Assembly (NCBI GenBank): GCA_029244985.1
Contig: JAQWQD010000017.1
Location: 124,001 to 188,000, forward strand
Reading direction: 5' to 3'
Origin: Gammaproteobacteria bacterium
GTDB lineage: Bacteria; Pseudomonadota; Gammaproteobacteria; Pseudomonadales; Pseudohongiellaceae
DNA: 64,000 bases
Shown: one piece after another, positions 1 to 64,000 of the stretch
Position numbering within the stretch: the stretch's first letter is position 1
Layout of the letters: each line of letters begins with the position of its first letter
Translations under genes and position numbers: made by a program
Notes under the pieces: model-generated
Told to the model about the DNA's origin: nothing
The model's database searches: none
The model's input: only the letters and a program-made list of their open reading frames with translations

Positions 1-1
1 A

Positions 2-820
2 ATAACAGATGAATTTATCGTTGATTTTACGCCGGAGTTAAAGGAACAGGCTTTAACAATCCTTAATGGGTACAGGGTGGGAGGATTATACGTTCCCGCC
101 TTGCCTAATACCTATGACGGTGAATATGTCAATAATGTGGGTTGTCTGGGGGGTGGTAACATAATTAATCATCCACCTGCCGCGGATCCAACGAATGGGA
201 TGATGTTCAATTCCCATCGACGTAATTGTTTTGCTCCAGGGTTTATGAGGCCTACTAACGGGGTCGATCGAGATAATCCTAATTACCCAGAACCTGGTGC
301 CGGGGGTGCGACGCCAAACAGCACGCCAACTACAGGTATGACACCGGTTGGCTGGCTGCCTGGAGGTGGAGGTGGTCTTCCGACCATTGATGGCCTTCCT
401 ATTTATAAACGTATGAATAACCAACTGACTGCCTACCAGATGAATTCTGGGGAAAAGGCTTGGTCACTGCCTGTAGGACAAACACCGGCCGAATACGAGG
501 ACCATCCCTTATTGCAAAATATAGAGGTTCCAAATGTGGGCGGATCAGGTTGGTCTGTCCAGATGGTTTCTGGCGATTTGTTAGTGCAAACCAGAGCGTT
601 GAGTGAAGGTATGGCGCAAATAGAGCCAGATGCCCCGCTTACTCTTAATGCGCGCGATAAAATGACAGGGGAGATTGTGGGATCTGTGCCTATGCCCGCT
701 CCAGGTCAGTACGGGATGATGACTTACATGCATAGAGGGAAACAATATATTGTGGTACAGATTGGTAGCTCAAGAACAGATTATCCTGGTGCACTTGTTG
801 CTTATCGTCTGCCAAACTAA
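2..820 (+). CDS. PQQ-dependent (quinoprotein) dehydrogenase, C-terminal part
   Basis: The frame is open from the left edge, so only about 272 C-terminal residues are present. The first start-like codon, GTG at 77, lies inside the fold and is not the true start. The sequence resembles the last blades of membrane-linked or periplasmic quinoprotein glucose/alcohol dehydrogenases: an F-T-P-E-L stretch, then GLYVPA, a glycine-rich insert, a blade with the tryptophan-docking-like pattern (NARDKMTGEIVGSVPMPAP), and the ending IVVQIGSS..LVAYRLPN typical of the family. Such enzymes oxidise sugars or alcohols in the periplasm and feed electrons to quinone or cytochrome c. The PQQ- and Ca-binding residues lie mostly in the missing part, so the substrate cannot be guessed. 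Confidence 0.8.
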   Translation: MTDEFIVDFTPELKEQALTILNGYRVGGLYVPALPNTYDGEYVNNVGCLGGGNIINHPPAADPTNGMMFNSHRRNCFAPGFMRPTNGVDRDNPNYPEPGAGGATPNSTPTTGMTPVGWLPGGGGGLPTIDGLPIYKRMNNQLTAYQMNSGEKAWSLPVGQTPAEYEDHPLLQNIEVPNVGGSGWSVQMVSGDLLVQTRALSEGMAQIEPDAPLTLNARDKMTGEIVGSVPMPAPGQYGMMTYMHRGKQYIVVQIGSSRTDYPGALVAYRLPN

Positions 821-836
821 ATAAGTATTTGTAAAA

Positions 837-859
837 AAGGCGAGTCGTACACTCGCCTT
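837..859. terminator. bidirectional rho-independent terminator
   Basis: A perfect 9-bp stem (AAGGCGAGT / ACTCGCCTT, loop CGTAC) sits between the convergent stops at 820 and 881. It is followed by CTTGTTT on the + strand and preceded by an A-run (833-838) that serves as a U-run for the - strand. Confidence 0.85.
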
Positions 860-880
860 CTTGTTTAACCTCGCCGTAGA

Positions 881-2011
881 CTAACGAGGAACATAAGGTC
901 TTTTGACAATGTGCGCTGGGTCTGAATCTGACCGTGGCTCTAGCTTTTGGGGTCGGCCAGCTTGGTTGTCTGTGCCATATAGATTCCCATCTTCGTCCAC
1001 AGATAGAGAGTGCATTTCAATCCAAAAGTCTGGCCCTTCAGTCGGGAGAGGCCAAGTGTACTCTCTAGAGCCATCTAGATTAAATTGCACAATTTTGGGA
1101 GGGTTCAAATCTGTTACCCAAGCACTAGTTTCTCCAACAGTAATATCTAATGGCATGCCTAGATCACCCCATGTCGACACATACTCGTACGTAGGGTAGT
1201 TTTCAGAGTTCCTGCGAGCGATTTGTTGAAATACCTTTACATTGCGATGGTCTCTATCTAGCGCATAAAGATGTTCGTCAGGACCCATAGCTAAACTATG
1301 AACGCTAGCAAATTGATCAATTTCGTCGCCAGCTTCGCCAAATTCAGAATGATAGCTGCCATCAGGATTGCGAACCACAATACGCTTATTATCGCCTAGA
1401 CCATCTGCAATTAAGAATTTTCCATCTGGAAGAAAAGCAACATCTTGAGGTTGGTGATAATGACTTTCATCATTGCCAGCAACATTTTTCTCTCCTAGAG
1501 TCATTAATAGCTGTTCGCCATCATTTGAGAAAACGTAAATAATGTGCCCAGTTTCATCTATAACCCAAACTCGTTTTTCATTGTCATAAGGGCTTTGGCG
1601 AATGCGATGTGGGCCGGGCCCATCGGTGCCCGTAAACAGATGATCCCATTGGTCCCAAACTTCCAAGACATTGCCATCACTATCAATAATATAGATGCAG
1701 TTGCGCCATACTCGACCACGTCCCCTTAATACATTCCAACCTAAAGAACCTGCAAAAGTAGTGTATTCGTTGGGAAGAGGGTCAGGTAGTTCAGTTTCAC
1801 CACGTTGTAGAAAGAAAATTCTATCTTTAGATTCTACCAACACCCCAGAATTTCCGCCCCACGTAAACCCGTCCTGAGCAAAGGGCTGCATCCAGGATTC
1901 TGTGGTGAAGTTGTAGGGGCTCGGACCAATTACACCTGTGTCTTGTGCATTGACGGTGCCCATTAATATCAAAAATAGCAGCGCTGCGGCGTTTACTTTT
2001 ACATGAATCAT
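881..2011 (-). CDS. Exported NHL-repeat six-bladed beta-propeller protein
   Basis: The 376-residue product starts at ATG 2011 behind a GGAG Shine-Dalgarno, and residues 1-22 form a signal peptide ending in VNAQ. The body is a series of NHL-like repeats, for example the blades around HQPQDVAFLPDGKFLIADG, VHSLAMGPDEHLYALDRDH and MHSLSVDEDGNLYGTDNQ, each with the hydrophobic-x-D-x-x-G-x-x-Y/I pattern. The fold is also used by peptidyl-hydroxyglycine amidating lyases, but no catalytic residues could be assigned, so enzymatic activity is uncertain. The gene lies downstream of an FG-GAP propeller gene on the same strand with a 167-bp gap. Secretion to the periplasm or beyond is inferred. Confidence 0.75.
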   Translation of the reverse strand: MIHVKVNAAALLFLILMGTVNAQDTGVIGPSPYNFTTESWMQPFAQDGFTWGGNSGVLVESKDRIFFLQRGETELPDPLPNEYTTFAGSLGWNVLRGRGRVWRNCIYIIDSDGNVLEVWDQWDHLFTGTDGPGPHRIRQSPYDNEKRVWVIDETGHIIYVFSNDGEQLLMTLGEKNVAGNDESHYHQPQDVAFLPDGKFLIADGLGDNKRIVVRNPDGSYHSEFGEAGDEIDQFASVHSLAMGPDEHLYALDRDHRNVKVFQQIARRNSENYPTYEYVSTWGDLGMPLDITVGETSAWVTDLNPPKIVQFNLDGSREYTWPLPTEGPDFWIEMHSLSVDEDGNLYGTDNQAGRPQKLEPRSDSDPAHIVKRPYVPR

Positions 2012-2178
2012 TTTCGTTTCTCCACCGAGGGTCTCAGGCGATATTGTTTCTGCTGCCAGAATCTAGCAAATCAAACTGTTGAATTGAAGAAAAAATTTGC
2101 AAGAGTTTGAGTTAACACAAATTATTACAAAGTTTGATCTTTGAAAGTTTGCATCTTTTTTATCAAAATCTCCGGATA

Positions 2179-3612
2179 TTAAGGTAGCGGCATTTCGTCG
2201 CTATCTTCTGCTCTGGCACGTGTAAAAGCTGGAGTTGGTGTTGGGCTTCTGACTTGTTCAAGCCAGAAAACTCCATCATAAGGATAGCTGTTTCCTCGCG
2301 TCCCAACAAAATCTATATCACCGTCACCATCTATGTCACGAGCGATGAATTTATCAAACATACCTCTTTTTCGGCGCGATATATCATGGCGGGTCCAGGT
2401 CTCTTTAGCGTTCCCAGGGTTTTCGAACCATCCGATTCGGCCCAGTGCATCATTGACATCTACATCACCGTCACCAGTTCGAGGACCACGGCTGTAGCTG
2501 CCAGCGATAAAGTCTATATCGCCGTCTTGGTCTATATCGGCATATTCCATTCCTGTGACACTATCAGGTGCAAATGTTCCAATTTGATATGCGTTCCAGG
2601 CATTGTCTATGTTTTCAGGTTGTTCAATCCATGAAAAACCTTGGTCACTAGCTCCAATAATATCCAAGCGGCCATCTTGGTTTAAATCAACATATTCAAG
2701 ATTAAAACCTGCCATTCGGGCGCCATTGATTCCAATGGCGTGCTCGCGAAAATTTAGATTTCCAGCTCCTAGATTTTCAAAGAAAGCGAGCCTGTTTTCT
2801 CCTCGGGTTCCTATTACGATGTCGAGATCACCGTCATTATTCAGGTCAATGGGTTCGGCGTTTTGGGGGATACTGTAGTGACCCAATTCTGTTCTAGTCC
2901 AATTGTTGCCTTGCAGAGGGTCGCCATCTAAAGAAAATAATTCTATCGGTGTTGATCTTGCATAGTCATTTGGGCCAGGTCGTTGTGCTCCTTTGTTGGG
3001 TGCGGTGAGTTCCGCGACACCATCACCGTCAAAATCTCCAGCAAAAACTCTAATATAAGAACCACGCCCTTGAGTCATTGGCAGGATGAGTCGCTGCCAT
3101 TCGGCTTGACGGGCATTGCTGCCTGGATTTTGTAAATAGATTAAGTGGGAGAGTTCAGCGGCCACAACTACGTCGGGATAACCATCAAGATTTATATCGA
3201 CGATGACTGCATCTTCCGGCGCGGGTGAATCCTCCGCTTCTGCTATAGTGATGTTAGTCCAGCTATCTGGGTTTGCAGAAGCGAAAGCGATTCTTACATG
3301 CCCAGCAACGGGGGGTGTGAAATCGGGTAACTCCTGGCTTGAATCATACTCAGCATCGGATTCATGCACGGATACAACATCTTCAAACCCATCTAAATCG
3401 ATGTCACCCATAACCAGACCATCACTGCCTGAAAGCGGAGTATCAGCGTTTATTGACTCATCAATAAGGTGTTCTTTCCAGCTAATATAAGCTCCATCTG
3501 CTGCGCGTGCGTTGCTTAGCATATCTCCTACTGGAAGCTGCGCACTTAAAATCGAACTGGGAAGTAAAAGCGCAATAAATATTACAATTTTCTTTTCTTT
3601 TGTTTTATTCAT
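2179..3612 (-). CDS. Exported FG-GAP/VCBS-repeat protein
   Basis: I start it at ATG 3612 (477 residues) because that gives a standard signal peptide (MNKTKEKK, hydrophobic core, LSAQ). The frame stays open 51 codons further upstream but with no signal-like sequence. The mature part carries at least seven FG-GAP repeats with calcium-loop signatures: DIDLDGFEDVV, DINLDGYPDVV, DFDGDGVAEL, DLNNDGDLDIV, DLNQDGRLDII, DIDQDGDIDF, DIDGDGDIDF. It is therefore a calcium-loaded, integrin-like seven-bladed propeller, probably periplasmic or secreted. Such proteins are common in marine bacteria that degrade polymers; no catalytic domain is visible, so a structural or binding role is inferred. Confidence 0.82.
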   Translation of the reverse strand: MNKTKEKKIVIFIALLLPSSILSAQLPVGDMLSNARAADGAYISWKEHLIDESINADTPLSGSDGLVMGDIDLDGFEDVVSVHESDAEYDSSQELPDFTPPVAGHVRIAFASANPDSWTNITIAEAEDSPAPEDAVIVDINLDGYPDVVVAAELSHLIYLQNPGSNARQAEWQRLILPMTQGRGSYIRVFAGDFDGDGVAELTAPNKGAQRPGPNDYARSTPIELFSLDGDPLQGNNWTRTELGHYSIPQNAEPIDLNNDGDLDIVIGTRGENRLAFFENLGAGNLNFREHAIGINGARMAGFNLEYVDLNQDGRLDIIGASDQGFSWIEQPENIDNAWNAYQIGTFAPDSVTGMEYADIDQDGDIDFIAGSYSRGPRTGDGDVDVNDALGRIGWFENPGNAKETWTRHDISRRKRGMFDKFIARDIDGDGDIDFVGTRGNSYPYDGVFWLEQVRSPTPTPAFTRARAEDSDEMPLP

Positions 3613-3812
3613 CGTATCTCTATCGGCGGGTAGTGGAAGTGTCGTGGGGAATAGTACCAATCGACACTGCAATGCAGAAGACGATTTAGGGATAATTTCA
3701 TTAAAACCAATGAAGCGCGAGGTCGACACAGAGCCAGCAAGAAGATAGCATTTATTCCTTGGCACAAGTTTGATTGCTAGATTTTTTTCCTACATATTCT
3801 GAGGTGTCTTAA

Positions 3813-5246
3813 ATGAGTATTAAGGTTATTTGTCTAAGGTTATGGCAATGGTTTTTGCCGTTTTATTTGTTCAGCCTTTGTTCAATTGCAAATGCCGCAG
3901 ACTCCAGTCATGGATTGCAACTTACCGCACTGGATCACTATGTAAACGAGCCGGATTCTAATTATGCCTATCAAGTTATAAACACCGTCGAAGGTAATGG
4001 GCACAAGACCTTTATATTAGAAATGACCTCGCAACAATGGTTAACGGAGAGAGAAGTTAATTTGCCGATTTGGGAGCACTTTATGGTGGTAGTCATGCCG
4101 GACGAAGTGCAAAGCGATATTGGTTTTTTGACCATTACCGGCGGGAGTAAAACAAACAGTGCGCCCACTGAGCCTCAACAAAGCGATGTTAAACGGGCGC
4201 TTGAAACAGGCACTGTTGTTAGCACCTTGTATATGGTGCCTAATCAACCATTAGTTTTTTTGGATGATGAAGGTCGTCAACGAACTGAAGACGCTATTAT
4301 CGCCTATACTTGGGATAAATATCTCAGAACGGGAGATGAGAAATGGCCTCTAAGGCTACCTATGACGAAAGCAGCTGTTAGAGCTATGGATACCGTAACT
4401 GATTTGATGATGAGTGATCAGGGTGGTGGTATTGAGGTTGATCAGTTTGTTGTAGCTGGAGGCTCTAAGCGTGGCTGGACGACATGGACGACGGCAATAG
4501 TAGACGAACGTGTTGTGGCAATTATGCCAATCGTAATCGACATGCTGAATGTCAGCGAATCCTTTAAGCATCATTTCTCAGTTTATGGTTCTTATTCCTT
4601 GGCAGTGATTGATTATGTAACCAGTCGAAATGTTAACTGGCTTGGAACACCAGAGTGGGATTCGCTTATGAAAATCGTGGAGCCCTATGAATATCGGGAC
4701 CGGTTGGAATTACCAAAATATTTGTTAAATTCCACCGGGGATGAATTTTTTCTGCCGGATTCTTCGCAGTTTTATTGGGACGATTTGGTTGGAGAAAAGC
4801 ATGTTCGTTATGTTCCAAATTCAAACCATGGAATGGACGGAACTGATATTTTCGACAGCGTTGACGCTTGGTATCACGCGATTGTGCATAATGAGCGAAT
4901 GCCTAGATATTCTTGGGATTTATCGGACGATGGAACCATTACTGTGTTTTCTCTCGATGAGCCTATAGAGGTATTGCTGTGGCAGGCTCATAATCCCGAC
5001 AGCAGAAATTTTACCCAAGCTGTAATCGGTAGAGCCTACACGAGCTCGCCACTGGAAGAAATTGAATCTGGCGTTTATCAGGTTAAGCTTGATCCTCCGG
5101 AAAAGGGTTATACTGCTTACTACGTAGAAATGCATTACCCGAGTGGTATCGGCGCTCCCTTTAAGTTTTCCTCCGGAGTTAAAGTCGTACCGGATGTTAC
5201 GGAATACCAATGGGAATTTCTGCCTGATAGTGCTCGGGGAAATTGA
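3813..5246 (+). CDS. PhoPQ-activated pathogenicity-related (PqaA-like) alpha/beta hydrolase
   Basis: The 477-residue product has a signal peptide (residues 1-28, ending ANAAD) and the layout of the PhoPQ_related family. The nucleophile elbow GGSKRGW (Ser218) is followed by TTWTTAIVDERV and the MPIVIDMLN block, then the acid in STGDEFF (about Asp310) and the base in PNSNHG (about His339), so a complete Ser-Asp-His triad is present. A GAGGTG Shine-Dalgarno precedes ATG 3813. Relatives are PqaA of Salmonella and eukaryotic autocrine proliferation repressor proteins; the physiological substrate is unknown. It is divergent from the FG-GAP gene. Confidence 0.85.
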   Translation: MSIKVICLRLWQWFLPFYLFSLCSIANAADSSHGLQLTALDHYVNEPDSNYAYQVINTVEGNGHKTFILEMTSQQWLTEREVNLPIWEHFMVVVMPDEVQSDIGFLTITGGSKTNSAPTEPQQSDVKRALETGTVVSTLYMVPNQPLVFLDDEGRQRTEDAIIAYTWDKYLRTGDEKWPLRLPMTKAAVRAMDTVTDLMMSDQGGGIEVDQFVVAGGSKRGWTTWTTAIVDERVVAIMPIVIDMLNVSESFKHHFSVYGSYSLAVIDYVTSRNVNWLGTPEWDSLMKIVEPYEYRDRLELPKYLLNSTGDEFFLPDSSQFYWDDLVGEKHVRYVPNSNHGMDGTDIFDSVDAWYHAIVHNERMPRYSWDLSDDGTITVFSLDEPIEVLLWQAHNPDSRNFTQAVIGRAYTSSPLEEIESGVYQVKLDPPEKGYTAYYVEMHYPSGIGAPFKFSSGVKVVPDVTEYQWEFLPDSARGN

Positions 5247-5408
5247 GTATTTATCTGCCGCAAATCCTGGCCTGATTCACAAAATTCCGAAACTAAAGTA
5301 ACTAGTTTTTTGCATGAATTACTTACTTGAACCTTAATATTGGGTTAGGTATTTTTTATGAATATTTCCGCCAGGGTGCTAAACAGATCATCATGCACCA
5401 CGCATGTC

Positions 5409-6164
5409 CTAATTAGGATATGACCCACTGCCCTCAATAATGTGTAAAATTTCGGTAGGAGTCATGTACGCGCCTCCGCCTTCTTCAGGAACAGCTGATG
5501 CTTCCTTGCCAGGCGCTAAACGTCGGCGAACAAAAAGTGCATGATCATATCTTTGCCAACCCAGCCCATGGGAGATAAGTCTTCGGTCGGTAGCCCGTTC
5601 GAAGTTAATTCGGCAATCACTAAACTGACAGATCGCGTCTGCAGCGATACCAAAAAAAGAACGATCAAGATAATAAACCGTATGTGAAAGTTCATGCCCA
5701 ATAATCCCTACCTGAGCGTTAAAGGGTTGATTTTTTAGCAGCAGAGCATCTCGGGGACCATCAATATTAGAATCAATAACTACTAAATAAGTGCGGTTTT
5801 TCGCTGAGCGTAAAAGCGATGGCCAGTGAGGTCTTGAAGAGAGGGGAATGCCTACATCGTCGATAATAAACTTAATGCGAACTGATTTAAGTTCTGGGTA
5901 GTGGCTCAGGGCTAAGAGCGCCTGCAACTCATAACCTGGTGGGAGTTCTTTGTTTTCTCCAAATTCAGAGATCAACTGACCAAAACGATTTATCTCTTCT
6001 GTTTCGATATATTTCCTTACTGCCGAAATTTCTGCAGCCTGTCCGTCAATACTGAGAATAAGTAATATTAAAGGAGCTAACCAAGATAACTTGAGGCGAT
6101 TATTGTTAGAAGGATTTTGCATATTTTTACTGTATAGCAAGAAAATTTTAGAGACAAATGCCAT
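5409..6164 (-). CDS. Exported HEXXH zinc metallopeptidase-like protein
   Basis: The 251-residue protein has an N-terminal hydrophobic segment (about residues 24-43, ending GQAAE). An inner ATG at 6122 (residue 15) would give a more typical signal peptide, and neither start has a clear ribosome site. The core holds HELSH (His157-Glu158, His161), and 28 residues later ERATD (Glu189) could be the third zinc ligand, as in gluzincins. I do not recognise a named family; it is small for M48 and lacks a prodomain. Two Cys (179, 184) fall between the zinc motifs. Periplasmic peptidase activity is inferred from the motif only. Confidence 0.6.
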   Translation of the reverse strand: MAFVSKIFLLYSKNMQNPSNNNRLKLSWLAPLILLILSIDGQAAEISAVRKYIETEEINRFGQLISEFGENKELPPGYELQALLALSHYPELKSVRIKFIIDDVGIPLSSRPHWPSLLRSAKNRTYLVVIDSNIDGPRDALLLKNQPFNAQVGIIGHELSHTVYYLDRSFFGIAADAICQFSDCRINFERATDRRLISHGLGWQRYDHALFVRRRLAPGKEASAVPEEGGGAYMTPTEILHIIEGSGSYPN

Positions 6165-6311
6165 GTTGCTTAGATTGGCGCTAAATAAGCATAGAAAGCT
6201 AATAGCTAGCGAAATTGTAATTATTAAAAGTATGCGTCAGCTCCAAATTCTGTAAATTTAATCTGTGCGGATCAGATTTCCATTCCCTTTGTAATCTATT
6301 ATTATACAGCT

Positions 6312-7502
6312 ATGAGACTCGACGGTTCTTTGCTATTGGCTTTCCTCCTTGCAGGAGTCATTAGCACGCCAGTATATACACAAGAAAAATCTTTTGAGGA
6401 TTGGATCGAAGAGCTACGTATTGAAGCGAGTTCTCTGGGAATTAGTGAGTCGACTTTAGTTGCCCTTGATGATTTAGAAGCTCCACTGGAAAGAGTTCTT
6501 GAGCTCGATAATAGTCAGCCTGAATTCGTCCAAACCTTCACTCGTTACTTGTCTTTGCGAATAACGCCAAACCAAATAAGTCGAGGACAAGGTTTGTTGC
6601 AGCAGCACGCAACACTATTAGAAGAAGTTCGACAACACTATGGTGTTCAACCACACTATCTTGTTTCTTTTTGGGCCGTTGAAAGCAATTATGGTAGATC
6701 AACAGGCGGTTTTTCGGTGTTGCAAGCGTTGGCGACGCTTGCCTATGATCCGCGCCGCGCTGAATTTTTCCGCAGAGAACTTCTTACGGCGCTGCGTATT
6801 ATCGATGAGGGGCATATAGCTGCTAGCAGTATGAGTGGTTCCTGGGCCGGAGCTATGGGGCAACTTCAATTTATGCCTTCCATATTTAATCAGTATGGTG
6901 TTGATGGTGATAATGATGGTCGAGTAGACATTTGGAATAGTTTGCCGGATATATTTCACTCAGCCGCAAATTTTCTTTCTCAGTCTGGTTGGCAAGGAGA
7001 TGAGCGATGGGGCAGGGAGGTTCTGCTACCACGAAATTTTGATTTTAGTTTAACGGGCACTCGCACCAGAAAATCGTTACAGGAGTGGCAGGATTTAGGT
7101 GTTACTCGAGTCGATGGAAGCCCGATTCCAATAGCTAACATGAATGCTTCTTTGATATTGCCAGCGGGTGCTGTAGGACCAGCATTTCTTGCTTATACAA
7201 ACTTCCGTACCACCATGACCTACAACCCCTCGACCTTTTATGCATTGACTGTCGGCCATCTCGCTGATCGTTATACAGGCGCAGGCCCCATTCAGCGGAT
7301 GCCTGAGAATGAACAGGCTATGAGTGTGGCTGATGTTCGTGAGTTGCAAGAACTGCTAAACGCCTCAGGTTATGATTCTGGAGTGCCTGATGGCAGGGTG
7401 GGAAGACAAACCAGATCTGCGATTAGAGACTTTCAGGAGAGTAGAGAATTACCCATGGACGGTTACGCCTCTGCGCAGTTACTCAATAACTTGCGTAACT
7501 AG
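6312..7502 (+). CDS. mltB: Lytic murein transglycosylase, MltB family, with peptidoglycan-binding domain
   Basis: The 396-residue protein has a signal peptide (about residues 1-24) and the SLT_2/MltB catalytic domain: WAVESNYGRSTG with catalytic Glu124, then SWAGAMGQLQFMPS and the Ca-site-like DGDNDGRVDIWN. The C-terminus (about 333-393) is a PG_binding_1 domain (VRELQELLNASGYDSG..DGRVGRQTRSAIRDFQ). It cleaves the MurNAc-GlcNAc bond to make 1,6-anhydro ends in periplasmic peptidoglycan. No lipobox is seen, so it is more like the soluble MltB/Slt35 forms. No strong Shine-Dalgarno precedes ATG 6312. Confidence 0.9.
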   Translation: MRLDGSLLLAFLLAGVISTPVYTQEKSFEDWIEELRIEASSLGISESTLVALDDLEAPLERVLELDNSQPEFVQTFTRYLSLRITPNQISRGQGLLQQHATLLEEVRQHYGVQPHYLVSFWAVESNYGRSTGGFSVLQALATLAYDPRRAEFFRRELLTALRIIDEGHIAASSMSGSWAGAMGQLQFMPSIFNQYGVDGDNDGRVDIWNSLPDIFHSAANFLSQSGWQGDERWGREVLLPRNFDFSLTGTRTRKSLQEWQDLGVTRVDGSPIPIANMNASLILPAGAVGPAFLAYTNFRTTMTYNPSTFYALTVGHLADRYTGAGPIQRMPENEQAMSVADVRELQELLNASGYDSGVPDGRVGRQTRSAIRDFQESRELPMDGYASAQLLNNLRN

Positions 7503-7593
7503 GGCATTCTAACCTAGGTTTATTGAATTATTCTTGCTGCTGTTTTATGCTTGCGCCGCTTCCCTCGGGTCTAATATCATTTTAAATTATTAA

Positions 7594-8628
7594 ATGCCTT
7601 TTTTGGATTTACTACCTCAGACAGATCAGTCTTTGCTGCGTTATCGCCGTATTGCATTGATCACCCTGGCATCAGTTTATTTTCTTATTTTGGTCGGTGC
7701 TAGTGTAAGAGCGTCTGGTGCTGGCATGGGTTGCCCTGATTGGCCTACTTGTTTTGGTCAGTGGATACCGCCAACCAATGAAGCGCAGCTCCCTGGAAAT
7801 TATCAAGAAATCTATGCTGAATTAGGTTATCGCGATACGCAATTTAATGTCGTTAAGACCTGGACTGAATACGCAAATCGATTAATTGGGGTCACTATAG
7901 GTTTTTTAATTTTCCTGACAGCAATATTTTCTTGGCCCCTACGTAGATTTAACAACTCGATTTTTGTCGCCTCTGTTGCGGCATTCTTGATGGTTGGATT
8001 TCAGGGTTGGTTAGGCTCGAAAGTCGTAAGTTCAAACTTGCAGCCAGGGATGATAACCATTCATATGTTAATGGCCCTCGCTATCGTGGGTACTCTATTA
8101 TTTGCTCTAGCCCAAGCGAGGAAAAGTGATATGGCCAAACAGCCTATCATCGGAATTGACTCACGATTTGAGTTGTTTCTTTACCTTGTTTTAGGAATGA
8201 CGATACTGCAAGTCGCGATGGGAACTCAAGTGCGAGAAATGACTGATTTTATACGAGAAGCTCAGGGAGAAGAATTGAGATCTTCTTGGGTGGAAGCTAT
8301 GCCGTGGTTCTTTTTTGTGCATCGCTCTTTTTCGGCAGTGGTTTTGGTGGCGAACTTGTGGCTGGCCAGGCTTTTAGTGAATTCATTGGGCTGGCAGCAT
8401 ATTTTAACGCGTTTGACCTTTGCCATGATTGTTGTCATCGGGTTTTCCGTGCTCTCAGGTGCCACTCTAGGTCACCTAGGAATGCCCGCTTTAGCGCAAC
8501 CTGCACATCTCCTAGGGGCAGCTCTACTTTTCGGTTTACAATTTATGATCTGGATGAGTTATCGCCATTCTCGAGATAGTTCACCTGTGGATAGGATCAG
8601 ATCTTTAAAAAATCAGGTATCACTTTAA
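7594..8628 (+). CDS. ctaA: Heme A synthase (COX15/CtaA family), stand-alone
   Basis: The 344-residue polytopic protein, with about eight membrane helices, converts heme O to heme A for cytochrome c oxidase. The N-terminal signature GASVRASGAGMGCPDWPTCFGQW is present; its Cys pair (47, 53) matches the redox-active cysteines of the family. Three of the four expected heme histidines are visible (TIHMLMA, FVHRSFS, QPAHLLG), but the first site reads TEYANRLIG, with Asn95 where many family members have His. No cox structural genes flank it; SURF1, another oxidase factor, lies at 54-55 kb. The N-terminal signature and loop look to me like Bacteroidota-type CtaA, which could mean transfer. Confidence 0.85.
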   Translation: MPFLDLLPQTDQSLLRYRRIALITLASVYFLILVGASVRASGAGMGCPDWPTCFGQWIPPTNEAQLPGNYQEIYAELGYRDTQFNVVKTWTEYANRLIGVTIGFLIFLTAIFSWPLRRFNNSIFVASVAAFLMVGFQGWLGSKVVSSNLQPGMITIHMLMALAIVGTLLFALAQARKSDMAKQPIIGIDSRFELFLYLVLGMTILQVAMGTQVREMTDFIREAQGEELRSSWVEAMPWFFFVHRSFSAVVLVANLWLARLLVNSLGWQHILTRLTFAMIVVIGFSVLSGATLGHLGMPALAQPAHLLGAALLFGLQFMIWMSYRHSRDSSPVDRIRSLKNQVSL

Positions 8629-8906
8629 GATATTCCATAAATATTTAGCACGCTAAGAACCTCATTAGTTGAAATTTTCTACTTTTAACGAAAAGTATGA
8701 CCGTTATTTTATTCTGAATACCTCATCAAGAAATTGGCTTAGGACCTAAGTTGACTGCTTTTTTTTGGCCCTGAAGTGATCTTTTTTCATATCAACTACA
8801 GCAAAGCTCAATACGTCTGGCTCTACAAATTATTTCTCAATAATATTACTATTGCGTGTGCGAGGGTGTAACAAAATAAATAGAGACAATTGGTTGGGGA
8901 AAGAAA

Positions 8907-11063
8907 ATTAACTCTCAAAGTTTCTTAAAATGGCTTTGTCTAATCTCAGGTTTGATATTGGCTGAAGTCGTGCAAGGCCAAACTGAGTCAGAGACAACTA
9001 GCTCAGATTCAACCATTACCTATCCTGCAAGTTACTTTATTCAGTTTGCTCCGGTGTCGGTAAGTGACATGCTGGACCGAATTCCCGGTATCGGCTTGGT
9101 ATTGGATGGTGCTACCGCGGACTTGGATCGACGTTTTGGTGGAGGTGATCGGGGTCTCGGCGGAAGTTCGCAAATTCTTATAGATGGGAAGCGATTGGCG
9201 GGAAAGACAAATGAGGCTCGAATACAGCTCAGTCGGTTAGCTGCGGAGGAAGTGGATTATATTGAAATTGTTCGTGGAACATCGAGTGAATTAGATGTTC
9301 AGAACTCCGGCCAACTAATAAATATTGTGTTGCTGCGAGCTATTTCGCGCAACAGCTACTCTGCTGAGCTCGGCCTGCGACATTTTCAAGACGGTACCAT
9401 CGAACCAGAGGGAACTTTTTCTGTAACTGGCCAACGAGGAAGATTCAACTATCTGATGAGTGCGGATATTGCGCCTGGCTATCGAGTAGAAGAGTCCCAA
9501 GAACTGAGCCTGCATCCAGATCTTAGATTCAATGAGGTTATTAACTTGGAAAGGCAAATTGAGCAAACAAATTATAGCCTTAATTCAAGCCTCAGTTGGA
9601 ATTTTGGTGAAAGCGATCGCTTAGCCTTGAATTTGCTTTATAGTCAGAATGACCCGCCAAGTAAACTATTCAGAGAAATTACTGATTTTAATGGGGTTAG
9701 TCCTGCAACTTCCTATGAACATGAAAGGACTCCTGCTAATTCTGAAAACTGGGAGATTGGGGGTGATTATGAACGTAACTTTGACAGTGGGGCCAAGTAC
9801 AAATTACTTTTTATTGCTAATGATAAAAGTGAGGGCGCCGCTAGAGAGCGTTTTGATTTTCTAAGTCTTGGTGACACTGAAAATAAGAATTTATTTCTAG
9901 ATACTAGCAGTAGTTATAAGGAAAAAATTGTTCGTACGTCTTATACCTGGAATATAGCGGCAAGCCAGGGTTTGGAGTTGGGTATAGAAGGAGCGCAAAC
10001 GACACAAGATTCTGCGCTTCGGCTTGGTTTGCCCTTAGGAGGGGTCCCCTCTGAAGAGTTTGGTGGCTTAACTCCGGTAAATTTGCCTAATGCTATTTCG
10101 ACGGTAGAAGAAATACGTTACGAAGGGTTCGCTGTACATAATTGGCGAATTAATCCTCGCATGTCTCTGGAGAGTTCTTTGGTCGCAGAATATTCTGAAA
10201 TTGAGCAAAAAGGAGATGTAAATAATAAGAGAGATTTCGATTTTCTAAAACCGAAAGTGGATTTTATTTATGATATCAGCAATGCATTTCAATTTCGTTT
10301 TTCTCTAGAAAAATTCGTGTCGCAATTAAGTTTCGGAGATTTCTCAAGGAATACAAACCAGCAAGATGAGGATAAGGACACTATCGCTGGTAATCCAGAG
10401 CTAGAACAAAGACAGAGTTGGCGTTACACAGCAAATTTTGATTACAGATTACCAAACGATGGAGGGGTCTTGAACTCCCGTTTATTTTATTATGACTTTG
10501 ATGGTGATATTGGTCGTATTGACGTCTCGAAATCGCTCACGGAGCTGGAATCAACCAATGGTAATGTGGGTGATGGGAAGGTGCTAGGCCTCAATCTAGA
10601 TGCCAGTATTCGTTTAGGGGTATTAGGGCTTCCGCAGGCCCTATTAACAGGTGGAGTACTTTTTCAAAAAGCAGAAATTAGTGATCCTCTAATTGCTAAG
10701 AAGCGCAGGGTTGTGCCGTATGATAGGGGCAATATTAGAATAGGCTTTAGACACGATGTGTCTCGCTGGAATCTCAATTACGGCTTTAACTATCGTGATG
10801 GAATCGACGGTAACCGTCCATTCTGGGATATAGATAATGTGTTGTTCATCGGCTCGCCTAGTAATCTTATGGTGTTCGTGGAGAAAGCTGGTTGGCGTGG
10901 CCTTACATTTCGATTTGAAGCAATTAATGCATTAGACCATGTTCGGAAACAAGAGCGCCGCCGATTTAATGGATATCTACGGGATGAAATATTAAGTGAG
11001 ATCGAGAGATTTTACGTAACAGATGGAGTCAGGTATACCTTTAAAGTAAGAGGAACTTTTTAG
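8907..11063 (+). CDS. TonB-dependent receptor (probable ATT start)
   Basis: This is an outer-membrane TonB-dependent receptor with an N-terminal plug (about residues 35-140, with ILIDGKRLAGK, EIVRGTSSELD and INIVLLR) and a 22-strand barrel ending in an aromatic-poor TFKVRGTF. The only conventional start, TTG 8952, would remove most of the signal peptide. The frame is open from 8880, and reading from ATT 8907 gives INSQSFLKWLCLISG..VQGQ, a clean signal sequence, with GGGGA (8896-8900) six bases upstream. I therefore place the start at ATT 8907, giving 718 residues. Ligand unknown; no TonB box could be picked with confidence. It is followed after 6 bp by the reductase gene. Confidence 0.8.
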   Translation: MNSQSFLKWLCLISGLILAEVVQGQTESETTSSDSTITYPASYFIQFAPVSVSDMLDRIPGIGLVLDGATADLDRRFGGGDRGLGGSSQILIDGKRLAGKTNEARIQLSRLAAEEVDYIEIVRGTSSELDVQNSGQLINIVLLRAISRNSYSAELGLRHFQDGTIEPEGTFSVTGQRGRFNYLMSADIAPGYRVEESQELSLHPDLRFNEVINLERQIEQTNYSLNSSLSWNFGESDRLALNLLYSQNDPPSKLFREITDFNGVSPATSYEHERTPANSENWEIGGDYERNFDSGAKYKLLFIANDKSEGAARERFDFLSLGDTENKNLFLDTSSSYKEKIVRTSYTWNIAASQGLELGIEGAQTTQDSALRLGLPLGGVPSEEFGGLTPVNLPNAISTVEEIRYEGFAVHNWRINPRMSLESSLVAEYSEIEQKGDVNNKRDFDFLKPKVDFIYDISNAFQFRFSLEKFVSQLSFGDFSRNTNQQDEDKDTIAGNPELEQRQSWRYTANFDYRLPNDGGVLNSRLFYYDFDGDIGRIDVSKSLTELESTNGNVGDGKVLGLNLDASIRLGVLGLPQALLTGGVLFQKAEISDPLIAKKRRVVPYDRGNIRIGFRHDVSRWNLNYGFNYRDGIDGNRPFWDIDNVLFIGSPSNLMVFVEKAGWRGLTFRFEAINALDHVRKQERRRFNGYLRDEILSEIERFYVTDGVRYTFKVRGTF

Positions 11064-11069
11064 CCTATT

Positions 11070-12338
11070 ATGACAAACAAAAAATTCGATCTGGTTATAT
11101 TTGGAGCTACTAGCTTTGCTGGGAAAATAGTATGCGAGTACTTGATTGGTGAGCATCTCGAACCAAATCTTAGTTGGGCTATGGCGGCGCGATCGGAGTC
11201 AAAATTGAAAGCTTTTCGATTAGGATTGGGAGAAAAAGCTAGCGACATTCCCCTGATTATTGCTGACTCATTTGATGAGCCCGCGCTTATAGAATTATGC
11301 AGACAAACTCATGTTGTTATATCTACGGTTGGTCCTTTTGCGCTTTATGGCGACATGCTAGTCAAAACCTGTGCCGAAAACGGAACTGATTATTGTGATT
11401 TAACCGGAGAGGCACAATGGGTGCGTAGAATGTTTTTAGCCTATGGCGATGTTGCGAAGGCTTCGGGTGCGCGGCTAGTGAATTGCTGTGGATTTGACTC
11501 AATTCCATCAGACCTAGGTGTCAAATTCTTGCAGCAACAAGCACAGCTTAATTTCCATAATTACTGCGATAAAGTGCGGATGCGAGTCAAGGCGGTGAAA
11601 GGGGGTGCATCGGGCGGCACTATCGCGAGTGCGATTAATATTTTTAAAGAAGCGGCGATAAATTCGGATCTTCGCGCAGAGCTGCGAGATTTTTATTCGC
11701 TTTGTCCAGAGAACCATAGAAATAAGGCGGCGCAGAAAGATGTACATTTGGAATATGACGCCGATTTTAAGTCATGGGTTGGCCCATTTATAATGGCAGG
11801 AGTCAATACGCGAGTGGTTCTGCGTAGCAATGCGCTAAATGAGACCCCCTATGCTGAACAGTTCTATTACGACGAGGGAACTTTAACCGGTGATGGAGCG
11901 GGGGGGGAGAAGAAAGCCAAACGTAGCGCTAGATTCTCAAGGATGGGCCCGATGCTTTTAGCAATTCCACCAATTCGGGCAATTATTACGCGATTTTTTC
12001 TGCCTAAGCCTGGTGAAGGACCGTCGGCAGAAGAACAAGAGGCAGGCTTTTGGGATTTACGCTTCATGGGTACATCTATTGAAGGTGATAAAATTTGGGT
12101 AAAGGTCACAGGTGATCGGGATCCAGGATATGGTTCTAGTGCAAAAATGCTGGCACAAGCAGGTATTAGTCTTCGAAGGGATGTAGATAAGGGTGACTGC
12201 GAAGGTGGCTTCTGGACGCCAGCTGCAATTTTTGGCGATAGATTTATTGAAAGATTACAAGCTTATGCTGGTTTCACTTTTGAACTGGAATCAATCGAGC
12301 CAGCATCGCTTGCTCATATAGAAAGCTCAATAGAATAA
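11070..12338 (+). CDS. Saccharopine dehydrogenase-like / trans-acting enoyl reductase-type oxidoreductase
   Basis: The 422-residue cytosolic protein opens with a Rossmann fold (LVIFGATSFAGKIVCEYL), then the family blocks VISTVGPFALYGD, GTDYCDLTGE and NCCGFDSIPSDLG. This is the architecture of saccharopine-dehydrogenase-like reductases, including the mycobacterial trans-acting enoyl reductase of lipid synthesis. True saccharopine dehydrogenase activity is unlikely because lysine genes are absent around it. A lipid-modifying NAD(P)-dependent reduction is the better guess. It starts 6 bp after the TonB-dependent receptor, so the two are probably co-transcribed, which may link it to an imported lipid-like substrate. 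Confidence 0.75.
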   Translation: MTNKKFDLVIFGATSFAGKIVCEYLIGEHLEPNLSWAMAARSESKLKAFRLGLGEKASDIPLIIADSFDEPALIELCRQTHVVISTVGPFALYGDMLVKTCAENGTDYCDLTGEAQWVRRMFLAYGDVAKASGARLVNCCGFDSIPSDLGVKFLQQQAQLNFHNYCDKVRMRVKAVKGGASGGTIASAINIFKEAAINSDLRAELRDFYSLCPENHRNKAAQKDVHLEYDADFKSWVGPFIMAGVNTRVVLRSNALNETPYAEQFYYDEGTLTGDGAGGEKKAKRSARFSRMGPMLLAIPPIRAIITRFFLPKPGEGPSAEEQEAGFWDLRFMGTSIEGDKIWVKVTGDRDPGYGSSAKMLAQAGISLRRDVDKGDCEGGFWTPAAIFGDRFIERLQAYAGFTFELESIEPASLAHIESSIE

Positions 12339-12350
12339 GACTATTTTTTA

Positions 12351-13724
12351 TCAAAAAGTAAAGGTGGCGCTAGTATAAAAATATTTAGGTTCTTTATTGC
12401 TTAGATTTTTAGAATCTAAATAAACGCCCCCAGTTTCTATGCGGAAGTTACCAGGTATTACATCCCATCTTAGTCTGAGTTGGAGGTGCTGCCCCAGATA
12501 ACGTCCGCTTCGTCCGCTTCTGTCTCTTAGTCCCGTTCTACCCCAACTGTCTTGCGCATCGGCCAGCCACCAGTGCCGATAAGACGCCATTAAACTTACA
12601 TCGGGTGAGAAATCTGCGAATAACCTGATACCTGGCGTTAGAATATTACTGCGGTTAAACGGATCATAGAGCCCAACAACGGCAAATTCGAATGTTGTAG
12701 GCCCAAACAATGAATCAAATCTCTCGTTATCCTGATCGAATGGATCGTTGTCCCCACTGGCATAATCAAGTTCAATTTGCAGACGTAAGTTTGACGGTAC
12801 ATCGAAGGTATAGCCAAGCATCAGATACTGAAAATAAGCACGATGATCTAAATTGGTAGTATCGGTGGCAGCGGTTGACCCCCGACGTTCTCCTGTTTGA
12901 AAAATTGTTTCGATTTCAAATTCAAACTCACCGGCACGGGGTGGTTTGCGGAGTCTGAATCCCATTGAATCAAAATTTTTGTTGCGAGTTCTTACTTTGC
13001 TAGTGTCTTTTTCTTTTATTGAATAGTAAAACGCTTCAGTGGTAAAGGCGTCAAACAAATTGGGGAACGATGTATGAAATCCATAAAATTGTTGTGCGTC
13101 GCTGGATTCATCAGATTCAATTTCGTTATCTAATAAATTGGCGAAATCCCCGGGTAAGCGACGTACGACCTGAGTAGCCATAAATCGCGTGTGAACGCCG
13201 TTGTCACCATCATGATGAACGACTAGTCCATCGAAAGCGTTAATGGTATTTCGAAATCTATTTCTCGCCATGAGCCTTCGACTTCCCCAATCTTCTGAGA
13301 ATCGACCTAACCTAGCCCAAGTGTTTTGTTGGGTGCCAAATCTATAACCGATGTTTGCTTGCAAAAAATCGGCTGCGTTAACAGTTCGTGATTTAAGAAT
13401 ACTGTCCTTGTCTGCCAATTCTTGACGAATGTCGGCAAATTCGATTTGAGAGGTAAAACCCCCTTTGCTGTATTGGGCGTTAAGCAAAGTGCGAATTGCA
13501 AGTACCTGATCATTTTTACTCGCGCCGAGTTGCACATTATCGGCAATGTTTTCAAATCGCGTCCGTTGGACTATGCCAAAACTAAAGCCATCATCTAAGT
13601 TTATTGCATCATTAATTCGCCAAGGATTTTCTGCGGCAAACGAAAAAGAGCTGAAAAATAATAAGAACGAGAGAAGCAGTAGAGCGAAAGTACTGCCAAT
13701 CTTCCTTTTGCCTAACGAACTCAT
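12351..13724 (-). CDS. Alginate_exp-family outer-membrane beta-barrel protein
   Basis: The 457-residue protein has a signal peptide (about residues 1-30, ending FSFAAE) and a beta-barrel body with many alternating aromatic strands. RTRFENI, QANIGYRFGTQQNTWARLGR and DGLVVHHDGDNG match the alginate export (AlgE-like) barrel family, and it ends in TSATFTF, a typical C-terminal aromatic barrel signal. The name reflects the family; there are no alginate genes nearby, so the transported solute is unknown. It is convergent with the reductase gene, stop to stop 12 bp apart. Confidence 0.78.
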   Translation of the reverse strand: MSSLGKRKIGSTFALLLLSFLLFFSSFSFAAENPWRINDAINLDDGFSFGIVQRTRFENIADNVQLGASKNDQVLAIRTLLNAQYSKGGFTSQIEFADIRQELADKDSILKSRTVNAADFLQANIGYRFGTQQNTWARLGRFSEDWGSRRLMARNRFRNTINAFDGLVVHHDGDNGVHTRFMATQVVRRLPGDFANLLDNEIESDESSDAQQFYGFHTSFPNLFDAFTTEAFYYSIKEKDTSKVRTRNKNFDSMGFRLRKPPRAGEFEFEIETIFQTGERRGSTAATDTTNLDHRAYFQYLMLGYTFDVPSNLRLQIELDYASGDNDPFDQDNERFDSLFGPTTFEFAVVGLYDPFNRSNILTPGIRLFADFSPDVSLMASYRHWWLADAQDSWGRTGLRDRSGRSGRYLGQHLQLRLRWDVIPGNFRIETGGVYLDSKNLSNKEPKYFYTSATFTF

Positions 13725-14185
13725 TCAATTGCCTTCTTGTTTGTGATGGAGGTACTTTGATGTTGATTTATAGCATTAAAATCCCAAATGCAGAAACTTT
13801 GCAGTGCGGTAGCAGTCATTCATAAAAGGAATGGAAAGATATCAACTCGCTTGATTATTATAATTAATATTAAAAGTTATATAAAACAATAAAATAGCGG
13901 CGTAACATAGAATTAAAAATCTTTTGGTATCGTAGAAATATTCCTAAAGTGAAAGCGAATTTGATTGGGGCTGTTAAAACTGCAATGATGAGAAAAAGTA
14001 TTTTGATCGACTGAAAAGTGTAATTATAAATTTGTTGTGCAGGGCGACTATTAATTAAATTCCTTTCCACATAGGATCTTTTTTCTCAGTTTGTCTAATT
14101 CAGCAAGAGTCTGTCATTTTCGTATTTTTCAAGTTGATCTAGTATGGTCACCAAAGATTTTTGATTTAATTCAGAGAAGCAGCAC
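13725..14185. other. Intergenic region, no gene seen
   Basis: These 461 AT-rich bases separate the divergent barrel and AraC-type genes. The short open frame at 13870-14070 (-) has no ribosome site or family signature. I could identify no convincing promoter hexamers, hairpin or operator, although the upstream regions of both genes must lie here. Confidence 0.5.
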
Positions 14186-15277
14186 GTGCCAAGTCCACTT
14201 CTGTTATTTACCGCTCAAATCGTAGCTATTTTCTCCGTTTTTCTCCTGGCCGCGGGGTACATAAAAACTGAACCCAAATCCAGCAGTGCCTGGGTTTTTG
14301 CACTAATGGCTGTATTCGTTATCCTCTATTTGCTCAATGGCATGACAGGAAATCATATTGACCCCCAATTCCAACTAGATCTTAGCCGCTGGCAGTTAAT
14401 TATAGATATTGGAACCAGTGCCGTTTCTGGTTTCTTTATGATCTATTGTTTTCTTGTTTTTCAGGAAGGCGAAAAATTTCCTATTGCGCTTAGCGTAGCA
14501 TTCGCTTTTCAGATGCTTCTCGAAATTATTTTGGAAATAATCAATTTATCCCTTGCCACTGCTGAACTTGGCGGCATCTTTAATTTGCTAAGTATCAGCA
14601 TGGATATATTGCAACTACTTTTTGTCGGCTTCGCTATCTATTGGACGATTAAAGGCTGGCGAGCAGACTTGGTCGCTGATCGGCGTATTCTTCGCTGGTT
14701 TATTATCAGTGTTCAAGGGGCGTTAATTTTTGCGGTGGTGTTTGCAGAAAATTTTTTGCTAGTGGGCCGTTACAACAGTAATCTGAATGTGCAGGCGCTA
14801 ATTGTGTTTGCCATCGCATTGCTCACTTTTGGTATGCTTCTAGTCGCACTTCGCTTTGATTTTGTTTCTCTTAGCCATGTTATTCGAAAAGTGGCAGAGT
14901 TAGCTGAGAAGCCCGAGACTGAAGGAATGGTTGCATTTGATGTTGATAGCTTCGATAACGCTTTTAATGACGGCCGGCTCTATCGTGAGGCCGGACTTAC
15001 GATATCAATGCTTGCCAAAAAGCTTAAGATGCCAGAGTACCGCCTGAGGGCGTTTATCCAAAAAGAATTAGGATTCCGGAATTTCAACGCAATGCTTCAT
15101 CAATATAGGGTTGGAGATGCTGGTAATATGCTTTCTGATGCTCAGAATCTTAATGTTCCAGTATTAACTATTGCTCTTTCTGTTGGATATCAATCAATTA
15201 CACCTTTCAATAATGCATTTCGAGAGATTAAAGGAGTAACCCCATCGGAATATCGAAAGAAAAATCAGTCGGTTTAG
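14186..15277 (+). CDS. Membrane-anchored AraC-family transcriptional regulator
   Basis: The 363-residue protein starts at GTG 14186. Residues 1-235 form about seven hydrophobic segments (AQIVAIFSVFLLAAGYI, WVFALMAVFVILYLLNG and so on) resembling the 7TM sensor arrays found on some AraC regulators. The C-terminal ~90 residues are the double helix-turn-helix: LTISMLAKKLKMPEYRLRAF, then LNVPVLTIALSVGYQSITPF and FREIKGVTPSEYRK, the classic AraC signature ending. It probably senses a membrane or periplasmic cue directly. The nearest same-strand target is the DUF6644 operon 386 bp downstream, but control of it is only inferred. Confidence 0.82.
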   Translation: MPSPLLLFTAQIVAIFSVFLLAAGYIKTEPKSSSAWVFALMAVFVILYLLNGMTGNHIDPQFQLDLSRWQLIIDIGTSAVSGFFMIYCFLVFQEGEKFPIALSVAFAFQMLLEIILEIINLSLATAELGGIFNLLSISMDILQLLFVGFAIYWTIKGWRADLVADRRILRWFIISVQGALIFAVVFAENFLLVGRYNSNLNVQALIVFAIALLTFGMLLVALRFDFVSLSHVIRKVAELAEKPETEGMVAFDVDSFDNAFNDGRLYREAGLTISMLAKKLKMPEYRLRAFIQKELGFRNFNAMLHQYRVGDAGNMLSDAQNLNVPVLTIALSVGYQSITPFNNAFREIKGVTPSEYRKKNQSV

Positions 15278-15663
15278 TTTGTGCTTCTCGAACGCCATTC
15301 AAACCCAAAAAACGTTACAAAGAACCACAGGGATTTGTAGATTTTAGACAATTCCTTAGTTATTCTTGCGCTGGTTGCTTTCTTCAGATTTTCATGAGAG
15401 TGATATTAAAACTAATCTCGTAGTGCAAAATAATTGATAGAAAGCAAAAAGGTATAGGAAAAAACATATCGGCGAAAAGCGAAAGTATACTTTGAGCGAA
15501 TTTGATATCTCGACTTATCGTTTGTTTCCAACATTAGAAAGGGCTAATTGAAAGGTTATTTTCGTAATAGTTTTCGCCAATAGGCGAGAGAATCGAAATT
15601 TCGCCGATAAGGTAGAAGTTGAAGTTTTAAAGTTAAACCCATAAAGCGGTGGAGGTTCATTTA
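15278..15663 (+). promoter_or_regulatory. Upstream region of the DUF6644 operon with palindromes
   Basis: No gene is seen. It contains a perfect 12-bp palindrome AAAGTATACTTT (15482-15493) and a short hairpin TCGCC-AATA-GGCGA (15574-15587). A strong GGAGG ribosome site (15651-15655) lies just before GTG 15664. The palindrome could be an operator; this is unproven. Confidence 0.35.
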
Positions 15664-16233
15664 GTGAGCGAACTTATTTATAACTTTGCAGTTTGGGTAG
15701 ACGATACCCCTTGGAGTGCAATGCTGCATGAGTCTTACTATATGTATAATTGGGTGGAGTCCACTCATGTGCTCACCCTGATGATCAGTTTGGGCATGCT
15801 TTTTCTGATTGACTTGAGGATGCTTGGGTGGGCATTCCCGGACGTCCCTGCCTCGAAGATTGCAGATCGTTTGAATATTCCAATGATGGTTGGATTCACG
15901 GTGATGTTCATCACAGGAATTTTATTATTCTATGCAGTTCCTGTACGTTCAGTTCAAAGTATCTGGTTCCGCATCAAGATGGTGCTATTAGTCGGGTGTG
16001 CTATTAATGCTTATTTATTCCATAAAAGAATGAATGAATCGGTTTCCAGCTGGGATAACGAGGCAAAAGCGCCTCAGCGAATTAGAAATGGTGCAATGTT
16101 ATCCCTTGGGTTCTGGACAGTTGTTGTTATCTGCGGGCGTTTTATCGCCTATGATTGGTTTGACTGTGACTACCCTCAGCCTGCTTTTATTGAATTCGTT
16201 GCTGGTTGTGTTGACGGACAAACGAGATTTTAA
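15664..16233 (+). CDS. DUF6644-like membrane protein (copy 1)
   Basis: I choose GTG 15664 because GGAGG lies 8 bases upstream; a second GTG at 15649 is in frame but overlaps that site. The 189-residue product has about four to five membrane helices. It has the hallmarks shared by four genes in this window: a helix with ESTHVLTLM, then D-x-R-M-L-G (LIDLRMLGW), a central IKM helix and a final GRFIAYD. I believe this corresponds to the uncharacterised DUF6644 family. It is followed by a paralogue after 45 bp. Function unknown; the conserved His in a helix could bind a cofactor, which is speculation. Confidence 0.7.
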   Translation: MSELIYNFAVWVDDTPWSAMLHESYYMYNWVESTHVLTLMISLGMLFLIDLRMLGWAFPDVPASKIADRLNIPMMVGFTVMFITGILLFYAVPVRSVQSIWFRIKMVLLVGCAINAYLFHKRMNESVSSWDNEAKAPQRIRNGAMLSLGFWTVVVICGRFIAYDWFDCDYPQPAFIEFVAGCVDGQTRF

Positions 16234-16278
16234 TTAGATAACGGTTTCATTTTAACTTATACAGTAGGAGTTAACCGG

Positions 16279-16863
16279 ATGCCCACTTCAATATTGGGAC
16301 CCTATTTTAGAACAATAGTAACAGTAGCGGTTATTGCGGCAGCACTGGTATTTTCTTTTACCTATGCCCGAGATGGCGTGTATGTTGAAATACAGCCATT
16401 GTTTGAATGGATGGAAACAACCTGGTTCGGTTATGTAGGTAAGACTTGGGGCGCTGCATTTGCAACTATTCAGGCTGGTCATCTGATCGGCTTAGCAGTG
16501 TTGGGGGGTTGTGTGCTCGTCAGCGATGGCAGGTTATTAGGGGTAGTGTTGACAGATGTGCCCCATAGAATTGTTGTCGATCGTGCTGATGCGGTATTTC
16601 GTTGGGCGCTTGCTACGCTACTTCTAACAGGAATTTTTATGGCCTGCGGCGTAGCAATGAAGATATATTATCTGCCGGTTTATTGGTACAAAATGCTTGG
16701 TTTAGCTTGTGGTATTTTGTTCCACTATTATGTTCGTCGGCCACTAGTAGCGCATGAGTTGGGTTCAATTAATCCAATAGTTTTAAAGATGACTGCGATA
16801 GCTTCAATCTTAGTTTGGTTTTTAGTAGCAGCGACTGGTCGCTGGATCGGATTTAGTGGGTAA
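16279..16863 (+). CDS. DUF6644-like membrane protein (copy 2)
   Basis: The 194-residue protein starts at ATG 16279 with TAGGAGT upstream. It has an N-terminal membrane anchor (residues 10-28), then QAGHLIGLAVLGG and SDGRLLGVVL. These align with ESTHVLTLM and DLRMLG of the preceding gene, and GRWIGFSG at the very C-terminus matches GRFIAYD. The two neighbours are thus divergent paralogues likely to form a heteromeric membrane complex. The 54-residue membrane peptide gene follows after 15 bp. No function is known to me. Confidence 0.68.
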   Translation: MPTSILGPYFRTIVTVAVIAAALVFSFTYARDGVYVEIQPLFEWMETTWFGYVGKTWGAAFATIQAGHLIGLAVLGGCVLVSDGRLLGVVLTDVPHRIVVDRADAVFRWALATLLLTGIFMACGVAMKIYYLPVYWYKMLGLACGILFHYYVRRPLVAHELGSINPIVLKMTAIASILVWFLVAATGRWIGFSG

Positions 16864-16878
16864 AAGCAGGAGAAAGTA

Positions 16879-17043
16879 ATGAGCGAAGAAAATCAGAGCT
16901 TAACAGATGGTCAAAATACAGGACTTAAGGATGCTCAAACCTCCGCGTTAGTAGCCGCATCTGCCATTATTATTTTTTCTGCTTTTTATTGGTTTGCGCA
17001 GATTCAGTCAGTACTAGAACTGCTCGAGCTGGCTTATGGCTAG
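16879..17043 (+). CDS. 54-residue single-helix membrane peptide
   Basis: A short gene starts at ATG 16879, with a strong AGGAG (16868-16872) at good spacing, and stops at TAG 17041-17043. The product has a polar N-terminus (MSEENQSLTDGQNTG), one membrane helix (about residues 22-40, SALVAASAIIIFSAFYWF) and an acidic leucine-rich tail. It lies 15 bp after the second DUF6644-like gene and immediately before a strong terminator, so it is the last gene of that operon. It looks like a small accessory subunit of a membrane complex. No family recognised. Confidence 0.75.
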   Translation: MSEENQSLTDGQNTGLKDAQTSALVAASAIIIFSAFYWFAQIQSVLELLELAYG

Positions 17044-17057
17044 ATAAAGTTTGTAAT

Positions 17058-17087
17058 AAAAAAGGCTGGCATACGCCAGCCTTTTTT
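17058..17087. terminator. Strong bidirectional rho-independent terminator
   Basis: A 13-bp perfect stem (AAAAAAGGCTGGC / GCCAGCCTTTTTT) with loop ATAC has T-runs in both directions. It ends both the + strand DUF6644/peptide operon (stop 17043) and the - strand NIPSNAP gene (stop 17098). Confidence 0.93.
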
Positions 17088-17097
17088 CGATAGAGCG

Positions 17098-17523
17098 CTA
17101 CTTCATTGGAGAGTAATCAGTCGCAACCATAAATTTGGCTTCTATACCGCCAAGAATTTGTCCATTTCTATTTGATTCCTCGGCAACAGTAGCCCACTCA
17201 GAATCTGCGATAAAAGCCTGCCAGGACGCATTTGCGGCATCTTGGTTGTCGTGAGCAAGAAGATAAACTAGCGTGTCTTCTCTTTCCTCTTCGCTAGTTG
17301 GTGACCAATAACCAACAACCTCCATGCCATGTTTACGGAAAATCCGAGTAGTATGGTCTCGAAACCGAGCATGGAGATTGTCTAGATTGCCAGGCGTAGC
17401 CGTATAAGTGCGAAGTTCGAAGACTTTCTCATCTTGGGCTGCAGAGCTGAAGAAAATCCCAGCTCCTAGTCCGATTGCTAAAGAAACTAAGGAAATAGTA
17501 GAGGTTTTTATCAGTTTATTCAC
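17098..17523 (-). CDS. Exported NIPSNAP-family protein
   Basis: I start it at GTG 17523, six bases after CGGAG, which yields a compact signal sequence (MNKLIKTSTISLVSLAIG..SSAAQ). An ATG ten codons upstream (17553) lacks a ribosome site. The 141-residue product carries one NIPSNAP ferredoxin-like domain: VFELRTYTATPGNLDNLHARF, then TRIFRKHGMEVVGYW, TLVYLLAHDN and W-x-x-F-x-x-DSEW. NIPSNAP domains form dimeric alpha-beta barrels with unclear biochemical roles. It is convergent with the DUF6644 operon. Function unknown. Confidence 0.78.
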   Translation of the reverse strand: MNKLIKTSTISLVSLAIGLGAGIFFSSAAQDEKVFELRTYTATPGNLDNLHARFRDHTTRIFRKHGMEVVGYWSPTSEEEREDTLVYLLAHDNQDAANASWQAFIADSEWATVAEESNRNGQILGGIEAKFMVATDYSPMK

Positions 17524-17789
17524 ATTATTCTCCGAGTAAATAGATTTGTTCATATTGGAGGCCGAGTATAATCAAGGTATCAGGAAATTACACCGCTATT
17601 AGGGAATCATCGAGGCTTTAAGCAATGAATTGAGCTAACTACGTGAATTAAAAGCGATAGATCTTTATTTTAAGCGTTCTTGATCTAAACTATTTTGGGA
17701 ATCCTTCGATAGAATTTGTGTGGTTAGCGTCTACTATTTGCTTTTAGTATGATGCCCACTCTTCATGTTCTGGGACGATAAGTCGAACT

Positions 17790-18020
17790 ATGGAAAATTT
17801 AGTAAGCCAGGGGTTCGAGCTAGCTATTTTTGGTATGGGCACAGTGTTTGTATTCCTCACTATGTTAATACTTGCTACGCATTGCATGTCTTTGTTGGTG
17901 CAGAAATTTGAGCGCGAGGCACCAAAGCAGCCTGTTCGAGCAATGACACAAATCGACAACCACCATATTTTTACCATAATTTCTGCTGCAATCGCCCAGC
18001 ACAAAAATAAGCATAGTTAA
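17790..18020 (+). CDS. oadG: Oxaloacetate decarboxylase gamma subunit
   Basis: The 76-residue protein has one membrane helix near the N-terminus (FELAIFGMGTVFVFLTMLIL) and a short polar tail with HH (HIFTIISAAIAQH). This is the form of OadG, the anchor and zinc-binding subunit that holds the biotin-carrying alpha subunit to the beta pump. It is the first gene of oadGAB and lies 51 bp before oadA. Identification rests on size, helix position and context. Confidence 0.82.
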   Translation: MENLVSQGFELAIFGMGTVFVFLTMLILATHCMSLLVQKFEREAPKQPVRAMTQIDNHHIFTIISAAIAQHKNKHS

Positions 18021-18071
18021 GGTTGCCCTGGCACTTTCTGATCTTTAATCACGATGTAATGAGTCAAACGT

Positions 18072-19853
18072 ATGAGCGCTAAGAAAAAGCCTTTGGGCAT
18101 CACAGATGTTGTGTTGCGAGACGCACATCAGTCGTTGGTTGCAACTAGAATGCGAATTGACGACATGCTACCAATCGCTGAAAAGCTCGATCAAGTTGGG
18201 TTTTGGTCATTGGAATCTTGGGGTGGAGCTACTTTTGATTCTTGTATTCGATACCTAGGTGAAGATCCCTGGGAAAGAATTCGTCGCTTTAAAGAAGCTA
18301 TGCCAAATACACCGCAACAGATGCTATTCAGAGGTCAGAATATTTTAGGCTATAGACACTATGCAGATGATCTGGTTGATAAATTCGTAGAAAGAGCAGC
18401 AGTAAATGGAGTCGATGTATTCCGTGTTTTTGATGCTATGAATGATCCACGTAATTTGGAAACTGCAATAAACTCGGTGCGTAAACAGGATAAACACGCG
18501 CAGGGAACAATGTCGTATACCATTAGTCCCGTCCACACGATTGATAGCTGGCTCAACATGGCTCGGACTATTGAAAATATGGGGGCAGATTCACTTTGTA
18601 TAAAAGACATGGCTGGACTGTTGAAACCCTATGTTGCCTTCGATCTTATTACCAAACTCAAGCAAACAGTCCAGATTCCCATACATATGCAATGCCATGC
18701 AACCACAGGCCTCTCTGCGCCAACGTACTTGAAAGCCATCGAAGCGGGAATAGACAATGTCGATACGGCAATATCTTCAATGAGTATGACCTATGGGCAT
18801 ACTCCAACAGAAACCGTTGTTGCCTCCTTGGATAGTACTAATTGGGATACCGGATTGGATATCAACCTTCTTGAAGAAATTGCCAGCTACTTTAGAGAAG
18901 TGAGAAAGAAATACGTTAAATTTGAAGGTTCACTTAAAGGTATTGATTCTCGGATATTAGTAGCACAAGTGCCCGGAGGCATGCTGACTAATTTAGAAAA
19001 CCAGCTCAGAGAGCAAAATGCGGCTGAAAAACTGGATGAAGTCTTGGAAGAGATACCCAAAGTTAGAGAAGATTTAGGATTTATTCCTTTAGTAACTCCG
19101 ACATCACAGATTGTTGGAACGCAGGCTGTATTAAATGTAATTAGTGGTGAGCGCTATCGCAATATCACTAAGGAAACCGAAGGGGTGTTGAAAGGGGAGT
19201 ATGGTGCGACTCCGGCGCCTATGAATCAAAAATTGCAGGCCAAGGTGTTGAATGGTAAGGAAGCAATTAATTGTCGACCAGCAGACTTATTGAAGCCAGA
19301 GTTCGAAAAACAGAAAGCTGATCTTATAGGTCTTGCCGAAGCTGAGAATATCGCGCTTAAAAATGAGATAGATGACACCTTAACATATGCCCTCTTTCCT
19401 CAAGTTGGTTGGAGGTTTTTAAAAAATCGCGATAATTCAGAAGCCTTCGAAGCTATTCCTTCTGAAGATGACTTGAAGCCGGCAAGAAAAGACTCAGCCG
19501 AAGTTGATTCTGGGATCTATACAGTCGAGGTTGAAGGAAAGTCTTATATAGTTAGAGTTTCAGACGGTGGCGACATTTCTCAGCTAACTGAATTATCCGA
19601 ATCGAAACCCAATTTCGGGGTACAAGCTACGGGTGGGGAAATTAATGAAGTTGCGGCCCCGTTAGCAGGGAATGTTTTTAATGTCGCGGTTGATGTTGGA
19701 GATAATGTCTCTGAGGGGGAGATAATTTTAGTGCTTGAAGCAATGAAAATGGAAACTGAAATTCGATCCACTAGCACTGGTATAGTTACTCAAATCTTCG
19801 TCGCTAGCGGCGATGCGGTTAAAGTGGGTGACGTCTTGCTGACTCTTAGCTAA
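18072..19853 (+). CDS. oadA: Oxaloacetate decarboxylase alpha subunit (biotin protein)
   Basis: The 593-residue protein has an N-terminal carboxyltransferase TIM barrel ([17 protein letters not shown]; metal-site [20 protein letters not shown]). A linker of acidic low-complexity sequence leads to a C-terminal biotinyl domain with LEAMKMETE, where Lys559 carries biotin. It transfers CO2 from oxaloacetate to biotin, and OadB then decarboxylates carboxybiotin while exporting Na+. The length is normal for the family. Pyruvate carboxylase subunit B shares the fold, but the adjacent oadG and oadB (12-bp gap) decide for the sodium pump. Confidence 0.95.
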
Positions 19854-19865
19854 TCGGAAAATATC

Positions 19866-20999
19866 ATGAGCCAGCTAATAGTGCTTTGGCAGTCATCAGG
19901 TATCTATCAAATTAGTTTGGGGCAGTCAGCCATGATCTTAATAGGTCTATTGCTGCTCTATCTCGCAATTGCTAAACGTTTTGAGCCACTATTACTTATA
20001 CCTATTGGTTTCGGTGGAATTCTTTCAAATATTCCTGGGGTTGATATTGCGGTAGGTAATGGAATACTCGCACAATTTTCAAGCATGGGATTGGACACTG
20101 GCGTTTTTCCATTATTGGTGTTTATGGGTATTGGTGCCATGACTGAATTCGGGCCTTTGCTTGGGAATCCCCGCACCATGCTGTTGGGAGCAGCAGCGCA
20201 GTTTGGTATATTTTCAACCTTATTGGGTGCTTTGTTTATGACGCAGATCGGTGTGTTTGATTTTACACTTGCTCAAGCCGCAGCGATAGGGATTATAGGT
20301 GGAGCCGATGGACCAACAGCGATCTATGTTTCAGGCTTATTGGCCCCAGAACTTTTGGGAGCAATAGCAGTAGCTGCTTATTCTTATATGGCTTTAGTTC
20401 CTTTGATACAACCCCCAATTATGCGTGCCCTTACTTCTGAGGCAGAGCGTAAAATTAGAATGAAACAGACAAGAGAAGTTTCACAAACAGAAAAAATATT
20501 GTTTCCTTTAGTGCTTCTCATTCTGGTTGCTCTTATTGTGCCAGGTGCAGCACCATTATTAGGCATGTTTTGCTTCGGGAATCTAATGAAAGAATGTCGG
20601 GTTGTCGCGCGACTATCGGATACCGCGCAGAATGCATTAATTAATACCGCTACTATCTTTTTAGGTTTGTCGGTTGGCTCGAAGCTTATTGCTGATGAAT
20701 TTTTGGTGGGTGAAACTTTGGGTATTCTTGCACTAGGAATGGTGGCATTTGCTATTGGAACAGCGGCTGGCATACTAATGGCTAAGTTAATGAATCTGTT
20801 CTCTGTTCGAAAAATTAACCCTCTCATTGGTGCGGCTGGTGTGTCCGCAGTGCCGATGGCGGCACGTGTGGCCAACAAGGTTGGTATAGAAAATGACCCT
20901 GATAATTTTTTGATAATGCATGCCATGGGGCCTAATGTGGCTGGAGTAATAGGATCCACGATTGCGGCTGGTGTTCTGATCCAATTTGCGACTGGATAG
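19866..20999 (+). CDS. oadB: Oxaloacetate decarboxylase beta subunit, Na+ pump
   Basis: The 377-residue polytopic membrane protein is the sodium-translocating carboxybiotin decarboxylase. Family hallmarks are [28 protein letters not shown], the re-entrant [13 protein letters not shown] with the essential Asp, and [23 protein letters not shown] near the C-terminus. It starts 12 bp after oadA. The complex turns oxaloacetate decarboxylation into an outward sodium gradient, which suits a marine organism that uses Na+ energetics. Confidence 0.95.
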
Positions 21000-21112
21000 C
21001 CCCACCCCCACCTGACACCAAATCAAGGCTGGAGCATCTCTCTAAAGAGCTTAGGTGAGCGTTGGCGGAATTTATAAAAACAAACTTATAGATTGCAAAA
21101 ATTTTGAGCAGG

Positions 21113-21892
21113 TTATTTTTTTATAAATTTCAGGGTCATACGATCGCTTTCTCCAATAGCCTGCAAGCTAGATCTAGCGGTTCGATTAAATCTAGAACCA
21201 CGCAAAGTAGGGGGGAGAGAATAGACCCCATTAGGATAATTTTTTAAGTCTAATGGATTAGCATTGATTTCAGATTGATTCAACAATTCGAAACCAGCGT
21301 TTTTGGCCAACATCAGAACATGTGACTGGTTTACGTAACCATTTTTTCCTGTCGGATCCTGAGCTATGGATTCGACACCCCGATGATCAACAATGCCGAA
21401 AATACCTCCGAATTTAAGCATTGCATAAATAGAATGAAAATATTCCTGGGCAGGAAAATCATAGATCATAAACCCATGAGCTCTAAAAACTAACACTCGG
21501 TCCGCAGATTGATTTGCAACTACATTTACAAAGGGTGATTCATTGTCGTCAGCCCTTACGGGAATATAAGTCCCATTACCAGTGATATATGGTTCTAAAA
21601 TACTTCGATACCAACCGCCTTGTCCTCCTGGCCATATTTCGACGATGGTAAGTTCTGGTGTGACCTCAAAGAAATCCAAAGTTTCTAAAGGATGGCGATA
21701 TTGATTTCGATTTCGCAGACTTTCAGAACGGTCAGGGCTATCAATTAATTGTTGTAAGCGAGATCTGTTTTCGTCGCTTAAATTAGCCGATTGGGCAGTT
21801 ACGCCAAAGTTATATCCAATTAGTATTAGGTAGCAAAGAGTATGCAAAAATGTTTTTGGATTTTTTACTATCGAGTCCATAGATGGTTTCAT
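21113..21892 (-). CDS. Exported methyltransferase-like protein (COG4798 type)
   Basis: The 259-residue protein has an N-terminal hydrophobic segment and TAQSA, suggesting a signal peptide. It carries a class I methyltransferase-like core: LTIVEIWPGGQGGWY in motif I position, VFRAHGFMIYD, and MLKFGGIFGIVDHRG in the place of motif IV/post-motif. This matches the predicted methyltransferases of COG4798, which are unusual in being exported, where SAM would be scarce. It may therefore have another activity. The next gene upstream on this strand is cysE, 57 bp away. No substrate is known. Confidence 0.65.
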   Translation of the reverse strand: MKPSMDSIVKNPKTFLHTLCYLILIGYNFGVTAQSANLSDENRSRLQQLIDSPDRSESLRNRNQYRHPLETLDFFEVTPELTIVEIWPGGQGGWYRSILEPYITGNGTYIPVRADDNESPFVNVVANQSADRVLVFRAHGFMIYDFPAQEYFHSIYAMLKFGGIFGIVDHRGVESIAQDPTGKNGYVNQSHVLMLAKNAGFELLNQSEINANPLDLKNYPNGVYSLPPTLRGSRFNRTARSSLQAIGESDRMTLKFIKK

Positions 21893-21949
21893 TTTTCGCG
21901 CTTTGCTTTAAGTGTTCTATTTCAGAAAGTTTATTTGCTTCAAGGCAGC

Positions 21950-22747
21950 CTATTTGTCACTAGCAGATTCATCTTCCAAGACGTTCTGTTGCATGGTTTC
22001 GGCCGGCGTATCAGAGCCGGGCTTGCCAACTCGTCTGGCAGGGACGCCTACCACTGTGGTATGAGCAGCCACGTCGTTAAGTACAACGCTGCCGGCTCCA
22101 ATTTTTGCACCTTCTCCTATTTCAATATTGCCTAGTACTTTTGCACCGGCTGAAATTAATACCCCTGAGCGAATTTTTGGATGACGGTCCCCTTGCTCAT
22201 TTCCGGTTCCGCCGAGGGTAACCCCCTGTAAAATGGATACATTGTCTTCAATCACTGAAGTCTCGCCGATAACAATTCCGGTTGCATGATCGAACATTAT
22301 ACCTCGACCGATAACGCAGGCAGGATGAATATCCACTGAGAAGACTTCAGAATTACGACTTTGTATGAATCGTGCTAATTCTGCGCGATCATTTTTCCAT
22401 AAAAAATTTGCTAGTCGATGCACCTGAATCGATTGAAATCCTTTTAGATGCAAGATGACCGGCAGATAGGTGCAGATCGAAGGATCTCGTGTGAATACTG
22501 CTTTTATATCGCAGGTTGCGTTTTTAACCATCTCCGGCGATTCTGCTAAAGCATTATCGAAAAGCTCGCGAACTGTCACGACAGGCATTACATCGTCGGA
22601 TAACTTAGTTGCCAGTATAAAACTTAAGGCTGATTCTAAAGAGTCATGATTCAACACAGAAGCATAGACATAACTGGCGAGCAGTGGCTCTTGTTGAATT
22701 ACATCTTGTGCTTCTTTCTTAAGTTTTTGCCAAATTTCATCAGCCAT
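21950..22747 (-). CDS. cysE: Serine O-acetyltransferase
   Basis: The 265-residue cytosolic enzyme acetylates serine with acetyl-CoA in the first step of cysteine synthesis. The N-terminal SATase helical domain (IWQKLKKEAQDVIQQEP) is followed by a left-handed beta-helix of hexapeptide repeats. The catalytic region is DIHPACVIGRGIMFDHATGIVIGE, given here in two parts: DIHPACVIGRG and IMFDHATGIVIGE, with the conserved Asp and His. GSVVLNDV and TTVVGVPARRVGKP end the acetyl-CoA site. Length is normal for the E. coli type. No cysK is seen nearby. Confidence 0.93.
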   Translation of the reverse strand: MADEIWQKLKKEAQDVIQQEPLLASYVYASVLNHDSLESALSFILATKLSDDVMPVVTVRELFDNALAESPEMVKNATCDIKAVFTRDPSICTYLPVILHLKGFQSIQVHRLANFLWKNDRAELARFIQSRNSEVFSVDIHPACVIGRGIMFDHATGIVIGETSVIEDNVSILQGVTLGGTGNEQGDRHPKIRSGVLISAGAKVLGNIEIGEGAKIGAGSVVLNDVAAHTTVVGVPARRVGKPGSDTPAETMQQNVLEDESASDK

Positions 22748-22958
22748 GCCGAAAATTCCGGTGAATATTGGAAAAATCGATTATACGGTCTGTTTGTTTT
22801 GATACAACAGGGGAAGGCAATTTCTAACACGTAAATAAGAGCTATTGAAGAGGCTTCTGTATTGGTGCATGTAATTTTAATAGTTTTCCTCTGTATATGT
22901 CTTAGGTTTCGGATTAAGATTTAGTAATCTAGGACAAAAACGGAGATTCTCGATTCTG

Positions 22959-23915
22959 ATGATTAATCGGCTCAAACACGGTGTGCTCATACAAGGGCTC
23001 TCCATCTTTGTATTGATTGGATTAAACGCCTCAAATGCTCAGGAGATTGATCAATTCCAGCATTGGTTAGAATTAGCCTCCGCGGACCAAACTTATGCTG
23101 ATCTTGCAGACGAAATTGGCCGAACTGAAGCTTTCCGCGTATTTCTCGGGGAGGGGTCGATAGTGTTTCGAGGAAGCGGGCCAGTAGATGCTCTAGAGGA
23201 GTATCGTACTGCCGATTTTGCGCAAAATAATCTCACTTGGGAATCACATTATATCGATGTTTCAAGGGATGGGGATCTAGGTCTCACGGCTGGGCCATTT
23301 GAGCTTGCAGATCAAACATTGGGCGGCGACCAATATTCCTTTGGACATTTGGTATCAGTGTGGAAGAAAAACAATGGCCGGTGGGAATTAATAGCGGACA
23401 TGGCTGCTGGTATACCAGGGTTTCTTAGTTTGAGTGTCGAACCAGATTTTGGAGATACGCAACCGGTGTTGGATGAAACAGCGCATCCTGTGATGGCTGA
23501 AGTTGAGGATAACACCATGCAGAGTTTAATTGATGCAGACAATTTGTTTGGTCTCTCAATTAATTTCCGAGGCGGACAAAGAGCACTTTTGCGTTATGGT
23601 CTCGAAAATACTCGTGTCTATTTACCTGGCATGGCTCCGGCGATTGGGGCTGGGGCAGCGAGTTCAGTTTATGGTGCCTATCTAGATAATGAGCTGAGGA
23701 CCACGAACCCTATTAGTCTCACCTATATGGGAGGATTTCTATCTACGTCAAAAGAATTTGGTTATACCTACGGCATTATGGAAACAAGCACCGGAGAGTT
23801 CCCAGAAATAGAAGAGTTAGATGGCGAATTTCACACGAGTTATTTGCGGCAATGGCGCTTCAGTGATAATAATGAATGGCGGATCGCTGTGGAGGTACTA
23901 TATCCACTTGATTAG
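22959..23915 (+). CDS. Exported protein with tandem NTF2/SnoaL-like domains
   Basis: The 318-residue protein starts at ATG 22959 behind CGGAGA and has a signal peptide ending ASNAQ. It appears to hold two NTF2-like (SnoaL/DUF4440-type) domains. The first covers about residues 45-150 (FRVFLGEGSIVFRGSG, then LGLTAGPFEL and HLVSVWKKNNGRWELIADM). The second covers about 185-318 (ALLRYGLENTRVYLPG, then FGYTYGIMETSTG and SYLRQWRFSDNNEWRIAVEV). Each ends with the typical W-x-x-x-x-x-x-W strand. The role is unknown. Its stop overlaps the stop of the convergent glycosyltransferase gene. Confidence 0.65.
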   Translation: MINRLKHGVLIQGLSIFVLIGLNASNAQEIDQFQHWLELASADQTYADLADEIGRTEAFRVFLGEGSIVFRGSGPVDALEEYRTADFAQNNLTWESHYIDVSRDGDLGLTAGPFELADQTLGGDQYSFGHLVSVWKKNNGRWELIADMAAGIPGFLSLSVEPDFGDTQPVLDETAHPVMAEVEDNTMQSLIDADNLFGLSINFRGGQRALLRYGLENTRVYLPGMAPAIGAGAASSVYGAYLDNELRTTNPISLTYMGGFLSTSKEFGYTYGIMETSTGEFPEIEELDGEFHTSYLRQWRFSDNNEWRIAVEVLYPLD

Positions 23916-25846
23916 TTATTGAAATATACCGTTCTTTTTCCATAACGTGTCCTGGTCCCTTGCTTATTGATTAAATCAATTGCCAATTCTGAAGTTCCGT
24001 CGGAGAATTCAGCGCTGTCAAGAGACAGGGTGAAACCTAAGCCCGGGGCATTGGGGTCAGTGCTTACGGACATGATATTCACTACATCTTGTCTCGGAAT
24101 TCCATATTGTGCGCTCGCAATAATGATGTCATCAATAATTAGATCTACTTGATCGATACCGATATCTTCATTAAAAGCCCATCCGCTAACCGTGACTATA
24201 CCATTCAATATTTGATTCGCTGGCGGGTAGTCAATCCAAGCCTGTGCGGGGAATGGGCAAGGGCTCGCCCTATATTCCGCACGATTATTAATGTTCACTA
24301 AGCTGTTAGCTTTATAGAAGGAAAACATTTTATCGCCATTAAAGAGTGAAAGTTGGTTAAGATGCGATAAATTTTCTATATAATGACACATGACTCTTAA
24401 TAATTCTTTTTTTTCAGGCACCGTTAAAGCGCTATCTTCATTAATATAGAGAACTGCCCTATCGTTAATTCCTGCAAGTCCTTTTTCATCTCGTCCCCAT
24501 AGTTTATATTGAGCTAGTCTTCCGTCTCTCACCGCCTTGTCACGATCTAGTGTGTATGTCTCAGTGGAAATGCCCGCAAATTCTAATTGCGCCGCAGTGT
24601 AATAATTATCAGTCACGATAATCGGGGCCCTTAAAGGGAAGTTGGAATCTAGAATCGCTGCTGTATGGGCAGAAAAAGATTTCCAGCCAGCCATCTTATT
24701 TGATAGCACACCAGTGCCTAGGATTGATTGCAGAGGTTGTTGAAATGCTTGGGATCCCACACCCAGAAACGCGGTCAATGTGCCTAGGAACCCAATAGCT
24801 GGAATCATAGCCGTACAGCGAAATGCAACTAACTTACTCCAACGCTCGGTAGCCCATTGATGAAACTTTCTCAATGCTAGAGGAGCGAACACAACCAATG
24901 GCATATAGCCAGAAAGGGGCCAATGTATACTCGTGCTAGTGGCATCAGTCCAGGGTGCTAATAGAAAATATACTAATAAATTTGTTAATGAGACGCTTAA
25001 AAGTAACGCGGCACTAACATTGCCAGACTGTGATTCTTTATAAAGTAAATAAAGTGCAAAAAGAAATAAGAAATAAAGAGGAGGGGAGGTCAATCCTGCT
25101 TGTTTAAAAAAATGAAGGAGTCCCGTTAATTGAAACTCCCAGGGGTGACGATCGATAAAATAAAAACTAGCACTACTAAGTTCATTACTTAAGTTAAACC
25201 ACAAAATAGGAGTTAATCCAATACTCGCTATAGCTACTGCTAACCATAATCTCGGGTTTCGCCATTGTGGCCTGGCGGGGCTAAAGATACATAGAAAAAG
25301 AATTGCAGCAGTAGGATAAAGGAAAAAGCGATAGTGTGTACAAAGCCCAAAGGCTACAAAGACTCCGGTTGCGATCCAATATTTCAAATTATTTGTACGC
25401 AAGGCTCTGTCGAAGAAACCAACCGACAGAACACCAAAGATCAAAAGAGGAACATCCGGAACTGCAAGTAGCCCTAGGAAACCTGCTAAAGGTAAACACA
25501 AGCAGATACCAGCTGACTCTAAGGCTTGTTGTCTGTTGGTTATGGGCAGTGACAACCAGTATACTAATAAGGGTAGGGCACTGCCTAAGACGATAAATGG
25601 TAGGCGAACAGTAAAAGGGTTGTCTCCATCAAGCATAGCACCAAGGCCAACTAAGAAGGATGTCATAAAAGGAAGGTCGCTATAAGCGAGCGCAGGATAG
25701 GTGGATGCCTGCCAGTAAAATACTTCGTCACTGTACAAATCGAGCACCGCTGCGAAAAATAACTTAAGCAGCACTACTATAATGAACCCTGCGAGGAACA
25801 GTTTGAAGACTGGTTGTTTTATTCCCAGTTCACTCGAGCCTGACAA
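23912..25846 (-). CDS. GT39/ArnT-like membrane glycosyltransferase with Ig-like C-terminal domain
   Basis: The 644-residue protein starts at TTG 25846, eight bases after GGGAG. Helix one is followed by LDLYSDEVFYWQ, with the Asp-Glu catalytic motif of dolichol-/polyprenyl-phosphate-sugar mannosyltransferases (PMT/ArnT superfamily), and then about ten more helices. The soluble tail ends in an Ig-like domain (about 555-640: YPPANQILNGIVTVSGWAFN, IDQVDLIIDDIII, then GLGFTLSLDS) of the kind seen in exported bacterial proteins. It likely moves a sugar from a lipid carrier to a periplasmic acceptor. It begins 13 bp after feoB and may ride on that transcript. Confidence 0.75.
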   Translation of the reverse strand: MSGSSELGIKQPVFKLFLAGFIIVVLLKLFFAAVLDLYSDEVFYWQASTYPALAYSDLPFMTSFLVGLGAMLDGDNPFTVRLPFIVLGSALPLLVYWLSLPITNRQQALESAGICLCLPLAGFLGLLAVPDVPLLIFGVLSVGFFDRALRTNNLKYWIATGVFVAFGLCTHYRFFLYPTAAILFLCIFSPARPQWRNPRLWLAVAIASIGLTPILWFNLSNELSSASFYFIDRHPWEFQLTGLLHFFKQAGLTSPPLYFLFLFALYLLYKESQSGNVSAALLLSVSLTNLLVYFLLAPWTDATSTSIHWPLSGYMPLVVFAPLALRKFHQWATERWSKLVAFRCTAMIPAIGFLGTLTAFLGVGSQAFQQPLQSILGTGVLSNKMAGWKSFSAHTAAILDSNFPLRAPIIVTDNYYTAAQLEFAGISTETYTLDRDKAVRDGRLAQYKLWGRDEKGLAGINDRAVLYINEDSALTVPEKKELLRVMCHYIENLSHLNQLSLFNGDKMFSFYKANSLVNINNRAEYRASPCPFPAQAWIDYPPANQILNGIVTVSGWAFNEDIGIDQVDLIIDDIIIASAQYGIPRQDVVNIMSVSTDPNAPGLGFTLSLDSAEFSDGTSELAIDLINKQGTRTRYGKRTVYFNN

Positions 25847-25859
25847 GATTTCGCTCCCA

Positions 25860-27980
25860 TTAAAGTTGGACAGCTTGAATAAGGTTCTTAGGCATCATCT
25901 TACTGGATATTCTCTTCAAGTTAAGAATAAACACCGCCAATATTGTCAGCATGGCCGTAATCCAAATTGAGGAGAAGAGGGGGTTAACACTAAAAGTGCC
26001 TATCTGATAAATCACTGTCGCAGTTATGTAGGCCAGACCCGTGCACCAGCTAAATATCAACAGAGTCCAGCGCCAACCGGCTTCTTTGTTAACTGCACCT
26101 AACACTGCAACACAGGGTGCATACAAGAGTATAAATACCAAATAACAGAATGCCGCGAAGGGTCCTGAAAATAGGCTGGCCATATTAGTGAGGGTGCTGC
26201 CGTTTACTTCCTGTTCTTGAGCAACAGCTGCCATATCTGACACATCGCCGATTGAGATGCCTAATGGGTCAGTTAATGCTCCTCCTAATGAGACAAGTTC
26301 AGCACCTATGGAAGAGAACGCCTCGCCTGTAGCAGCAATCAAGTCTGGCGGGCCTCCGTTCCCAGCGGACCCAGCTGGCTCGCTGTAGAGTGCGTCGAGT
26401 GTCCCAACGATTGCTTCTTTGGCAAACATGCCGGTGAATAGACCCACAGTAGCAGGCCAGTTTTCTTCTTCAATGCCTAAAGGCGCAAATGCAGGAGTAA
26501 TAGACTTGCCGATAACGCTTAGTACTGAATTTTCAGAATCTTCGTTATTGAAGCTGCCGTCTGTGCCGATTGAATTTAAAAAGCTTAAGGCAATCACGAC
26601 AGTAACGATGGTTTTACCCGCTCGAAAAATAAACCCTTTTAAGCGAAACCAAGTGGTGAGCAAAATATTTCGTGGGATTGGAATATGGTAGGCAGGCATT
26701 TCTTGAAACGAAGGAGTAATTTCATCCGTAAACAACTGCTTTCGAAAAATCCAGCCGGTAAAAACTGCTAAACCTATGCCTAACAAATACAAGGCAAATA
26801 CAATATTTTGTCCGTTTTGTTGAAAGAACGCAGCCGCGAATAGTGCGTAAACTGTTAACCTTGCGCCACAGCTCATAAAGGGAGCCATGGAGATAGTCAT
26901 CAAGCGATCACTATCTCGGCCCAAGGTGCGCGCTGCCATGACCGCAGGTACATTGCACCCAAAGCCAACAATTAAAGGTACAAATGCGTTACCTGGCAAA
27001 CCAATGCCGCTCATTAATCGATCGATAACGAATGCTGCGCGGGACATATAGCCAGAATCCTCAAGAAAAGATAGGCATAAATAAAGGAATCCGATAACTG
27101 GGATAAAAGTAGCAACTAAAGTTATTCCGCCACCAACACCTTGAGCCAGCAAGGTTATAATTATGTCAGGCGCAAAAACTTGCTCCAGTAACCAAGTAAC
27201 TCCGTCCACTAAAACTGCAGCAAACAAAATATCAAAAAAATCAATAAATACTGCCCCTAGATTTACTGCAAAGGTAAACATGAGATAAATCATCAATAGA
27301 AAGAAAGGTACACCGAGCCAACGATTTAGTACTACTGCGTCAATTTGTTCCGATAAGCTATGTCTTGTTGGACTAACTTCCACTACGCCATTAACTAGTT
27401 GCCGGGACTGATGATAGCGCTGCAATATTTTGTCGTCGGTTTTTGAAGCATGCTCTGCCCCTAATTCACCAATGCCTTTACTAGGCTCTATGAAGACTTC
27501 TTCTAGCGCAGCTTTTAACGCATCAACACCTTTTTTCTGCGAAGCGATAAGGGAGATTATGGGAATTTGTAACTGGTTCTCAAGTAAATGCGGGCTAATA
27601 TTCAGTCCTTGCTGTTTCGCAACGTCCAGCATATTAACTGCGACAATCATTGGAATCGACTTTTCCATGAGCTGTTGCGTCAGTACTAAACTCCGTTCCA
27701 AATTAGTTGCGTCGATGATATTGATTATGAACTCAATGTCATCTTGCTCGAGAAATTCGAAGGCAATCTCTTCGTCAATGCCCTTATAATCCTGCTCGAG
27801 CGAATAAATTCCAGGCAAGTCAACTAATTCGATCGCTTCATCTCCGATTGAGAAGTAGCCAAACTTCTTTTCTACAGTAACTCCAGGCCAATTGCCTACT
27901 TTTTGATTGGCACCGGTAAGAACATTAAAAAGTGTCGTCTTACCGCAGTTCGGGTTACCAATAAGGGCTATTTTTCGCAT
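25860..27980 (-). CDS. feoB: Ferrous iron transporter FeoB
   Basis: The 706-residue inner-membrane Fe2+ transporter starts at ATG 27980, four bases after the feoA stop; a TTG six codons upstream would overlap feoA. It has an N-terminal G domain with G1 GNPNCGKTT, DLPGIYSLE as G3, and NMLD in the G4 position. A helical GDI-like spacer follows, then two gate domains with GFGCNVPAVMAARTL and the partner Cys site APFMSCGARLTVYALF. No feoC gene follows. A near-consensus Fur box lies in the promoter region upstream of feoA. Confidence 0.96.
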   Translation of the reverse strand: MRKIALIGNPNCGKTTLFNVLTGANQKVGNWPGVTVEKKFGYFSIGDEAIELVDLPGIYSLEQDYKGIDEEIAFEFLEQDDIEFIINIIDATNLERSLVLTQQLMEKSIPMIVAVNMLDVAKQQGLNISPHLLENQLQIPIISLIASQKKGVDALKAALEEVFIEPSKGIGELGAEHASKTDDKILQRYHQSRQLVNGVVEVSPTRHSLSEQIDAVVLNRWLGVPFFLLMIYLMFTFAVNLGAVFIDFFDILFAAVLVDGVTWLLEQVFAPDIIITLLAQGVGGGITLVATFIPVIGFLYLCLSFLEDSGYMSRAAFVIDRLMSGIGLPGNAFVPLIVGFGCNVPAVMAARTLGRDSDRLMTISMAPFMSCGARLTVYALFAAAFFQQNGQNIVFALYLLGIGLAVFTGWIFRKQLFTDEITPSFQEMPAYHIPIPRNILLTTWFRLKGFIFRAGKTIVTVVIALSFLNSIGTDGSFNNEDSENSVLSVIGKSITPAFAPLGIEEENWPATVGLFTGMFAKEAIVGTLDALYSEPAGSAGNGGPPDLIAATGEAFSSIGAELVSLGGALTDPLGISIGDVSDMAAVAQEQEVNGSTLTNMASLFSGPFAAFCYLVFILLYAPCVAVLGAVNKEAGWRWTLLIFSWCTGLAYITATVIYQIGTFSVNPLFSSIWITAMLTILAVFILNLKRISSKMMPKNLIQAVQL

Positions 27981-27984
27981 GAAT

Positions 27985-28221
27985 TTATTGAATCTCAACT
28001 TGAATTATTTTGGCCTCTGCTTTTCTTATACTAATAAAGCTCCCTCCAACTTTAACCTGCATTGGGTCTCCAAGAGGTGCGAAACGTAAAATTTCGAGCG
28101 TCGCACCAGGAATAACACCCAGGGAATATAACCTACTTCTCAGCTCAGGAGGTTCGGAAGCTATTTCTAGCACGATGCAGCGGTCGCCACTAACGGTGTC
28201 GGATAAAAGAGTTTGACTCAT
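27985..28221 (-). CDS. feoA: Ferrous iron transport accessory protein FeoA
   Basis: The 78-residue SH3-like protein (ELRSRLYSLGVIPGATLEILRF, with L-x-x-LGV/IxPG as the family hallmark, and SFISIRKAEAKIIQV at the end) partners FeoB at the inner membrane. It is the first gene of feoAB and is divergent from bfd across a 141-bp region with a Fur box. Confidence 0.92.
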   Translation of the reverse strand: MSQTLLSDTVSGDRCIVLEIASEPPELRSRLYSLGVIPGATLEILRFAPLGDPMQVKVGGSFISIRKAEAKIIQVEIQ

Positions 28222-28311
28222 ATTGATAGATAAAACTATTTAAATTCAGAATCTTACAGCGGAATGCCTAGCTAGTTATTAGCCCGCTAACCTAACAGAT
28301 CTGAATCTACT

Positions 28312-28326
28312 TGACAATCATTCTCA
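28312..28326. promoter_or_regulatory. Fur box in the feoAB/bfd divergent region
   Basis: TGACAATCATTCTCA matches the 7-1-7 Fur core TGATAATCATTATCA at 13 of 15 positions. It overlaps a candidate bfd promoter (TTGACA 28311-28316, 17-bp spacer, TTAAAT 28334-28339). Repression by iron-loaded Fur is inferred; the site also lies upstream of feoA. Confidence 0.75.
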
Positions 28327-28362
28327 TTTAGATTTAAATTAGCAGAGCCTAGGAACTATACT

Positions 28363-28551
28363 ATGTACGTTTGTATTTGCCGACAAGTTACTGATCACCA
28401 GCTTCGAGATATCTGCCGAGGTGGCTCGAGTAATTTCACTGATATTCAGGCCCAAACTGGTATTGCCAGTGAGTGCGGTAAATGCGGAAAACTTGCTCAG
28501 ACTATCGTTAAAGAATTCAGTAAATCAGGCGCTGACTCCAGCGCTGGATAA
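28363..28551 (+). CDS. bfd: Bacterioferritin-associated ferredoxin
   Basis: The 62-residue protein has the [2Fe-2S] ligands of Bfd at the expected places: Cys4, Cys6, Cys38 and Cys41 (MYVCICRQVT and ECGKCGK). It reduces the heme of bacterioferritin so that stored iron leaves as Fe2+. It is preceded by a Fur box and followed 181 bp later by bfr, its partner. A fifth Cys, Cys18, is present. Confidence 0.95.
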   Translation: MYVCICRQVTDHQLRDICRGGSSNFTDIQAQTGIASECGKCGKLAQTIVKEFSKSGADSSAG

Positions 28552-28617
28552 TTTCTCTCTCGTTTTATTACTAACAGTATCTATTGTTTTGCTCGCGCGT
28601 GTCCGTTTAAACCGAAG

Positions 28618-28632
28618 TGGTATTGCTTATCA
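28618..28632 (+). promoter_or_regulatory. Weak Fur-like site upstream of bfr
   Basis: TGGTATTGCTTATCA matches the 7-1-7 Fur core at 11 of 15 positions, with an intact right half TATCA. It lies about 100 bp upstream of bfr, ahead of a TTGACA (28675-28680) that could be a -35 element. The weak match means it may be chance. Confidence 0.25.
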
Positions 28633-28732
28633 TTTAGATTTATTATAAAAATCAATGGCTTATGTGTATTTTTCTTGACATCTTAATAACAAAGAGCGAA
28701 CCTATAACAAGCCAATTGATGAGGAAAATTAA

Positions 28733-29197
28733 ATGCAATCTGACCCTAAAGTTATCAAATATCTCAATAAAGCTCTCGGGAATGAACTAGTTGCTATTAA
28801 CCAATATTTTCTTCATTCCCGTATTTATGAAGATTGGGGTCTGGTTAAACTTGCCGAGAAAGAATACGAAGAATCGATCGATGAGATGAAACACGCGGAT
28901 GAACTCACCAAGCGGATCTTATTTCTAGAGGGGCTGCCTAATTTGCAAGATCTAGGGAAGCTTTTTATCGGGGAAAATACTAAAGAGATGCTCGAATGCG
29001 ACTTGAAGTTGGAGCATATAGCGTGTCCCGATTTAAAAGAGGGCATCGCTTATTGTGAATCAGTTGCTGATTTCACGAGCCGCAATTTACTTTCTTCAAT
29101 ATTAGATAGTGAAGAAGAACACATAGATTGGTTAGAAACCCAGCTTTCTCTGATCGACAAAGTTGGACTAGAAAACTATCAGCAGTCAATGATGTAA
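28733..29197 (+). CDS. bfr: Bacterioferritin
   Basis: The 154-residue four-helix ferritin has every diiron ferroxidase ligand in canonical position (Glu18, Glu51, His54, Glu94, Glu127, His130) and Met52 for the inter-subunit heme. It assembles a 24-mer iron store in the cytosol. A GAGGA ribosome site precedes ATG 28733. With bfd, feoAB and the Fur box this is a compact iron uptake and storage locus. Confidence 0.97.
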
Positions 29198-29360
29198 CTA
29201 TAATAACTAGTGATATGGTGTCGGTTTTTTATTGCTAGTTTCAGCTGACCCAAGCTATACAATCCTCTCCTCTTGACGATACCCTTAATAAGTCTTTTCA
29301 AAAAGACCTATATTGTTGCCTAAATTTATTGGGTTCAGGACACTCATTGAGTAGTGCTTT

Positions 29361-30323
29361 ATGCATGCGTGTATCGATTTGGGATCAAACAGTTTTCATT
29401 TACTGATTGGCGAATGGGAAGACGGTCGCATACAAATTATTGAGCGCTTGAGCGAAAAGGTACAACTTGGTGAAAATATAAATATCAACGGCTATATCTC
29501 TCCTAAAATTTTTGAGCGAGGGCAGTCTTGCTTGCGAAGATTTAAACTGCTAATGAAACAATATCCGGTAAAAAGATACTGGGCCCTCGGCACTAATACC
29601 TTTCGTATAGCTAATAATGCAGAAGAATTCATTCAGGCAGCAAAAGTGGAAGGTATTGATATCTCAGTTATTAGTGGAGAGCAAGAGGCGGTTTTAATTT
29701 ATGCGGGAGTAATAACGGCATTGCCCCTCTCAGAACGCCGCAGACTAATAATTGATATTGGTGGTGGCAGTACAGAAATCATTGTCGGGCAAAAACATGA
29801 CCGTGTGCTTACAGAGTCATTGACCATAGGAAGCGTGAGTTGGCGCGATCGTTTTTTTAACAGTGCTCAACGGGAAAGTGGAATTTTATTGGAGCGTATG
29901 GATCTGGGGGTTGCGGCTGCAAAACAAGTTTTTGAGTCAATTTCTCCCAGCATAGAGAGGGCTGAATGGGAAGAAGCGTATGCATCCTCTGGTACCATAA
30001 AGATGCTAGCTTTTATCTGTGAAGCCCATGGTTATGGCGAGAATCAGATTCAATTGACTGCACTCCATAATCTTAAAGGTAAAATTGCTGAATGCATTGC
30101 TGACGGGTCGAATCTTGCTGGATTGAAACAACGTCGCCGAGACCTTTTGCCGGCTGGTTGGTGTATTTTGGTTGGTCTAATGGAATCTTATAAAGTCGAA
30201 ACTATAAATTTTAGTGCTACCGCATTGCGGGAAGGTATGCTGGACTTTATGGTGAAGAATGAGAAAACTTTGCAGGCACTGGAAACTAGCCAATTGCCCG
30301 AAGTTAGTTTTGCAAAAGGCTAG
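29361..30323 (+). CDS. ppx: Ppx/GppA-family phosphatase (short form)
   Basis: The 320-residue protein has the acetate/sugar kinase-like fold: DLGSNSFHLLIGEW (phosphate loop 1), ALGTNTFR, ISGEQEA and DIGGGSTEIIVG (phosphate loop 2). It hydrolyses polyphosphate or pppGpp. It is about 180 residues shorter than E. coli Ppx and lacks the C-terminal HD-like domains, so it is the two-domain type. It is convergent with ppk, stops 10 bp apart, giving a polyphosphate make-and-break pair. Confidence 0.88.
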   Translation: MHACIDLGSNSFHLLIGEWEDGRIQIIERLSEKVQLGENININGYISPKIFERGQSCLRRFKLLMKQYPVKRYWALGTNTFRIANNAEEFIQAAKVEGIDISVISGEQEAVLIYAGVITALPLSERRRLIIDIGGGSTEIIVGQKHDRVLTESLTIGSVSWRDRFFNSAQRESGILLERMDLGVAAAKQVFESISPSIERAEWEEAYASSGTIKMLAFICEAHGYGENQIQLTALHNLKGKIAECIADGSNLAGLKQRRRDLLPAGWCILVGLMESYKVETINFSATALREGMLDFMVKNEKTLQALETSQLPEVSFAKG

Positions 30324-30332
30324 AACGGCCGG

Positions 30333-32480
30333 CTAAGTCTGAGCAAGTTTGTTTAGAAGCTCGTTTTGTACATCTAGCTGGTGATTTTCCTGCTGTAAGC
30401 GCTCAACGTATTCTCCTGTGGCATTAAGCTCCCAGGTTTGTGTGGGAGACTCGAGATACACCTTCAACTCTTCTATTATGCGATTAGCATGCTTTTTCTT
30501 TAATATTGGAAAGCAAACTTCAATTCTGTTTGAAAGGTTTCTTTCCATTAGATCCGCAGATGAACAATAAACTGAATGTTCAGCATTTAAAAAATGATAA
30601 ACTCGCGAGTGCTCTAAAAATCTGCCCACTACTGAAATCACTCTAATGTTATCACTCACACCGGCGATGCCCGGTTTCAAACAACATGTGCCCCGAACGA
30701 TCAGGTCAATTTGTACGCCAGCTAGAGATGCTTCGTAGAACTCTTTGATTACTGCGGGATCTGTCAGTGCGTTCATTTTGCCAATAATTCTGGCGGGCTT
30801 TCCTTCTAAGGCAATCGCTTTTTCTTGTTGTACTAATTTAATGATAGCTTTGCGCAAATTAAACGGCGCGTGGACCAATAATTTTGGATGTAACTTTTTG
30901 CCCATACCAGTAATTTGCTGGAAAACTTTATGTACATCGGTACAAAGAGCTTCGTTAGCGGTTAGGAGGCTGTAGTCGGTATACAGCAGGGAATTTTTTC
31001 GATGATAATTACCAGTTCCCAAGTGGGTGTAGCGAATTAATTGACTCCCCTCCCTGCGCACGAACAGCAACATTTTTGCATGGGTCTTGTAGCCCATGAC
31101 GCCATAAACAACTACGGCGCCAGCTTCTTGCAATATGCTAGCAAAATTAATGTTTTCTTCTTCGTCGAAACGAGCCCGTAGCTCTATAACTACGGTCACT
31201 TCCTTGCCATTAAGTGCTGCTTCTGCCAAAGCTTCAACTAACTCGGATGACACATTGGTGCGATATAAAGTTTGCTTAATAGAGAGTACGCAAGGATCTT
31301 TTGCGGCCTGTCTTACCCAATCGATTATCGGCGTAAATGATTCATAGGGGTGAAGTAATAGTCGATCTTCTTTTTCTACAGCTGCGAATATATCGCTATT
31401 TTCTTCTAATGCTTTCGGGACGACTGGGGAAAATTTAGGAAACAGAAGTTCAGGGCGATCAATCATACTGGTCACTGCCATTAATCGTTGCAGATTCACG
31501 GGCCCATCGAGTCTAAAAAGCTCTTCATCCGAGAGGCTGAAACGTTCGAGCAAGTAGTTGGTTAGCGCCTCGGGGCATTCTTTTCCAACCTCCAGTTTCG
31601 TTGCAGCGCCAAAGCGGCGACTATGTAGCTCACCTTGTAAAGCGCTGGCAACATCTTCCACTTCGACTTTTGACATTTCCAAATCAGAATTTCGAGTCAC
31701 GCGAAATTGATGACACTCAGTCACCGACATGCCAGGGAAAAATTCATCAACATGGCAGTGAATAACAGAAGAAAGAAAAATAAAATTATCTCCGCCGGAA
31801 ATGATTTTTCCAGGAACCTTAATTAGCCTGGGTAAAGACCGAGGTGCGGGTACAATGGCGAGACCGCTTTCTCGACCAAAGGCATCTTTGCCATCTAAAG
31901 AAAGAATAAAGTTGAGGCTTTTATTCACTAATCTCGGAAACGGGTGAGCTGGGTCCAGTCCCAAGGGGCTTACAACAGGTAATACTTCTTCAAAAAAATA
32001 TTGTTTTGTCCATTCCGTAAGCTCTTTATTCCATTTCGAGCGATGAATAAAGTGGATGTTCTCATCGGCTAAGGAGGGCAGCAGATCATCGTTCAGTATT
32101 CGATACTGCTCATCAAGTGCTAATCGAACTTGTTCATGAATTTCCCTTAAGATTTGCTCAGGATATTGGCCATCGGCACCAGGGCGTTGTCGACCGAAAT
32201 CCAATTGTTTTTTTAACCCTGCGACACGGATTTCATAAAACTCATCCAAATTTGAACTAAATATAAGAAGGAAGATCAAGCGCTCAATCAAGGGGTGGTT
32301 CCGGTGCTTCGCTTGTTCTAGGACCCGCAGATTAAATTTTAAATAGCTAAGTTCGCGGTTCTCATAAAATTCGTGGCTGCTGAAATTTATTTCAGGTGTT
32401 TCAATGGCGCTCTGTTCCGGCTCAATAGCTGAATTATCAATCACAACTTCCAAGGTGTTTTTTCTAGGTGCCTGACTCAT
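30333..32480 (-). CDS. ppk: Polyphosphate kinase 1
   Basis: The 715-residue enzyme builds polyphosphate from ATP. It has the N-terminal helical domain (FYENRELSYLKFNLRVLEQA) and the phospholipase D-like catalytic domains, with the autophosphorylated His in GYKTHAKMLLFVRR and the downstream GTGNYHRKNSLLYTDYSL. IRVISVVGRFLEHSRVYHF lies near the C-terminus. Length is normal. It is convergent with ppx and divergent from the porin gene that carries a Pho box, consistent with phosphate stress metabolism; no Pho box was seen in front of ppk itself. Confidence 0.95.
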   Translation of the reverse strand: MSQAPRKNTLEVVIDNSAIEPEQSAIETPEINFSSHEFYENRELSYLKFNLRVLEQAKHRNHPLIERLIFLLIFSSNLDEFYEIRVAGLKKQLDFGRQRPGADGQYPEQILREIHEQVRLALDEQYRILNDDLLPSLADENIHFIHRSKWNKELTEWTKQYFFEEVLPVVSPLGLDPAHPFPRLVNKSLNFILSLDGKDAFGRESGLAIVPAPRSLPRLIKVPGKIISGGDNFIFLSSVIHCHVDEFFPGMSVTECHQFRVTRNSDLEMSKVEVEDVASALQGELHSRRFGAATKLEVGKECPEALTNYLLERFSLSDEELFRLDGPVNLQRLMAVTSMIDRPELLFPKFSPVVPKALEENSDIFAAVEKEDRLLLHPYESFTPIIDWVRQAAKDPCVLSIKQTLYRTNVSSELVEALAEAALNGKEVTVVIELRARFDEEENINFASILQEAGAVVVYGVMGYKTHAKMLLFVRREGSQLIRYTHLGTGNYHRKNSLLYTDYSLLTANEALCTDVHKVFQQITGMGKKLHPKLLVHAPFNLRKAIIKLVQQEKAIALEGKPARIIGKMNALTDPAVIKEFYEASLAGVQIDLIVRGTCCLKPGIAGVSDNIRVISVVGRFLEHSRVYHFLNAEHSVYCSSADLMERNLSNRIEVCFPILKKKHANRIIEELKVYLESPTQTWELNATGEYVERLQQENHQLDVQNELLNKLAQT

Positions 32481-32905
32481 AGCTATAGCAGTAAGAATTT
32501 AGTTTATGAATACATGTAATTTCGCTCCTAATCCTGTTATTTCCAGAACTAGGCCAAGGATTCTAGCATATCGGACAGAGTTAGGCCTGTTTGATACCTT
32601 GGAGTGGATCTAGTCTGATTTGGTCATAAACTGTCATATTTTTGTAATATTTTCTGGGTATATTGCCCTGAAGCAAAATTCTAAATATCAAAGATTTACA
32701 CTTAAACAGATAAATGCAATGTTGCAGGAAGGTGTCAGTTTGACTGACTTCAGTTGCTTTATATTTTTTCCTGTTAAACGACCGTCGGTGTTATTTACTA
32801 TTTCTAATTTTGCTAGAGCTGTGAGATTCGTATTAATGGATATACTAATTAGTAAAGTGTGGATGATTTCTTTTCCCCGATAGATGTATTTATTGGAACT
32901 ATTTT
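32481..32905. other. ppk/porin divergent region, no gene
   Basis: These 425 bases hold the Pho-type promoter of the porin gene (32631-32664) and then a leader of roughly 230 bases before ATG 32906. The open frame at 32620-32883 starts within the Pho box, has no ribosome site or family signature, and is not called as a gene. Confidence 0.55.
32631..32664 (+). promoter_or_regulatory. PhoB-type box and -10 element of the porin gene
   Basis: The direct repeats CTGTCAT (32631-32637) and TTGTAAT (32642-32648), 11 bp apart with an AT spacer, fit the Pho box consensus. A further half-site-like TGGTCAT lies at 32621-32627. Exactly 10 bp after the box is TATATT (32659-32664), the usual distance to the -10 of PhoB-activated promoters. 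No -35 consensus is present, as expected for such promoters. Confidence 0.7.
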
Positions 32906-34000
32906 ATGAATACAAGAAGTTTCTTTATTTTAGTTGGTATCAATTTTTTCTCAGTCAATGTGATTGCTCAAGGCAACCCTCCAACTCTTGACTGGGGTGG
33001 CCGTATTCAGGCAGATACTACCGCGTTTGATAATGATGCATTTTCTTATGGCAATGGCACCGAATTGCGGCGCGCGCGACTCTATGTAAGAGGCAATTTG
33101 TCCGACGATTGGGACTATAGGCTTCAGTACGATTTTGCGTCTGATGATCCTGAGTTGAAAGATGGTTATGTTCGTTATAATGGCTTCGAAAACACTCGAA
33201 TCACGCTAGGAAATTTTAAACAGTTTTCAAGCCTGGAAGAATTAACTAGTTCTAATAATATTACCTTCACAGAGCGAGCTCTTCTTAATTCATTAGTTAC
33301 GAGTAGGCGTTTAGGTGTTGGTATTCAACGCTGGAATGAACGTTATAGTGTTGCTGTTTCTACTTATACCCACGAAGCTAAGAATCTTGTCCGCGGCAGC
33401 GGAGTTGCCAGCCGCTTTGTTTATAGACCCGAACTGGAAGGCAAACTTTTTCATTTGGGTGTCAACGTTGCCAGAGAAGAAGATGATGATGACGTTGTGC
33501 GTATAGGGTCGCGACCAGAATCACATCAGGATGACCACAGAATCGTTAACACCGATAAAATTCCAGGGGTCGATAACTATAACAAATTGGGTTTTGAGAC
33601 AGCCTTTGTAAATGGCCGGTTTTCAGGCCAAGCGGAATATGTGAAGCAAAATTTAGAGCGTGATGCCGGTTCTGACTTGGATTTTGAAGGTTACTACGCC
33701 TATGTAAGCTACTTTTTGACAAATGATTCTCGGCCGTACAGTAACACTAATGCAGCCTTTAGTACGGTTTCACCTTCCAGTTCAAGTGGAGCTTGGGAAG
33801 TGGCGGCAAGGGTAAGTCATTTGGATTTAAATAGTATCGATATCATGGGTGGCGCAGTAGATACTATTGCATTTGGTATAAATTACTACATGACTCGAAA
33901 TCTTCGCTTCGCGGCTAATTATGTAATGGCTGATTCTGATGATGTAGCTGGTGACGACGATCCAAACTCTCTTGTATTTAGACTTCGTTGGACTTTTTAG
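32906..34000 (+). CDS. Phosphate-selective porin O/P-type outer-membrane protein
   Basis: The 364-residue barrel has a signal peptide ending VIAQG. It then has the OprO/OprP family features GNGTELRRARLYVRGNLSDDWDYR, given here as ELRRARLYVRG and DDWDYRLQYDFA, plus RITLGNFKQFSSLEELTSSN and LVFRLRWTF at the C-terminus with terminal Phe. Such porins pass phosphate or polyphosphate across the outer membrane. The Pho box upstream and the neighbouring ppk, ppx and phoR support a phosphate role. The arginine-ladder residues cannot be checked here. Confidence 0.88.
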   Translation: MNTRSFFILVGINFFSVNVIAQGNPPTLDWGGRIQADTTAFDNDAFSYGNGTELRRARLYVRGNLSDDWDYRLQYDFASDDPELKDGYVRYNGFENTRITLGNFKQFSSLEELTSSNNITFTERALLNSLVTSRRLGVGIQRWNERYSVAVSTYTHEAKNLVRGSGVASRFVYRPELEGKLFHLGVNVAREEDDDDVVRIGSRPESHQDDHRIVNTDKIPGVDNYNKLGFETAFVNGRFSGQAEYVKQNLERDAGSDLDFEGYYAYVSYFLTNDSRPYSNTNAAFSTVSPSSSSGAWEVAARVSHLDLNSIDIMGGAVDTIAFGINYYMTRNLRFAANYVMADSDDVAGDDDPNSLVFRLRWTF

Positions 34001-34060
34001 CAAAAAGATAGGTTGGCTATTGACTCTGAAATTGTTGCCTTGAAATTCTGTGTGTTGTGG

Positions 34061-35419
34061 TCAGTGATTACTTTCAAGTACGAGGTTGTATTGGTCTTCG
34101 TCTTTATTCGATAATTGGCTGACCCTTGTGAGCGGTAGTTTGCAGATAAAGAGGCTGCCTTTTCCAGTTTCGCTGGAGATTTCTAAATCTGCATCGTGGC
34201 GCATCAAAATGTGCTTTACGATGGCAAGGCCTAATCCGGTGCCCCCAGTCTCTGATGAGCGACTAATATCGACTCGATAAAAGCGCTCAGTTAGACGAGG
34301 CAAATGTTGCTGGTCAATACCAATGCCATTGTCTCTAACAGAAATATCGAAAGATTCTTCAGACAGTTTTGCAAATAATTCTATTTTGCCATAGTGAGGT
34401 GTGTACTTCGCTGCATTGACAACCAGGTTAGAAATTGTGCTATACAATTCGCTGCGTTTACCAGTAATAAGGACGGACTCATCACAATCAATTGAAAACT
34501 GATGAGATTTCTCAAGGAACATTTGCTGAGTATCGGCTTCTATTTCATTGATCAGTGTTGATATCTTAATTTTTTCTTGAAGCTTCGGAAGAGTCTTTGT
34601 TTCGAGTGCGCTGAGAACTAGTAAATCCCGAACTACGTTCTCCATTCGATGGGCTTGCTGTTTCATCTGCAGCATTGGTTTCTCCCATTTAGGATCCAAG
34701 TCTTTTATATTGTCGATGATGGTTTCGAGATATCCTTTAAATACCGTGATCGGAGTACTAAGTTCGTGGGAAACACTGCCCACAAAATCCTTGCGCATAT
34801 TTTCAAGTCGTTGTATTTGAGTTACGTCTCTTGCGATTATTATGCGTTCGCTCTCGCCGAATAGTGCAATCTGGTATTCAATAAATTTTTGGGGATTGGT
34901 AGGGGACTCGATCTTAAGAGTTTCATCATATTTTTGGCTATAGAAATACTCAAGAAATTGCGGATCGCTTATGAGGTTTGTTATAGGTTGGTTGCGATCC
35001 TGATGCTTTTTGAATCCTAATAACTTCTCACTTCTTAAATTCCACCAATCTAAATTGCCTTGTTTGTCAGTCATCATCAGGGCCGCCTCTAGAACAGTTG
35101 ATGATTCTTGTGCCTTGCCTAATATTACTCCTAATAAGTGACTTGATTTTTTTTCTTGCTTTTGGATTTGATGAATAATGTCAAAAATATTGTTCCATAA
35201 ACCAAAACTGTTCGGAGGGTCTATTTTATTTTCTGTGGAAGTATTTAATAGCCAACGATTTAGACGTTTTAGTTGGTAGAGGTTGACTATCGTAAGAGTA
35301 AGAAGTGCAAGCAGCCACATTAGTATGAGTTCGCCAATAAGGATACCTATCGCACTGGAGAACCCTAGAGCGACTAAGCAATATTTTAATTCTGTTCGCC
35401 ATTTATACACAGTAAACAC
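34061..35419 (-). CDS. phoR: Phosphate regulon sensor histidine kinase PhoR
   Basis: The 452-residue protein (GTG 35419) has two N-terminal membrane helices (about 12-45) and a PAS domain (about 110-195, SSTVLEAALMMTDKQGNLDWW). The HisKA domain has the phospho-acceptor in DFVGSVSHELSTPITVFKGY, followed by a HATPase with NAAKYTPHYG (N box), DNGIGID (G1) and GGTGLGLAIVKHIL (G2). The short membrane part without a large periplasmic loop plus the PAS is the PhoR layout. It would phosphorylate PhoB, but no phoB gene lies next to it; upstream is a 368-bp gap and an unrelated gene. Context with the porin and ppk supports the name. Confidence 0.85.
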   Translation of the reverse strand: MFTVYKWRTELKYCLVALGFSSAIGILIGELILMWLLALLTLTIVNLYQLKRLNRWLLNTSTENKIDPPNSFGLWNNIFDIIHQIQKQEKKSSHLLGVILGKAQESSTVLEAALMMTDKQGNLDWWNLRSEKLLGFKKHQDRNQPITNLISDPQFLEYFYSQKYDETLKIESPTNPQKFIEYQIALFGESERIIIARDVTQIQRLENMRKDFVGSVSHELSTPITVFKGYLETIIDNIKDLDPKWEKPMLQMKQQAHRMENVVRDLLVLSALETKTLPKLQEKIKISTLINEIEADTQQMFLEKSHQFSIDCDESVLITGKRSELYSTISNLVVNAAKYTPHYGKIELFAKLSEESFDISVRDNGIGIDQQHLPRLTERFYRVDISRSSETGGTGLGLAIVKHILMRHDADLEISSETGKGSLFICKLPLTRVSQLSNKDEDQYNLVLESNH

Positions 35420-35787
35420 TCAGGAAAATAATTAGAAAAGCACTATCTACTTAGGTGGCTATTTTTCCTAACCAATCTTTGACATTGTAGACGTAAGCTC
35501 TCATTAGAGCTACCGTAGTTATATCAATCTAACGACCTTTGCTTGAGATATAAACACGAAGTTTTAGTAATTTTATTTGATGTTGCTCTAATTGCGTGTC
35601 TAAGCTAATTAATCCACTGCTGCGCCATTACGAACTAAGATATTAAGCCGTATTTTCCTTGCTGGCAGGGTGGTATAGGATTGGAATTATCGCGAATAGC
35701 TTGCGCAAAGTACTTTATGATCTGTCCGCGATCGGCGAATTAAGATAGACTTCAGCGCCGGATTAATTAGAAAATTTGAGATTCAAT
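35420..35787. other. phoR/oxidoreductase intergenic region, no gene seen
   Basis: These 368 bases separate divergent genes. I found no open frame with a ribosome site, no Pho box in front of phoR and no stable hairpin. The promoters of both genes presumably lie here. Confidence 0.45.
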
Positions 35788-36807
35788 ATGAAGAATCAAC
35801 GTGTAATCTTTGTGAAACGCCCTTTAGGTGAGCCGGGTGATGACTGTTTTCGCTTCGATGAGATCGATGTGCCTGAGCTCGAAGATAATCAGATTCTAGT
35901 AAAGGTCTGCTGGTTATCTCTTGATCCCTATATGAGAGGAAGAATGAATGATGGAAAATCCTATGCAGATCCGATGCAGATCGGAGATGTAATGACAGGA
36001 GAGTCATCGGGCATTGTTGTTAAATCTACCTCTGATACATTTGCTGTAGGAGATTATGTTGCAGTGCATAAGGGCTGGCAGTCTTATGTTGTCTGTGAGG
36101 CTGATGACAAGAGGCTGATGAAGATCGATATCACTAACGGTACACTATCAGCCCATCTAGGCGTTGTTGGAATGCCTGGACGGACTGCTTATTTCGGTTT
36201 GAATGAAGTTGGTAAGCCTCAGGATGGTGAAACACTAGTAGTGGCTGCAGCTTCAGGGGCTGTGGGCTCTGCTGTAGGTCAGATCGCAAAAATTCTCGGA
36301 CTTCGAGCTGTAGGAATCGCCGGTGGGCCAGAGAAGTGCAGCTACGTTACTGAAGAATTAGAATTTGACGCCTGCATCGATTACAAGGCTGATAATTTTT
36401 CTAAAGAATTGAAAGCTGCTTGTCCAGATGGCGTAGATATTTATTTCGAAAACGTTGGTGGGGCAGTGACAAAAGAGGTAGCACGGCTACTTAATCCTGG
36501 GGCGAGAGTGCCAATCTGCGGATATATCTCAAATTACAACGATGAAGATATTTCGAAGTCTGAATCACCATTTCATATTTTGAAAAAACTTGATGAGGTT
36601 CCTGAGCACCGGTTTTTTGTAGTATTCGAATGGCTTGAGCGCTACCAAGAAGCGACCCAGCAACTGGGTCAGTGGGTTAGTGAAGGGCGCTTAAAATATC
36701 GAGAAAGCATCGGAGAAGGGCTAGAAAATGCCCCAGAACTATTTCGCGGCTTATTAAAAGGTAGGAATTTTGGCAAGCAATTAGTAAAAGTTGCGGAAGA
36801 AAGGTAA
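35788..36807 (+). CDS. NADP-dependent medium-chain reductase (CurA/PTGR-like)
   Basis: I start at ATG 35788 (339 residues); an in-frame TTG four codons earlier is less likely. The zinc-free MDR fold is shown by SLDPYMRGRM and GQVMTGESSG-like DVMTGESSGIV, PGRTAYFGL, the NADP motif AASGAVGSAVGQIAKILG and FENVGG. Relatives reduce the double bond of enones such as leukotriene B4, prostaglandins or curcumin. Its stop overlaps the ATG of the next SDR gene (ATGA), so the two are translationally coupled. A role in breaking down or detoxifying lipid-like enones is inferred. Confidence 0.88.
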   Translation: MKNQRVIFVKRPLGEPGDDCFRFDEIDVPELEDNQILVKVCWLSLDPYMRGRMNDGKSYADPMQIGDVMTGESSGIVVKSTSDTFAVGDYVAVHKGWQSYVVCEADDKRLMKIDITNGTLSAHLGVVGMPGRTAYFGLNEVGKPQDGETLVVAAASGAVGSAVGQIAKILGLRAVGIAGGPEKCSYVTEELEFDACIDYKADNFSKELKAACPDGVDIYFENVGGAVTKEVARLLNPGARVPICGYISNYNDEDISKSESPFHILKKLDEVPEHRFFVVFEWLERYQEATQQLGQWVSEGRLKYRESIGEGLENAPELFRGLLKGRNFGKQLVKVAEER

Positions 36808-37637
36808 TGACCAAAGTGGTTAATGAAAATTTTCAGATAGCGGATTTGTTTTCGCTCTCAAACAAAACAGCATTAATAACTGGAGGAAGTAGCGGTCTGG
36901 GTTTGGTGATGGCGAAAGGGTTGTTGCAGAACGGTGCTAAAGTTGTAATTGCTTCACGCAGGAAAAAAAAATGTGACCTGGCACTGGAAGAACTTAAAGC
37001 TTACGGAGAAGTATACGCTTTTTCAGCGGATGTCACTCAGTCAGAGCCGCGAGAAAAGCTGCTTGAATTTGTAGATGATAAGCTGGGCAGCCTGAGTATT
37101 CTGCTCAATAATGCAGGGGCGAATTGGGGTGCCTCTCTAGAAGATTATCCCGACGAAGGTTTCGCCAAGGTAATGGATATCAATCTCAATGCTGTATTCT
37201 CCTTAAGCCGAGATGCGGTTCCTCTATTGAGTAAAGCAGCATCTGCTAAGGATCCAGCTCGAATCATTAACATAGGCTCTATGGATGGAATTCATGTTCC
37301 CATAGTTCAGCGCGTGCCAACTTTTGCATACTCGGCAAGTAAAGCAGCTTTGCACCATTTGACCAAAGCAATGGCGGTCGAATTGGCACCCAAGCAGATT
37401 ACGGTTAATGCAGTCGCTCCTGGCTTTTTTGAATCTCGCATGACTGACTACATTTTTGAACATTACCTTGATGACATCGAAGATGATTGCCCACTGCATC
37501 GTATCGGTCAGCCCCAAGAGATAATTGGGATTGTTGCCTATTTAGCGTCAAAAGCTGGATCCTATACCAATGGCGCGGTGATTCCCGTTGATGGAGGTAC
37601 TAGTATTTCAAAAGGTCAGCGTGATTGGATGTCCTAG
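36807..37637 (+). CDS. Short-chain dehydrogenase/reductase
   Basis: The 276-residue classical SDR has TGGSSGLG (cofactor), NNAGANWG, Ser in INIGSMDG and the catalytic YSASKAALHHL. It ends with SYTNGAVIPVDGG. It overlaps the upstream MDR gene by one base and therefore belongs to the same operon. With the second SDR and an acyl-CoA dehydrogenase downstream it probably acts on an acyl or alcohol intermediate. Substrate unknown. Confidence 0.88.
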   Translation: MTKVVNENFQIADLFSLSNKTALITGGSSGLGLVMAKGLLQNGAKVVIASRRKKKCDLALEELKAYGEVYAFSADVTQSEPREKLLEFVDDKLGSLSILLNNAGANWGASLEDYPDEGFAKVMDINLNAVFSLSRDAVPLLSKAASAKDPARIINIGSMDGIHVPIVQRVPTFAYSASKAALHHLTKAMAVELAPKQITVNAVAPGFFESRMTDYIFEHYLDDIEDDCPLHRIGQPQEIIGIVAYLASKAGSYTNGAVIPVDGGTSISKGQRDWMS

Positions 37638-37798
37638 TCGGCCTTAGCTTAATTCGCCCCTCAGCACTTGTTCTTGTTGCAGGTGCTTGCTAATTTAACA
37701 CTCCATTTCAAGAATTCTGTAGGTTATAACGGTATTTCATTTCGGTGTTTTGTTAAAACTAACCATATTAAAGAAGCGAGACTAAGGGCAAAATAAGT

Positions 37799-38563
37799 AT
37801 GAGTTTATTCAACCTCGAAGATAAGGTTGCACTAATTACCGGGTCAACCAAAGGTATTGGCAAGGCTATAGCAACTCGTATGGCTGAACAGGGTGCAAAA
37901 GTTGTAATTTCTAGCCGCAATCAAGAACTCTGTGATGAGGTTGCAGCAGAAATCAATGGAAAAGGTGGCACTGCGATTGCGATATCCTGCAATATCAATT
38001 ACAAGGAACAGTTAGAGAATCTAGTTTCAAAAACTGAACAACAGTTGGGCAAGATAAACGCTTTAGTTTGCAACGCAGCGATAAACCCTTATTTTGGATC
38101 ATCTCAAGAAATTCCAGACTCTGCGTTCGATAAAGTTATGCATGCCAATATTGGTAGCGTCCATCGCTTATGTCAGCTCGCTATACCTGGCATGGCTGAG
38201 AATGGTGGAGGTGCTGTGATAATCGTGTCATCGATTGGAGGATTAAAAGGCTCTGAAGCCTTGGGGGCTTACGCTATTTCGAAAGCGGCTGATATGCAAA
38301 TTGCTAGAAATCTGGCTGTTGAATGGGGCCCGAAGAATATCCGTGTAAATTGCATTGCTCCTGGTTTGGTGCGTACCGATTTTGCACGTGCATTGTGGGA
38401 AAATCCGCAAATATATGAAGCAACGGTGTCGAAATATCCGCTTCGGCGCATTGGAGAACCTGATGAAATAGCTGGGGCCGCGGTCTTTTTAGCATCGGAT
38501 GCGGGAAGTTTTACAACAGGCCAGACCATAGTCATCGATGGCGGTGGTACTATAGCTGGCTAA
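37799..38563 (+). CDS. Short-chain dehydrogenase/reductase
   Basis: The 254-residue classical SDR has TGSTKGIG, NAAINPYFG, Ser in VSSIGGLKG, catalytic YAISKAADMQIARNLA and FTTGQTIVIDGGGT. It is preceded by AAGGG and a 161-bp gap from the previous SDR, and followed 29 bp later by an acyl-CoA dehydrogenase gene. DHRS4-like or 3-oxoacyl reductase roles are possible; the sequence does not decide. Confidence 0.88.
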   Translation: MSLFNLEDKVALITGSTKGIGKAIATRMAEQGAKVVISSRNQELCDEVAAEINGKGGTAIAISCNINYKEQLENLVSKTEQQLGKINALVCNAAINPYFGSSQEIPDSAFDKVMHANIGSVHRLCQLAIPGMAENGGGAVIIVSSIGGLKGSEALGAYAISKAADMQIARNLAVEWGPKNIRVNCIAPGLVRTDFARALWENPQIYEATVSKYPLRRIGEPDEIAGAAVFLASDAGSFTTGQTIVIDGGGTIAG

Positions 38564-38592
38564 AATTATTGAATTAGATAGGGGTTTTAAGA

Positions 38593-39807
38593 ATGGATTT
38601 GGGTTTATCAGAAAATCTGGTTGAGGTAAGAGAAAAGATTCGTGCGTTTGTGGAAGATAAAGTAGAGCCACTAGAGGCAGAATATCTTGCAGAAATTGCG
38701 GTTGATGATCGTTGGTCTCATACAGCACGACAGGAGGAAATTCTTAATGGCCTAAAAGACGAGGCGAGAGCTCAAGGGTTATGGAATTTTTTCCTACCTG
38801 AAAGTCAGGGTGGTGGAGGAATCTCTAATTTAGAGTATTCCCATATGGCCGAGATTATGGGTCGTAGCCGTTTAGCCTCTGAATCGATGAACTGCAGTGC
38901 TCCGGACACCGGTAATATGGAAGTATTGGAACGCTATGGATCTGAAGAACAAAAGAAACAGTGGCTAAAGCCGCTTCTGGCTGGTGAAATTCGGTCCGCA
39001 TTTGCAATGACCGAGCCAGGTGTGGCCTCTAGTGATGCTACCAATATTGCCACTCGTGCAGTATTAGACGGCGAGGATTGGGTGATCAGCGGGGAGAAAT
39101 TCTACATTTCTGGTGCCGGTGACCACCGATGCAAAATCATGATATGCATGGTAGTTACCGACCCAGATGCCCCCAAACATAATCGCCAGTCACAAATCTT
39201 GGTCCCTATGGATACCCCAGGAGTCGAAGTGGTCAGACCGATGACGGTATTTGGAAAAGATGATGCGCCCCATGGGCATATGCATATTAAGTTTCATAAC
39301 GTTCGGGTTCCAGAAAGCAATATAATTTTAGGGCGTGGGAGAGGGTTTGAAATTTCTCAAGGAAGACTAGGGCCTGGACGCATTCACCATTGTATGCGCT
39401 CTATTGGAGCTGCGGAAAAAGCTTTGGATCTTATGTGCGAGCGAGCGGTGAGTCGCGAGGCGTTTGGTAAACCCTTGGCGGAGCTCGGCGGTAACTATGA
39501 TGTCATTGCCGATAGCCGGATTGAAATAGAGATGTGTCGATTACTGGTATACCGCGCTGCCTGGTTAATGGATAACATTGGAAACAAGGCTGCTCGAGAT
39601 GCAATATCACAGATTAAGGTTGCCGTACCTAATATGGCGTTACGGGTTATCGATCGCGCTATTCAAATGCATGGAGCCTCTGGCGTTTCGCAAGACTTCC
39701 CGTTGGCAGCACTTTGGACGAGCCAACGTACTCTGCGATTGGCTGATGGCCCAGATGAAGTTCATCGACGAGTTATAGCTCGAAAGGAATTAGCAAAATA
39801 TACTTAG
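38593..39807 (+). CDS. Acyl-CoA dehydrogenase
   Basis: The 404-residue FAD enzyme has the family blocks FAMTEPGVASSDATNI, WVISGEKFYISGAG, VPESNIILGRGRGFEI and SREAFGKPL, and ends with PDEVHRRVIARKEL. It lacks an obvious Glu at the usual mid-helix base position of short-chain enzymes, fitting the ACAD10/11-like long branch, where the base lies elsewhere; this is tentative. It oxidises acyl-CoA at the alpha-beta bond and passes electrons to ETF. It is the last gene of the MDR-SDR-SDR-ACAD series and is followed by a strong terminator. Confidence 0.9.
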   Translation: MDLGLSENLVEVREKIRAFVEDKVEPLEAEYLAEIAVDDRWSHTARQEEILNGLKDEARAQGLWNFFLPESQGGGGISNLEYSHMAEIMGRSRLASESMNCSAPDTGNMEVLERYGSEEQKKQWLKPLLAGEIRSAFAMTEPGVASSDATNIATRAVLDGEDWVISGEKFYISGAGDHRCKIMICMVVTDPDAPKHNRQSQILVPMDTPGVEVVRPMTVFGKDDAPHGHMHIKFHNVRVPESNIILGRGRGFEISQGRLGPGRIHHCMRSIGAAEKALDLMCERAVSREAFGKPLAELGGNYDVIADSRIEIEMCRLLVYRAAWLMDNIGNKAARDAISQIKVAVPNMALRVIDRAIQMHGASGVSQDFPLAALWTSQRTLRLADGPDEVHRRVIARKELAKYT

Positions 39808-39822
39808 ATTCTTGAATCGACA

Positions 39823-39858
39823 AAAAGAAAATGGGAACTTCGGTTCCCATTTTCTTTT
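39823..39858. terminator. Rho-independent terminator with cUUCGg tetraloop
   Basis: A perfect 16-bp stem (AAAAGAAAATGGGAAC / GTTCCCATTTTCTTTT) closes a TTCG loop flanked by C and G, the extra-stable UUCG tetraloop. The stem ends in T-rich sequence on both strands. It terminates the acyl-CoA dehydrogenase transcript. Confidence 0.93.
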
Positions 39859-39911
39859 ATAGCTACAATTACTTGAATATAGCCAAGTAAAAAACCTAAT
39901 CTGATAAGGCA

Positions 39912-40739
39912 ATGACAGAATTAATCTCGGTAATAATACCTACCTATAATCGCGCCTATTGTCTCCCACGCGCTATCGACTCGGTACTAGCGCAATCTCA
40001 TCCGGTTGAAAAAATATGTGTTATCGACGATGGGTCTACTGACGACACTCGCCAGTTACTTCAATCAAACTACCCCCAAGTCCACTATATTCGACAGGAA
40101 AATAAAGGTGTTAGTGCTGCAAGGAATGAAGGTATTAGAAAGACCAAGAGTCAATGGATAGCATTCCTAGATTCTGATGATGAGTGGCTCCCCCAGAAGA
40201 TAGAGAAGCAGTTATTTGAGCTCACACGGCAACCAATGCACAAACTTATTCATTGTGATGAAGTATGGATACGGAATGGGGTTCGAGTTAACTCAATGAA
40301 TAAGCATAAAAAATCTGGTGGGAATATCTTTGAAAGCTGTTTACCTTTGTGTGTGATCTCCCCATCGGCTTCAATCATTCAAAGAGAGTTGTTACTTGAA
40401 GTTGGACTGTTTGATGAATCGCTCCCAGCCTGTGAGGACTATGATTTATGGTTGAGAATTTGCAGTCGCTATCCAGTACTATATATTAATGAAAAATTAT
40501 TACACAAATATGGTGGCCACGAAGACCAATTGTCTCGACAGCATTGGGGTATGGATCGATTTCGTGTTGATGCCCTTGATCGAATCATTCGAGGGGGCCT
40601 TTTGCGGCCAGGTCAAGTTAAAGCTGCGAGAGTTATTTTAACTAACAAATGCCAAATACTAATTAGTGGTGCAGGCAAGCGGGGGAATCAAGAATTGTTG
40701 GATAAGTATCAGGCGCTGCTATTAATGCATCAAGAGTAA
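39912..40739 (+). CDS. Family 2 glycosyltransferase
   Basis: The 275-residue cytosolic GT-A enzyme has ISVIIPTYNRAYCLPRAIDS, the VIDDGSTDDT nucleotide-binding motif, the metal-binding FLDSDDEW and CEDYDLWLRI toward the C-terminal acceptor part. It lacks membrane helices. It is two bases upstream of the nucleosidase-like gene, so it is co-transcribed with the radical SAM cassette. The acceptor is unknown. Confidence 0.88.
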   Translation: MTELISVIIPTYNRAYCLPRAIDSVLAQSHPVEKICVIDDGSTDDTRQLLQSNYPQVHYIRQENKGVSAARNEGIRKTKSQWIAFLDSDDEWLPQKIEKQLFELTRQPMHKLIHCDEVWIRNGVRVNSMNKHKKSGGNIFESCLPLCVISPSASIIQRELLLEVGLFDESLPACEDYDLWLRICSRYPVLYINEKLLHKYGGHEDQLSRQHWGMDRFRVDALDRIIRGGLLRPGQVKAARVILTNKCQILISGAGKRGNQELLDKYQALLLMHQE

Positions 40740-40741
40740 TT

Positions 40742-41596
40742 ATGGTGTCGCTCCAAAATATAAATCTTGTTTTTGCTCACAAATTTGAAGCCCAGGCTGC
40801 TCTTGACTTTTTCTCTCTAGAGATAGTAGATAATAGAGAGTTTAAGATTTATCAAAACTCAAGTGGTATGCAAGCTGTTGTCACTGGAATGGGTTTTGAA
40901 AATGCGAAGTCTGCGACTGCGAAGCTTGGCGAAAGAGCTTTGGAGATCGGGATGAAGAATGGTCTGAACATGGGGGTTGCGGCACGAGCTTGGTTAAATA
41001 TCGGCATTGGTGGTCATCCCGAAGCAGATATTGGCAGTGGTTTTCTAGCGAGCAAAATTATTCATCGAAACAGTGGCGATACTCAGTTCCCAGCACCTGT
41101 TCTTACTGGCGTAGAAAAGGCTGCAATAGTAACTGTTGACAAACCTGAGTTGGGGTATCCGGAAAATGCAGTTTACGAAATGGAAGCAGCAGGATTTTGG
41201 GCGTCAGCTATTGAGTACACTTCATTGGAGTTTGTACAGGTTTTAAAAATTGTCTCAGATAACAAAAAACAATCAATAGATACTGTTACAAAGGAATTAG
41301 TTGTAGATCTAATAAAGGAAAAATTAGAAACGATTAGCGATTGTTGTGCACAACTACAATCTCTTGTTAATGAGTATAACAATGCCTATAGTTTGGATGT
41401 CGCTAGCTTAGAGATAATAAAGTCTTGCCTAGAGTCATATCATTTTACAGTTACTCAAAAAATCCAATTAAAGAGATTGGTTCAGCGCTATTCCGCAATA
41501 CATCTATTCGCACAGCTGAGGAAAATAGTGGAGCTAACTTTTAGCAGTAGTAATGAATTAATTGGGGAATTAAGTAAGTATTTGTCTCGTCAATAA
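40742..41596 (+). CDS. MTA/SAH nucleosidase-like (PNP/UDP phosphorylase superfamily) protein
   Basis: The N-terminal ~185 residues are a nucleoside-phosphorylase fold. Glu16 (HKFEAQ), VVTGMGFENA, NIGIGGHPEADIG, VYEMEAAGFWASA (Met147, Glu148) and VSDN (Asp173) match the catalytic and ribose-binding residues of MTA/SAH nucleosidase. The last ~90 residues are a helical extension not found in Pfs, of unknown role. It lies in a tight cassette with a radical SAM enzyme, whose by-product 5'-deoxyadenosine is a known substrate of Pfs-type nucleosidases, so clearing it is a plausible job (inference). Confidence 0.75.
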   Translation: MVSLQNINLVFAHKFEAQAALDFFSLEIVDNREFKIYQNSSGMQAVVTGMGFENAKSATAKLGERALEIGMKNGLNMGVAARAWLNIGIGGHPEADIGSGFLASKIIHRNSGDTQFPAPVLTGVEKAAIVTVDKPELGYPENAVYEMEAAGFWASAIEYTSLEFVQVLKIVSDNKKQSIDTVTKELVVDLIKEKLETISDCCAQLQSLVNEYNNAYSLDVASLEIIKSCLESYHFTVTQKIQLKRLVQRYSAIHLFAQLRKIVELTFSSSNELIGELSKYLSRQ

Positions 41597-41647
41597 AATG
41601 ATAAAACCAGTCGAAAAACCAAATTAACAGAAAGGCATTGCCGTAGC

Positions 41648-42628
41648 GTGTTTTCAGCAATTTATATAGAAGATGAAGTTAGAGAGCATGATCGAGTAAA
41701 AGAATTACTCGAACGGTTTTCTAGCATTCCACATATTGATTGTCAGCGTTATGGGGAAGTATTTAATCGTAAAGGCCAGAATTTTCGAATTCAAAAAAAA
41801 TCCCCTGCACTTATACTGGCAAAAAAGTACGGAAATCTAGTCTTACCTTCGCCCGACGGCTATGGCTTTGACGGGGGTAAGAGTTATTATTTTTCACATA
41901 TGCTTAACTGCATATACGACTGCCGATACTGTTTTCTGCAAGGCATGTATCGCTCTGCTAACTATGTTTTGTTTGTTAACTATGAAGACTTTGAATCCCA
42001 GATCACTGAATCGATTAAAGCTTCCGATGGGCCATCAATCTATTATAGTGGTTATGATTGTGACAGCTTAGCATTCGAGCCTGTTAGTAAATTTTGCGAC
42101 TACTTCCTGCCAGTGTTTTCAATACATACTTCTGCAGTATTGGAGATTAGGACTAAAAGTACACAGGTACGAAGTTTGTTAGATGTTAAACCATTGCCTA
42201 ACTGTATAGTTGCTATGAGCTTCACCTCTGATGGAGCTAGTTTGCGATATGAACATAAGGTTCCTACAATTCGGAAACGTATTGAGGTATTACAAAAATT
42301 ACAACAAGCTGGTTGGTTAGTTGCACTGCGCTTCGAACCTATCATCTGGGATTCAAATTTGTTAGAAAACTACCATAAATTATTCACAGAAATATTTCAT
42401 CGAATTGATATCGATTTTTTGCATTCGGCTAGCATCGGTGAATTTCGTATGCCAACTAGCTTTCATAAAAATATTGTAAAGCTCTATCCAGATGAAGAGC
42501 TGTTTGCGCGCGAAATACAAATTGATAATGGATTGGTGACGTTGATTGATAAAGAAGATTCATTGCGACAGTTAGAGCAGATTTTATTAAGATACATAAA
42601 GCCAGAACAGTATTATCGTTGCGCGTAA
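41648..42628 (+). CDS. Spore photoproduct lyase-like radical SAM protein
   Basis: The 326-residue protein starts at GTG 41648. The radical SAM cluster motif CIYDCRYC gives Cys88-x3-Cys92-x2-Cys95, the spacing used by spore photoproduct lyase (SPL). A further Cys138 in SGYDCDSLAFE lies 43 residues after the cluster, close to the H-donor Cys141 of Bacillus subtilis SPL, which is 44 after its last cluster Cys. Flanking SPL-like blocks are YGNLVLPSPDGYGF, FSHMLNC, LEIRTKST and ALRFEPIIWD. SPL repairs a thymine dimer in spores, but nothing here suggests sporulation, so it may repair another lesion or do different chemistry. Confidence 0.8.
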   Translation: MFSAIYIEDEVREHDRVKELLERFSSIPHIDCQRYGEVFNRKGQNFRIQKKSPALILAKKYGNLVLPSPDGYGFDGGKSYYFSHMLNCIYDCRYCFLQGMYRSANYVLFVNYEDFESQITESIKASDGPSIYYSGYDCDSLAFEPVSKFCDYFLPVFSIHTSAVLEIRTKSTQVRSLLDVKPLPNCIVAMSFTSDGASLRYEHKVPTIRKRIEVLQKLQQAGWLVALRFEPIIWDSNLLENYHKLFTEIFHRIDIDFLHSASIGEFRMPTSFHKNIVKLYPDEELFAREIQIDNGLVTLIDKEDSLRQLEQILLRYIKPEQYYRCA

Positions 42629-42706
42629 TTGTAATAGATGAGCAAAGCAAGCTTGTAAATTAAGTAAAGTTAATGGGCTCTGCCAAAGTGCTACATAAGT
42701 GAGAAC

Positions 42707-43426
42707 ATGAGTAATAATCCTAAAGGTTTGATTATAGTCAGCGGAGCATCTTCTGGAATTGGTAGAGCTATGTCTATGTCATTGTTGGCTACAGGATATT
42801 CGGTGCTAGGAATTGCAAAAAATTTTTCTCAGGAAAGAATAGAGCATAGGGAATTTAACTCTATAGAGATTGATTATTCTGACCTGGATAATCTCCCGGG
42901 TGAACTTGAGCGGGTTGTTAATTCGATTAATAACCCGATACGAGGCTTGGTTAATAATGCTGGAATTGGAAGGATGGCGTTTCTAGAACAGTTATCCGTA
43001 AAAGATATGCGGCTTGTAATGGAAACTAATTTTCTAAGTCATGCAATTACTACTAAAGTATTTTTGCCAATGCTAAAGCGACAACAACAATTAGTTGATA
43101 TCGTATTTACAGGTTCTGAAGCTGCGCTGGAAGGAGCAAGACAAGGTAGTATCTATTGTGCGAGCAAGTTCGCTGTGAGAGGTTTCGTTCAAGCTATTCG
43201 CGAAGAGTGTGCTAAAACTAGGGTACGGGTTTCAATTGTAAATCCTGGTGCAGTGCGAACTCCATTTTTCGATGATCTTCATTTCGAGCCAGGTAGTGCT
43301 TCCGAAAATGCTATTGAAGCTGATGACGTAGCGGAAGTTTTATTAACAATACTAAACGCTCGCCCAGGTACTGTAATCGATGAAATAAATTTGTCTCCTC
43401 AAACTCATGTTTGGAAGAGGAAGTAA
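42707..43426 (+). CDS. Short-chain dehydrogenase/reductase of the SPL-like cassette
   Basis: The 239-residue SDR has SGASSGIGRAM, NNAGIGRMA, Ser in VFTGSEAALEG (slightly atypical), catalytic YCASKFAVRGFVQ and the NPGAVRTPF motif. It lies 78 bp after the radical SAM gene on the same strand. It resembles the YdfG/YqjQ type acting on small hydroxy acids or alcohols. Its link to the radical SAM chemistry is by neighbourhood only. Confidence 0.85.
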   Translation: MSNNPKGLIIVSGASSGIGRAMSMSLLATGYSVLGIAKNFSQERIEHREFNSIEIDYSDLDNLPGELERVVNSINNPIRGLVNNAGIGRMAFLEQLSVKDMRLVMETNFLSHAITTKVFLPMLKRQQQLVDIVFTGSEAALEGARQGSIYCASKFAVRGFVQAIREECAKTRVRVSIVNPGAVRTPFFDDLHFEPGSASENAIEADDVAEVLLTILNARPGTVIDEINLSPQTHVWKRK

Positions 43427-43578
43427 GATTTAATGCGACAAATTGTCGCAGAAGTCCCGAATTCTCCGTTGTTGGTCGCAATTAGCAGGTAAGTGCGAGT
43501 AAAAGCTGAGATAATTTAAAAACAACGATCATAATCTACATGTTCTTCTTAATTTTGCAGAAATGCTGAGGTTTTGTC

Positions 43579-43956
43579 ATGAAATTAACAAAAATCTTAA
43601 AACTTTCTCGGTCCGTTGCCTGCCTAGTTATATTGGCAACTCCGGTGCTTGTCAGTGCCCATACTGCTTTAAAAGAGTCGACGCCAGACGATGAGACGAC
43701 TGTTAAAGCCGCGCCAGGTCACATAGATTTAGTATTCAATGGTCCGGTTAAGCTAGTCAAGCTTGAGTTAATGGGCGTTGGTCATGAAATGCCAACTAAT
43801 TTTGAAGCTCAGACAGATGCAATTGCCACTTACCGTATCGAAACACCGGGGATGCACCCAGGTCAATTTACTGTGAATTGGGCTGCAATCGGTGCAGATG
43901 GTCACACAATAACTAATTCGTTTAGTTTCTTGGTAGATCCTGATGTCGCTGAATAG
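43579..43956 (+). CDS. copC: CopC-domain periplasmic copper-binding protein
   Basis: The 125-residue protein has a signal peptide cut before HTALKES, placing His at the mature N-terminus as in CopC. The mature beta-sandwich runs from STPDDETTVKAAP to WAAIGADGHTITNSFSFLV, and both Asp and His of the DGH copper(II) site are kept. A GAGG site precedes ATG 43579. copD follows 77 bp downstream. Together they carry copper across the periplasm to or through the inner membrane. Confidence 0.88.
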   Translation: MKLTKILKLSRSVACLVILATPVLVSAHTALKESTPDDETTVKAAPGHIDLVFNGPVKLVKLELMGVGHEMPTNFEAQTDAIATYRIETPGMHPGQFTVNWAAIGADGHTITNSFSFLVDPDVAE

Positions 43957-44033
43957 CACACAAAAAAACGACGTGGCCGTGGTTAAGAACACGGTTATTG
44001 TAATAATTAATAATTACTAGATAGACCCTGCAA

Positions 44034-44957
44034 ATGTTTATGCTCCCAACATCTTGGGAAATAGCTAGCCTTGTTTGTAAAATTTTATTCTATTTTGGGG
44101 CTGCCAGTGTTGTAGGCGGCAGTCTTTTTTTGCGGCTTTACAATGATGGTAGCCGTTTCACGGTCAAATCGAATATTCGTTATATTACTCTTGGTGCATT
44201 TATTGGTTTTCAAGGCGTCTTGTTTAACTACCTAGTGCAGATTGGATTAGTAGTTGATAGCGGATTTTTTGGTATGTTCGATTGGAGCATGGCATCTATA
44301 TTTTTGAACACCCAGGTAGGTGACATTACTTTTTTTCGAATGGCTGGCTTTGTGATTATTTTTTTCGCCTGCTTGTTTTACTCGCAACGCATTAGAAACT
44401 TAAACCGTCCGCCAAAGCAAGAACTCTATAAACTATTGAATATCATAACTTTGTTCGCATTTTTATTGATTATATTTAGTTTTCGATTTTCAGGGCATAT
44501 TTCTGTGTTAAGCCCAATTGCAAAAGTCGCTATAGCACTTCATTTTTTTTCCTTTGCAGCCTGGATAGGATCCCTTTATCCGCTCTATAAGCTGACTTTT
44601 GTGCGAGATCTGGATTTTATGTATCGCTCGATGAAAAAGTTTGGTAACAATGCTATAGCAATTGTTTTGGTATTAATCATTGCCGGGGTATTAATGTGCT
44701 TTGAATTGTTCCATTCGCTATCGGAATTGTTTACAACGGCTTATGGGCAAGCCTTACTCGTTAAACTTACTTTTGTACTGATGGTATTCGCCATTGCAGC
44801 ATTAAATAAGCTCAAGTTAACTCCTGACTTGCATAACGAAGGAGCGGTATTAACTTTGCGCAACTCGATTCGCTTAGAATCTGTCGTTGCCTTATTTATC
44901 TTAATCGTCACTTCTTATTTTTCAACTATAGTTGGCCCAGTCGATCATTCCATGTAA
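44034..44957 (+). CDS. copD: CopD-family inner-membrane copper protein
   Basis: The 307-residue protein has about eight membrane helices (LVCKILFYFGAASVVGGSLF, ITLGAFIGFQGVLFNYLVQI and others), with LHFFSFAAWIGSLYPL, the typical CopD His-containing helix, and ALLVKLTFVLMVFAIAALNK near the end. CopD is thought to import copper with CopC. It follows copC with a hairpin-bearing 77-bp gap (43977-43994, CCGTG / CACGG). Confidence 0.88.
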   Translation: MFMLPTSWEIASLVCKILFYFGAASVVGGSLFLRLYNDGSRFTVKSNIRYITLGAFIGFQGVLFNYLVQIGLVVDSGFFGMFDWSMASIFLNTQVGDITFFRMAGFVIIFFACLFYSQRIRNLNRPPKQELYKLLNIITLFAFLLIIFSFRFSGHISVLSPIAKVAIALHFFSFAAWIGSLYPLYKLTFVRDLDFMYRSMKKFGNNAIAIVLVLIIAGVLMCFELFHSLSELFTTAYGQALLVKLTFVLMVFAIAALNKLKLTPDLHNEGAVLTLRNSIRLESVVALFILIVTSYFSTIVGPVDHSM

Positions 44958-45178
44958 AGCTCTAACCTTTTAATTCTTGTAGAGCGAGATATTGAATATC
45001 GTAAGGTCAACTTCTGATGCCGCTCAGTATCACTATTAAAGCTTAGGTTAAATGTGAGTAGCGAGAACTGAGGGTGTAATTTTGTGGTCCCGACGAATAT
45101 AGATACTAGCACTGTAAGTTTGGGACTGGGCCACTGGTTGTAAAACCTAAATTTATGATTCGATCTTGCGCCTAATAG

Positions 45179-46453
45179 CTATCCGAAAATCCCTTTAAAC
45201 AAGAAAAATAGCATAATAGATAATGCGGCTCCTACCGGAAGCGTTACGACCCAAGAAAGGAATATTCGACCAACGACTCCTAAATTGAGTGCACCGATAC
45301 CGCGGGCTACACCTACTCCCAGCACTCCACCAACCAAGCAGTGAGTTGTTGACACTGGAATACCGGTACCCGTGGCGAATACGACGGTTGTTGCTGCTGC
45401 CAATTCTGCGGCAAATCCTCGGGACGGAGTAAGCTCGGTAATATTACGACCAATTGTGGCAATTACTCGATAGCCCCATGTCGCTAATCCAGCAACTATG
45501 CCACCTCCGCCAAGAAGTAGAATCCAAATTGGAAGCTGAGATTCTTCAAGGAAAACACCGCCGCTCTGAACTACTCCATTCACTGCGGCTAAAGGTCCTA
45601 TTGCATTCGCTACATCATTTGATCCGTGGGCAAATGCCATGGAGCAGGCCGTGAAGAGCATCAGAACGCCAAAAACTCGTTCAACACTGCCAAAATGGGA
45701 CTTTTTATCCCCCACAGGAAGCTCTTTGATCGACCTGAGCATAAACACACCGACAAAACTTAATATTCCACCAATCCCAAGTGCAATCACGATACTCTGG
45801 TTATAAGACAGGTCCAAACCTACGTAACGTAATCCTTTAACTAGAGTAACCATGGCAATAACAAACCCAACTAAGAAGATATAGAAGGGCACGTACTTTT
45901 TAGCATTTGTAAAGGGGTCGTCAGTATCGAGAACCAACTTTTGTACACTCCGAAAAATACAAAACGCGATAAATCCCGATACCATTGGCGACACTACCCA
46001 ACTTGCGATAATAGACCAGATTTTTGACCAAACCACCGCATCAACAGAAATCCCAACGACCGCAAATCCAACAATTGCTCCAATAATTGAATGCGTAGTC
46101 GAGACCGGCCATCCCCTATTGGAGGCGATAAGAAGCCAGATCCCAGCAGCGAGAAGAGAGGAAAGCATACCGTAAACTAGTAACTCAGGAGAATCAGAAA
46201 AACCTGCTTTTTCAATATCGATGATTCCAGAGCGTATTGTAGAGGTTACTTCACCTCCCGCGAGATAGGCGCCGGCGAACTCAAAGATCATAGCGATTAA
46301 TATGGCTTGCTTTATTGTAATTGCACCAGCGCCTACAGATGTGCCCATGGCATTGGCTACATCATTAGCGCCGACCCCCCATGCCATGAAGAATCCAAAT
46401 AGACACGCCATTGCGAGAAAAACCATACCGTATTGAGAAATTATTTCAGGCAT
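45179..46453 (-). CDS. pit: Low-affinity inorganic phosphate transporter, PiT family
   Basis: I use ATG 46453 (424 residues); a TTG four codons earlier is also open. The protein shows the PiT duplicated signature: GANDVANAMGTSVG near the N-terminus and GSNDVANAIGPLAAVNG in the second half. Each half also has a phosphate-site repeat, VSTTHSIIGAIVGFA and VSTTHCLVGGVLGVG. It couples phosphate import to H+ or Na+. It lies 64 bp downstream of the DUF47 gene, whose promoter carries a Pho-type box, so expression probably rises in phosphate starvation. Confidence 0.93.
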   Translation of the reverse strand: MPEIISQYGMVFLAMACLFGFFMAWGVGANDVANAMGTSVGAGAITIKQAILIAMIFEFAGAYLAGGEVTSTIRSGIIDIEKAGFSDSPELLVYGMLSSLLAAGIWLLIASNRGWPVSTTHSIIGAIVGFAVVGISVDAVVWSKIWSIIASWVVSPMVSGFIAFCIFRSVQKLVLDTDDPFTNAKKYVPFYIFLVGFVIAMVTLVKGLRYVGLDLSYNQSIVIALGIGGILSFVGVFMLRSIKELPVGDKKSHFGSVERVFGVLMLFTACSMAFAHGSNDVANAIGPLAAVNGVVQSGGVFLEESQLPIWILLLGGGGIVAGLATWGYRVIATIGRNITELTPSRGFAAELAAATTVVFATGTGIPVSTTHCLVGGVLGVGVARGIGALNLGVVGRIFLSWVVTLPVGAALSIMLFFLFKGIFG

Positions 46454-46517
46454 TTGAAAATCCAATTAGCTTTGTCGTGATTAATGGTTTACTTTTTGTT
46501 AATCAGTTCAATTATTA

Positions 46518-47192
46518 TTAATGCGCAATGAGAATTAATAATCGACTTCCAACTTTTTGTGAGTCGTCAGCGATTTCGCCGATTAAGTCGATAATCTTGT
46601 AAAGAAACATCACATCTACGGGCGGTAAATTAGGTTCGAGTTTATATAAAGAAGCTCTCAACTGGATTTGGTGAATATCACTTTTATTTTCGAGATCATC
46701 CAATTCTTTAATGAGGTCTTCTACCAACTCTACTTCTTTACCTCTAAATCCAGCTTCTAATAATTCATCTAATTCGTTAATTGCTTTCAAAGCCTGACCT
46801 GAGGCTTTTAGGCTTAACTTGTAATAATTTAAAAGAGAACCTGTGAGACTGCTGGGAACCTCGATTTTTCTGCCTAGCATTAAGCCAGCGATATCCTTTG
46901 CGCGATTAGCGAGCCTGTCTTGAATGCTAAGCAGCTCGAGTAAATCTGATCTGGCAACAGGAAGCAGTAAACTTTTTGGAAGGTTGGTTCTGACGTTGCT
47001 TTTTAAGTCATCCGCTTCGTTTTCAGCAGCATGAATTGCTTGCTGGTGCTCTTGAGCTTTCTGCCAATTATTCGATGTACATGCATCTAGGAAGTCACCT
47101 AGGAGAATGACGCACCTTTGAGCATTCGCCATGTGTTCTTGTATCGGTCTTATTGGTGATCGTCCGAAAAGTGCGGCAATTGGATTTGACAT
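46518..47192 (-). CDS. DUF47 (PhoU-like) Pit accessory protein
   Basis: The 224-residue all-helical protein (AALFGRSPIRPIQEHMANAQ, AENEADDLKSNVRTNLPKSL, SIQDRLANRAKDIAGLMLG) belongs to the TIGR00153/DUF47 family, which resembles PhoU and usually precedes pit genes as a modulator. It starts at ATG 47192 behind GGAG and is the first gene of the DUF47-pit operon. It is cytosolic and probably interacts with Pit. Confidence 0.9.
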   Translation of the reverse strand: MSNPIAALFGRSPIRPIQEHMANAQRCVILLGDFLDACTSNNWQKAQEHQQAIHAAENEADDLKSNVRTNLPKSLLLPVARSDLLELLSIQDRLANRAKDIAGLMLGRKIEVPSSLTGSLLNYYKLSLKASGQALKAINELDELLEAGFRGKEVELVEDLIKELDDLENKSDIHQIQLRASLYKLEPNLPPVDVMFLYKIIDLIGEIADDSQKVGSRLLILIAH

Positions 47193-47637
47193 GATTTAAG
47201 CTCCGAAATTAATTCGTGCGTATTTAATTAGATTATCTGCGTGTTTCAAAATAGCTGTATTCTTTCATGATCGCGATTGTATATCCCTTTTATTACAAAA
47301 TTATGACACTTATAAGCCTCCGATTTATCTCTCGATTTTGAGCCGTATTAAAACCTTTTTATCTTCTGAGCATTAATAAGTCACCTCAATTGGCCGACTT
47401 ACTACTTGATAGGCTTTTGATTGCACCAATCGAACCTTAAGCTGACTCGAAAACTTGAGTATAATATAGGCTAAAAATAAGTCAGCTGTTGCCGACCATA
47501 TCTAGGGCATGGGCTAAGGTAGGAAGATTTCGGGAAAGTAGAAAAGATAGTTTGAAAATTAGTGTTCCTTGAACATTCAAAATTAGCAGAAAATCAATTG
47601 GCTAATAATTCAATAATAGAATCAACATATTTCACTT
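47193..47637. other. DUF47/serine-hydrolase divergent region
   Basis: This is a 445-bp gap between divergent genes. It contains the Pho-type promoter facing left and a TATAAT (47460-47465), a possible -10 for the right-hand gene without a good -35. No gene was seen. Confidence 0.5.
47276..47309 (-). promoter_or_regulatory. PhoB-type box and -10 element of the DUF47-pit operon
   Basis: Read on the - strand, GTGTCAT-AATT-TTGTAAT (47309 to 47292) forms two 7-bp direct repeats 11 bp apart. A 10-base spacer follows, then TACAAT (47281 to 47276) as the -10. This is the same geometry and nearly the same repeats as the porin promoter at 32631-32664. The leader to ATG 47192 is about 75 bases. Confidence 0.7.
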
Positions 47638-48798
47638 GTGACCACGCTTAAACCAAATCAATTAGTACTTAGCATCATCTTGTTCCTGGTGTGTGTCGGG
47701 TCGTCTATGAGTATTGTGGCTAATGACGACTTGCCTGTTGGGCAATTTAACTATGATTTTGGTGATTTTATTGGTTGGGTAGATGACGCTGTAGCTGAGA
47801 AGAAAATACCGGGAGCAGCTATAGCCATTGTTTCTCGCGAAGGAATTATGCATTTGCAGACTTGGGGCAAAAACAATGTAGCCGAGAGTGATTCAGTTAC
47901 AACTGATTCAGTATTTCGAATAGCTTCCATGTCAAAAACCTTTGCAGGCACCGCAATGTCGTTGCTGGTAGACCAGAATCTGCAGAGCTGGGATAACAGA
48001 GTTACTGATTTGTTCCCACAGATGAGGATTGGCACGAAACCATCTTCTAGGAAAATTACGCTAAAACATTTAGTGAGTCATTCTACTGGGTTAATGCCTC
48101 ACTCTTATTCCAATATGCTCGACGATGGCGTCGCCTATGAAAGCATAAAGAGCAAGTTTCACGAGATTCCGACGGTATGTTCACCAGGTCAATGCTACGG
48201 TTATCAGAATGTCGTATTTTCACTAATTGCTGACGTGGTCGAGGAGAGCACTGGTGAGAGCTATGAAAGATTTATCGAAGAAGAAATATTCAAACCATTG
48301 GGAATGTTGTCCGCATCAGTCGGAATGGATTCTTTTCTAGAAAATCCAGATGCAACTGCGCCTCATCGGCTAGTGAGGGGGAGTTGGCGCGCAACAACCA
48401 CCAACCCTGCTTATTATAGCGTTGCTCCAGCATCGGGAATCAATGCAAGCATTTTCGATATGACTATGTGGATTCGGGCAAATCTAGGTGCATTTCCTGA
48501 AGTTCTGTCGAATGACTTTTTATCAGAACTTCACAACCCTATAATTTCCACACCCCATGGGAGCTACTTTAATCGTTGGACTGGATTGGAGAAAGCCTAT
48601 TACGCAACAGGCTGGCGTGTATTCGACTTCAAAGATGTGCGAGCGATACACCATGGCGGGGGTGTTCGCGGCTTTCGCAGTGAAATGGCATTCATTCCAG
48701 AAGCTAATGTTGGAGTAATTCTATTATTTAACGCAGAATCTAATCTAGCTAATGACGTATTACCCATATTCCTGAATAATCTCACTGATCAAATTTAA
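47638..48798 (+). CDS. Exported serine hydrolase, class C beta-lactamase-like fold
   Basis: The 386-residue protein starts at GTG 47638 with a signal peptide ending IVAND. The penicillin-binding-like active site is complete: SMSK (Ser97, Lys100), YQN (Tyr189, Asn191) and HHGGGVRGF near residue 335 in the KTG-like position. Family members are EstB-type esterases, D-aminopeptidases and AmpC-like enzymes; the sequence alone does not prove beta-lactam hydrolysis. It is divergent from the DUF47-pit operon and lies 69 bp before a nitroreductase gene. Confidence 0.88.
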   Translation: MTTLKPNQLVLSIILFLVCVGSSMSIVANDDLPVGQFNYDFGDFIGWVDDAVAEKKIPGAAIAIVSREGIMHLQTWGKNNVAESDSVTTDSVFRIASMSKTFAGTAMSLLVDQNLQSWDNRVTDLFPQMRIGTKPSSRKITLKHLVSHSTGLMPHSYSNMLDDGVAYESIKSKFHEIPTVCSPGQCYGYQNVVFSLIADVVEESTGESYERFIEEEIFKPLGMLSASVGMDSFLENPDATAPHRLVRGSWRATTTNPAYYSVAPASGINASIFDMTMWIRANLGAFPEVLSNDFLSELHNPIISTPHGSYFNRWTGLEKAYYATGWRVFDFKDVRAIHHGGGVRGFRSEMAFIPEANVGVILLFNAESNLANDVLPIFLNNLTDQI

Positions 48799-48867
48799 GT
48801 AAAGGCTGAATTTTATATAGCCCAATCTAGTGATCGACTTATACTCAATCAAATTAAGGAAAATTCT

Positions 48868-49605
48868 ATGAGCTCGGTGATAGATTTACTGAAATCCCAT
48901 CGCAGCATTCGAAAATTTGCAGATCGGGCTATTGACCCTAAGCTTATGGAAGAATTATTTGTCGCTGGTCAGGCAGCGGCTACATCCAGTTTTCTGCAAG
49001 GCACAACCATAGTTCGAGTTATGAAAGAAGAAACTCGTCATAAATTCGTAGACCTTGCAGGCAATCAGCCATATGTGGCAAAGGCAGCTGAATTTATGGT
49101 TTTTTGCGCCGATTTAAAACGCGCAGGAAATTATTGTGATGCATACGATAAGCCTTTTGAAGGAGATTTTACAGAGCATTTTATTATCGCCACCGTTGAT
49201 GTTGCTTTAATGGCTCAGAGTCTTGTCACGGCAGCTGAATCTGAGGGTTTGGGCATTTGTTATATTGGTGGAATTCGCAATAATCCAGGCCTAGTTTCTG
49301 AGTTACTCGAACTGCCAAAGGGCGTATATCCAGTATTCGGTTTGTGTCTTGGCTATCCAGATCAAGATCCGGAAATAAAGCCACGGCTGCCTCTGCCGGT
49401 TATTATCAAAGAAGAAGTATATAATGAAGACGGTGATGAAGAGGCGATTGCAATTTATGATGAAGCGATAAGGGATTACTATCGGACTCGGACTGGTGGA
49501 GGGCATGGCATTAGTTGGTCTGAACAAGTTGCTGATTTGCTTTCAGAGAAATCTCGGCCGCACATGAAGGCTTTTCTTGAAGAAAAAGGGTTTAAATTTA
49601 ATTAA
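48868..49605 (+). CDS. nfsA: Oxygen-insensitive NADPH nitroreductase, NfsA type
   Basis: The 245-residue FMN enzyme has the opening HRSIRKFADRAIDPKLMEEL and the NfsA/FRP blocks QAAATSSFLQG and GLGICYIGGIRNNP, then PVFGLCLGYP and RLPLPVIIKEE. The C-terminal arm ends in SRPHMKAFLEEKGF, as in the NfsA family. It reduces nitroaromatics or flavins with NADPH. AAGGA precedes ATG 48868. Its stop is two bases from the stop of the convergent CopC-like gene. Confidence 0.92.
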   Translation: MSSVIDLLKSHRSIRKFADRAIDPKLMEELFVAGQAAATSSFLQGTTIVRVMKEETRHKFVDLAGNQPYVAKAAEFMVFCADLKRAGNYCDAYDKPFEGDFTEHFIIATVDVALMAQSLVTAAESEGLGICYIGGIRNNPGLVSELLELPKGVYPVFGLCLGYPDQDPEIKPRLPLPVIIKEEVYNEDGDEEAIAIYDEAIRDYYRTRTGGGHGISWSEQVADLLSEKSRPHMKAFLEEKGFKFN

Positions 49606-49606
49606 G

Positions 49607-50080
49607 CTACTGCAGCGAATCTAAACGATAAGCGCCTGTAGAAGGCAGCACCTCTATACGGTCACTGATCTGAGACTCGATCGTCTCAGAAGGGGGGATG
49701 GCGCCAGGTCCATAGGCGAATTTGAATTCACCGTTCACTAAGCCCCTCACATCATCAGTGACAGACCAGCGTGCGACGTAGTAGTCTGATGGGGGCAGTT
49801 CAAAAGGTATTGGTAGGACAAAGTTATGGTTCATGCGGTTAGGATCATAAGTAAATCCGATATTAATCCATTCATCGTCTGCAGTATAAAGAGCGAGCTT
49901 CAGTAATCTCACATCGACCCGAAAACTCATTGTAACCATTTTTGGCGCATCAGTTAAAACTGAATCATCCTGAGGGAAAGTGACGCCTGGTGTGAGAATA
50001 CCATGACTATGTTGACCATTAAGTGTACTGCTGTTCAGCAGTAAAACGAGTCCTATGGCATTGAAAAGTGTTTTGCTCAT
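49607..50080 (-). CDS. CopC-like exported protein lacking the DxH site (A)
   Basis: I start at ATG 50080 (157 residues), giving a signal peptide ending TLNGQHSHG; a longer frame to 50155 has no signal. The mature part is a CopC-type beta-sandwich (TFPQDDSVLTDAPKMVTMSFR, given as two pieces TFPQDDSVL and APKMVTMSFR) ending in ARWSVTDDVRGLVNGEFKFAYG. The usual DGHP copper motif has become DDVRGL, so the C-terminal copper ligands are lost, while the start HSH may still bind metal. It shares W-I-N-I-x-F-x-Y-x-P with the related protein at 51042. Function unknown. Confidence 0.65.
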   Translation of the reverse strand: MSKTLFNAIGLVLLLNSSTLNGQHSHGILTPGVTFPQDDSVLTDAPKMVTMSFRVDVRLLKLALYTADDEWINIGFTYDPNRMNHNFVLPIPFELPPSDYYVARWSVTDDVRGLVNGEFKFAYGPGAIPPSETIESQISDRIEVLPSTGAYRLDSLQ

Positions 50081-50133
50081 AACTTGATTATCGGTAAATA
50101 GACCCCTTAATTTTAACAAAATCCTTAACAAAT

Positions 50134-50931
50134 TTAACCAAAGTAAACCATACACTGCCTGGATAAAGCGCAGAGCTGACCTATTTCATCGTAAATTTTG
50201 CCTGATTGTTGGGTATATCCATCAGCAGCGGCTTCGGCTACAAATTCCAAATAGAACCAATCAGACTCAATCTCTTCCGGAGGCACAACGAATTCAAGGG
50301 ACCAGCTTAACGAGCTAGACGGAATAGGACCATGGTCGAAATAAGATAGGATAACCGGTGGAGGGATATCACAAATCGTGACTAATTTTTCCGTTTGAAA
50401 GTCTGACATATCGGCCTTGTGGCGAATCCAAAGATTTAATTCTCTGCTAGGTTTACCACCAAAGGGTAAGCCTCCGTCGAGCCAAGCACCTTCGAAGAAC
50501 TGTAAGAACCCAGGTGCTCTCTTGGCATGGTCTGCAAATTTAACTCCTGACTCTATTGTGGCTGGATTAATGTCAGTCTTGGGCGGTATGTTCAGACCTT
50601 CTCGTGGATTCCCAAAAGCAGCGAGCGCTTGCAGGCAAACTTGGCCATCACAAATCACGCTTGCACTCATCTGTGTCACATTCCGTCCTTGACGCTGGAT
50701 ATGGGCATTGACTTTTACATCGCCTGCTGGGACAGGTGCGATAAAAGAAACCATAAGTGAGCGCATGGGCTGAGGTGCGGTCAGTAATTTACGCATTCCT
50801 GTGACCGCAAACGCTGTAGCAATGCCTCCATAAGCGGAACGTCCTTGTGACCAGCTTTCGTCGAAAGACGTAATATTGTCTTCGCTTTCTTCCAGTCTGC
50901 TTAGTATCGAATTCAAATCTGATAACTGCAT
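50134..50931 (-). CDS. TesB-like acyl-CoA thioesterase
   Basis: The 265-residue protein has the double hot-dog (4HBT_3/TesB-like) pattern: SWSQGRSAYGGIATAFAV at the first fold, SLMVSFIAPVPAGDVKV as the central strand, RQGRNVTQMSASVICDGQ, and YDEIGQLCALSRQCMVYFG at the end. It likely hydrolyses acyl-CoA in the cytosol. It lies 53 bp upstream of the CopC-like gene on the same strand and is divergent from the second CopC-like gene. Substrate unknown. Confidence 0.82.
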   Translation of the reverse strand: MQLSDLNSILSRLEESEDNITSFDESWSQGRSAYGGIATAFAVTGMRKLLTAPQPMRSLMVSFIAPVPAGDVKVNAHIQRQGRNVTQMSASVICDGQVCLQALAAFGNPREGLNIPPKTDINPATIESGVKFADHAKRAPGFLQFFEGAWLDGGLPFGGKPSRELNLWIRHKADMSDFQTEKLVTICDIPPPVILSYFDHGPIPSSSLSWSLEFVVPPEEIESDWFYLEFVAEAAADGYTQQSGKIYDEIGQLCALSRQCMVYFG

Positions 50932-51041
50932 GTTTTAAACCGTTATTCTGTCCGTAGCTTGCTCAAAAATTATTGTTCTCTGTGCTATCCTTCAACTTCT
51001 CAAATGGTTATGTCAGTCGCAGGTTTAGTAAGAGTGGTTGA

Positions 51042-51626
51042 GTGAAACAAGGAATACTGCAGAAACTAACTTTGTTCGCCTTTAGCGTTTGCATAGGCTC
51101 AACCGTCTGCGCTCAGCCATTCGCAACTTCCGCTCATGAACAACCCGCGGATAGTACAGGAATTGTAGCAAAAACAGAATCTAATCCCCCTAACGATGCG
51201 GTATTGATTGCTGCTCCAAAGCATCTAAATATCGAATTCCCCAGGGCGGTTCGCTTAGTCAAGTTGACCTTGCGAAACGAGCAGCGAGACTGGGTGGATA
51301 TTAGCTTTCGTTATTCACCCTCCGCAAATTTCAGTTATGAATGGATATTGCCAGGCCTAGAGCCATCGATTTACTACACGGCTGACTGGGCCATACTTGC
51401 AACTAATGACCGACTCGTGCGCGGCAGTTTTAGTTTTTCATTTGGCCCAAACGCCCAGGCCCCCTCTGTTGCAAGGGCAGCCGAAGAAGCGTTGTTGCAA
51501 CAACGCTACGGTGATCCATCGATTCGCTATGTCGCTCCGCCGCGCACGCAAATAATTATCAACCAAGACCCACCTAGTTATGATCCGCCATTTACTATTA
51601 AATTGGAGCGAGATCAGAATGATTAA
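51042..51626 (+). CDS. CopC-like exported protein lacking the DxH site (B)
   Basis: The 194-residue protein starts at GTG 51042 with a signal peptide ending VCAQP. The domain NDAVLIAAPKHLNIEFPRAV leads to VKLTLRNEQRDWVDISF. In TADWAILATNDRLVRGSFSFSFG the usual DGH copper motif has become NDRLV. It shares with the protein at 49607 the W-x-D/N-I-x-F-x-Y-x-P strand that canonical CopC lacks. A proline-rich, RYxxP-like tail (YVAPPRTQIIINQDPPSYDPP) is unusual. It may have lost copper binding. No known function. Confidence 0.62.
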   Translation: MKQGILQKLTLFAFSVCIGSTVCAQPFATSAHEQPADSTGIVAKTESNPPNDAVLIAAPKHLNIEFPRAVRLVKLTLRNEQRDWVDISFRYSPSANFSYEWILPGLEPSIYYTADWAILATNDRLVRGSFSFSFGPNAQAPSVARAAEEALLQQRYGDPSIRYVAPPRTQIIINQDPPSYDPPFTIKLERDQND

Positions 51627-51800
51627 AATTAAATGCGGGCGCATACAAAATATTGATTTAATTATAGGGTCTGTTCTAACTTTTTATTACAGCTAGATTT
51701 GTTAGATAATAGTCGGCAATCAAGAATAGTAAAGATAGAGAAAACAGTGTGACAGGCGTGCGCTAAGCTAACTCTTTGGATTGTTTAGATGTAGAATTTT

Positions 51801-52751
51801 TTACTCTTCTACATGCACAGTAATATATGCGTCATGGTAGAGGCCGCCATCATCAGCTCTGCCCCATAAGACGTAACTGCCAGGTTCAGAAAAAGTGGCA
51901 GTAACATTGATTATGCCATCTTCTGGAATTTCAGGCGGTAACCACAAATCCCCCCAGGGTGAATTAGCTGAAGAACGAGTGTCTTCCCAGGGTTTTGGCA
52001 GAGGGGGATCAAAAGTTACTTTGCCTTCGCCGCGGTAGACATTCCAAGAAAGAAAGAGCCCGTTAACTTTTCCAACTGTAACCTGTGTGGGCCTACGCAT
52101 CATTCGACGCTCGAGCTCTTCAGCTGTATTGGTAGAGTCGCGACGTGGTTCAGGCAGTCCATCGTCCCAAATATGAGTAGTAAGATCCACAGGCTCACCA
52201 ACTCGTGCGACACGGACATTATCTCCCGGTACAGTAACTACCGGTGGGATGTTCGATCTCGATTCAGGGCTGCTAGTGCCAGCTCCTAAAGAGCCAGTCT
52301 CTGAGGCAATAACCATATTGTCGACAAGATAATCTTGGCGCAATGTACCGTAAGCTTTTCGCTCTACGCCGTTTATATTTAAAGTCCATACCAGTTCGCG
52401 GTCGCCCCAGTCAGAAGGCACAGTAACTTCAAAGGTGAATCGGTTGCGTCTAGGTAGAAAGTGGGTAGGTTGGCCACGATCTGGTTCGCCAGGCGCGAAA
52501 AAGTTAGTTTCACCAATATCAGCAAAAGGCTCTTCTTCCCAATTTTCATTCATGTAGCCAAACATCATATTAAACGTGCCATCAGGGTTTGGCCGCCAGC
52601 CTTCAAAAGCTGGTTCGACATGTTGGCTGAATTGATAAGTCTGGGCTCTTAAGGAGGTTATTGACAGTAAGATTGAGCTGCCAAAGCTAATTGCAAACAG
52701 TAAAGCTAGGGACCTAGCTTTACTGTTTATTTCCGCGAATTTAACAATCAT
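51801..52751 (-). CDS. Exported partner protein of the copper monooxygenase-like enzyme
   Basis: I start at ATG 52751 (316 residues), 20 bases after the upstream stop, giving a signal peptide ending SLRAQ; a frame open to 52817 would overlap the upstream gene. The mature protein starts with YQFSQHVEPAFEGWR and FNMMFGYMNENWEE. It then has beta-rich segments (FTFEVTVPSDWGDRELVWTL, VARVGEPVDLTTHIWDD, YVLWGRADDGGLYHDAYITV) resembling Ig or fibronectin folds. I do not recognise a family. Position makes it co-transcribed with the cytochrome c/copper monooxygenase-like gene, suggesting a joint periplasmic role. Confidence 0.6.
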   Translation of the reverse strand: MIVKFAEINSKARSLALLFAISFGSSILLSITSLRAQTYQFSQHVEPAFEGWRPNPDGTFNMMFGYMNENWEEEPFADIGETNFFAPGEPDRGQPTHFLPRRNRFTFEVTVPSDWGDRELVWTLNINGVERKAYGTLRQDYLVDNMVIASETGSLGAGTSSPESRSNIPPVVTVPGDNVRVARVGEPVDLTTHIWDDGLPEPRRDSTNTAEELERRMMRRPTQVTVGKVNGLFLSWNVYRGEGKVTFDPPLPKPWEDTRSSANSPWGDLWLPPEIPEDGIINVTATFSEPGSYVLWGRADDGGLYHDAYITVHVEE

Positions 52752-52770
52752 GCTTCTACCAGAAAGCGCC

Positions 52771-54210
52771 TTAGTCGTTTGCTGCGACTTCGCTGCTTTC
52801 TTCCTCTTCTTCAGCAATCGGAGCTACCAAAGGAGCTCCACATAGAGGGCAGCCGATGACATGATCGTTAGGACTCATATTCAAGACTTGACGTCGCTCC
52901 TCCATCGCTTCGAAGAATTGTTCATCAGTCATGGTTACTCTGATACCCAGATCAATAAACATATTTGTTACTGAGCGATTACCAGAACCTTGCCAGTTGC
53001 GAGGGTCAGGAACATTCGGATTTGTGTCAGAATTATTCATGTAACCTACGATATGGAGAATAGTCCCTTTTGGCAGCAATGGAGCGGCGTGATCAGCATA
53101 AGGATAACCGCGTACCCAGTTATGGTCATATCCAACGCAAGACAAAGTCTCTACTGTATAGCCCCAAATTGCTTCCAGGCACATACGTTCGCCAGGAGCG
53201 TGCAAATGTGGCTCGAAAGTGATGACCTTGGTGTGCTGCTGTAAGACAGTATATGCATGCAATTCTTGATTGCTTTGATTGCCAGCTATACTGATGTCAA
53301 CCCCGTTGCCTAGACCAACGAAACCCTGCTGGTACTTGGGCTCGTAATCTGATTCATGGAACCGAAAACCAACTTCTAAGTGCCCGGTGGTGTCTTTGCC
53401 GTTAGAATGTAAATGTACAGAGTCTGAAACAATCCATGAATCAGCTTTCAATAAGCGACCAGCATCTTCATCAAATATATCTGCATTTCGGCCGACTTCG
53501 TGCACCGGCCATGGAATCGCCAAGCCAGGAATGCGTTCACCATTCTCATTCATTTGTGCTGTCGCCCAAATCATATGATGAAAGATGTAGCGTCCGCCCA
53601 CTGTGTCACGGCCAGTGCCGGCTTGATTGTCGACGTCATTGACTTCGACTACCTCAACAGATTTGACATAACGATCTTCGGTAAGACCTGTAGGTCGAGA
53701 ATCAATTTCTCCCCACCAGTCTGCCGTACCAGCTAACTTAGTCACGTCATTCATAACGACGACTAGATCTGGCTCGCCGGCGCGCCACTTAACACTATCA
53801 TCGAAGACTATGGGTAATGGAGCGTCGGCTGGATCACCCTTAGGCGTTCCACTTCGCGCCCAAGTAGATATTGCAGCAATTTCAGAATCGCTTAGGGAGG
53901 GGTCATCTTTATATTCTTGAATACCGATATCTTTTTCCATATACCATGGAGGCATGGCTCCAGCGCGATCACGGAGGCCAGTCTTATATTCAATAAGTCC
54001 GGCGAATGGAGCAACTTGCTCGTAAGTCATTAATGGCATTGGACCTGCGCCACCTTCTCGATGACAACTCATGCAGCTCCGCTGCAGAATTGGCTCGATA
54101 TCTTTGTGGAAGGTCACTTCTGCGGATTGAGCAGATAAAGCCCCGGATACCAAAAATGTGGCCGCAAATATTGCAGTGCTTAACAAGGATTTCACGGAAA
54201 ACATGCGCAT
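52771..54210 (-). CDS. Cytochrome c / copper type II monooxygenase-like fusion protein
   Basis: The 479-residue exported protein has a signal peptide (about 1-27). An N-terminal cytochrome c segment follows, with CMSCH (Cys46, Cys49, His50) and the possible axial Met86 in GAMPPWY. The larger part resembles ascorbate-dependent copper monooxygenases (PHM/DBH). HHM (His211-212) and HLH (267, 269) are candidate CuH ligands; EPHLHAPGERM (335, 337) and GYMNN (Met391) are candidate CuM ligands. The tail carries a CPLCG motif (454-457) and an acidic end. The heme could replace ascorbate as electron donor. The substrate is unknown. Confidence 0.75.
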   Translation of the reverse strand: MRMFSVKSLLSTAIFAATFLVSGALSAQSAEVTFHKDIEPILQRSCMSCHREGGAGPMPLMTYEQVAPFAGLIEYKTGLRDRAGAMPPWYMEKDIGIQEYKDDPSLSDSEIAAISTWARSGTPKGDPADAPLPIVFDDSVKWRAGEPDLVVVMNDVTKLAGTADWWGEIDSRPTGLTEDRYVKSVEVVEVNDVDNQAGTGRDTVGGRYIFHHMIWATAQMNENGERIPGLAIPWPVHEVGRNADIFDEDAGRLLKADSWIVSDSVHLHSNGKDTTGHLEVGFRFHESDYEPKYQQGFVGLGNGVDISIAGNQSNQELHAYTVLQQHTKVITFEPHLHAPGERMCLEAIWGYTVETLSCVGYDHNWVRGYPYADHAAPLLPKGTILHIVGYMNNSDTNPNVPDPRNWQGSGNRSVTNMFIDLGIRVTMTDEQFFEAMEERRQVLNMSPNDHVIGCPLCGAPLVAPIAEEEEESSEVAAND

Positions 54211-54444
54211 AGCTTCGCTACTCCTAATAGCTAATTCAATAAATTTGTCGACTGACTACTTATGACCAGTGCGACAGGCGAACAATAGCATTATTGGTGA
54301 TCATTTTGAACGCTTGCTGACTAGAATTTATGGATAAAATCAATCTCTTAACTAATTTAATCGGCCATATTGGTGATCTCTAATAACTAAATTTTGAAAA
54401 CTTTGGGTAAATTCAAGAATTTGTTCAAAAATTGTACTAGCTCT

Positions 54445-55221
54445 TCAGTGGCGGTTTGGTCCGCGGAGTAAAGCCCAGAGGTTGCTGCTGGCCAAGAGCG
54501 CTGCAAATATAATAATTAAAGCAAAGGTAAACCATTGAATTGCATAAGATAAATTCTGGTTAACATCCGGATTAACGGCAGGCCAGTGACGGGTCAAAGT
54601 GCCTGATTGGTTTGCTGTGATTCTGACTTCGAATGGAAAAATCGGTTCACCGAGAATTTCAGATATTACATCTATTTCGAGACTCCGCATGCGCAGCGGC
54701 CATTTATTTGGGTTGATCTGACTTGGAATAACCCGTGTGTCCTGGGGAGGGATAAAGATCTGTCCACCTATATCTACCGGCCCGTCGATCGGCCGAATGC
54801 TAGGTGGTGTGTCAGGGGGGAGGATTCCTGAGGTCCAACCCCGATGCACCAGAACCAATTCTCCATTACTGGTTAATCTCAAGGGAGTGACCACGCCATA
54901 ACCTATTTGGCTATCAAAAAATTCAGCAAGAATAAGTACCGTACGGTCATTCAAGTACTCGCCCTGAAGCTGCACGTGTCGATTACGCATTTCTGGGTTT
55001 GCTCGATGTAAATGGCCAGCTGGTATGTTCTCGATCGATCCAGCATTTTCTCTCAGTTCCGCTTCAAGAATGCTTTGGGCTTCCAATTTCTCTGCTGCAC
55101 GACCGAGTTGCCAAAATCCCAAATTAGCAAAACTCACAGCGGAAATTACTACACAGGTGGCGATGATCCAGTTGACGCGTATTTCGAAGCTACTGAAATA
55201 AAAAGTTCTGCGCAGCGGCAC
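54445..55221 (-). CDS. surf1: SURF1-family cytochrome oxidase biogenesis protein
   Basis: The 258-residue protein starts at GTG 55221 and has the SURF1 layout of two end helices (about 15-35 and 230-252) around a periplasmic domain. Blocks are LGFWQLGRAAEKLEAQ, RHVQLQGEYLND, VVTPLRLTSNGELVLVHRGW and NQNLSYAIQWFTFALII, the family C-terminal hallmark. It helps insert heme A into cytochrome c oxidase. No oxidase subunit genes are visible here; ctaA is also isolated at 7.6 kb. Confidence 0.88.
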   Translation of the reverse strand: MPLRRTFYFSSFEIRVNWIIATCVVISAVSFANLGFWQLGRAAEKLEAQSILEAELRENAGSIENIPAGHLHRANPEMRNRHVQLQGEYLNDRTVLILAEFFDSQIGYGVVTPLRLTSNGELVLVHRGWTSGILPPDTPPSIRPIDGPVDIGGQIFIPPQDTRVIPSQINPNKWPLRMRSLEIDVISEILGEPIFPFEVRITANQSGTLTRHWPAVNPDVNQNLSYAIQWFTFALIIIFAALLASSNLWALLRGPNRH

Positions 55222-55515
55222 AAATTAAAACCGAGTATTAAGATAGGATTATTCAGACTAAAGCAGTCGCTCCCAGAGTTCAATATTTTTGAATGAAGGA
55301 ATCGAAGCTAATTTTTCAAAAATAAACCGCAGGGCCGAGATCTTAGAAGTTAGCATTCGGGTTTGTAAAACTGGGGAACGGTTTTGTAGAAGGCACCAAC
55401 AAGAATCCGATAACTGGCGCTTATAAATTAGAAAAAATAGTGTTTTCTCAAGTAACTAGTTATAAGAATTATTTAGAAAGAAGTCTCTGAAGCTATGGCC
55501 GAAATTGGAACCGAA

Positions 55516-56022
55516 TTAACACCAAAAACACCAGTGATAGGGTGGGCGAAAATACGTAATGAGACGCCCGCTAATGATAATAACACTCCAGCATAGCAAG
55601 GAAACTGCGGCTATAATTTTGGCGCGACTCAATAGCGAAGCATTTGCATTAGTGACTTTGACCTGGGCTGATGTGGTGGCGTAAAACCATAACATATTGA
55701 GTCCAGCCAATAACATAAAGAACATTTTTGTCTGGAAAGCCGGATTATAAATATACTGGTCTGGGGACGTGGTTAAAAACATAATTCCTGTTGTCACATT
55801 TAAAAGATAGCCGACAACGCCGAATTTTACTAATTTATGTAATTCTTCATAGGCTATTCCCTTACCAACTCCTAGCATTCTTAAATCGAATACACCAACA
55901 CTGCCGATTAACATACACAAACCAAGAAAATGAATAGACTCTGCTGTAGGCCAACCCCAAGGCGAATTCATAAAATCATAAATGCCGGAGCCGTATGAAA
56001 AGCCAGAGAGTAAATCAATCAT
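55516..56022 (-). CDS. DUF6644-like membrane protein (copy 3)
   Basis: The 168-residue protein has four membrane helices. The shared pattern is clear: TAESIHFLGLCMLIGSVGVFDLRMLG (pieces ESIHFLGLC and DLRMLGVG), then QTKMFFMLLAGLNMLWFY and GRLITYF. It corresponds to ESTHVLTLM / DLRMLG / GRFIAYD in the gene at 15664. It is downstream of copy 4 with a two-base gap, so the pair is co-transcribed. It ends with an odd HWCFWC tail. Function unknown. Confidence 0.7.
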   Translation of the reverse strand: MIDLLSGFSYGSGIYDFMNSPWGWPTAESIHFLGLCMLIGSVGVFDLRMLGVGKGIAYEELHKLVKFGVVGYLLNVTTGIMFLTTSPDQYIYNPAFQTKMFFMLLAGLNMLWFYATTSAQVKVTNANASLLSRAKIIAAVSLLCWSVIIISGRLITYFRPPYHWCFWC

Positions 56023-56024
56023 GT

Positions 56025-56516
56025 TTAGAAAAACCGCGATGCCAGCAATACGCTATGGGTATAGGCTAGAAACCGACCTGCAGTAATGGTAATAACCCAG
56101 AGCAGTATTGACGCCATAGCTATTAATTTAAATTTGTGGTGCTCCCTCTCGGTAATGCTACTTCTGTCAAGTCGATTCTGGATCCAGGCTGCGATAATTA
56201 AGCCTATTGTTAAGGCGATAAATTTTAAATAAAAAATAGGATTCGTGAGTGCTTTCGCTGGGTACGCGAGTAACAAACCAGCTCCAGAGAGAAAAATCAC
56301 GATCACGCCCATCCAGTGAATCCGATAGAAACGAGAGTAAGGGCTTAGAGCAAATTGTGGCACCCACCCCATCAAGCGAAAGGCGATAGCGAAGTTAATT
56401 CCAACCACAATCGCCATTGCGAGGGAGTGTAGGGTAAGTGTTGAGAAAAAAGCTGCACCGGATTCTCTAAACCAGATGCTTAGCGCAGTCTCTTCTATGC
56501 GTGACAGAGTTTGCAA
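56025..56516 (-). CDS. DUF6644-like membrane protein (copy 4)
   Basis: The 163-residue protein starts at TTG 56516, with no clear ribosome site. It shows the same pattern with drift: TLTLHSLAMAIVVG, then FRLMGWVPQ, IFYLKFIALTIGLIIAAWIQ and GRFLAYTHSV. It is the partner of copy 3, as copies 1 and 2 are partners at 15.7-16.9 kb, suggesting that two different family members work together. No third small gene was found after this pair. Confidence 0.65.
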   Translation of the reverse strand: MQTLSRIEETALSIWFRESGAAFFSTLTLHSLAMAIVVGINFAIAFRLMGWVPQFALSPYSRFYRIHWMGVIVIFLSGAGLLLAYPAKALTNPIFYLKFIALTIGLIIAAWIQNRLDRSSITEREHHKFKLIAMASILLWVITITAGRFLAYTHSVLLASRFF

Positions 56517-56549
56517 AGTCTGAATTTTAGCCCTTGGGTAAGTACTTAT

Positions 56550-57464
56550 TTATAACAGAGGATCTATAAATGCTTCCATTTCTGCCCGTAGTGTAGCATC
56601 TGGCAGCCTACCTCTGGCAGCATTTAAATTGTCTTCAGCATGGTAGGGTTTGGTGGTGCCGGGTATAGGAATTGCTCCAGATGAATGTGACATAACATAC
56701 TTTAAGAACACCTGTGCCCAAGATGTCGCATCGATATCTGCAGCCCAATCGGGAAGAGGCCGGTCGCCAACAGCATTAAATAAACGGCCTCGACCAAAAG
56801 GGAGATTAACTAAAACTGCTATGCCCCGGTCTTGAGCCAAGGGCAGTAAGCGATTGCTGGCATTCCGGTTGCCAAGGGAATAATCTACCTGGACGAAATC
56901 TAGTTGATGCTCAGCTAATACTGATTCCATTTCCTCATATTGCCGATCATTAGAAGTAGTCACGCCAATGTAACGAAGACGCCCTTGTTCTTTTAGCTCT
57001 CGCATAGTGCGGAGCTGAATATCTACACCTCGTAAGTTATGTACTTGCATTAATTCAAAACTTTCACCGCCAAGCAGATCGAAAGAGTTCTCTATACGCT
57101 CAATGCCGCTAGCTGCGTCCTCTCGGTCCACTTTTGTGGCCAGCCACAAGTCATCTCGAATGTCTTGCTCATTCATGATGTGACCAATTATTTCTTCCGA
57201 ATTGCCATAATTAGGCGAGGTGTCGATTACTTTACCGCCCCCTTTATGAAAAGCAGCGAAAGTCTCTCTAAAAGCGGTCATCTCTCCGGAATCCATAGAG
57301 CCGCGATAGTTTCTACAGCCCATGCCTACGCTAGGTATTTGCTGACCCGAAGAAGGTATGGTGGTCGTATTGAGAGCATTCTGGGCTAACAAGTGCCGAG
57401 GCAAAGTTGCCCCAGTAGCGATTCCTGCGGCTGATTTTAGAAGGTTGCGGCGGCTAATTGTCAT
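56550..57464 (-). CDS. Tat-exported aldo/keto reductase
   Basis: The 304-residue protein begins with a twin-arginine signal (SRRNLLKSAAGIATGATL, Arg5-Arg6), so it is exported folded. The AKR barrel follows with the tetrad DTSPNYGNSEE (Asp, Tyr), ATKVD (Lys) and MQVHNL (His), and VQVDYSLGNRNA. The end is truncated compared with most AKRs. It probably binds NADP in the periplasm or, like many Tat-AKRs in marine bacteria, has an undefined redox role. It is divergent from the conserved exported protein at 57665. Confidence 0.85.
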   Translation of the reverse strand: MTISRRNLLKSAAGIATGATLPRHLLAQNALNTTTIPSSGQQIPSVGMGCRNYRGSMDSGEMTAFRETFAAFHKGGGKVIDTSPNYGNSEEIIGHIMNEQDIRDDLWLATKVDREDAASGIERIENSFDLLGGESFELMQVHNLRGVDIQLRTMRELKEQGRLRYIGVTTSNDRQYEEMESVLAEHQLDFVQVDYSLGNRNASNRLLPLAQDRGIAVLVNLPFGRGRLFNAVGDRPLPDWAADIDATSWAQVFLKYVMSHSSGAIPIPGTTKPYHAEDNLNAARGRLPDATLRAEMEAFIDPLL

Positions 57465-57664
57465 GAGAGTCGTCCTGAATATTTCTTTAGTCGAAGTTTG
57501 GTATAACTTTTAGAATAGACTGAATGGCTCTGATGTTGCGGGCTTTAACAGGATTATGTCAATATAAAATCTGATGACGCGAAGTGATATTGCTGTGCTA
57601 GTATTCAATGCCTGCAGAACAATTTAGTGCTCGCAGCTAACAATAACAAAGACGGAGTAAGAGC

Positions 57665-58468
57665 ATGCTAAGAATCCGACAGAAGGTGACAATTCTTCTC
57701 TCAATCCTTGCCCTTTTTAGTGTCACGGGCGGCGTTTATGCCCAGGGTGGTGATATTCCTCGTACAGCTGATGGCAGGCCTGATTTCAACGGCATCTGGC
57801 AGGCAATGGGCAGCGCCCACTATGATATTGAGCCTCATGCTGCTGATTTTGGTCCAATGTTTGAACTTGGAGCCATTGGTGCAATACCAGGAGGGTTAGG
57901 CATCGTGGAAGGGGGAGAAATTCCTTACACAGCAGCTGCTAGGCAGAAGCAAATGGAAAATAAGGCTAGCTGGTTAGAATTGGATCCAGTGGTTAAGTGT
58001 TATATGCCGGGGATCCCCAGAGCTAATTACCTCCCTTTTCCCTTCCAGATAATACAATCTCCCGAACACGTTGTGTTTGCCTATGAATTCGCAAGTGCGA
58101 GTCGGATCGTCTATGTGGACCAGCCGGATTTTGAAGCGCCAATTTATTCCTGGATGGGACACAACCTTGCATCTTACGAAGGCGATACGCTAGTAATTGA
58201 CGTGACTGACCAAGTGCCTGACACCTGGTTTGATCATGCTGGAAATCATCATACTGAATCCTTGCGAGTTACCGAGCGCTTCACTCATTTGAGTCCCGAT
58301 GTTGTGATGTATGAGGCAACTTTGGAAGATCCCAATGTCTATACACGTCCGTGGACAGTTAAGTTCCCTTTGTATCGCAGGTTAGAGGAAAATATGCAGT
58401 TGCTCGAGTACAAATGTGTAGAGTTTACTGAGGAGCTGATTTACGGCCATCTGCGTAAAGCGGACTAA
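57665..58468 (+). CDS. Conserved exported protein (TADGRPDFNGIWQ type)
   Basis: The 267-residue protein starts at ATG 57665 behind CGGAGTAAGAG, with a signal peptide ending VYAQG. The opening TADGRPDFNGIWQAMGS marks a family of exported proteins that is numerous in some Acidobacteria and marine Gammaproteobacteria and is of unknown function. Further shared blocks are VKCYMPGIPRANYLPFPFQI, SRIVYVDQP, YEGDTLVIDV and LRVTERFTHL. I give no enzymatic function. Confidence 0.7.
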   Translation: MLRIRQKVTILLSILALFSVTGGVYAQGGDIPRTADGRPDFNGIWQAMGSAHYDIEPHAADFGPMFELGAIGAIPGGLGIVEGGEIPYTAAARQKQMENKASWLELDPVVKCYMPGIPRANYLPFPFQIIQSPEHVVFAYEFASASRIVYVDQPDFEAPIYSWMGHNLASYEGDTLVIDVTDQVPDTWFDHAGNHHTESLRVTERFTHLSPDVVMYEATLEDPNVYTRPWTVKFPLYRRLEENMQLLEYKCVEFTEELIYGHLRKAD

Positions 58469-58826
58469 TGGTGTAGTTGAACTAGCAGAGGAAAGCGCCC
58501 TGGCGTATGCCCCGTCAGGGTCAATGATAAGTTATTGATGCAACGTTTGAGACTGCTTTAAGGTGGTTGATATAAGCCCGCCCTTGAATAGGGTTTTGTT
58601 TGTGGAAAGTTTATAGGCTGAGGATTGCATTATCGTTTGTAAAAAATGCTCCCATGCTCAGCACCTCAAAGATCATGAAGAATGTTAAAATCCATATCGC
58701 AGATACAGTCAAAAACTACCGAGAGATTAATTTGAAAAGCTTCTTTAGCTTCAGCAACTTTACCCTCCATATTTTCGCGTCGAACGCCGAGCAAAAAATT
58801 TTTAATAGAAATATCAATGGAATGTC
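58469..58826. other. Intergenic region, weak hairpin only
   Basis: The 358-bp gap between two + strand genes contains a GC hairpin CCCTGGCG / CGTCAGGG (58498-58520) with no T-run, so it is not a standard terminator. An open frame at 58600-58830 lacks signals of a real gene. Confidence 0.4.
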
Positions 58827-59954
58827 ATGAAGTCATCCATTTGTGATCTATTAGATATCGAATTTCCATTAATAGCTTTTAGCCATTGCCGAGATGTAGT
58901 CGTAGAAGTATCAAAAGCTGGCGGCTTTGGTGTGTTGGGGGCTGCCCGATATACTGCGGAATCGTTAGAAGTAGAGCTCAACTGGATCGATGAGAACATT
59001 CAAGGTAAACCTTATGGGGTTGATCTAATTGCTCCTACCAGTATGGCTGTCACCGAAGAAAATGATTCTCCCGAAGAAATAAGAAAGCGAGTGCCCCAGG
59101 GGCACAAAGATTTTGCTAGTGGCATACTAGAACGCCATGGTATTGATGCCGCTGATATCTATTCAGAGCATTATGATCGGAGCTCATTCTTAACTAAAGG
59201 CAAAGCAGACAATATTATTGACGTTGCGTTCTCTCACCCGATTAAGCTCATAGCTAATGCATTAGGTGTGCCTCCTACCTATATGATAGACATTGCAAGA
59301 CAGAATGGAGTTGCAACTGCAGCTCTGATAGGAACCTGCGAACACGCTATTAAGCAAGTGGAGGCGGGTGTTGATATCTTGGTTGCCTCGGGCACGGAAG
59401 CAGGTGGACATTGTGGAGATGTTTCAACGATGGTTTTGATTCCAGAGGTCTGTAGTGCGGTAGAAGGATCAGGTGTCCCAATTCTTGCTGCCGGAGGAAT
59501 AGTTACTGGCAGACAGATGGCAGCCTGCATGGCAATGGGGGCGTCTGGCGCCTGGACCGGGTCTGTGTGGCTTACCTCCGCAGAGTCTGATCTAACGCCA
59601 GTATTGAAAGAGAAAATGCTAAGAGCCTCGTCTCGTGAGACTGTGCGTTCTCGATCGAGAACAGGTAAACATTCCAGGCAGTTGCGTTCGCCCTGGACTG
59701 AGGCTTGGGAAACAGAGGCGGCACCAGAGCCATTGCCGATGCCCTTGCAATCTCAAGTAACAGAAATACCACTGGCGAAAGTTTCCAAGTTAGCAGAAGT
59801 GGGGCATGATGGCGCCAAACAACTTGCGACCTCATGGGTAGGTCAAGGCGTAGGATTAATGCGAAACACACAATCCAGCAAAGCTATCGTATATGAGTTT
59901 ATGCAAGACTATTTGAAGGCCAGTGAAAGACTATCTTTCAGTTTGGAAGAGTAA
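58827..59954 (+). CDS. Nitronate monooxygenase-family FMN enzyme
   Basis: The 375-residue TIM-barrel flavoprotein has AGGFGVLGAARYTAE, PYGVDLIAPTS, the VASGTEAGGHCGDVSTM phosphate-binding and catalytic block, PILAAGGIVTGRQMAACMAMGASG and WTGSVWL. These identify the 2-nitropropane dioxygenase/nitronate monooxygenase superfamily. The chain is longer than typical class I enzymes and has a Ser/Arg-rich insert near residue 270. Substrate unknown; some members act as enoyl reductases (FabK-like). Confidence 0.85.
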   Translation: MKSSICDLLDIEFPLIAFSHCRDVVVEVSKAGGFGVLGAARYTAESLEVELNWIDENIQGKPYGVDLIAPTSMAVTEENDSPEEIRKRVPQGHKDFASGILERHGIDAADIYSEHYDRSSFLTKGKADNIIDVAFSHPIKLIANALGVPPTYMIDIARQNGVATAALIGTCEHAIKQVEAGVDILVASGTEAGGHCGDVSTMVLIPEVCSAVEGSGVPILAAGGIVTGRQMAACMAMGASGAWTGSVWLTSAESDLTPVLKEKMLRASSRETVRSRSRTGKHSRQLRSPWTEAWETEAAPEPLPMPLQSQVTEIPLAKVSKLAEVGHDGAKQLATSWVGQGVGLMRNTQSSKAIVYEFMQDYLKASERLSFSLEE

Positions 59955-59989
59955 AAACTGAGCTCGAATAATCAGCTAGATTTATTGTA

Positions 59990-61327
59990 TTAGTCACCGA
60001 GTTCTTCGAGTAGTGGCTCAGTAAATCCGTCTATTCCGGCGAGGGCTAAGATTATTAGCAACGCAGTTTGTGGACCTAGATGTGAATTTATGGGTATAAA
60101 CCATTCTCCGGGAGAATGAACACCGCCTCCATTTCCGCCGCCGGCAATAGTGATTGCTGGAATTCCTAGTGACATCGGCACATTTGAGTCAGTGCTGGAG
60201 ATGCTTAGCTCCTGCAGTTCAATGCCAATCTTGTCGAACGCCAGCGCAGCTACCTGCACAATAGCGCTTTCAGTGGGTGTTTTACCTACTGGGCGGTCGC
60301 CGATCAAATTAAACTCTACTGAAATTTGACCGTTGTTCCAGCGGGCATTCTCTTCTGCCACTGCTGCATTTGCTGCATTTTTCGCTTTTTGCTCAAGTAG
60401 GGCAAGTTCCTCGCGATCGTTAGAGCGCAAGTCGATTGCAAATATTCCATCGGCAGCGATTGAATTCACGGAGGTTCCACCCTCCACCGTGCCTACAGTA
60501 AAAGTTGTCTTTGGATAACCGGGTGTTTCAAATTCGGAAATCTTAGCGATGGCTCGACCCATAGCATGGATCGCGCTAGCCATGCCGAATGCACCAAAGG
60601 AATGTCCTCCAGGTCCTTTAAAATGGAACTCGAACCTGCGACTACCAGTTCCTCCTGTGGTAATCCGACGTAATCGAACGCCATCAACTGAAACGAAGCC
60701 ATCAATATTTGGGTGGTCACGGAAAATTGCTTTTATGCCCCTTAAATCACCGCGACCTTCTTCTCCAACATTGCCCGCGAACATAATGTCGCCAACGGTG
60801 TTAAGGCCACTTTCATTTAAGGCGCTAATTAAGGATAAAAGGACGGCAAGCCCTCTAGTGTCGTCTCCAATTCCTGGCGCATAGTAGCGCCCAGCTCGTA
60901 ACTCAACTGTGGTATCAACACCTTCAGGAAAAACTGTGTCGAGATGTGCGGCAATTAAAAATGTGGGGCCATCACCGATGCCTTTGCGAATACCAATTAC
61001 ATTGCCTTCGGTATCAATGTAGGCGTCAGGCAAGCCTCTCGCTTGCATTTGCTTCAAATAATACTCTGCGCGAGCTTGCTCCTTAAAAGGAGGCGCCGGA
61101 ATCTCGGTTAAGCGAAATTGCTCTCGAATATTTTCAGGCTCAGTTTCGAGGATGCGTTGCAACATTGTTTGTACTTGATTATTAGCACTAACTTGTTGAA
61201 ATGTGGAGTCGACATCGTCTTCGATAGGAACAACATCTTGTTGTGCATGCGCCGATCCTAAAAGAAGACAGGCAACAAACATAGTAAGTAGGCATAAGAA
61301 AGGTCTAGCTCGCTCATCAATAATCAT
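59990..61327 (-). CDS. Exported M20-family metallopeptidase
   Basis: The 445-residue protein has a signal peptide ending AHAQQ and a dizinc M20 site: AAHLDTVF (His, Asp), the bridging GIGDDTRG, and GEEGRGD (catalytic Glu). A dimerisation insert sits mid-protein (GGHSFGAFGMASAIHAMG), and IAGGGNGGGVHSPGEW carries a ligand near the end. It resembles peptidase T/carboxypeptidase G2-like enzymes. Its periplasmic site is inferred. It lies 64 bp downstream of the chorismate mutase gene. Confidence 0.88.
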   Translation of the reverse strand: MIIDERARPFLCLLTMFVACLLLGSAHAQQDVVPIEDDVDSTFQQVSANNQVQTMLQRILETEPENIREQFRLTEIPAPPFKEQARAEYYLKQMQARGLPDAYIDTEGNVIGIRKGIGDGPTFLIAAHLDTVFPEGVDTTVELRAGRYYAPGIGDDTRGLAVLLSLISALNESGLNTVGDIMFAGNVGEEGRGDLRGIKAIFRDHPNIDGFVSVDGVRLRRITTGGTGSRRFEFHFKGPGGHSFGAFGMASAIHAMGRAIAKISEFETPGYPKTTFTVGTVEGGTSVNSIAADGIFAIDLRSNDREELALLEQKAKNAANAAVAEENARWNNGQISVEFNLIGDRPVGKTPTESAIVQVAALAFDKIGIELQELSISSTDSNVPMSLGIPAITIAGGGNGGGVHSPGEWFIPINSHLGPQTALLIILALAGIDGFTEPLLEELGD

Positions 61328-61391
61328 TAATTTATCCAGCTAAAGACATGATCGAGAGTAACTTTTTCGAAATCATCAAAATGTCGTGGCA

Positions 61392-61988
61392 TTATTCAGA
61401 TCTTACCAAAAGGAGGCTGTCGAATAATAGATCCACTTCTGCTGCGGAAACCTTGTTGACTGACATGTGTAGCTGAAAGCTTTCTCGCAATGACTCCCCA
61501 ATTCTTCCCTCATGACTCAGTAAAAGGGCCAATTCTTTAACGATTTCGTCGCCGAGCTCCGTAAGCTTTGGTCGGATTTGATTTGGTAGATCTGGAATAG
61601 GTTTCGAAATAGGTGAACTTAACCAGTCGGCCAAACTTCGGTATTGGATAGCTTTGGCGACGTTAATTTGTGTAATAAAGAAATTTTCAATGGAATCTCC
61701 GATTAACCCCTGTGACTCTGCGGCAAGAACAGCATTCTCAATCACAACCTCCTCTCGTGGTAAATCTTCGACTGGTAAGCCGTTTACAGATTTATACATC
61801 GCAACATCTTCCATGTGTTTTAGTCGCTCATTGATTAGCTGGAAAGCAGTTATAGTCTCAGGTTGGGCGGCGGCTGGTTGCCAAAGTAACAGAATTAAAC
61901 TGGCCAGTAATGGAAATCGAAGTAGCAAATTGCGCATCGGCAGGGCGGACAAGAGGTTTGTTGGGTTATTACGGTGGTTATTCAGCAT
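61392..61988 (-). CDS. Secreted chorismate mutase (AroQ-gamma type)
   Basis: The 198-residue protein has a signal sequence, starting either at ATG 61988 or more conventionally at ATG 61937 (MRNLLLRFPLLASLILLLW, ending AAAQ). The mature all-helical domain has INERLKHMEDVAMYKSVNGLP, then REEVVIENAVLAAESQGL and FFITQINVAKAIQYR, the exported *AroQ pattern. Chorismate is cytosolic in most bacteria, so the role of a periplasmic mutase is unclear. It shares the strand with the M20 peptidase gene. Confidence 0.8.
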   Translation of the reverse strand: MLNNHRNNPTNLLSALPMRNLLLRFPLLASLILLLWQPAAAQPETITAFQLINERLKHMEDVAMYKSVNGLPVEDLPREEVVIENAVLAAESQGLIGDSIENFFITQINVAKAIQYRSLADWLSSPISKPIPDLPNQIRPKLTELGDEIVKELALLLSHEGRIGESLRESFQLHMSVNKVSAAEVDLLFDSLLLVRSE

Positions 61989-62076
61989 TTGATGGCAAAT
62001 TATCTTAGCTTAAGTCTTTACATTATAATCATTAGTGTGGTCGAAAAAACTAAGTATTTAAACGGCAAAAGTTAAC

Positions 62077-63798
62077 GTGATAACTACAAAAATAGCAGGA
62101 ATCAAGGCAATCAAAAGAATTAAAGTGGGTGAAGGAAAAGTTGCAAGCAGCATTTTTTTGGCGCTCTTTGTACCTGTATTATTAGCTTCATGTTCTGATA
62201 AATCTTTGGTGGCCGGGATAGAGCCAGTTCTTCCAGAGCGACCGAATATACTTTGGCTTGTAGCCGAAGATTTAAGCCCGATTATTCCACCTTTTGGTGA
62301 TTATACAGTCGAAACTCCTAATTTAAGTCGTCTTGCGGCTGAAGGTGTGCGTTATTCGCGAGTTTTTTCAACGTCAGGGGTCTGTGCCCCGAGTAGGGCG
62401 ACAATCGCAACCGGGCTCTATCAAAATCGTATTGGAGCCCATCACATGCGCACTACCAGCGTTGTTGATGAAGGTCCAGCAGGGCTAATGCCCTATGAGG
62501 CGGTTCCTCCTGCCCAAGTAAAAATGCACAGTCAATATTTTCGTGAAATAGGCTATTTCACCTCAAATAATGCAAAAGAAGATTATCAGTTTAGGAAGCC
62601 TCTCACTGCATGGGATGAAAGTAATTCAGATGCACACTGGCGCAATAGAGCGCCAGGTCAACCCTTTTTCTCAATCTTCAATTTTGGTATTACTCATGAA
62701 TCTCAAGTTTGGGCTCAGCAAGAAAATCCACTTCTCGTCTCTGAAAATTTGGACGTGCCGGTGCCGCCTTATTTGCCTTCAACCGATATCGCTTTGCGCG
62801 ATATTAGACAGGTTTACAGCAATATTGTGGCAATGGATCAACAGATCGGCAATGTTCTCGATCAACTCGAAGAGGATAATTTGTTAGATAGTACCATTAT
62901 CTTTTTCTATAGCGATCACGGAGGTCCACTACCACGACAAAAGCGGTTGTTATACGATTCCGGCACTCATTTGCCATTGATTATTCGATATCCAGATGGC
63001 TGGCGTTCTGGTGAAGTGGATGATCAGCTGATCAGTTTTGTAGATTTTAAATCTACTGCATTGTCATTGGCTGGTGTTAAGCCTCCAAATTATGTTGACG
63101 GCCGAGCATTTATAGGAAAATTTTCAAATACTCCAAAGCGGCGATATGTGCACAGTGCTGCCGACCGGTTCGATAATCAATACGATACAATTCGTGCGGT
63201 TAGAGACTCCCGTTTTAAATACTTGCGTAATTATAATCTTGATAAACCTTATTATCTGCCTTTACCCTATCGGGAGCAGATGGCAATAATGCAAGAGCTA
63301 TTGCGACTTGAGGAAAGTGGTAGCCTAAATGAAATTCAAGCTCAATGGTTTCGATCTCAAAAATCACCTGAAGAACTTTTCGACGTCGATAATGACCCTT
63401 ATGAGTTGAGAAACTTAGCTGATGATCCTCATTATGCTGATAAGTTAGTTGAGTTACGCACCGAAATGGATTTATGGCTAGGCCAAATTAATGACTTGGG
63501 TTTTATTCCGGAGCTAGAGTTGATTGAAAAACTTTGGACTGACGGTAATCAACCGAAAACTAAACCGCCTAGCATCAGTGAACAAAATGGGATGGTGCGA
63601 CTATCAAGCGAGACTGTGGGTGCAAACATTGCTTATCAAATAACGTCAGTTGAAGAGCACCTTTCTGCTAAAGAATTCAGCAACCCATGGCAAGTCTATA
63701 CTCGTCCTATTCTTTTGGCGGCAGATGAGCAACTTTTTGTGCTTGCTCACCGAATCGGGTTTGCTCCGAGCGAGCAGGTCATCTACCGACGAAATTAA
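62077..63798 (+). CDS. Lipoprotein sulfatase (formylglycine-dependent, S1 family)
   Basis: The 573-residue protein starts at GTG 62077; a later in-frame GTG is possible. It has a lipoprotein signal with lipobox LLASC (Cys39). The sulfatase core is NILWLVAEDLSP (metal Asp), TSGVCAPSRATIATGLY with Cys103 to be turned into formylglycine (CxPSR), GAHHMRT and FFYSDHGGPLPRQ. The order resembles N-sulfoglucosamine sulfohydrolase-like (S1_8) enzymes. The C-terminal extension ends in a small beta domain. No modifying enzyme or polysaccharide genes adjoin it. Confidence 0.9.
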   Translation: MITTKIAGIKAIKRIKVGEGKVASSIFLALFVPVLLASCSDKSLVAGIEPVLPERPNILWLVAEDLSPIIPPFGDYTVETPNLSRLAAEGVRYSRVFSTSGVCAPSRATIATGLYQNRIGAHHMRTTSVVDEGPAGLMPYEAVPPAQVKMHSQYFREIGYFTSNNAKEDYQFRKPLTAWDESNSDAHWRNRAPGQPFFSIFNFGITHESQVWAQQENPLLVSENLDVPVPPYLPSTDIALRDIRQVYSNIVAMDQQIGNVLDQLEEDNLLDSTIIFFYSDHGGPLPRQKRLLYDSGTHLPLIIRYPDGWRSGEVDDQLISFVDFKSTALSLAGVKPPNYVDGRAFIGKFSNTPKRRYVHSAADRFDNQYDTIRAVRDSRFKYLRNYNLDKPYYLPLPYREQMAIMQELLRLEESGSLNEIQAQWFRSQKSPEELFDVDNDPYELRNLADDPHYADKLVELRTEMDLWLGQINDLGFIPELELIEKLWTDGNQPKTKPPSISEQNGMVRLSSETVGANIAYQITSVEEHLSAKEFSNPWQVYTRPILLAADEQLFVLAHRIGFAPSEQVIYRRN

Positions 63799-63819
63799 AA
63801 AATATCATACAACTGATTT

Positions 63820-63839
63820 AAATTTTCCTCTGAAAATTT
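63820..63839 (+). terminator. Weak AT-rich hairpin after the sulfatase gene
   Basis: AAATTTTC / GAAAATTT with loop CTCT, followed by TCTTC. It is a plausible but weak terminator 22 bp after the stop at 63798. Confidence 0.35.
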
Positions 63840-63941
63840 TCTTCATCTAAGCTCGTATAATTCTGACCCCGGATAAAGGCAAGGTGTTAGGAGACTGGCG
63901 CCTAATGCCCGATACGGCGCATTGGGGCGAGAGAGCGGTCG

Positions 63942-64000
63942 ATGATGGAGGCTATGGTTGAGGCTAGCAGTAACCAGGCAATTATTGCTGTGATTTGTTC
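63942..64000 (+). CDS. Possible start of a gene cut by the window edge
   Basis: From ATG 63942 a frame runs to the right edge (MMEAMVEASSNQAIIAVIC), with a GA-rich stretch just upstream. Only 19 codons are visible, so nothing can be said about function. The surrounding ~140 bases are more GC-rich than the window and start after AATTCTGACCCC (63859-63870). Confidence 0.2.
   Translation, partial: MMEAMVEASSNQAIIAVIC

Follow-up and report, generated by a model that had tools for sequence, protein, structure and literature searches.

A spore photoproduct lyase-fold radical SAM enzyme in a conserved four-gene set, possibly biosynthetic rather than a DNA-repair lyase

Does a radical SAM enzyme with the fold of spore photoproduct lyase (SPL), encoded in a non-sporeforming bacterium, repair DNA, or has the fold been put to other use? 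The question is raised by the gene at positions 41648-42628 of the window, by which we mean the whole 64,000-nucleotide stretch of gammaproteobacterial DNA that was analyzed. Among the best 120 of 5575 database matches, most of them unnamed, the names given to this family include "spore photoproduct lyase," "DNA photolyase," and "deoxyribodipyrimidine photo-lyase," and such names suggest repair of UV lesions. In the window, the SPL-like gene is the third of four, following a GT2 glycosyltransferase and a protein with the MTA/SAH-nucleosidase (MTAN) fold and preceding a short-chain reductase. The features referred to below are the following.

39912..40739, + strand: GT2-family glycosyltransferase, 275 amino acids, first of the conserved set (PF00535, 122.9 bits)
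40742..41596, + strand: nucleosidase-like protein with the MTA/SAH-nucleosidase fold, 284 amino acids, with a helical C-terminal extension of ~75-90 residues
41648..42628, + strand: SPL-fold radical SAM enzyme, 326 amino acids, GTG start, with the Cys88/92/95 cluster motif, Tyr94, Phe96, Tyr136, and Cys138
42707..43426, + strand: short-chain dehydrogenase/reductase (SDR), 239 amino acids, last of the conserved set (PF00106, 129.3 bits)
43579-44957: CopC and CopD copper genes, downstream of the gene set in close relatives

Results

Identity of the SPL-like protein

A sequence-only reading of this DNA had noted an open reading frame with Cys88-x3-Cys92-x2-Cys95 and Cys138 and had taken its product for an SPL-like radical SAM enzyme. 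These residues were found at those positions in a 326-codon open reading frame whose GTG start coincides, in the alignment, with the Met1 that most family members have, and the assignment was borne out by a match to the Pfam SPL domain PF20903 (45.4 bits, gathering score 27) and by the presence of the three cluster cysteines in 80/80 aligned sequences (the window plus 79 of the best 80 of 149 loci by similarity to the window; the over-long open reading frame of L041 was excluded). The motif and the domain match are not due to chance; the protein has the SPL fold and the PF20903 domain expected of SplB and is a genuine SPL-fold radical SAM enzyme. The nearest named record is that of OM182 bacterium MED-G28 (94% identity).

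When the protein was scored against curated families, it reached 66.3 bits with the NCBIfam SPL equivalog TIGR04070 (cut-off 400 bits) and 39.3 bits with the wider SPL family TIGR03886 (lyase_spl_fam; cut-off 437.55 bits), homology to the latter being detectable in 42/42 members at E ≤ 0.001. A search of the window's own genome with TIGR03886 gave a single match, which did not exceed the cut-off. Because both scores lie below their cut-offs, we place the protein in the SPL superfamily but outside both curated families, and its membership in TIGR03886 was rejected.

Residues at the SPL donor and relay positions

In SPL, the lesion gives up a hydrogen to the 5'-deoxyadenosyl radical and later receives one from Cys141 of the Bacillus subtilis enzyme (Bs; Cys140 in Gt numbering), and Tyr99 (Bs; Tyr98 Gt) relays the radical so that SAM is regenerated, with Tyr97 as an accessory residue (PMC5368176, PMC3742179). 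The Gt numbers Cys140 and Tyr98 are confirmed by PDB entry titles, and Cys141 is the donor number used for B. subtilis SPL (PMC5368176). The sequence-only reading had equated Cys138 with this donor. Its use of Cys141 as the B. subtilis donor was correct, but the cluster residues Cys90/94/97 that it quoted beside it are Geobacillus-type SPL numbers, where the donor is Cys140. Its spacings from the third cluster cysteine to the donor, 43 versus 44, are indeed nearly equal, with the difference arising from this mixed numbering; in one numbering (Gt), the spacing is 43 in SPL and 43 from Cys95 to Cys138.

Taken by itself, this equal spacing favors Cys138 as the donor equivalent, but the alignments are shifted by two residues. 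The match of the family profile to the PDB SPL sequence, a profile-profile comparison with hhalign, and a joint MAFFT alignment agree in pairing Cys140 with Tyr136 and Ser142 with Cys138, and the Asp that follows matches an Asp; the single-sequence phmmer match has the same register, with Cys138 opposite Ser142. The register departs from the raw spacing because of two one-residue gaps in between (hhalign, MAFFT). When residues were counted in the 80 aligned sequences and in a comparison set of 16 SPLs, the position of donor Cys140 (Gt)/Cys141 (Bs) was Cys in 16/16 SPLs and Tyr136 in 80/80 family sequences, and the position of relay residue Tyr98 (Gt)/Tyr99 (Bs) was Tyr in 16/16 SPLs and Phe96 in 80/80. 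The SAM-contacting Tyr96 (Gt)/Tyr97 (Bs), Tyr in 16/16 SPLs, was kept as Tyr94 in 80/80. The position aligned with Cys138 was Ser142 in 16/16 SPLs; in the family it was Cys in 78/80 and Ser in the two others, both from Nitrospirota (L031 and L033), which indicates that Cys138 is not strictly required. The proposed homology of Cys138 to SPL Cys140/141 is therefore weakened. From these alignments, we consider the two-residue offset likely, though not certain, and Cys138 could still face the active site.

In the SPL mutants C141A and Y99F (Bs; the latter equals Y98F in Gt), the relay is expected to be broken, with 5'-deoxyadenosine formed in an amount equal to that of the product and one SAM spent per turnover (PMC3742179). 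Because the family carries natural changes at both relay positions, comparison with these mutants suggests that it probably consumes SAM. The same source describes SAM use as stoichiometric or nearly so in every SPL study but one (PMC3742179), and with such mixed data on SAM regeneration by SPL, loss of the relay may mean less than this comparison suggests.

The C-terminal segment aligned to SPL residues 289-313, which we take to be the lesion-flipping β-hairpin, is shorter in the family and is not basic, with a mean K+R count of 1.85 versus 7.1 in SPL and a mean net charge of -1.25 versus +5.1. A hairpin close to the SPL pocket has been described as helping to flip the lesion out of DNA (PMC6268316).

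Two further cysteines are conserved in the 80 aligned sequences described above: Cys32 in 73/80, with Ile in 7/80, and Cys325, close to the C-terminal end, in 76/80. The idea that Cys32, Cys138, and Cys325 hold an auxiliary cluster was rejected, given Ile32 in those 7 sequences, Ser138 in 2/80, and the absence of Cys325 from 4/80. Three same-genus SPL-like genes (L171:2371-3573, L172:1177-2502, and L173:2231-3331) carry in-frame insertions of ~30-65 residues immediately ahead of the strand that runs into SGYDCDS, and two of these insertions have in common a CHSARSRRISSS...QDD stretch that resembles a translated dispersed repeat.

Conservation of the gene set

Neighboring genes were compared across the best 80 of 149 loci by similarity to the window. 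A locus was counted for the nucleosidase if it had >900 bp upstream of the SPL-like gene, for the SDR if it had >750 bp downstream, and for GT2 if it had >2.2 kb upstream. Within this sample, the nucleosidase gene adjoins the SPL-like gene in 72 of the 75 loci (it is absent there in L031, L037, and L051), and in 67 of those 72 the two genes lie ≤20 bp apart or overlap, as judged from uncurated open reading frame starts. An SDR is adjacent downstream in 55/78 loci, and a GT2 gene lies ≤1.5 kb upstream in 51/67. As a control for relatedness, the loci were split at 57% identity, with the following results (closer loci, then loci below 57% identity; best 80 of 149 loci).

Nucleosidase, adjacent: 26/26, 46/49
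SDR, adjacent: 25/25, 30/53
GT2, within 1.5 kb: 22/22, 29/45
Acyl-CoA dehydrogenase, neighbor: 20/20, 1/39
CopC, neighbor: 24/24, 1/47
CopD, neighbor: 24/24, 1/45

CopC, CopD, and the acyl-CoA dehydrogenase were rejected as partners because they are nearly all gone outside the close relatives. Clustering of the neighbors revealed no further gene beyond the four that was conserved across distant loci, and a larger operon was likewise rejected, as phosphatases and aldo-keto reductases recur in small groups only.

In the part of this 80-locus sample that lies below 57% identity, an adjacent SDR is missing from 23/53 loci and a GT2 within 1.5 kb from 16/45. An aldo-keto reductase accounts for three of the missing SDRs, taking its place at L032:5996-6973 and L048:10993-11970 (Pfam) and at L060:10679-11839 (by similarity). 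When the genomes of nine loci with no adjacent GT2 were searched, five (L031, L037, L051, L052, and L072) were found to carry a full-length GT2 of the family elsewhere (351-449 bits), and the same search found no clear family GT2 in four (L033, L044, L054, and L073), which may be incomplete metagenome-assembled genomes (MAGs). In the L042 genome, the GT2 lies beside the operon. The Methylococcaceae locus L037 has the SPL-like and SDR genes, and a separate contig of its genome (L165) carries the GT2 and nucleosidase genes as a pair. In L031 and L051, there is no nucleosidase next to the SPL-like gene and none near their GT2. Separately, a DSP-type phosphatase gene was seen between the GT2 and nucleosidase genes at L040:4243-4698, L058:8726-9184, and L059:8732-9181, and another, at L035:8710-9186 (protein scanned), lies directly upstream of the nucleosidase. 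At L169:6762-8402, a family GT2 from Omnitrophica is fused to a HAD-type phosphatase domain, ~11 kb from the L052 SPL-like gene on the same contig.

The nucleosidase-like and SDR partners

The 284-amino acid protein encoded at 40742-41596 gave no named match in Pfam, but it has the MTAN fold. Its Glu16, Glu148, and Asp173 are invariant in 35/35 members and align with MTAN Glu12, Glu174, and Asp197, which we take to be the catalytic residues; the second aligned stretch is not significant by itself. The matches of the nucleosidase are to adenosine-type hydrolases. Among the members, the commonest match is to futalosine hydrolase (TIGR03664, MqnB), at E ≤ 1 for 32/35, with the window protein scoring 14.5 bits, below the cut-off of 124.7. 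Futalosine hydrolase acts after radical adenosylation by MqnE. Matches to the MTA/SAH nucleosidase TIGR01704 were found for 3/35 members at E ≤ 1 (best 6.2e-5), and the likeness to HpnG is weak (3/35 at E ≤ 1, best 0.071). A search of the window's own genome with TIGR01704 (cut-off 73.8 bits) gave no match at E 0.001. Residues ~210-284 form a conserved helical extension with an HFTVTQ..QL.RL pattern, and the MTAN matches listed stop by residue 213. In the SDR, Tyr150 and Lys154 are invariant in 27 aligned sequences, including that of the window.

Distribution

By record name, the distant loci come from Gammaproteobacteria, Nitrospirota, Omnitrophica, Planctomycetota, Neomarinimicrobiota, Thermoanaerobaculia, and others; because nearly all of these records are MAGs, single placements may be binning errors. 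In the window's own taxonomic family, 64/137 genomes match, so the distribution is patchy there too. Among 398 genomes drawn across the phylum, the sole full-length match was the window's own (536 bits), with the other 37 at E ≤ 0.001 scoring ≤57.5 bits, and a broad spread across the phylum was thereby rejected. In a class-level draw, 34/185 genomes matched TIGR04070, none above its cut-off, and 1/14 control genomes scored above it. Twelve loci were kept from this draw; ten of them belong to the SPL-like family of the window (476-547 bits), and a nucleosidase was found within a short stretch in 8 of these 10 (the exceptions being L105 and L113). Two other types of the SPL superfamily occur in the window's class (L102:1222-2343 and L112:970-2229), and their residues at the donor position differ (GTWELGDSLALEP and GTGQSSDSLMWG, respectively).

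Discussion

Our tentative answer to the question posed at the outset is that the 41648-42628 protein may be a radical SAM enzyme of the SPL fold that has been drawn into a biosynthetic pathway of four genes, comprising adenosylation, adenine removal, reduction, and glycosylation, rather than a DNA-repair lyase. Two clues agree on such an adenosylation pathway: the residues needed for SAM recycling are changed, and the SPL-like gene is paired almost constantly with a candidate adenosyl-cleaving enzyme. The scheme builds on the fold, cluster motif, changed relay residues, conserved gene set, and nucleosidase fold described above; the radical addition, the order of the steps, and the substrate are hypothetical, and the pathway is proposed by analogy with HpnH-HpnG and MqnE-MqnB. 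In this scheme, a [4Fe-4S] cluster on Cys88/92/95 would cleave SAM, and the 5'-deoxyadenosyl radical, not being recycled, would add to an unsaturated small substrate. The adduct radical would be quenched by Cys138 or another residue, and the coupled nucleosidase would then strip adenine from the adduct to leave a C-linked 5-substituted ribose. The ribose aldehyde would be reduced by the SDR (or the aldo-keto reductase), and GT2 would attach a sugar. The interchange of SDR and aldo-keto reductase in three loci suits a step on an aldehyde or ketone.

A more specific form of this proposal, which we consider less likely than not, is that the SPL fold, in origin that of a DNA-repair lyase that recycles SAM, has become a SAM-consuming adenosylating synthase. 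Together with the nucleosidase, a reductase, and a glycosyltransferase, it would produce a C-ribosyl- or ribityl-glycoside not described so far, in environmental bacteria from several phyla, as a further pathway of radical adenosylation and adenine removal beside those of hopanoids and futalosine. The open-access literature that we searched yielded no account of an operon of SPL-like, nucleosidase, and glycosyltransferase genes or of such a family. The SPL fold and the logic of pairing a radical SAM enzyme with a nucleosidase are already known, and as far as our searches show, it is their combination in this four-gene set that is undescribed.

The pairing with a nucleosidase could also reflect the clearing of a by-product. 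The SPL-like enzyme would abstract hydrogen from a small substrate with consumption of SAM, the nucleosidase would destroy inhibitory 5'-deoxyadenosine, and GT2 and the SDR would act on the radical SAM product and not on ribose. This explanation, which we regard as rather doubtful, draws on the same change in the SAM-recycling relay, on the adjacency of the nucleosidase in 72/75 of the best 80 of 149 loci, and on the failure of TIGR01704 to match the window's own genome at E 0.001. 5'-Deoxyadenosine, from which 5-deoxyribose arises, has been termed a toxic by-product of radical SAM enzymes (PMC6079011). Clearing of a by-product thus accounts for the pair of genes too, but it accounts less well for the SDR and GT2, and a dedicated, closely spaced nucleosidase gene suggests action on a pathway intermediate. 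Moreover, housekeeping nucleosidases or phosphorylases usually serve every radical SAM enzyme of a cell, and the window's genome encodes another PNP_UDP_1 protein (124.9 bits).

It is unlikely that a nucleotide, RNA, or a sugar bound to a carrier is what the enzyme modifies by hydrogen abstraction, with the operon making a modified nucleoside or glycoconjugate and the nucleosidase acting on that nucleoside. The ancestry shared with SPL (whose substrate is a thymine dimer), the nucleosidase fold, GT2, and the phosphatases of some loci (the DSP-type genes in L035, L040, L058, and L059 and the GT2-HAD fusion of L169) would all fit such a role, but the nucleosidase matches adenosine-type hydrolases, and the neighbor clustering gave no further gene conserved in distant loci. 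That the enzyme directly reverses, as SPL does, a thymine lesion caused by UV or desiccation in a cell that forms no spores, the role raised by the sequence-only reading, we consider very improbable: the SPL fold, the cluster motif, and the raw spacing of Cys138 fit it, at worst a conserved Cys lies two residues from the donor position, the donor can move (Clostridium SPL uses C74; PMC5368176), and SOS-linked SplB-like photolyases have been proposed (PMC3765255), but the relay Tyr and donor Cys are replaced in 80/80 of the aligned sequences described above, the segment aligned to SPL 289-313 is less basic than in SPL, and the conserved partners are GT2, a nucleosidase, and an SDR. Thus, the part of the sequence-only reading that concerned the SPL fold and cluster motif is upheld, SPL-type DNA repair by the 41648-42628 protein is unlikely, the protein is probably not an SPL, and the DNA-repair label on its family is probably wrong.

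If the proposed operon reading is true, the repair annotation is mistaken, and bacteria of the OM182, SAR86, and Nitrospira types make an unknown metabolite. The family would then be a natural example of a radical SAM enzyme whose SAM-regenerating relay is unlike that of its relatives and which has a nucleosidase of its own. Whether SAM is used catalytically or stoichiometrically in the SPL superfamily is debated, and a comparison of two natural families would make this testable.

Among known systems, one of the closest is SplB (TIGR04070; PDB entries 4FHC, 4FHD, 4FHF, and 4K9R), from which the window's family differs by the exchanges of Cys140 for Tyr136, Tyr98 for Phe96, and Ser142 for Cys138, by its shorter, non-basic C-terminal segment, by a score far below the equivalog cut-off, and by a context of GT2, nucleosidase, and SDR. 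The nucleosidase differs from MTAN (Pfs) in its helical C-terminal extension with the HFTVTQ..QL.RL pattern, in a genome with no TIGR01704 match at E 0.001. The proposed pathway resembles the MqnE-MqnB pair, in which adenosylation by a radical SAM enzyme is followed by futalosine hydrolase, a likeness that extends to the TIGR03664 matches of 32/35 nucleosidase members. The hopanoid pathway proper may be a poorer explanation: no squalene-hopene cyclase (TIGR01507) was matched in the window's own genome (95.7% complete), although the sensitivity of this search was low, as the control gave sub-cut-off matches alone (2/14 genomes). Hopanoid biosynthesis has a radical SAM-nucleosidase pair by which the adenosyl group becomes part of the product: diploptene accepts the radical through HpnH, adenine is then taken off by HpnG, and the enzyme that turns ribosylhopane into BHT is described as not yet established (PMC12583986). 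According to a cited title, a conserved Cys106 of HpnH reduces the radical intermediate, and this residue affects the outcome. The proposed pathway follows the logic of HpnH-HpnG, in which a radical SAM enzyme works with an adenine-removing enzyme before reduction and the action of a glycosyltransferase (PMC12583986); the two differ in that the radical SAM enzyme of the window is of the SPL type and its nucleosidase is weakly HpnG-like.
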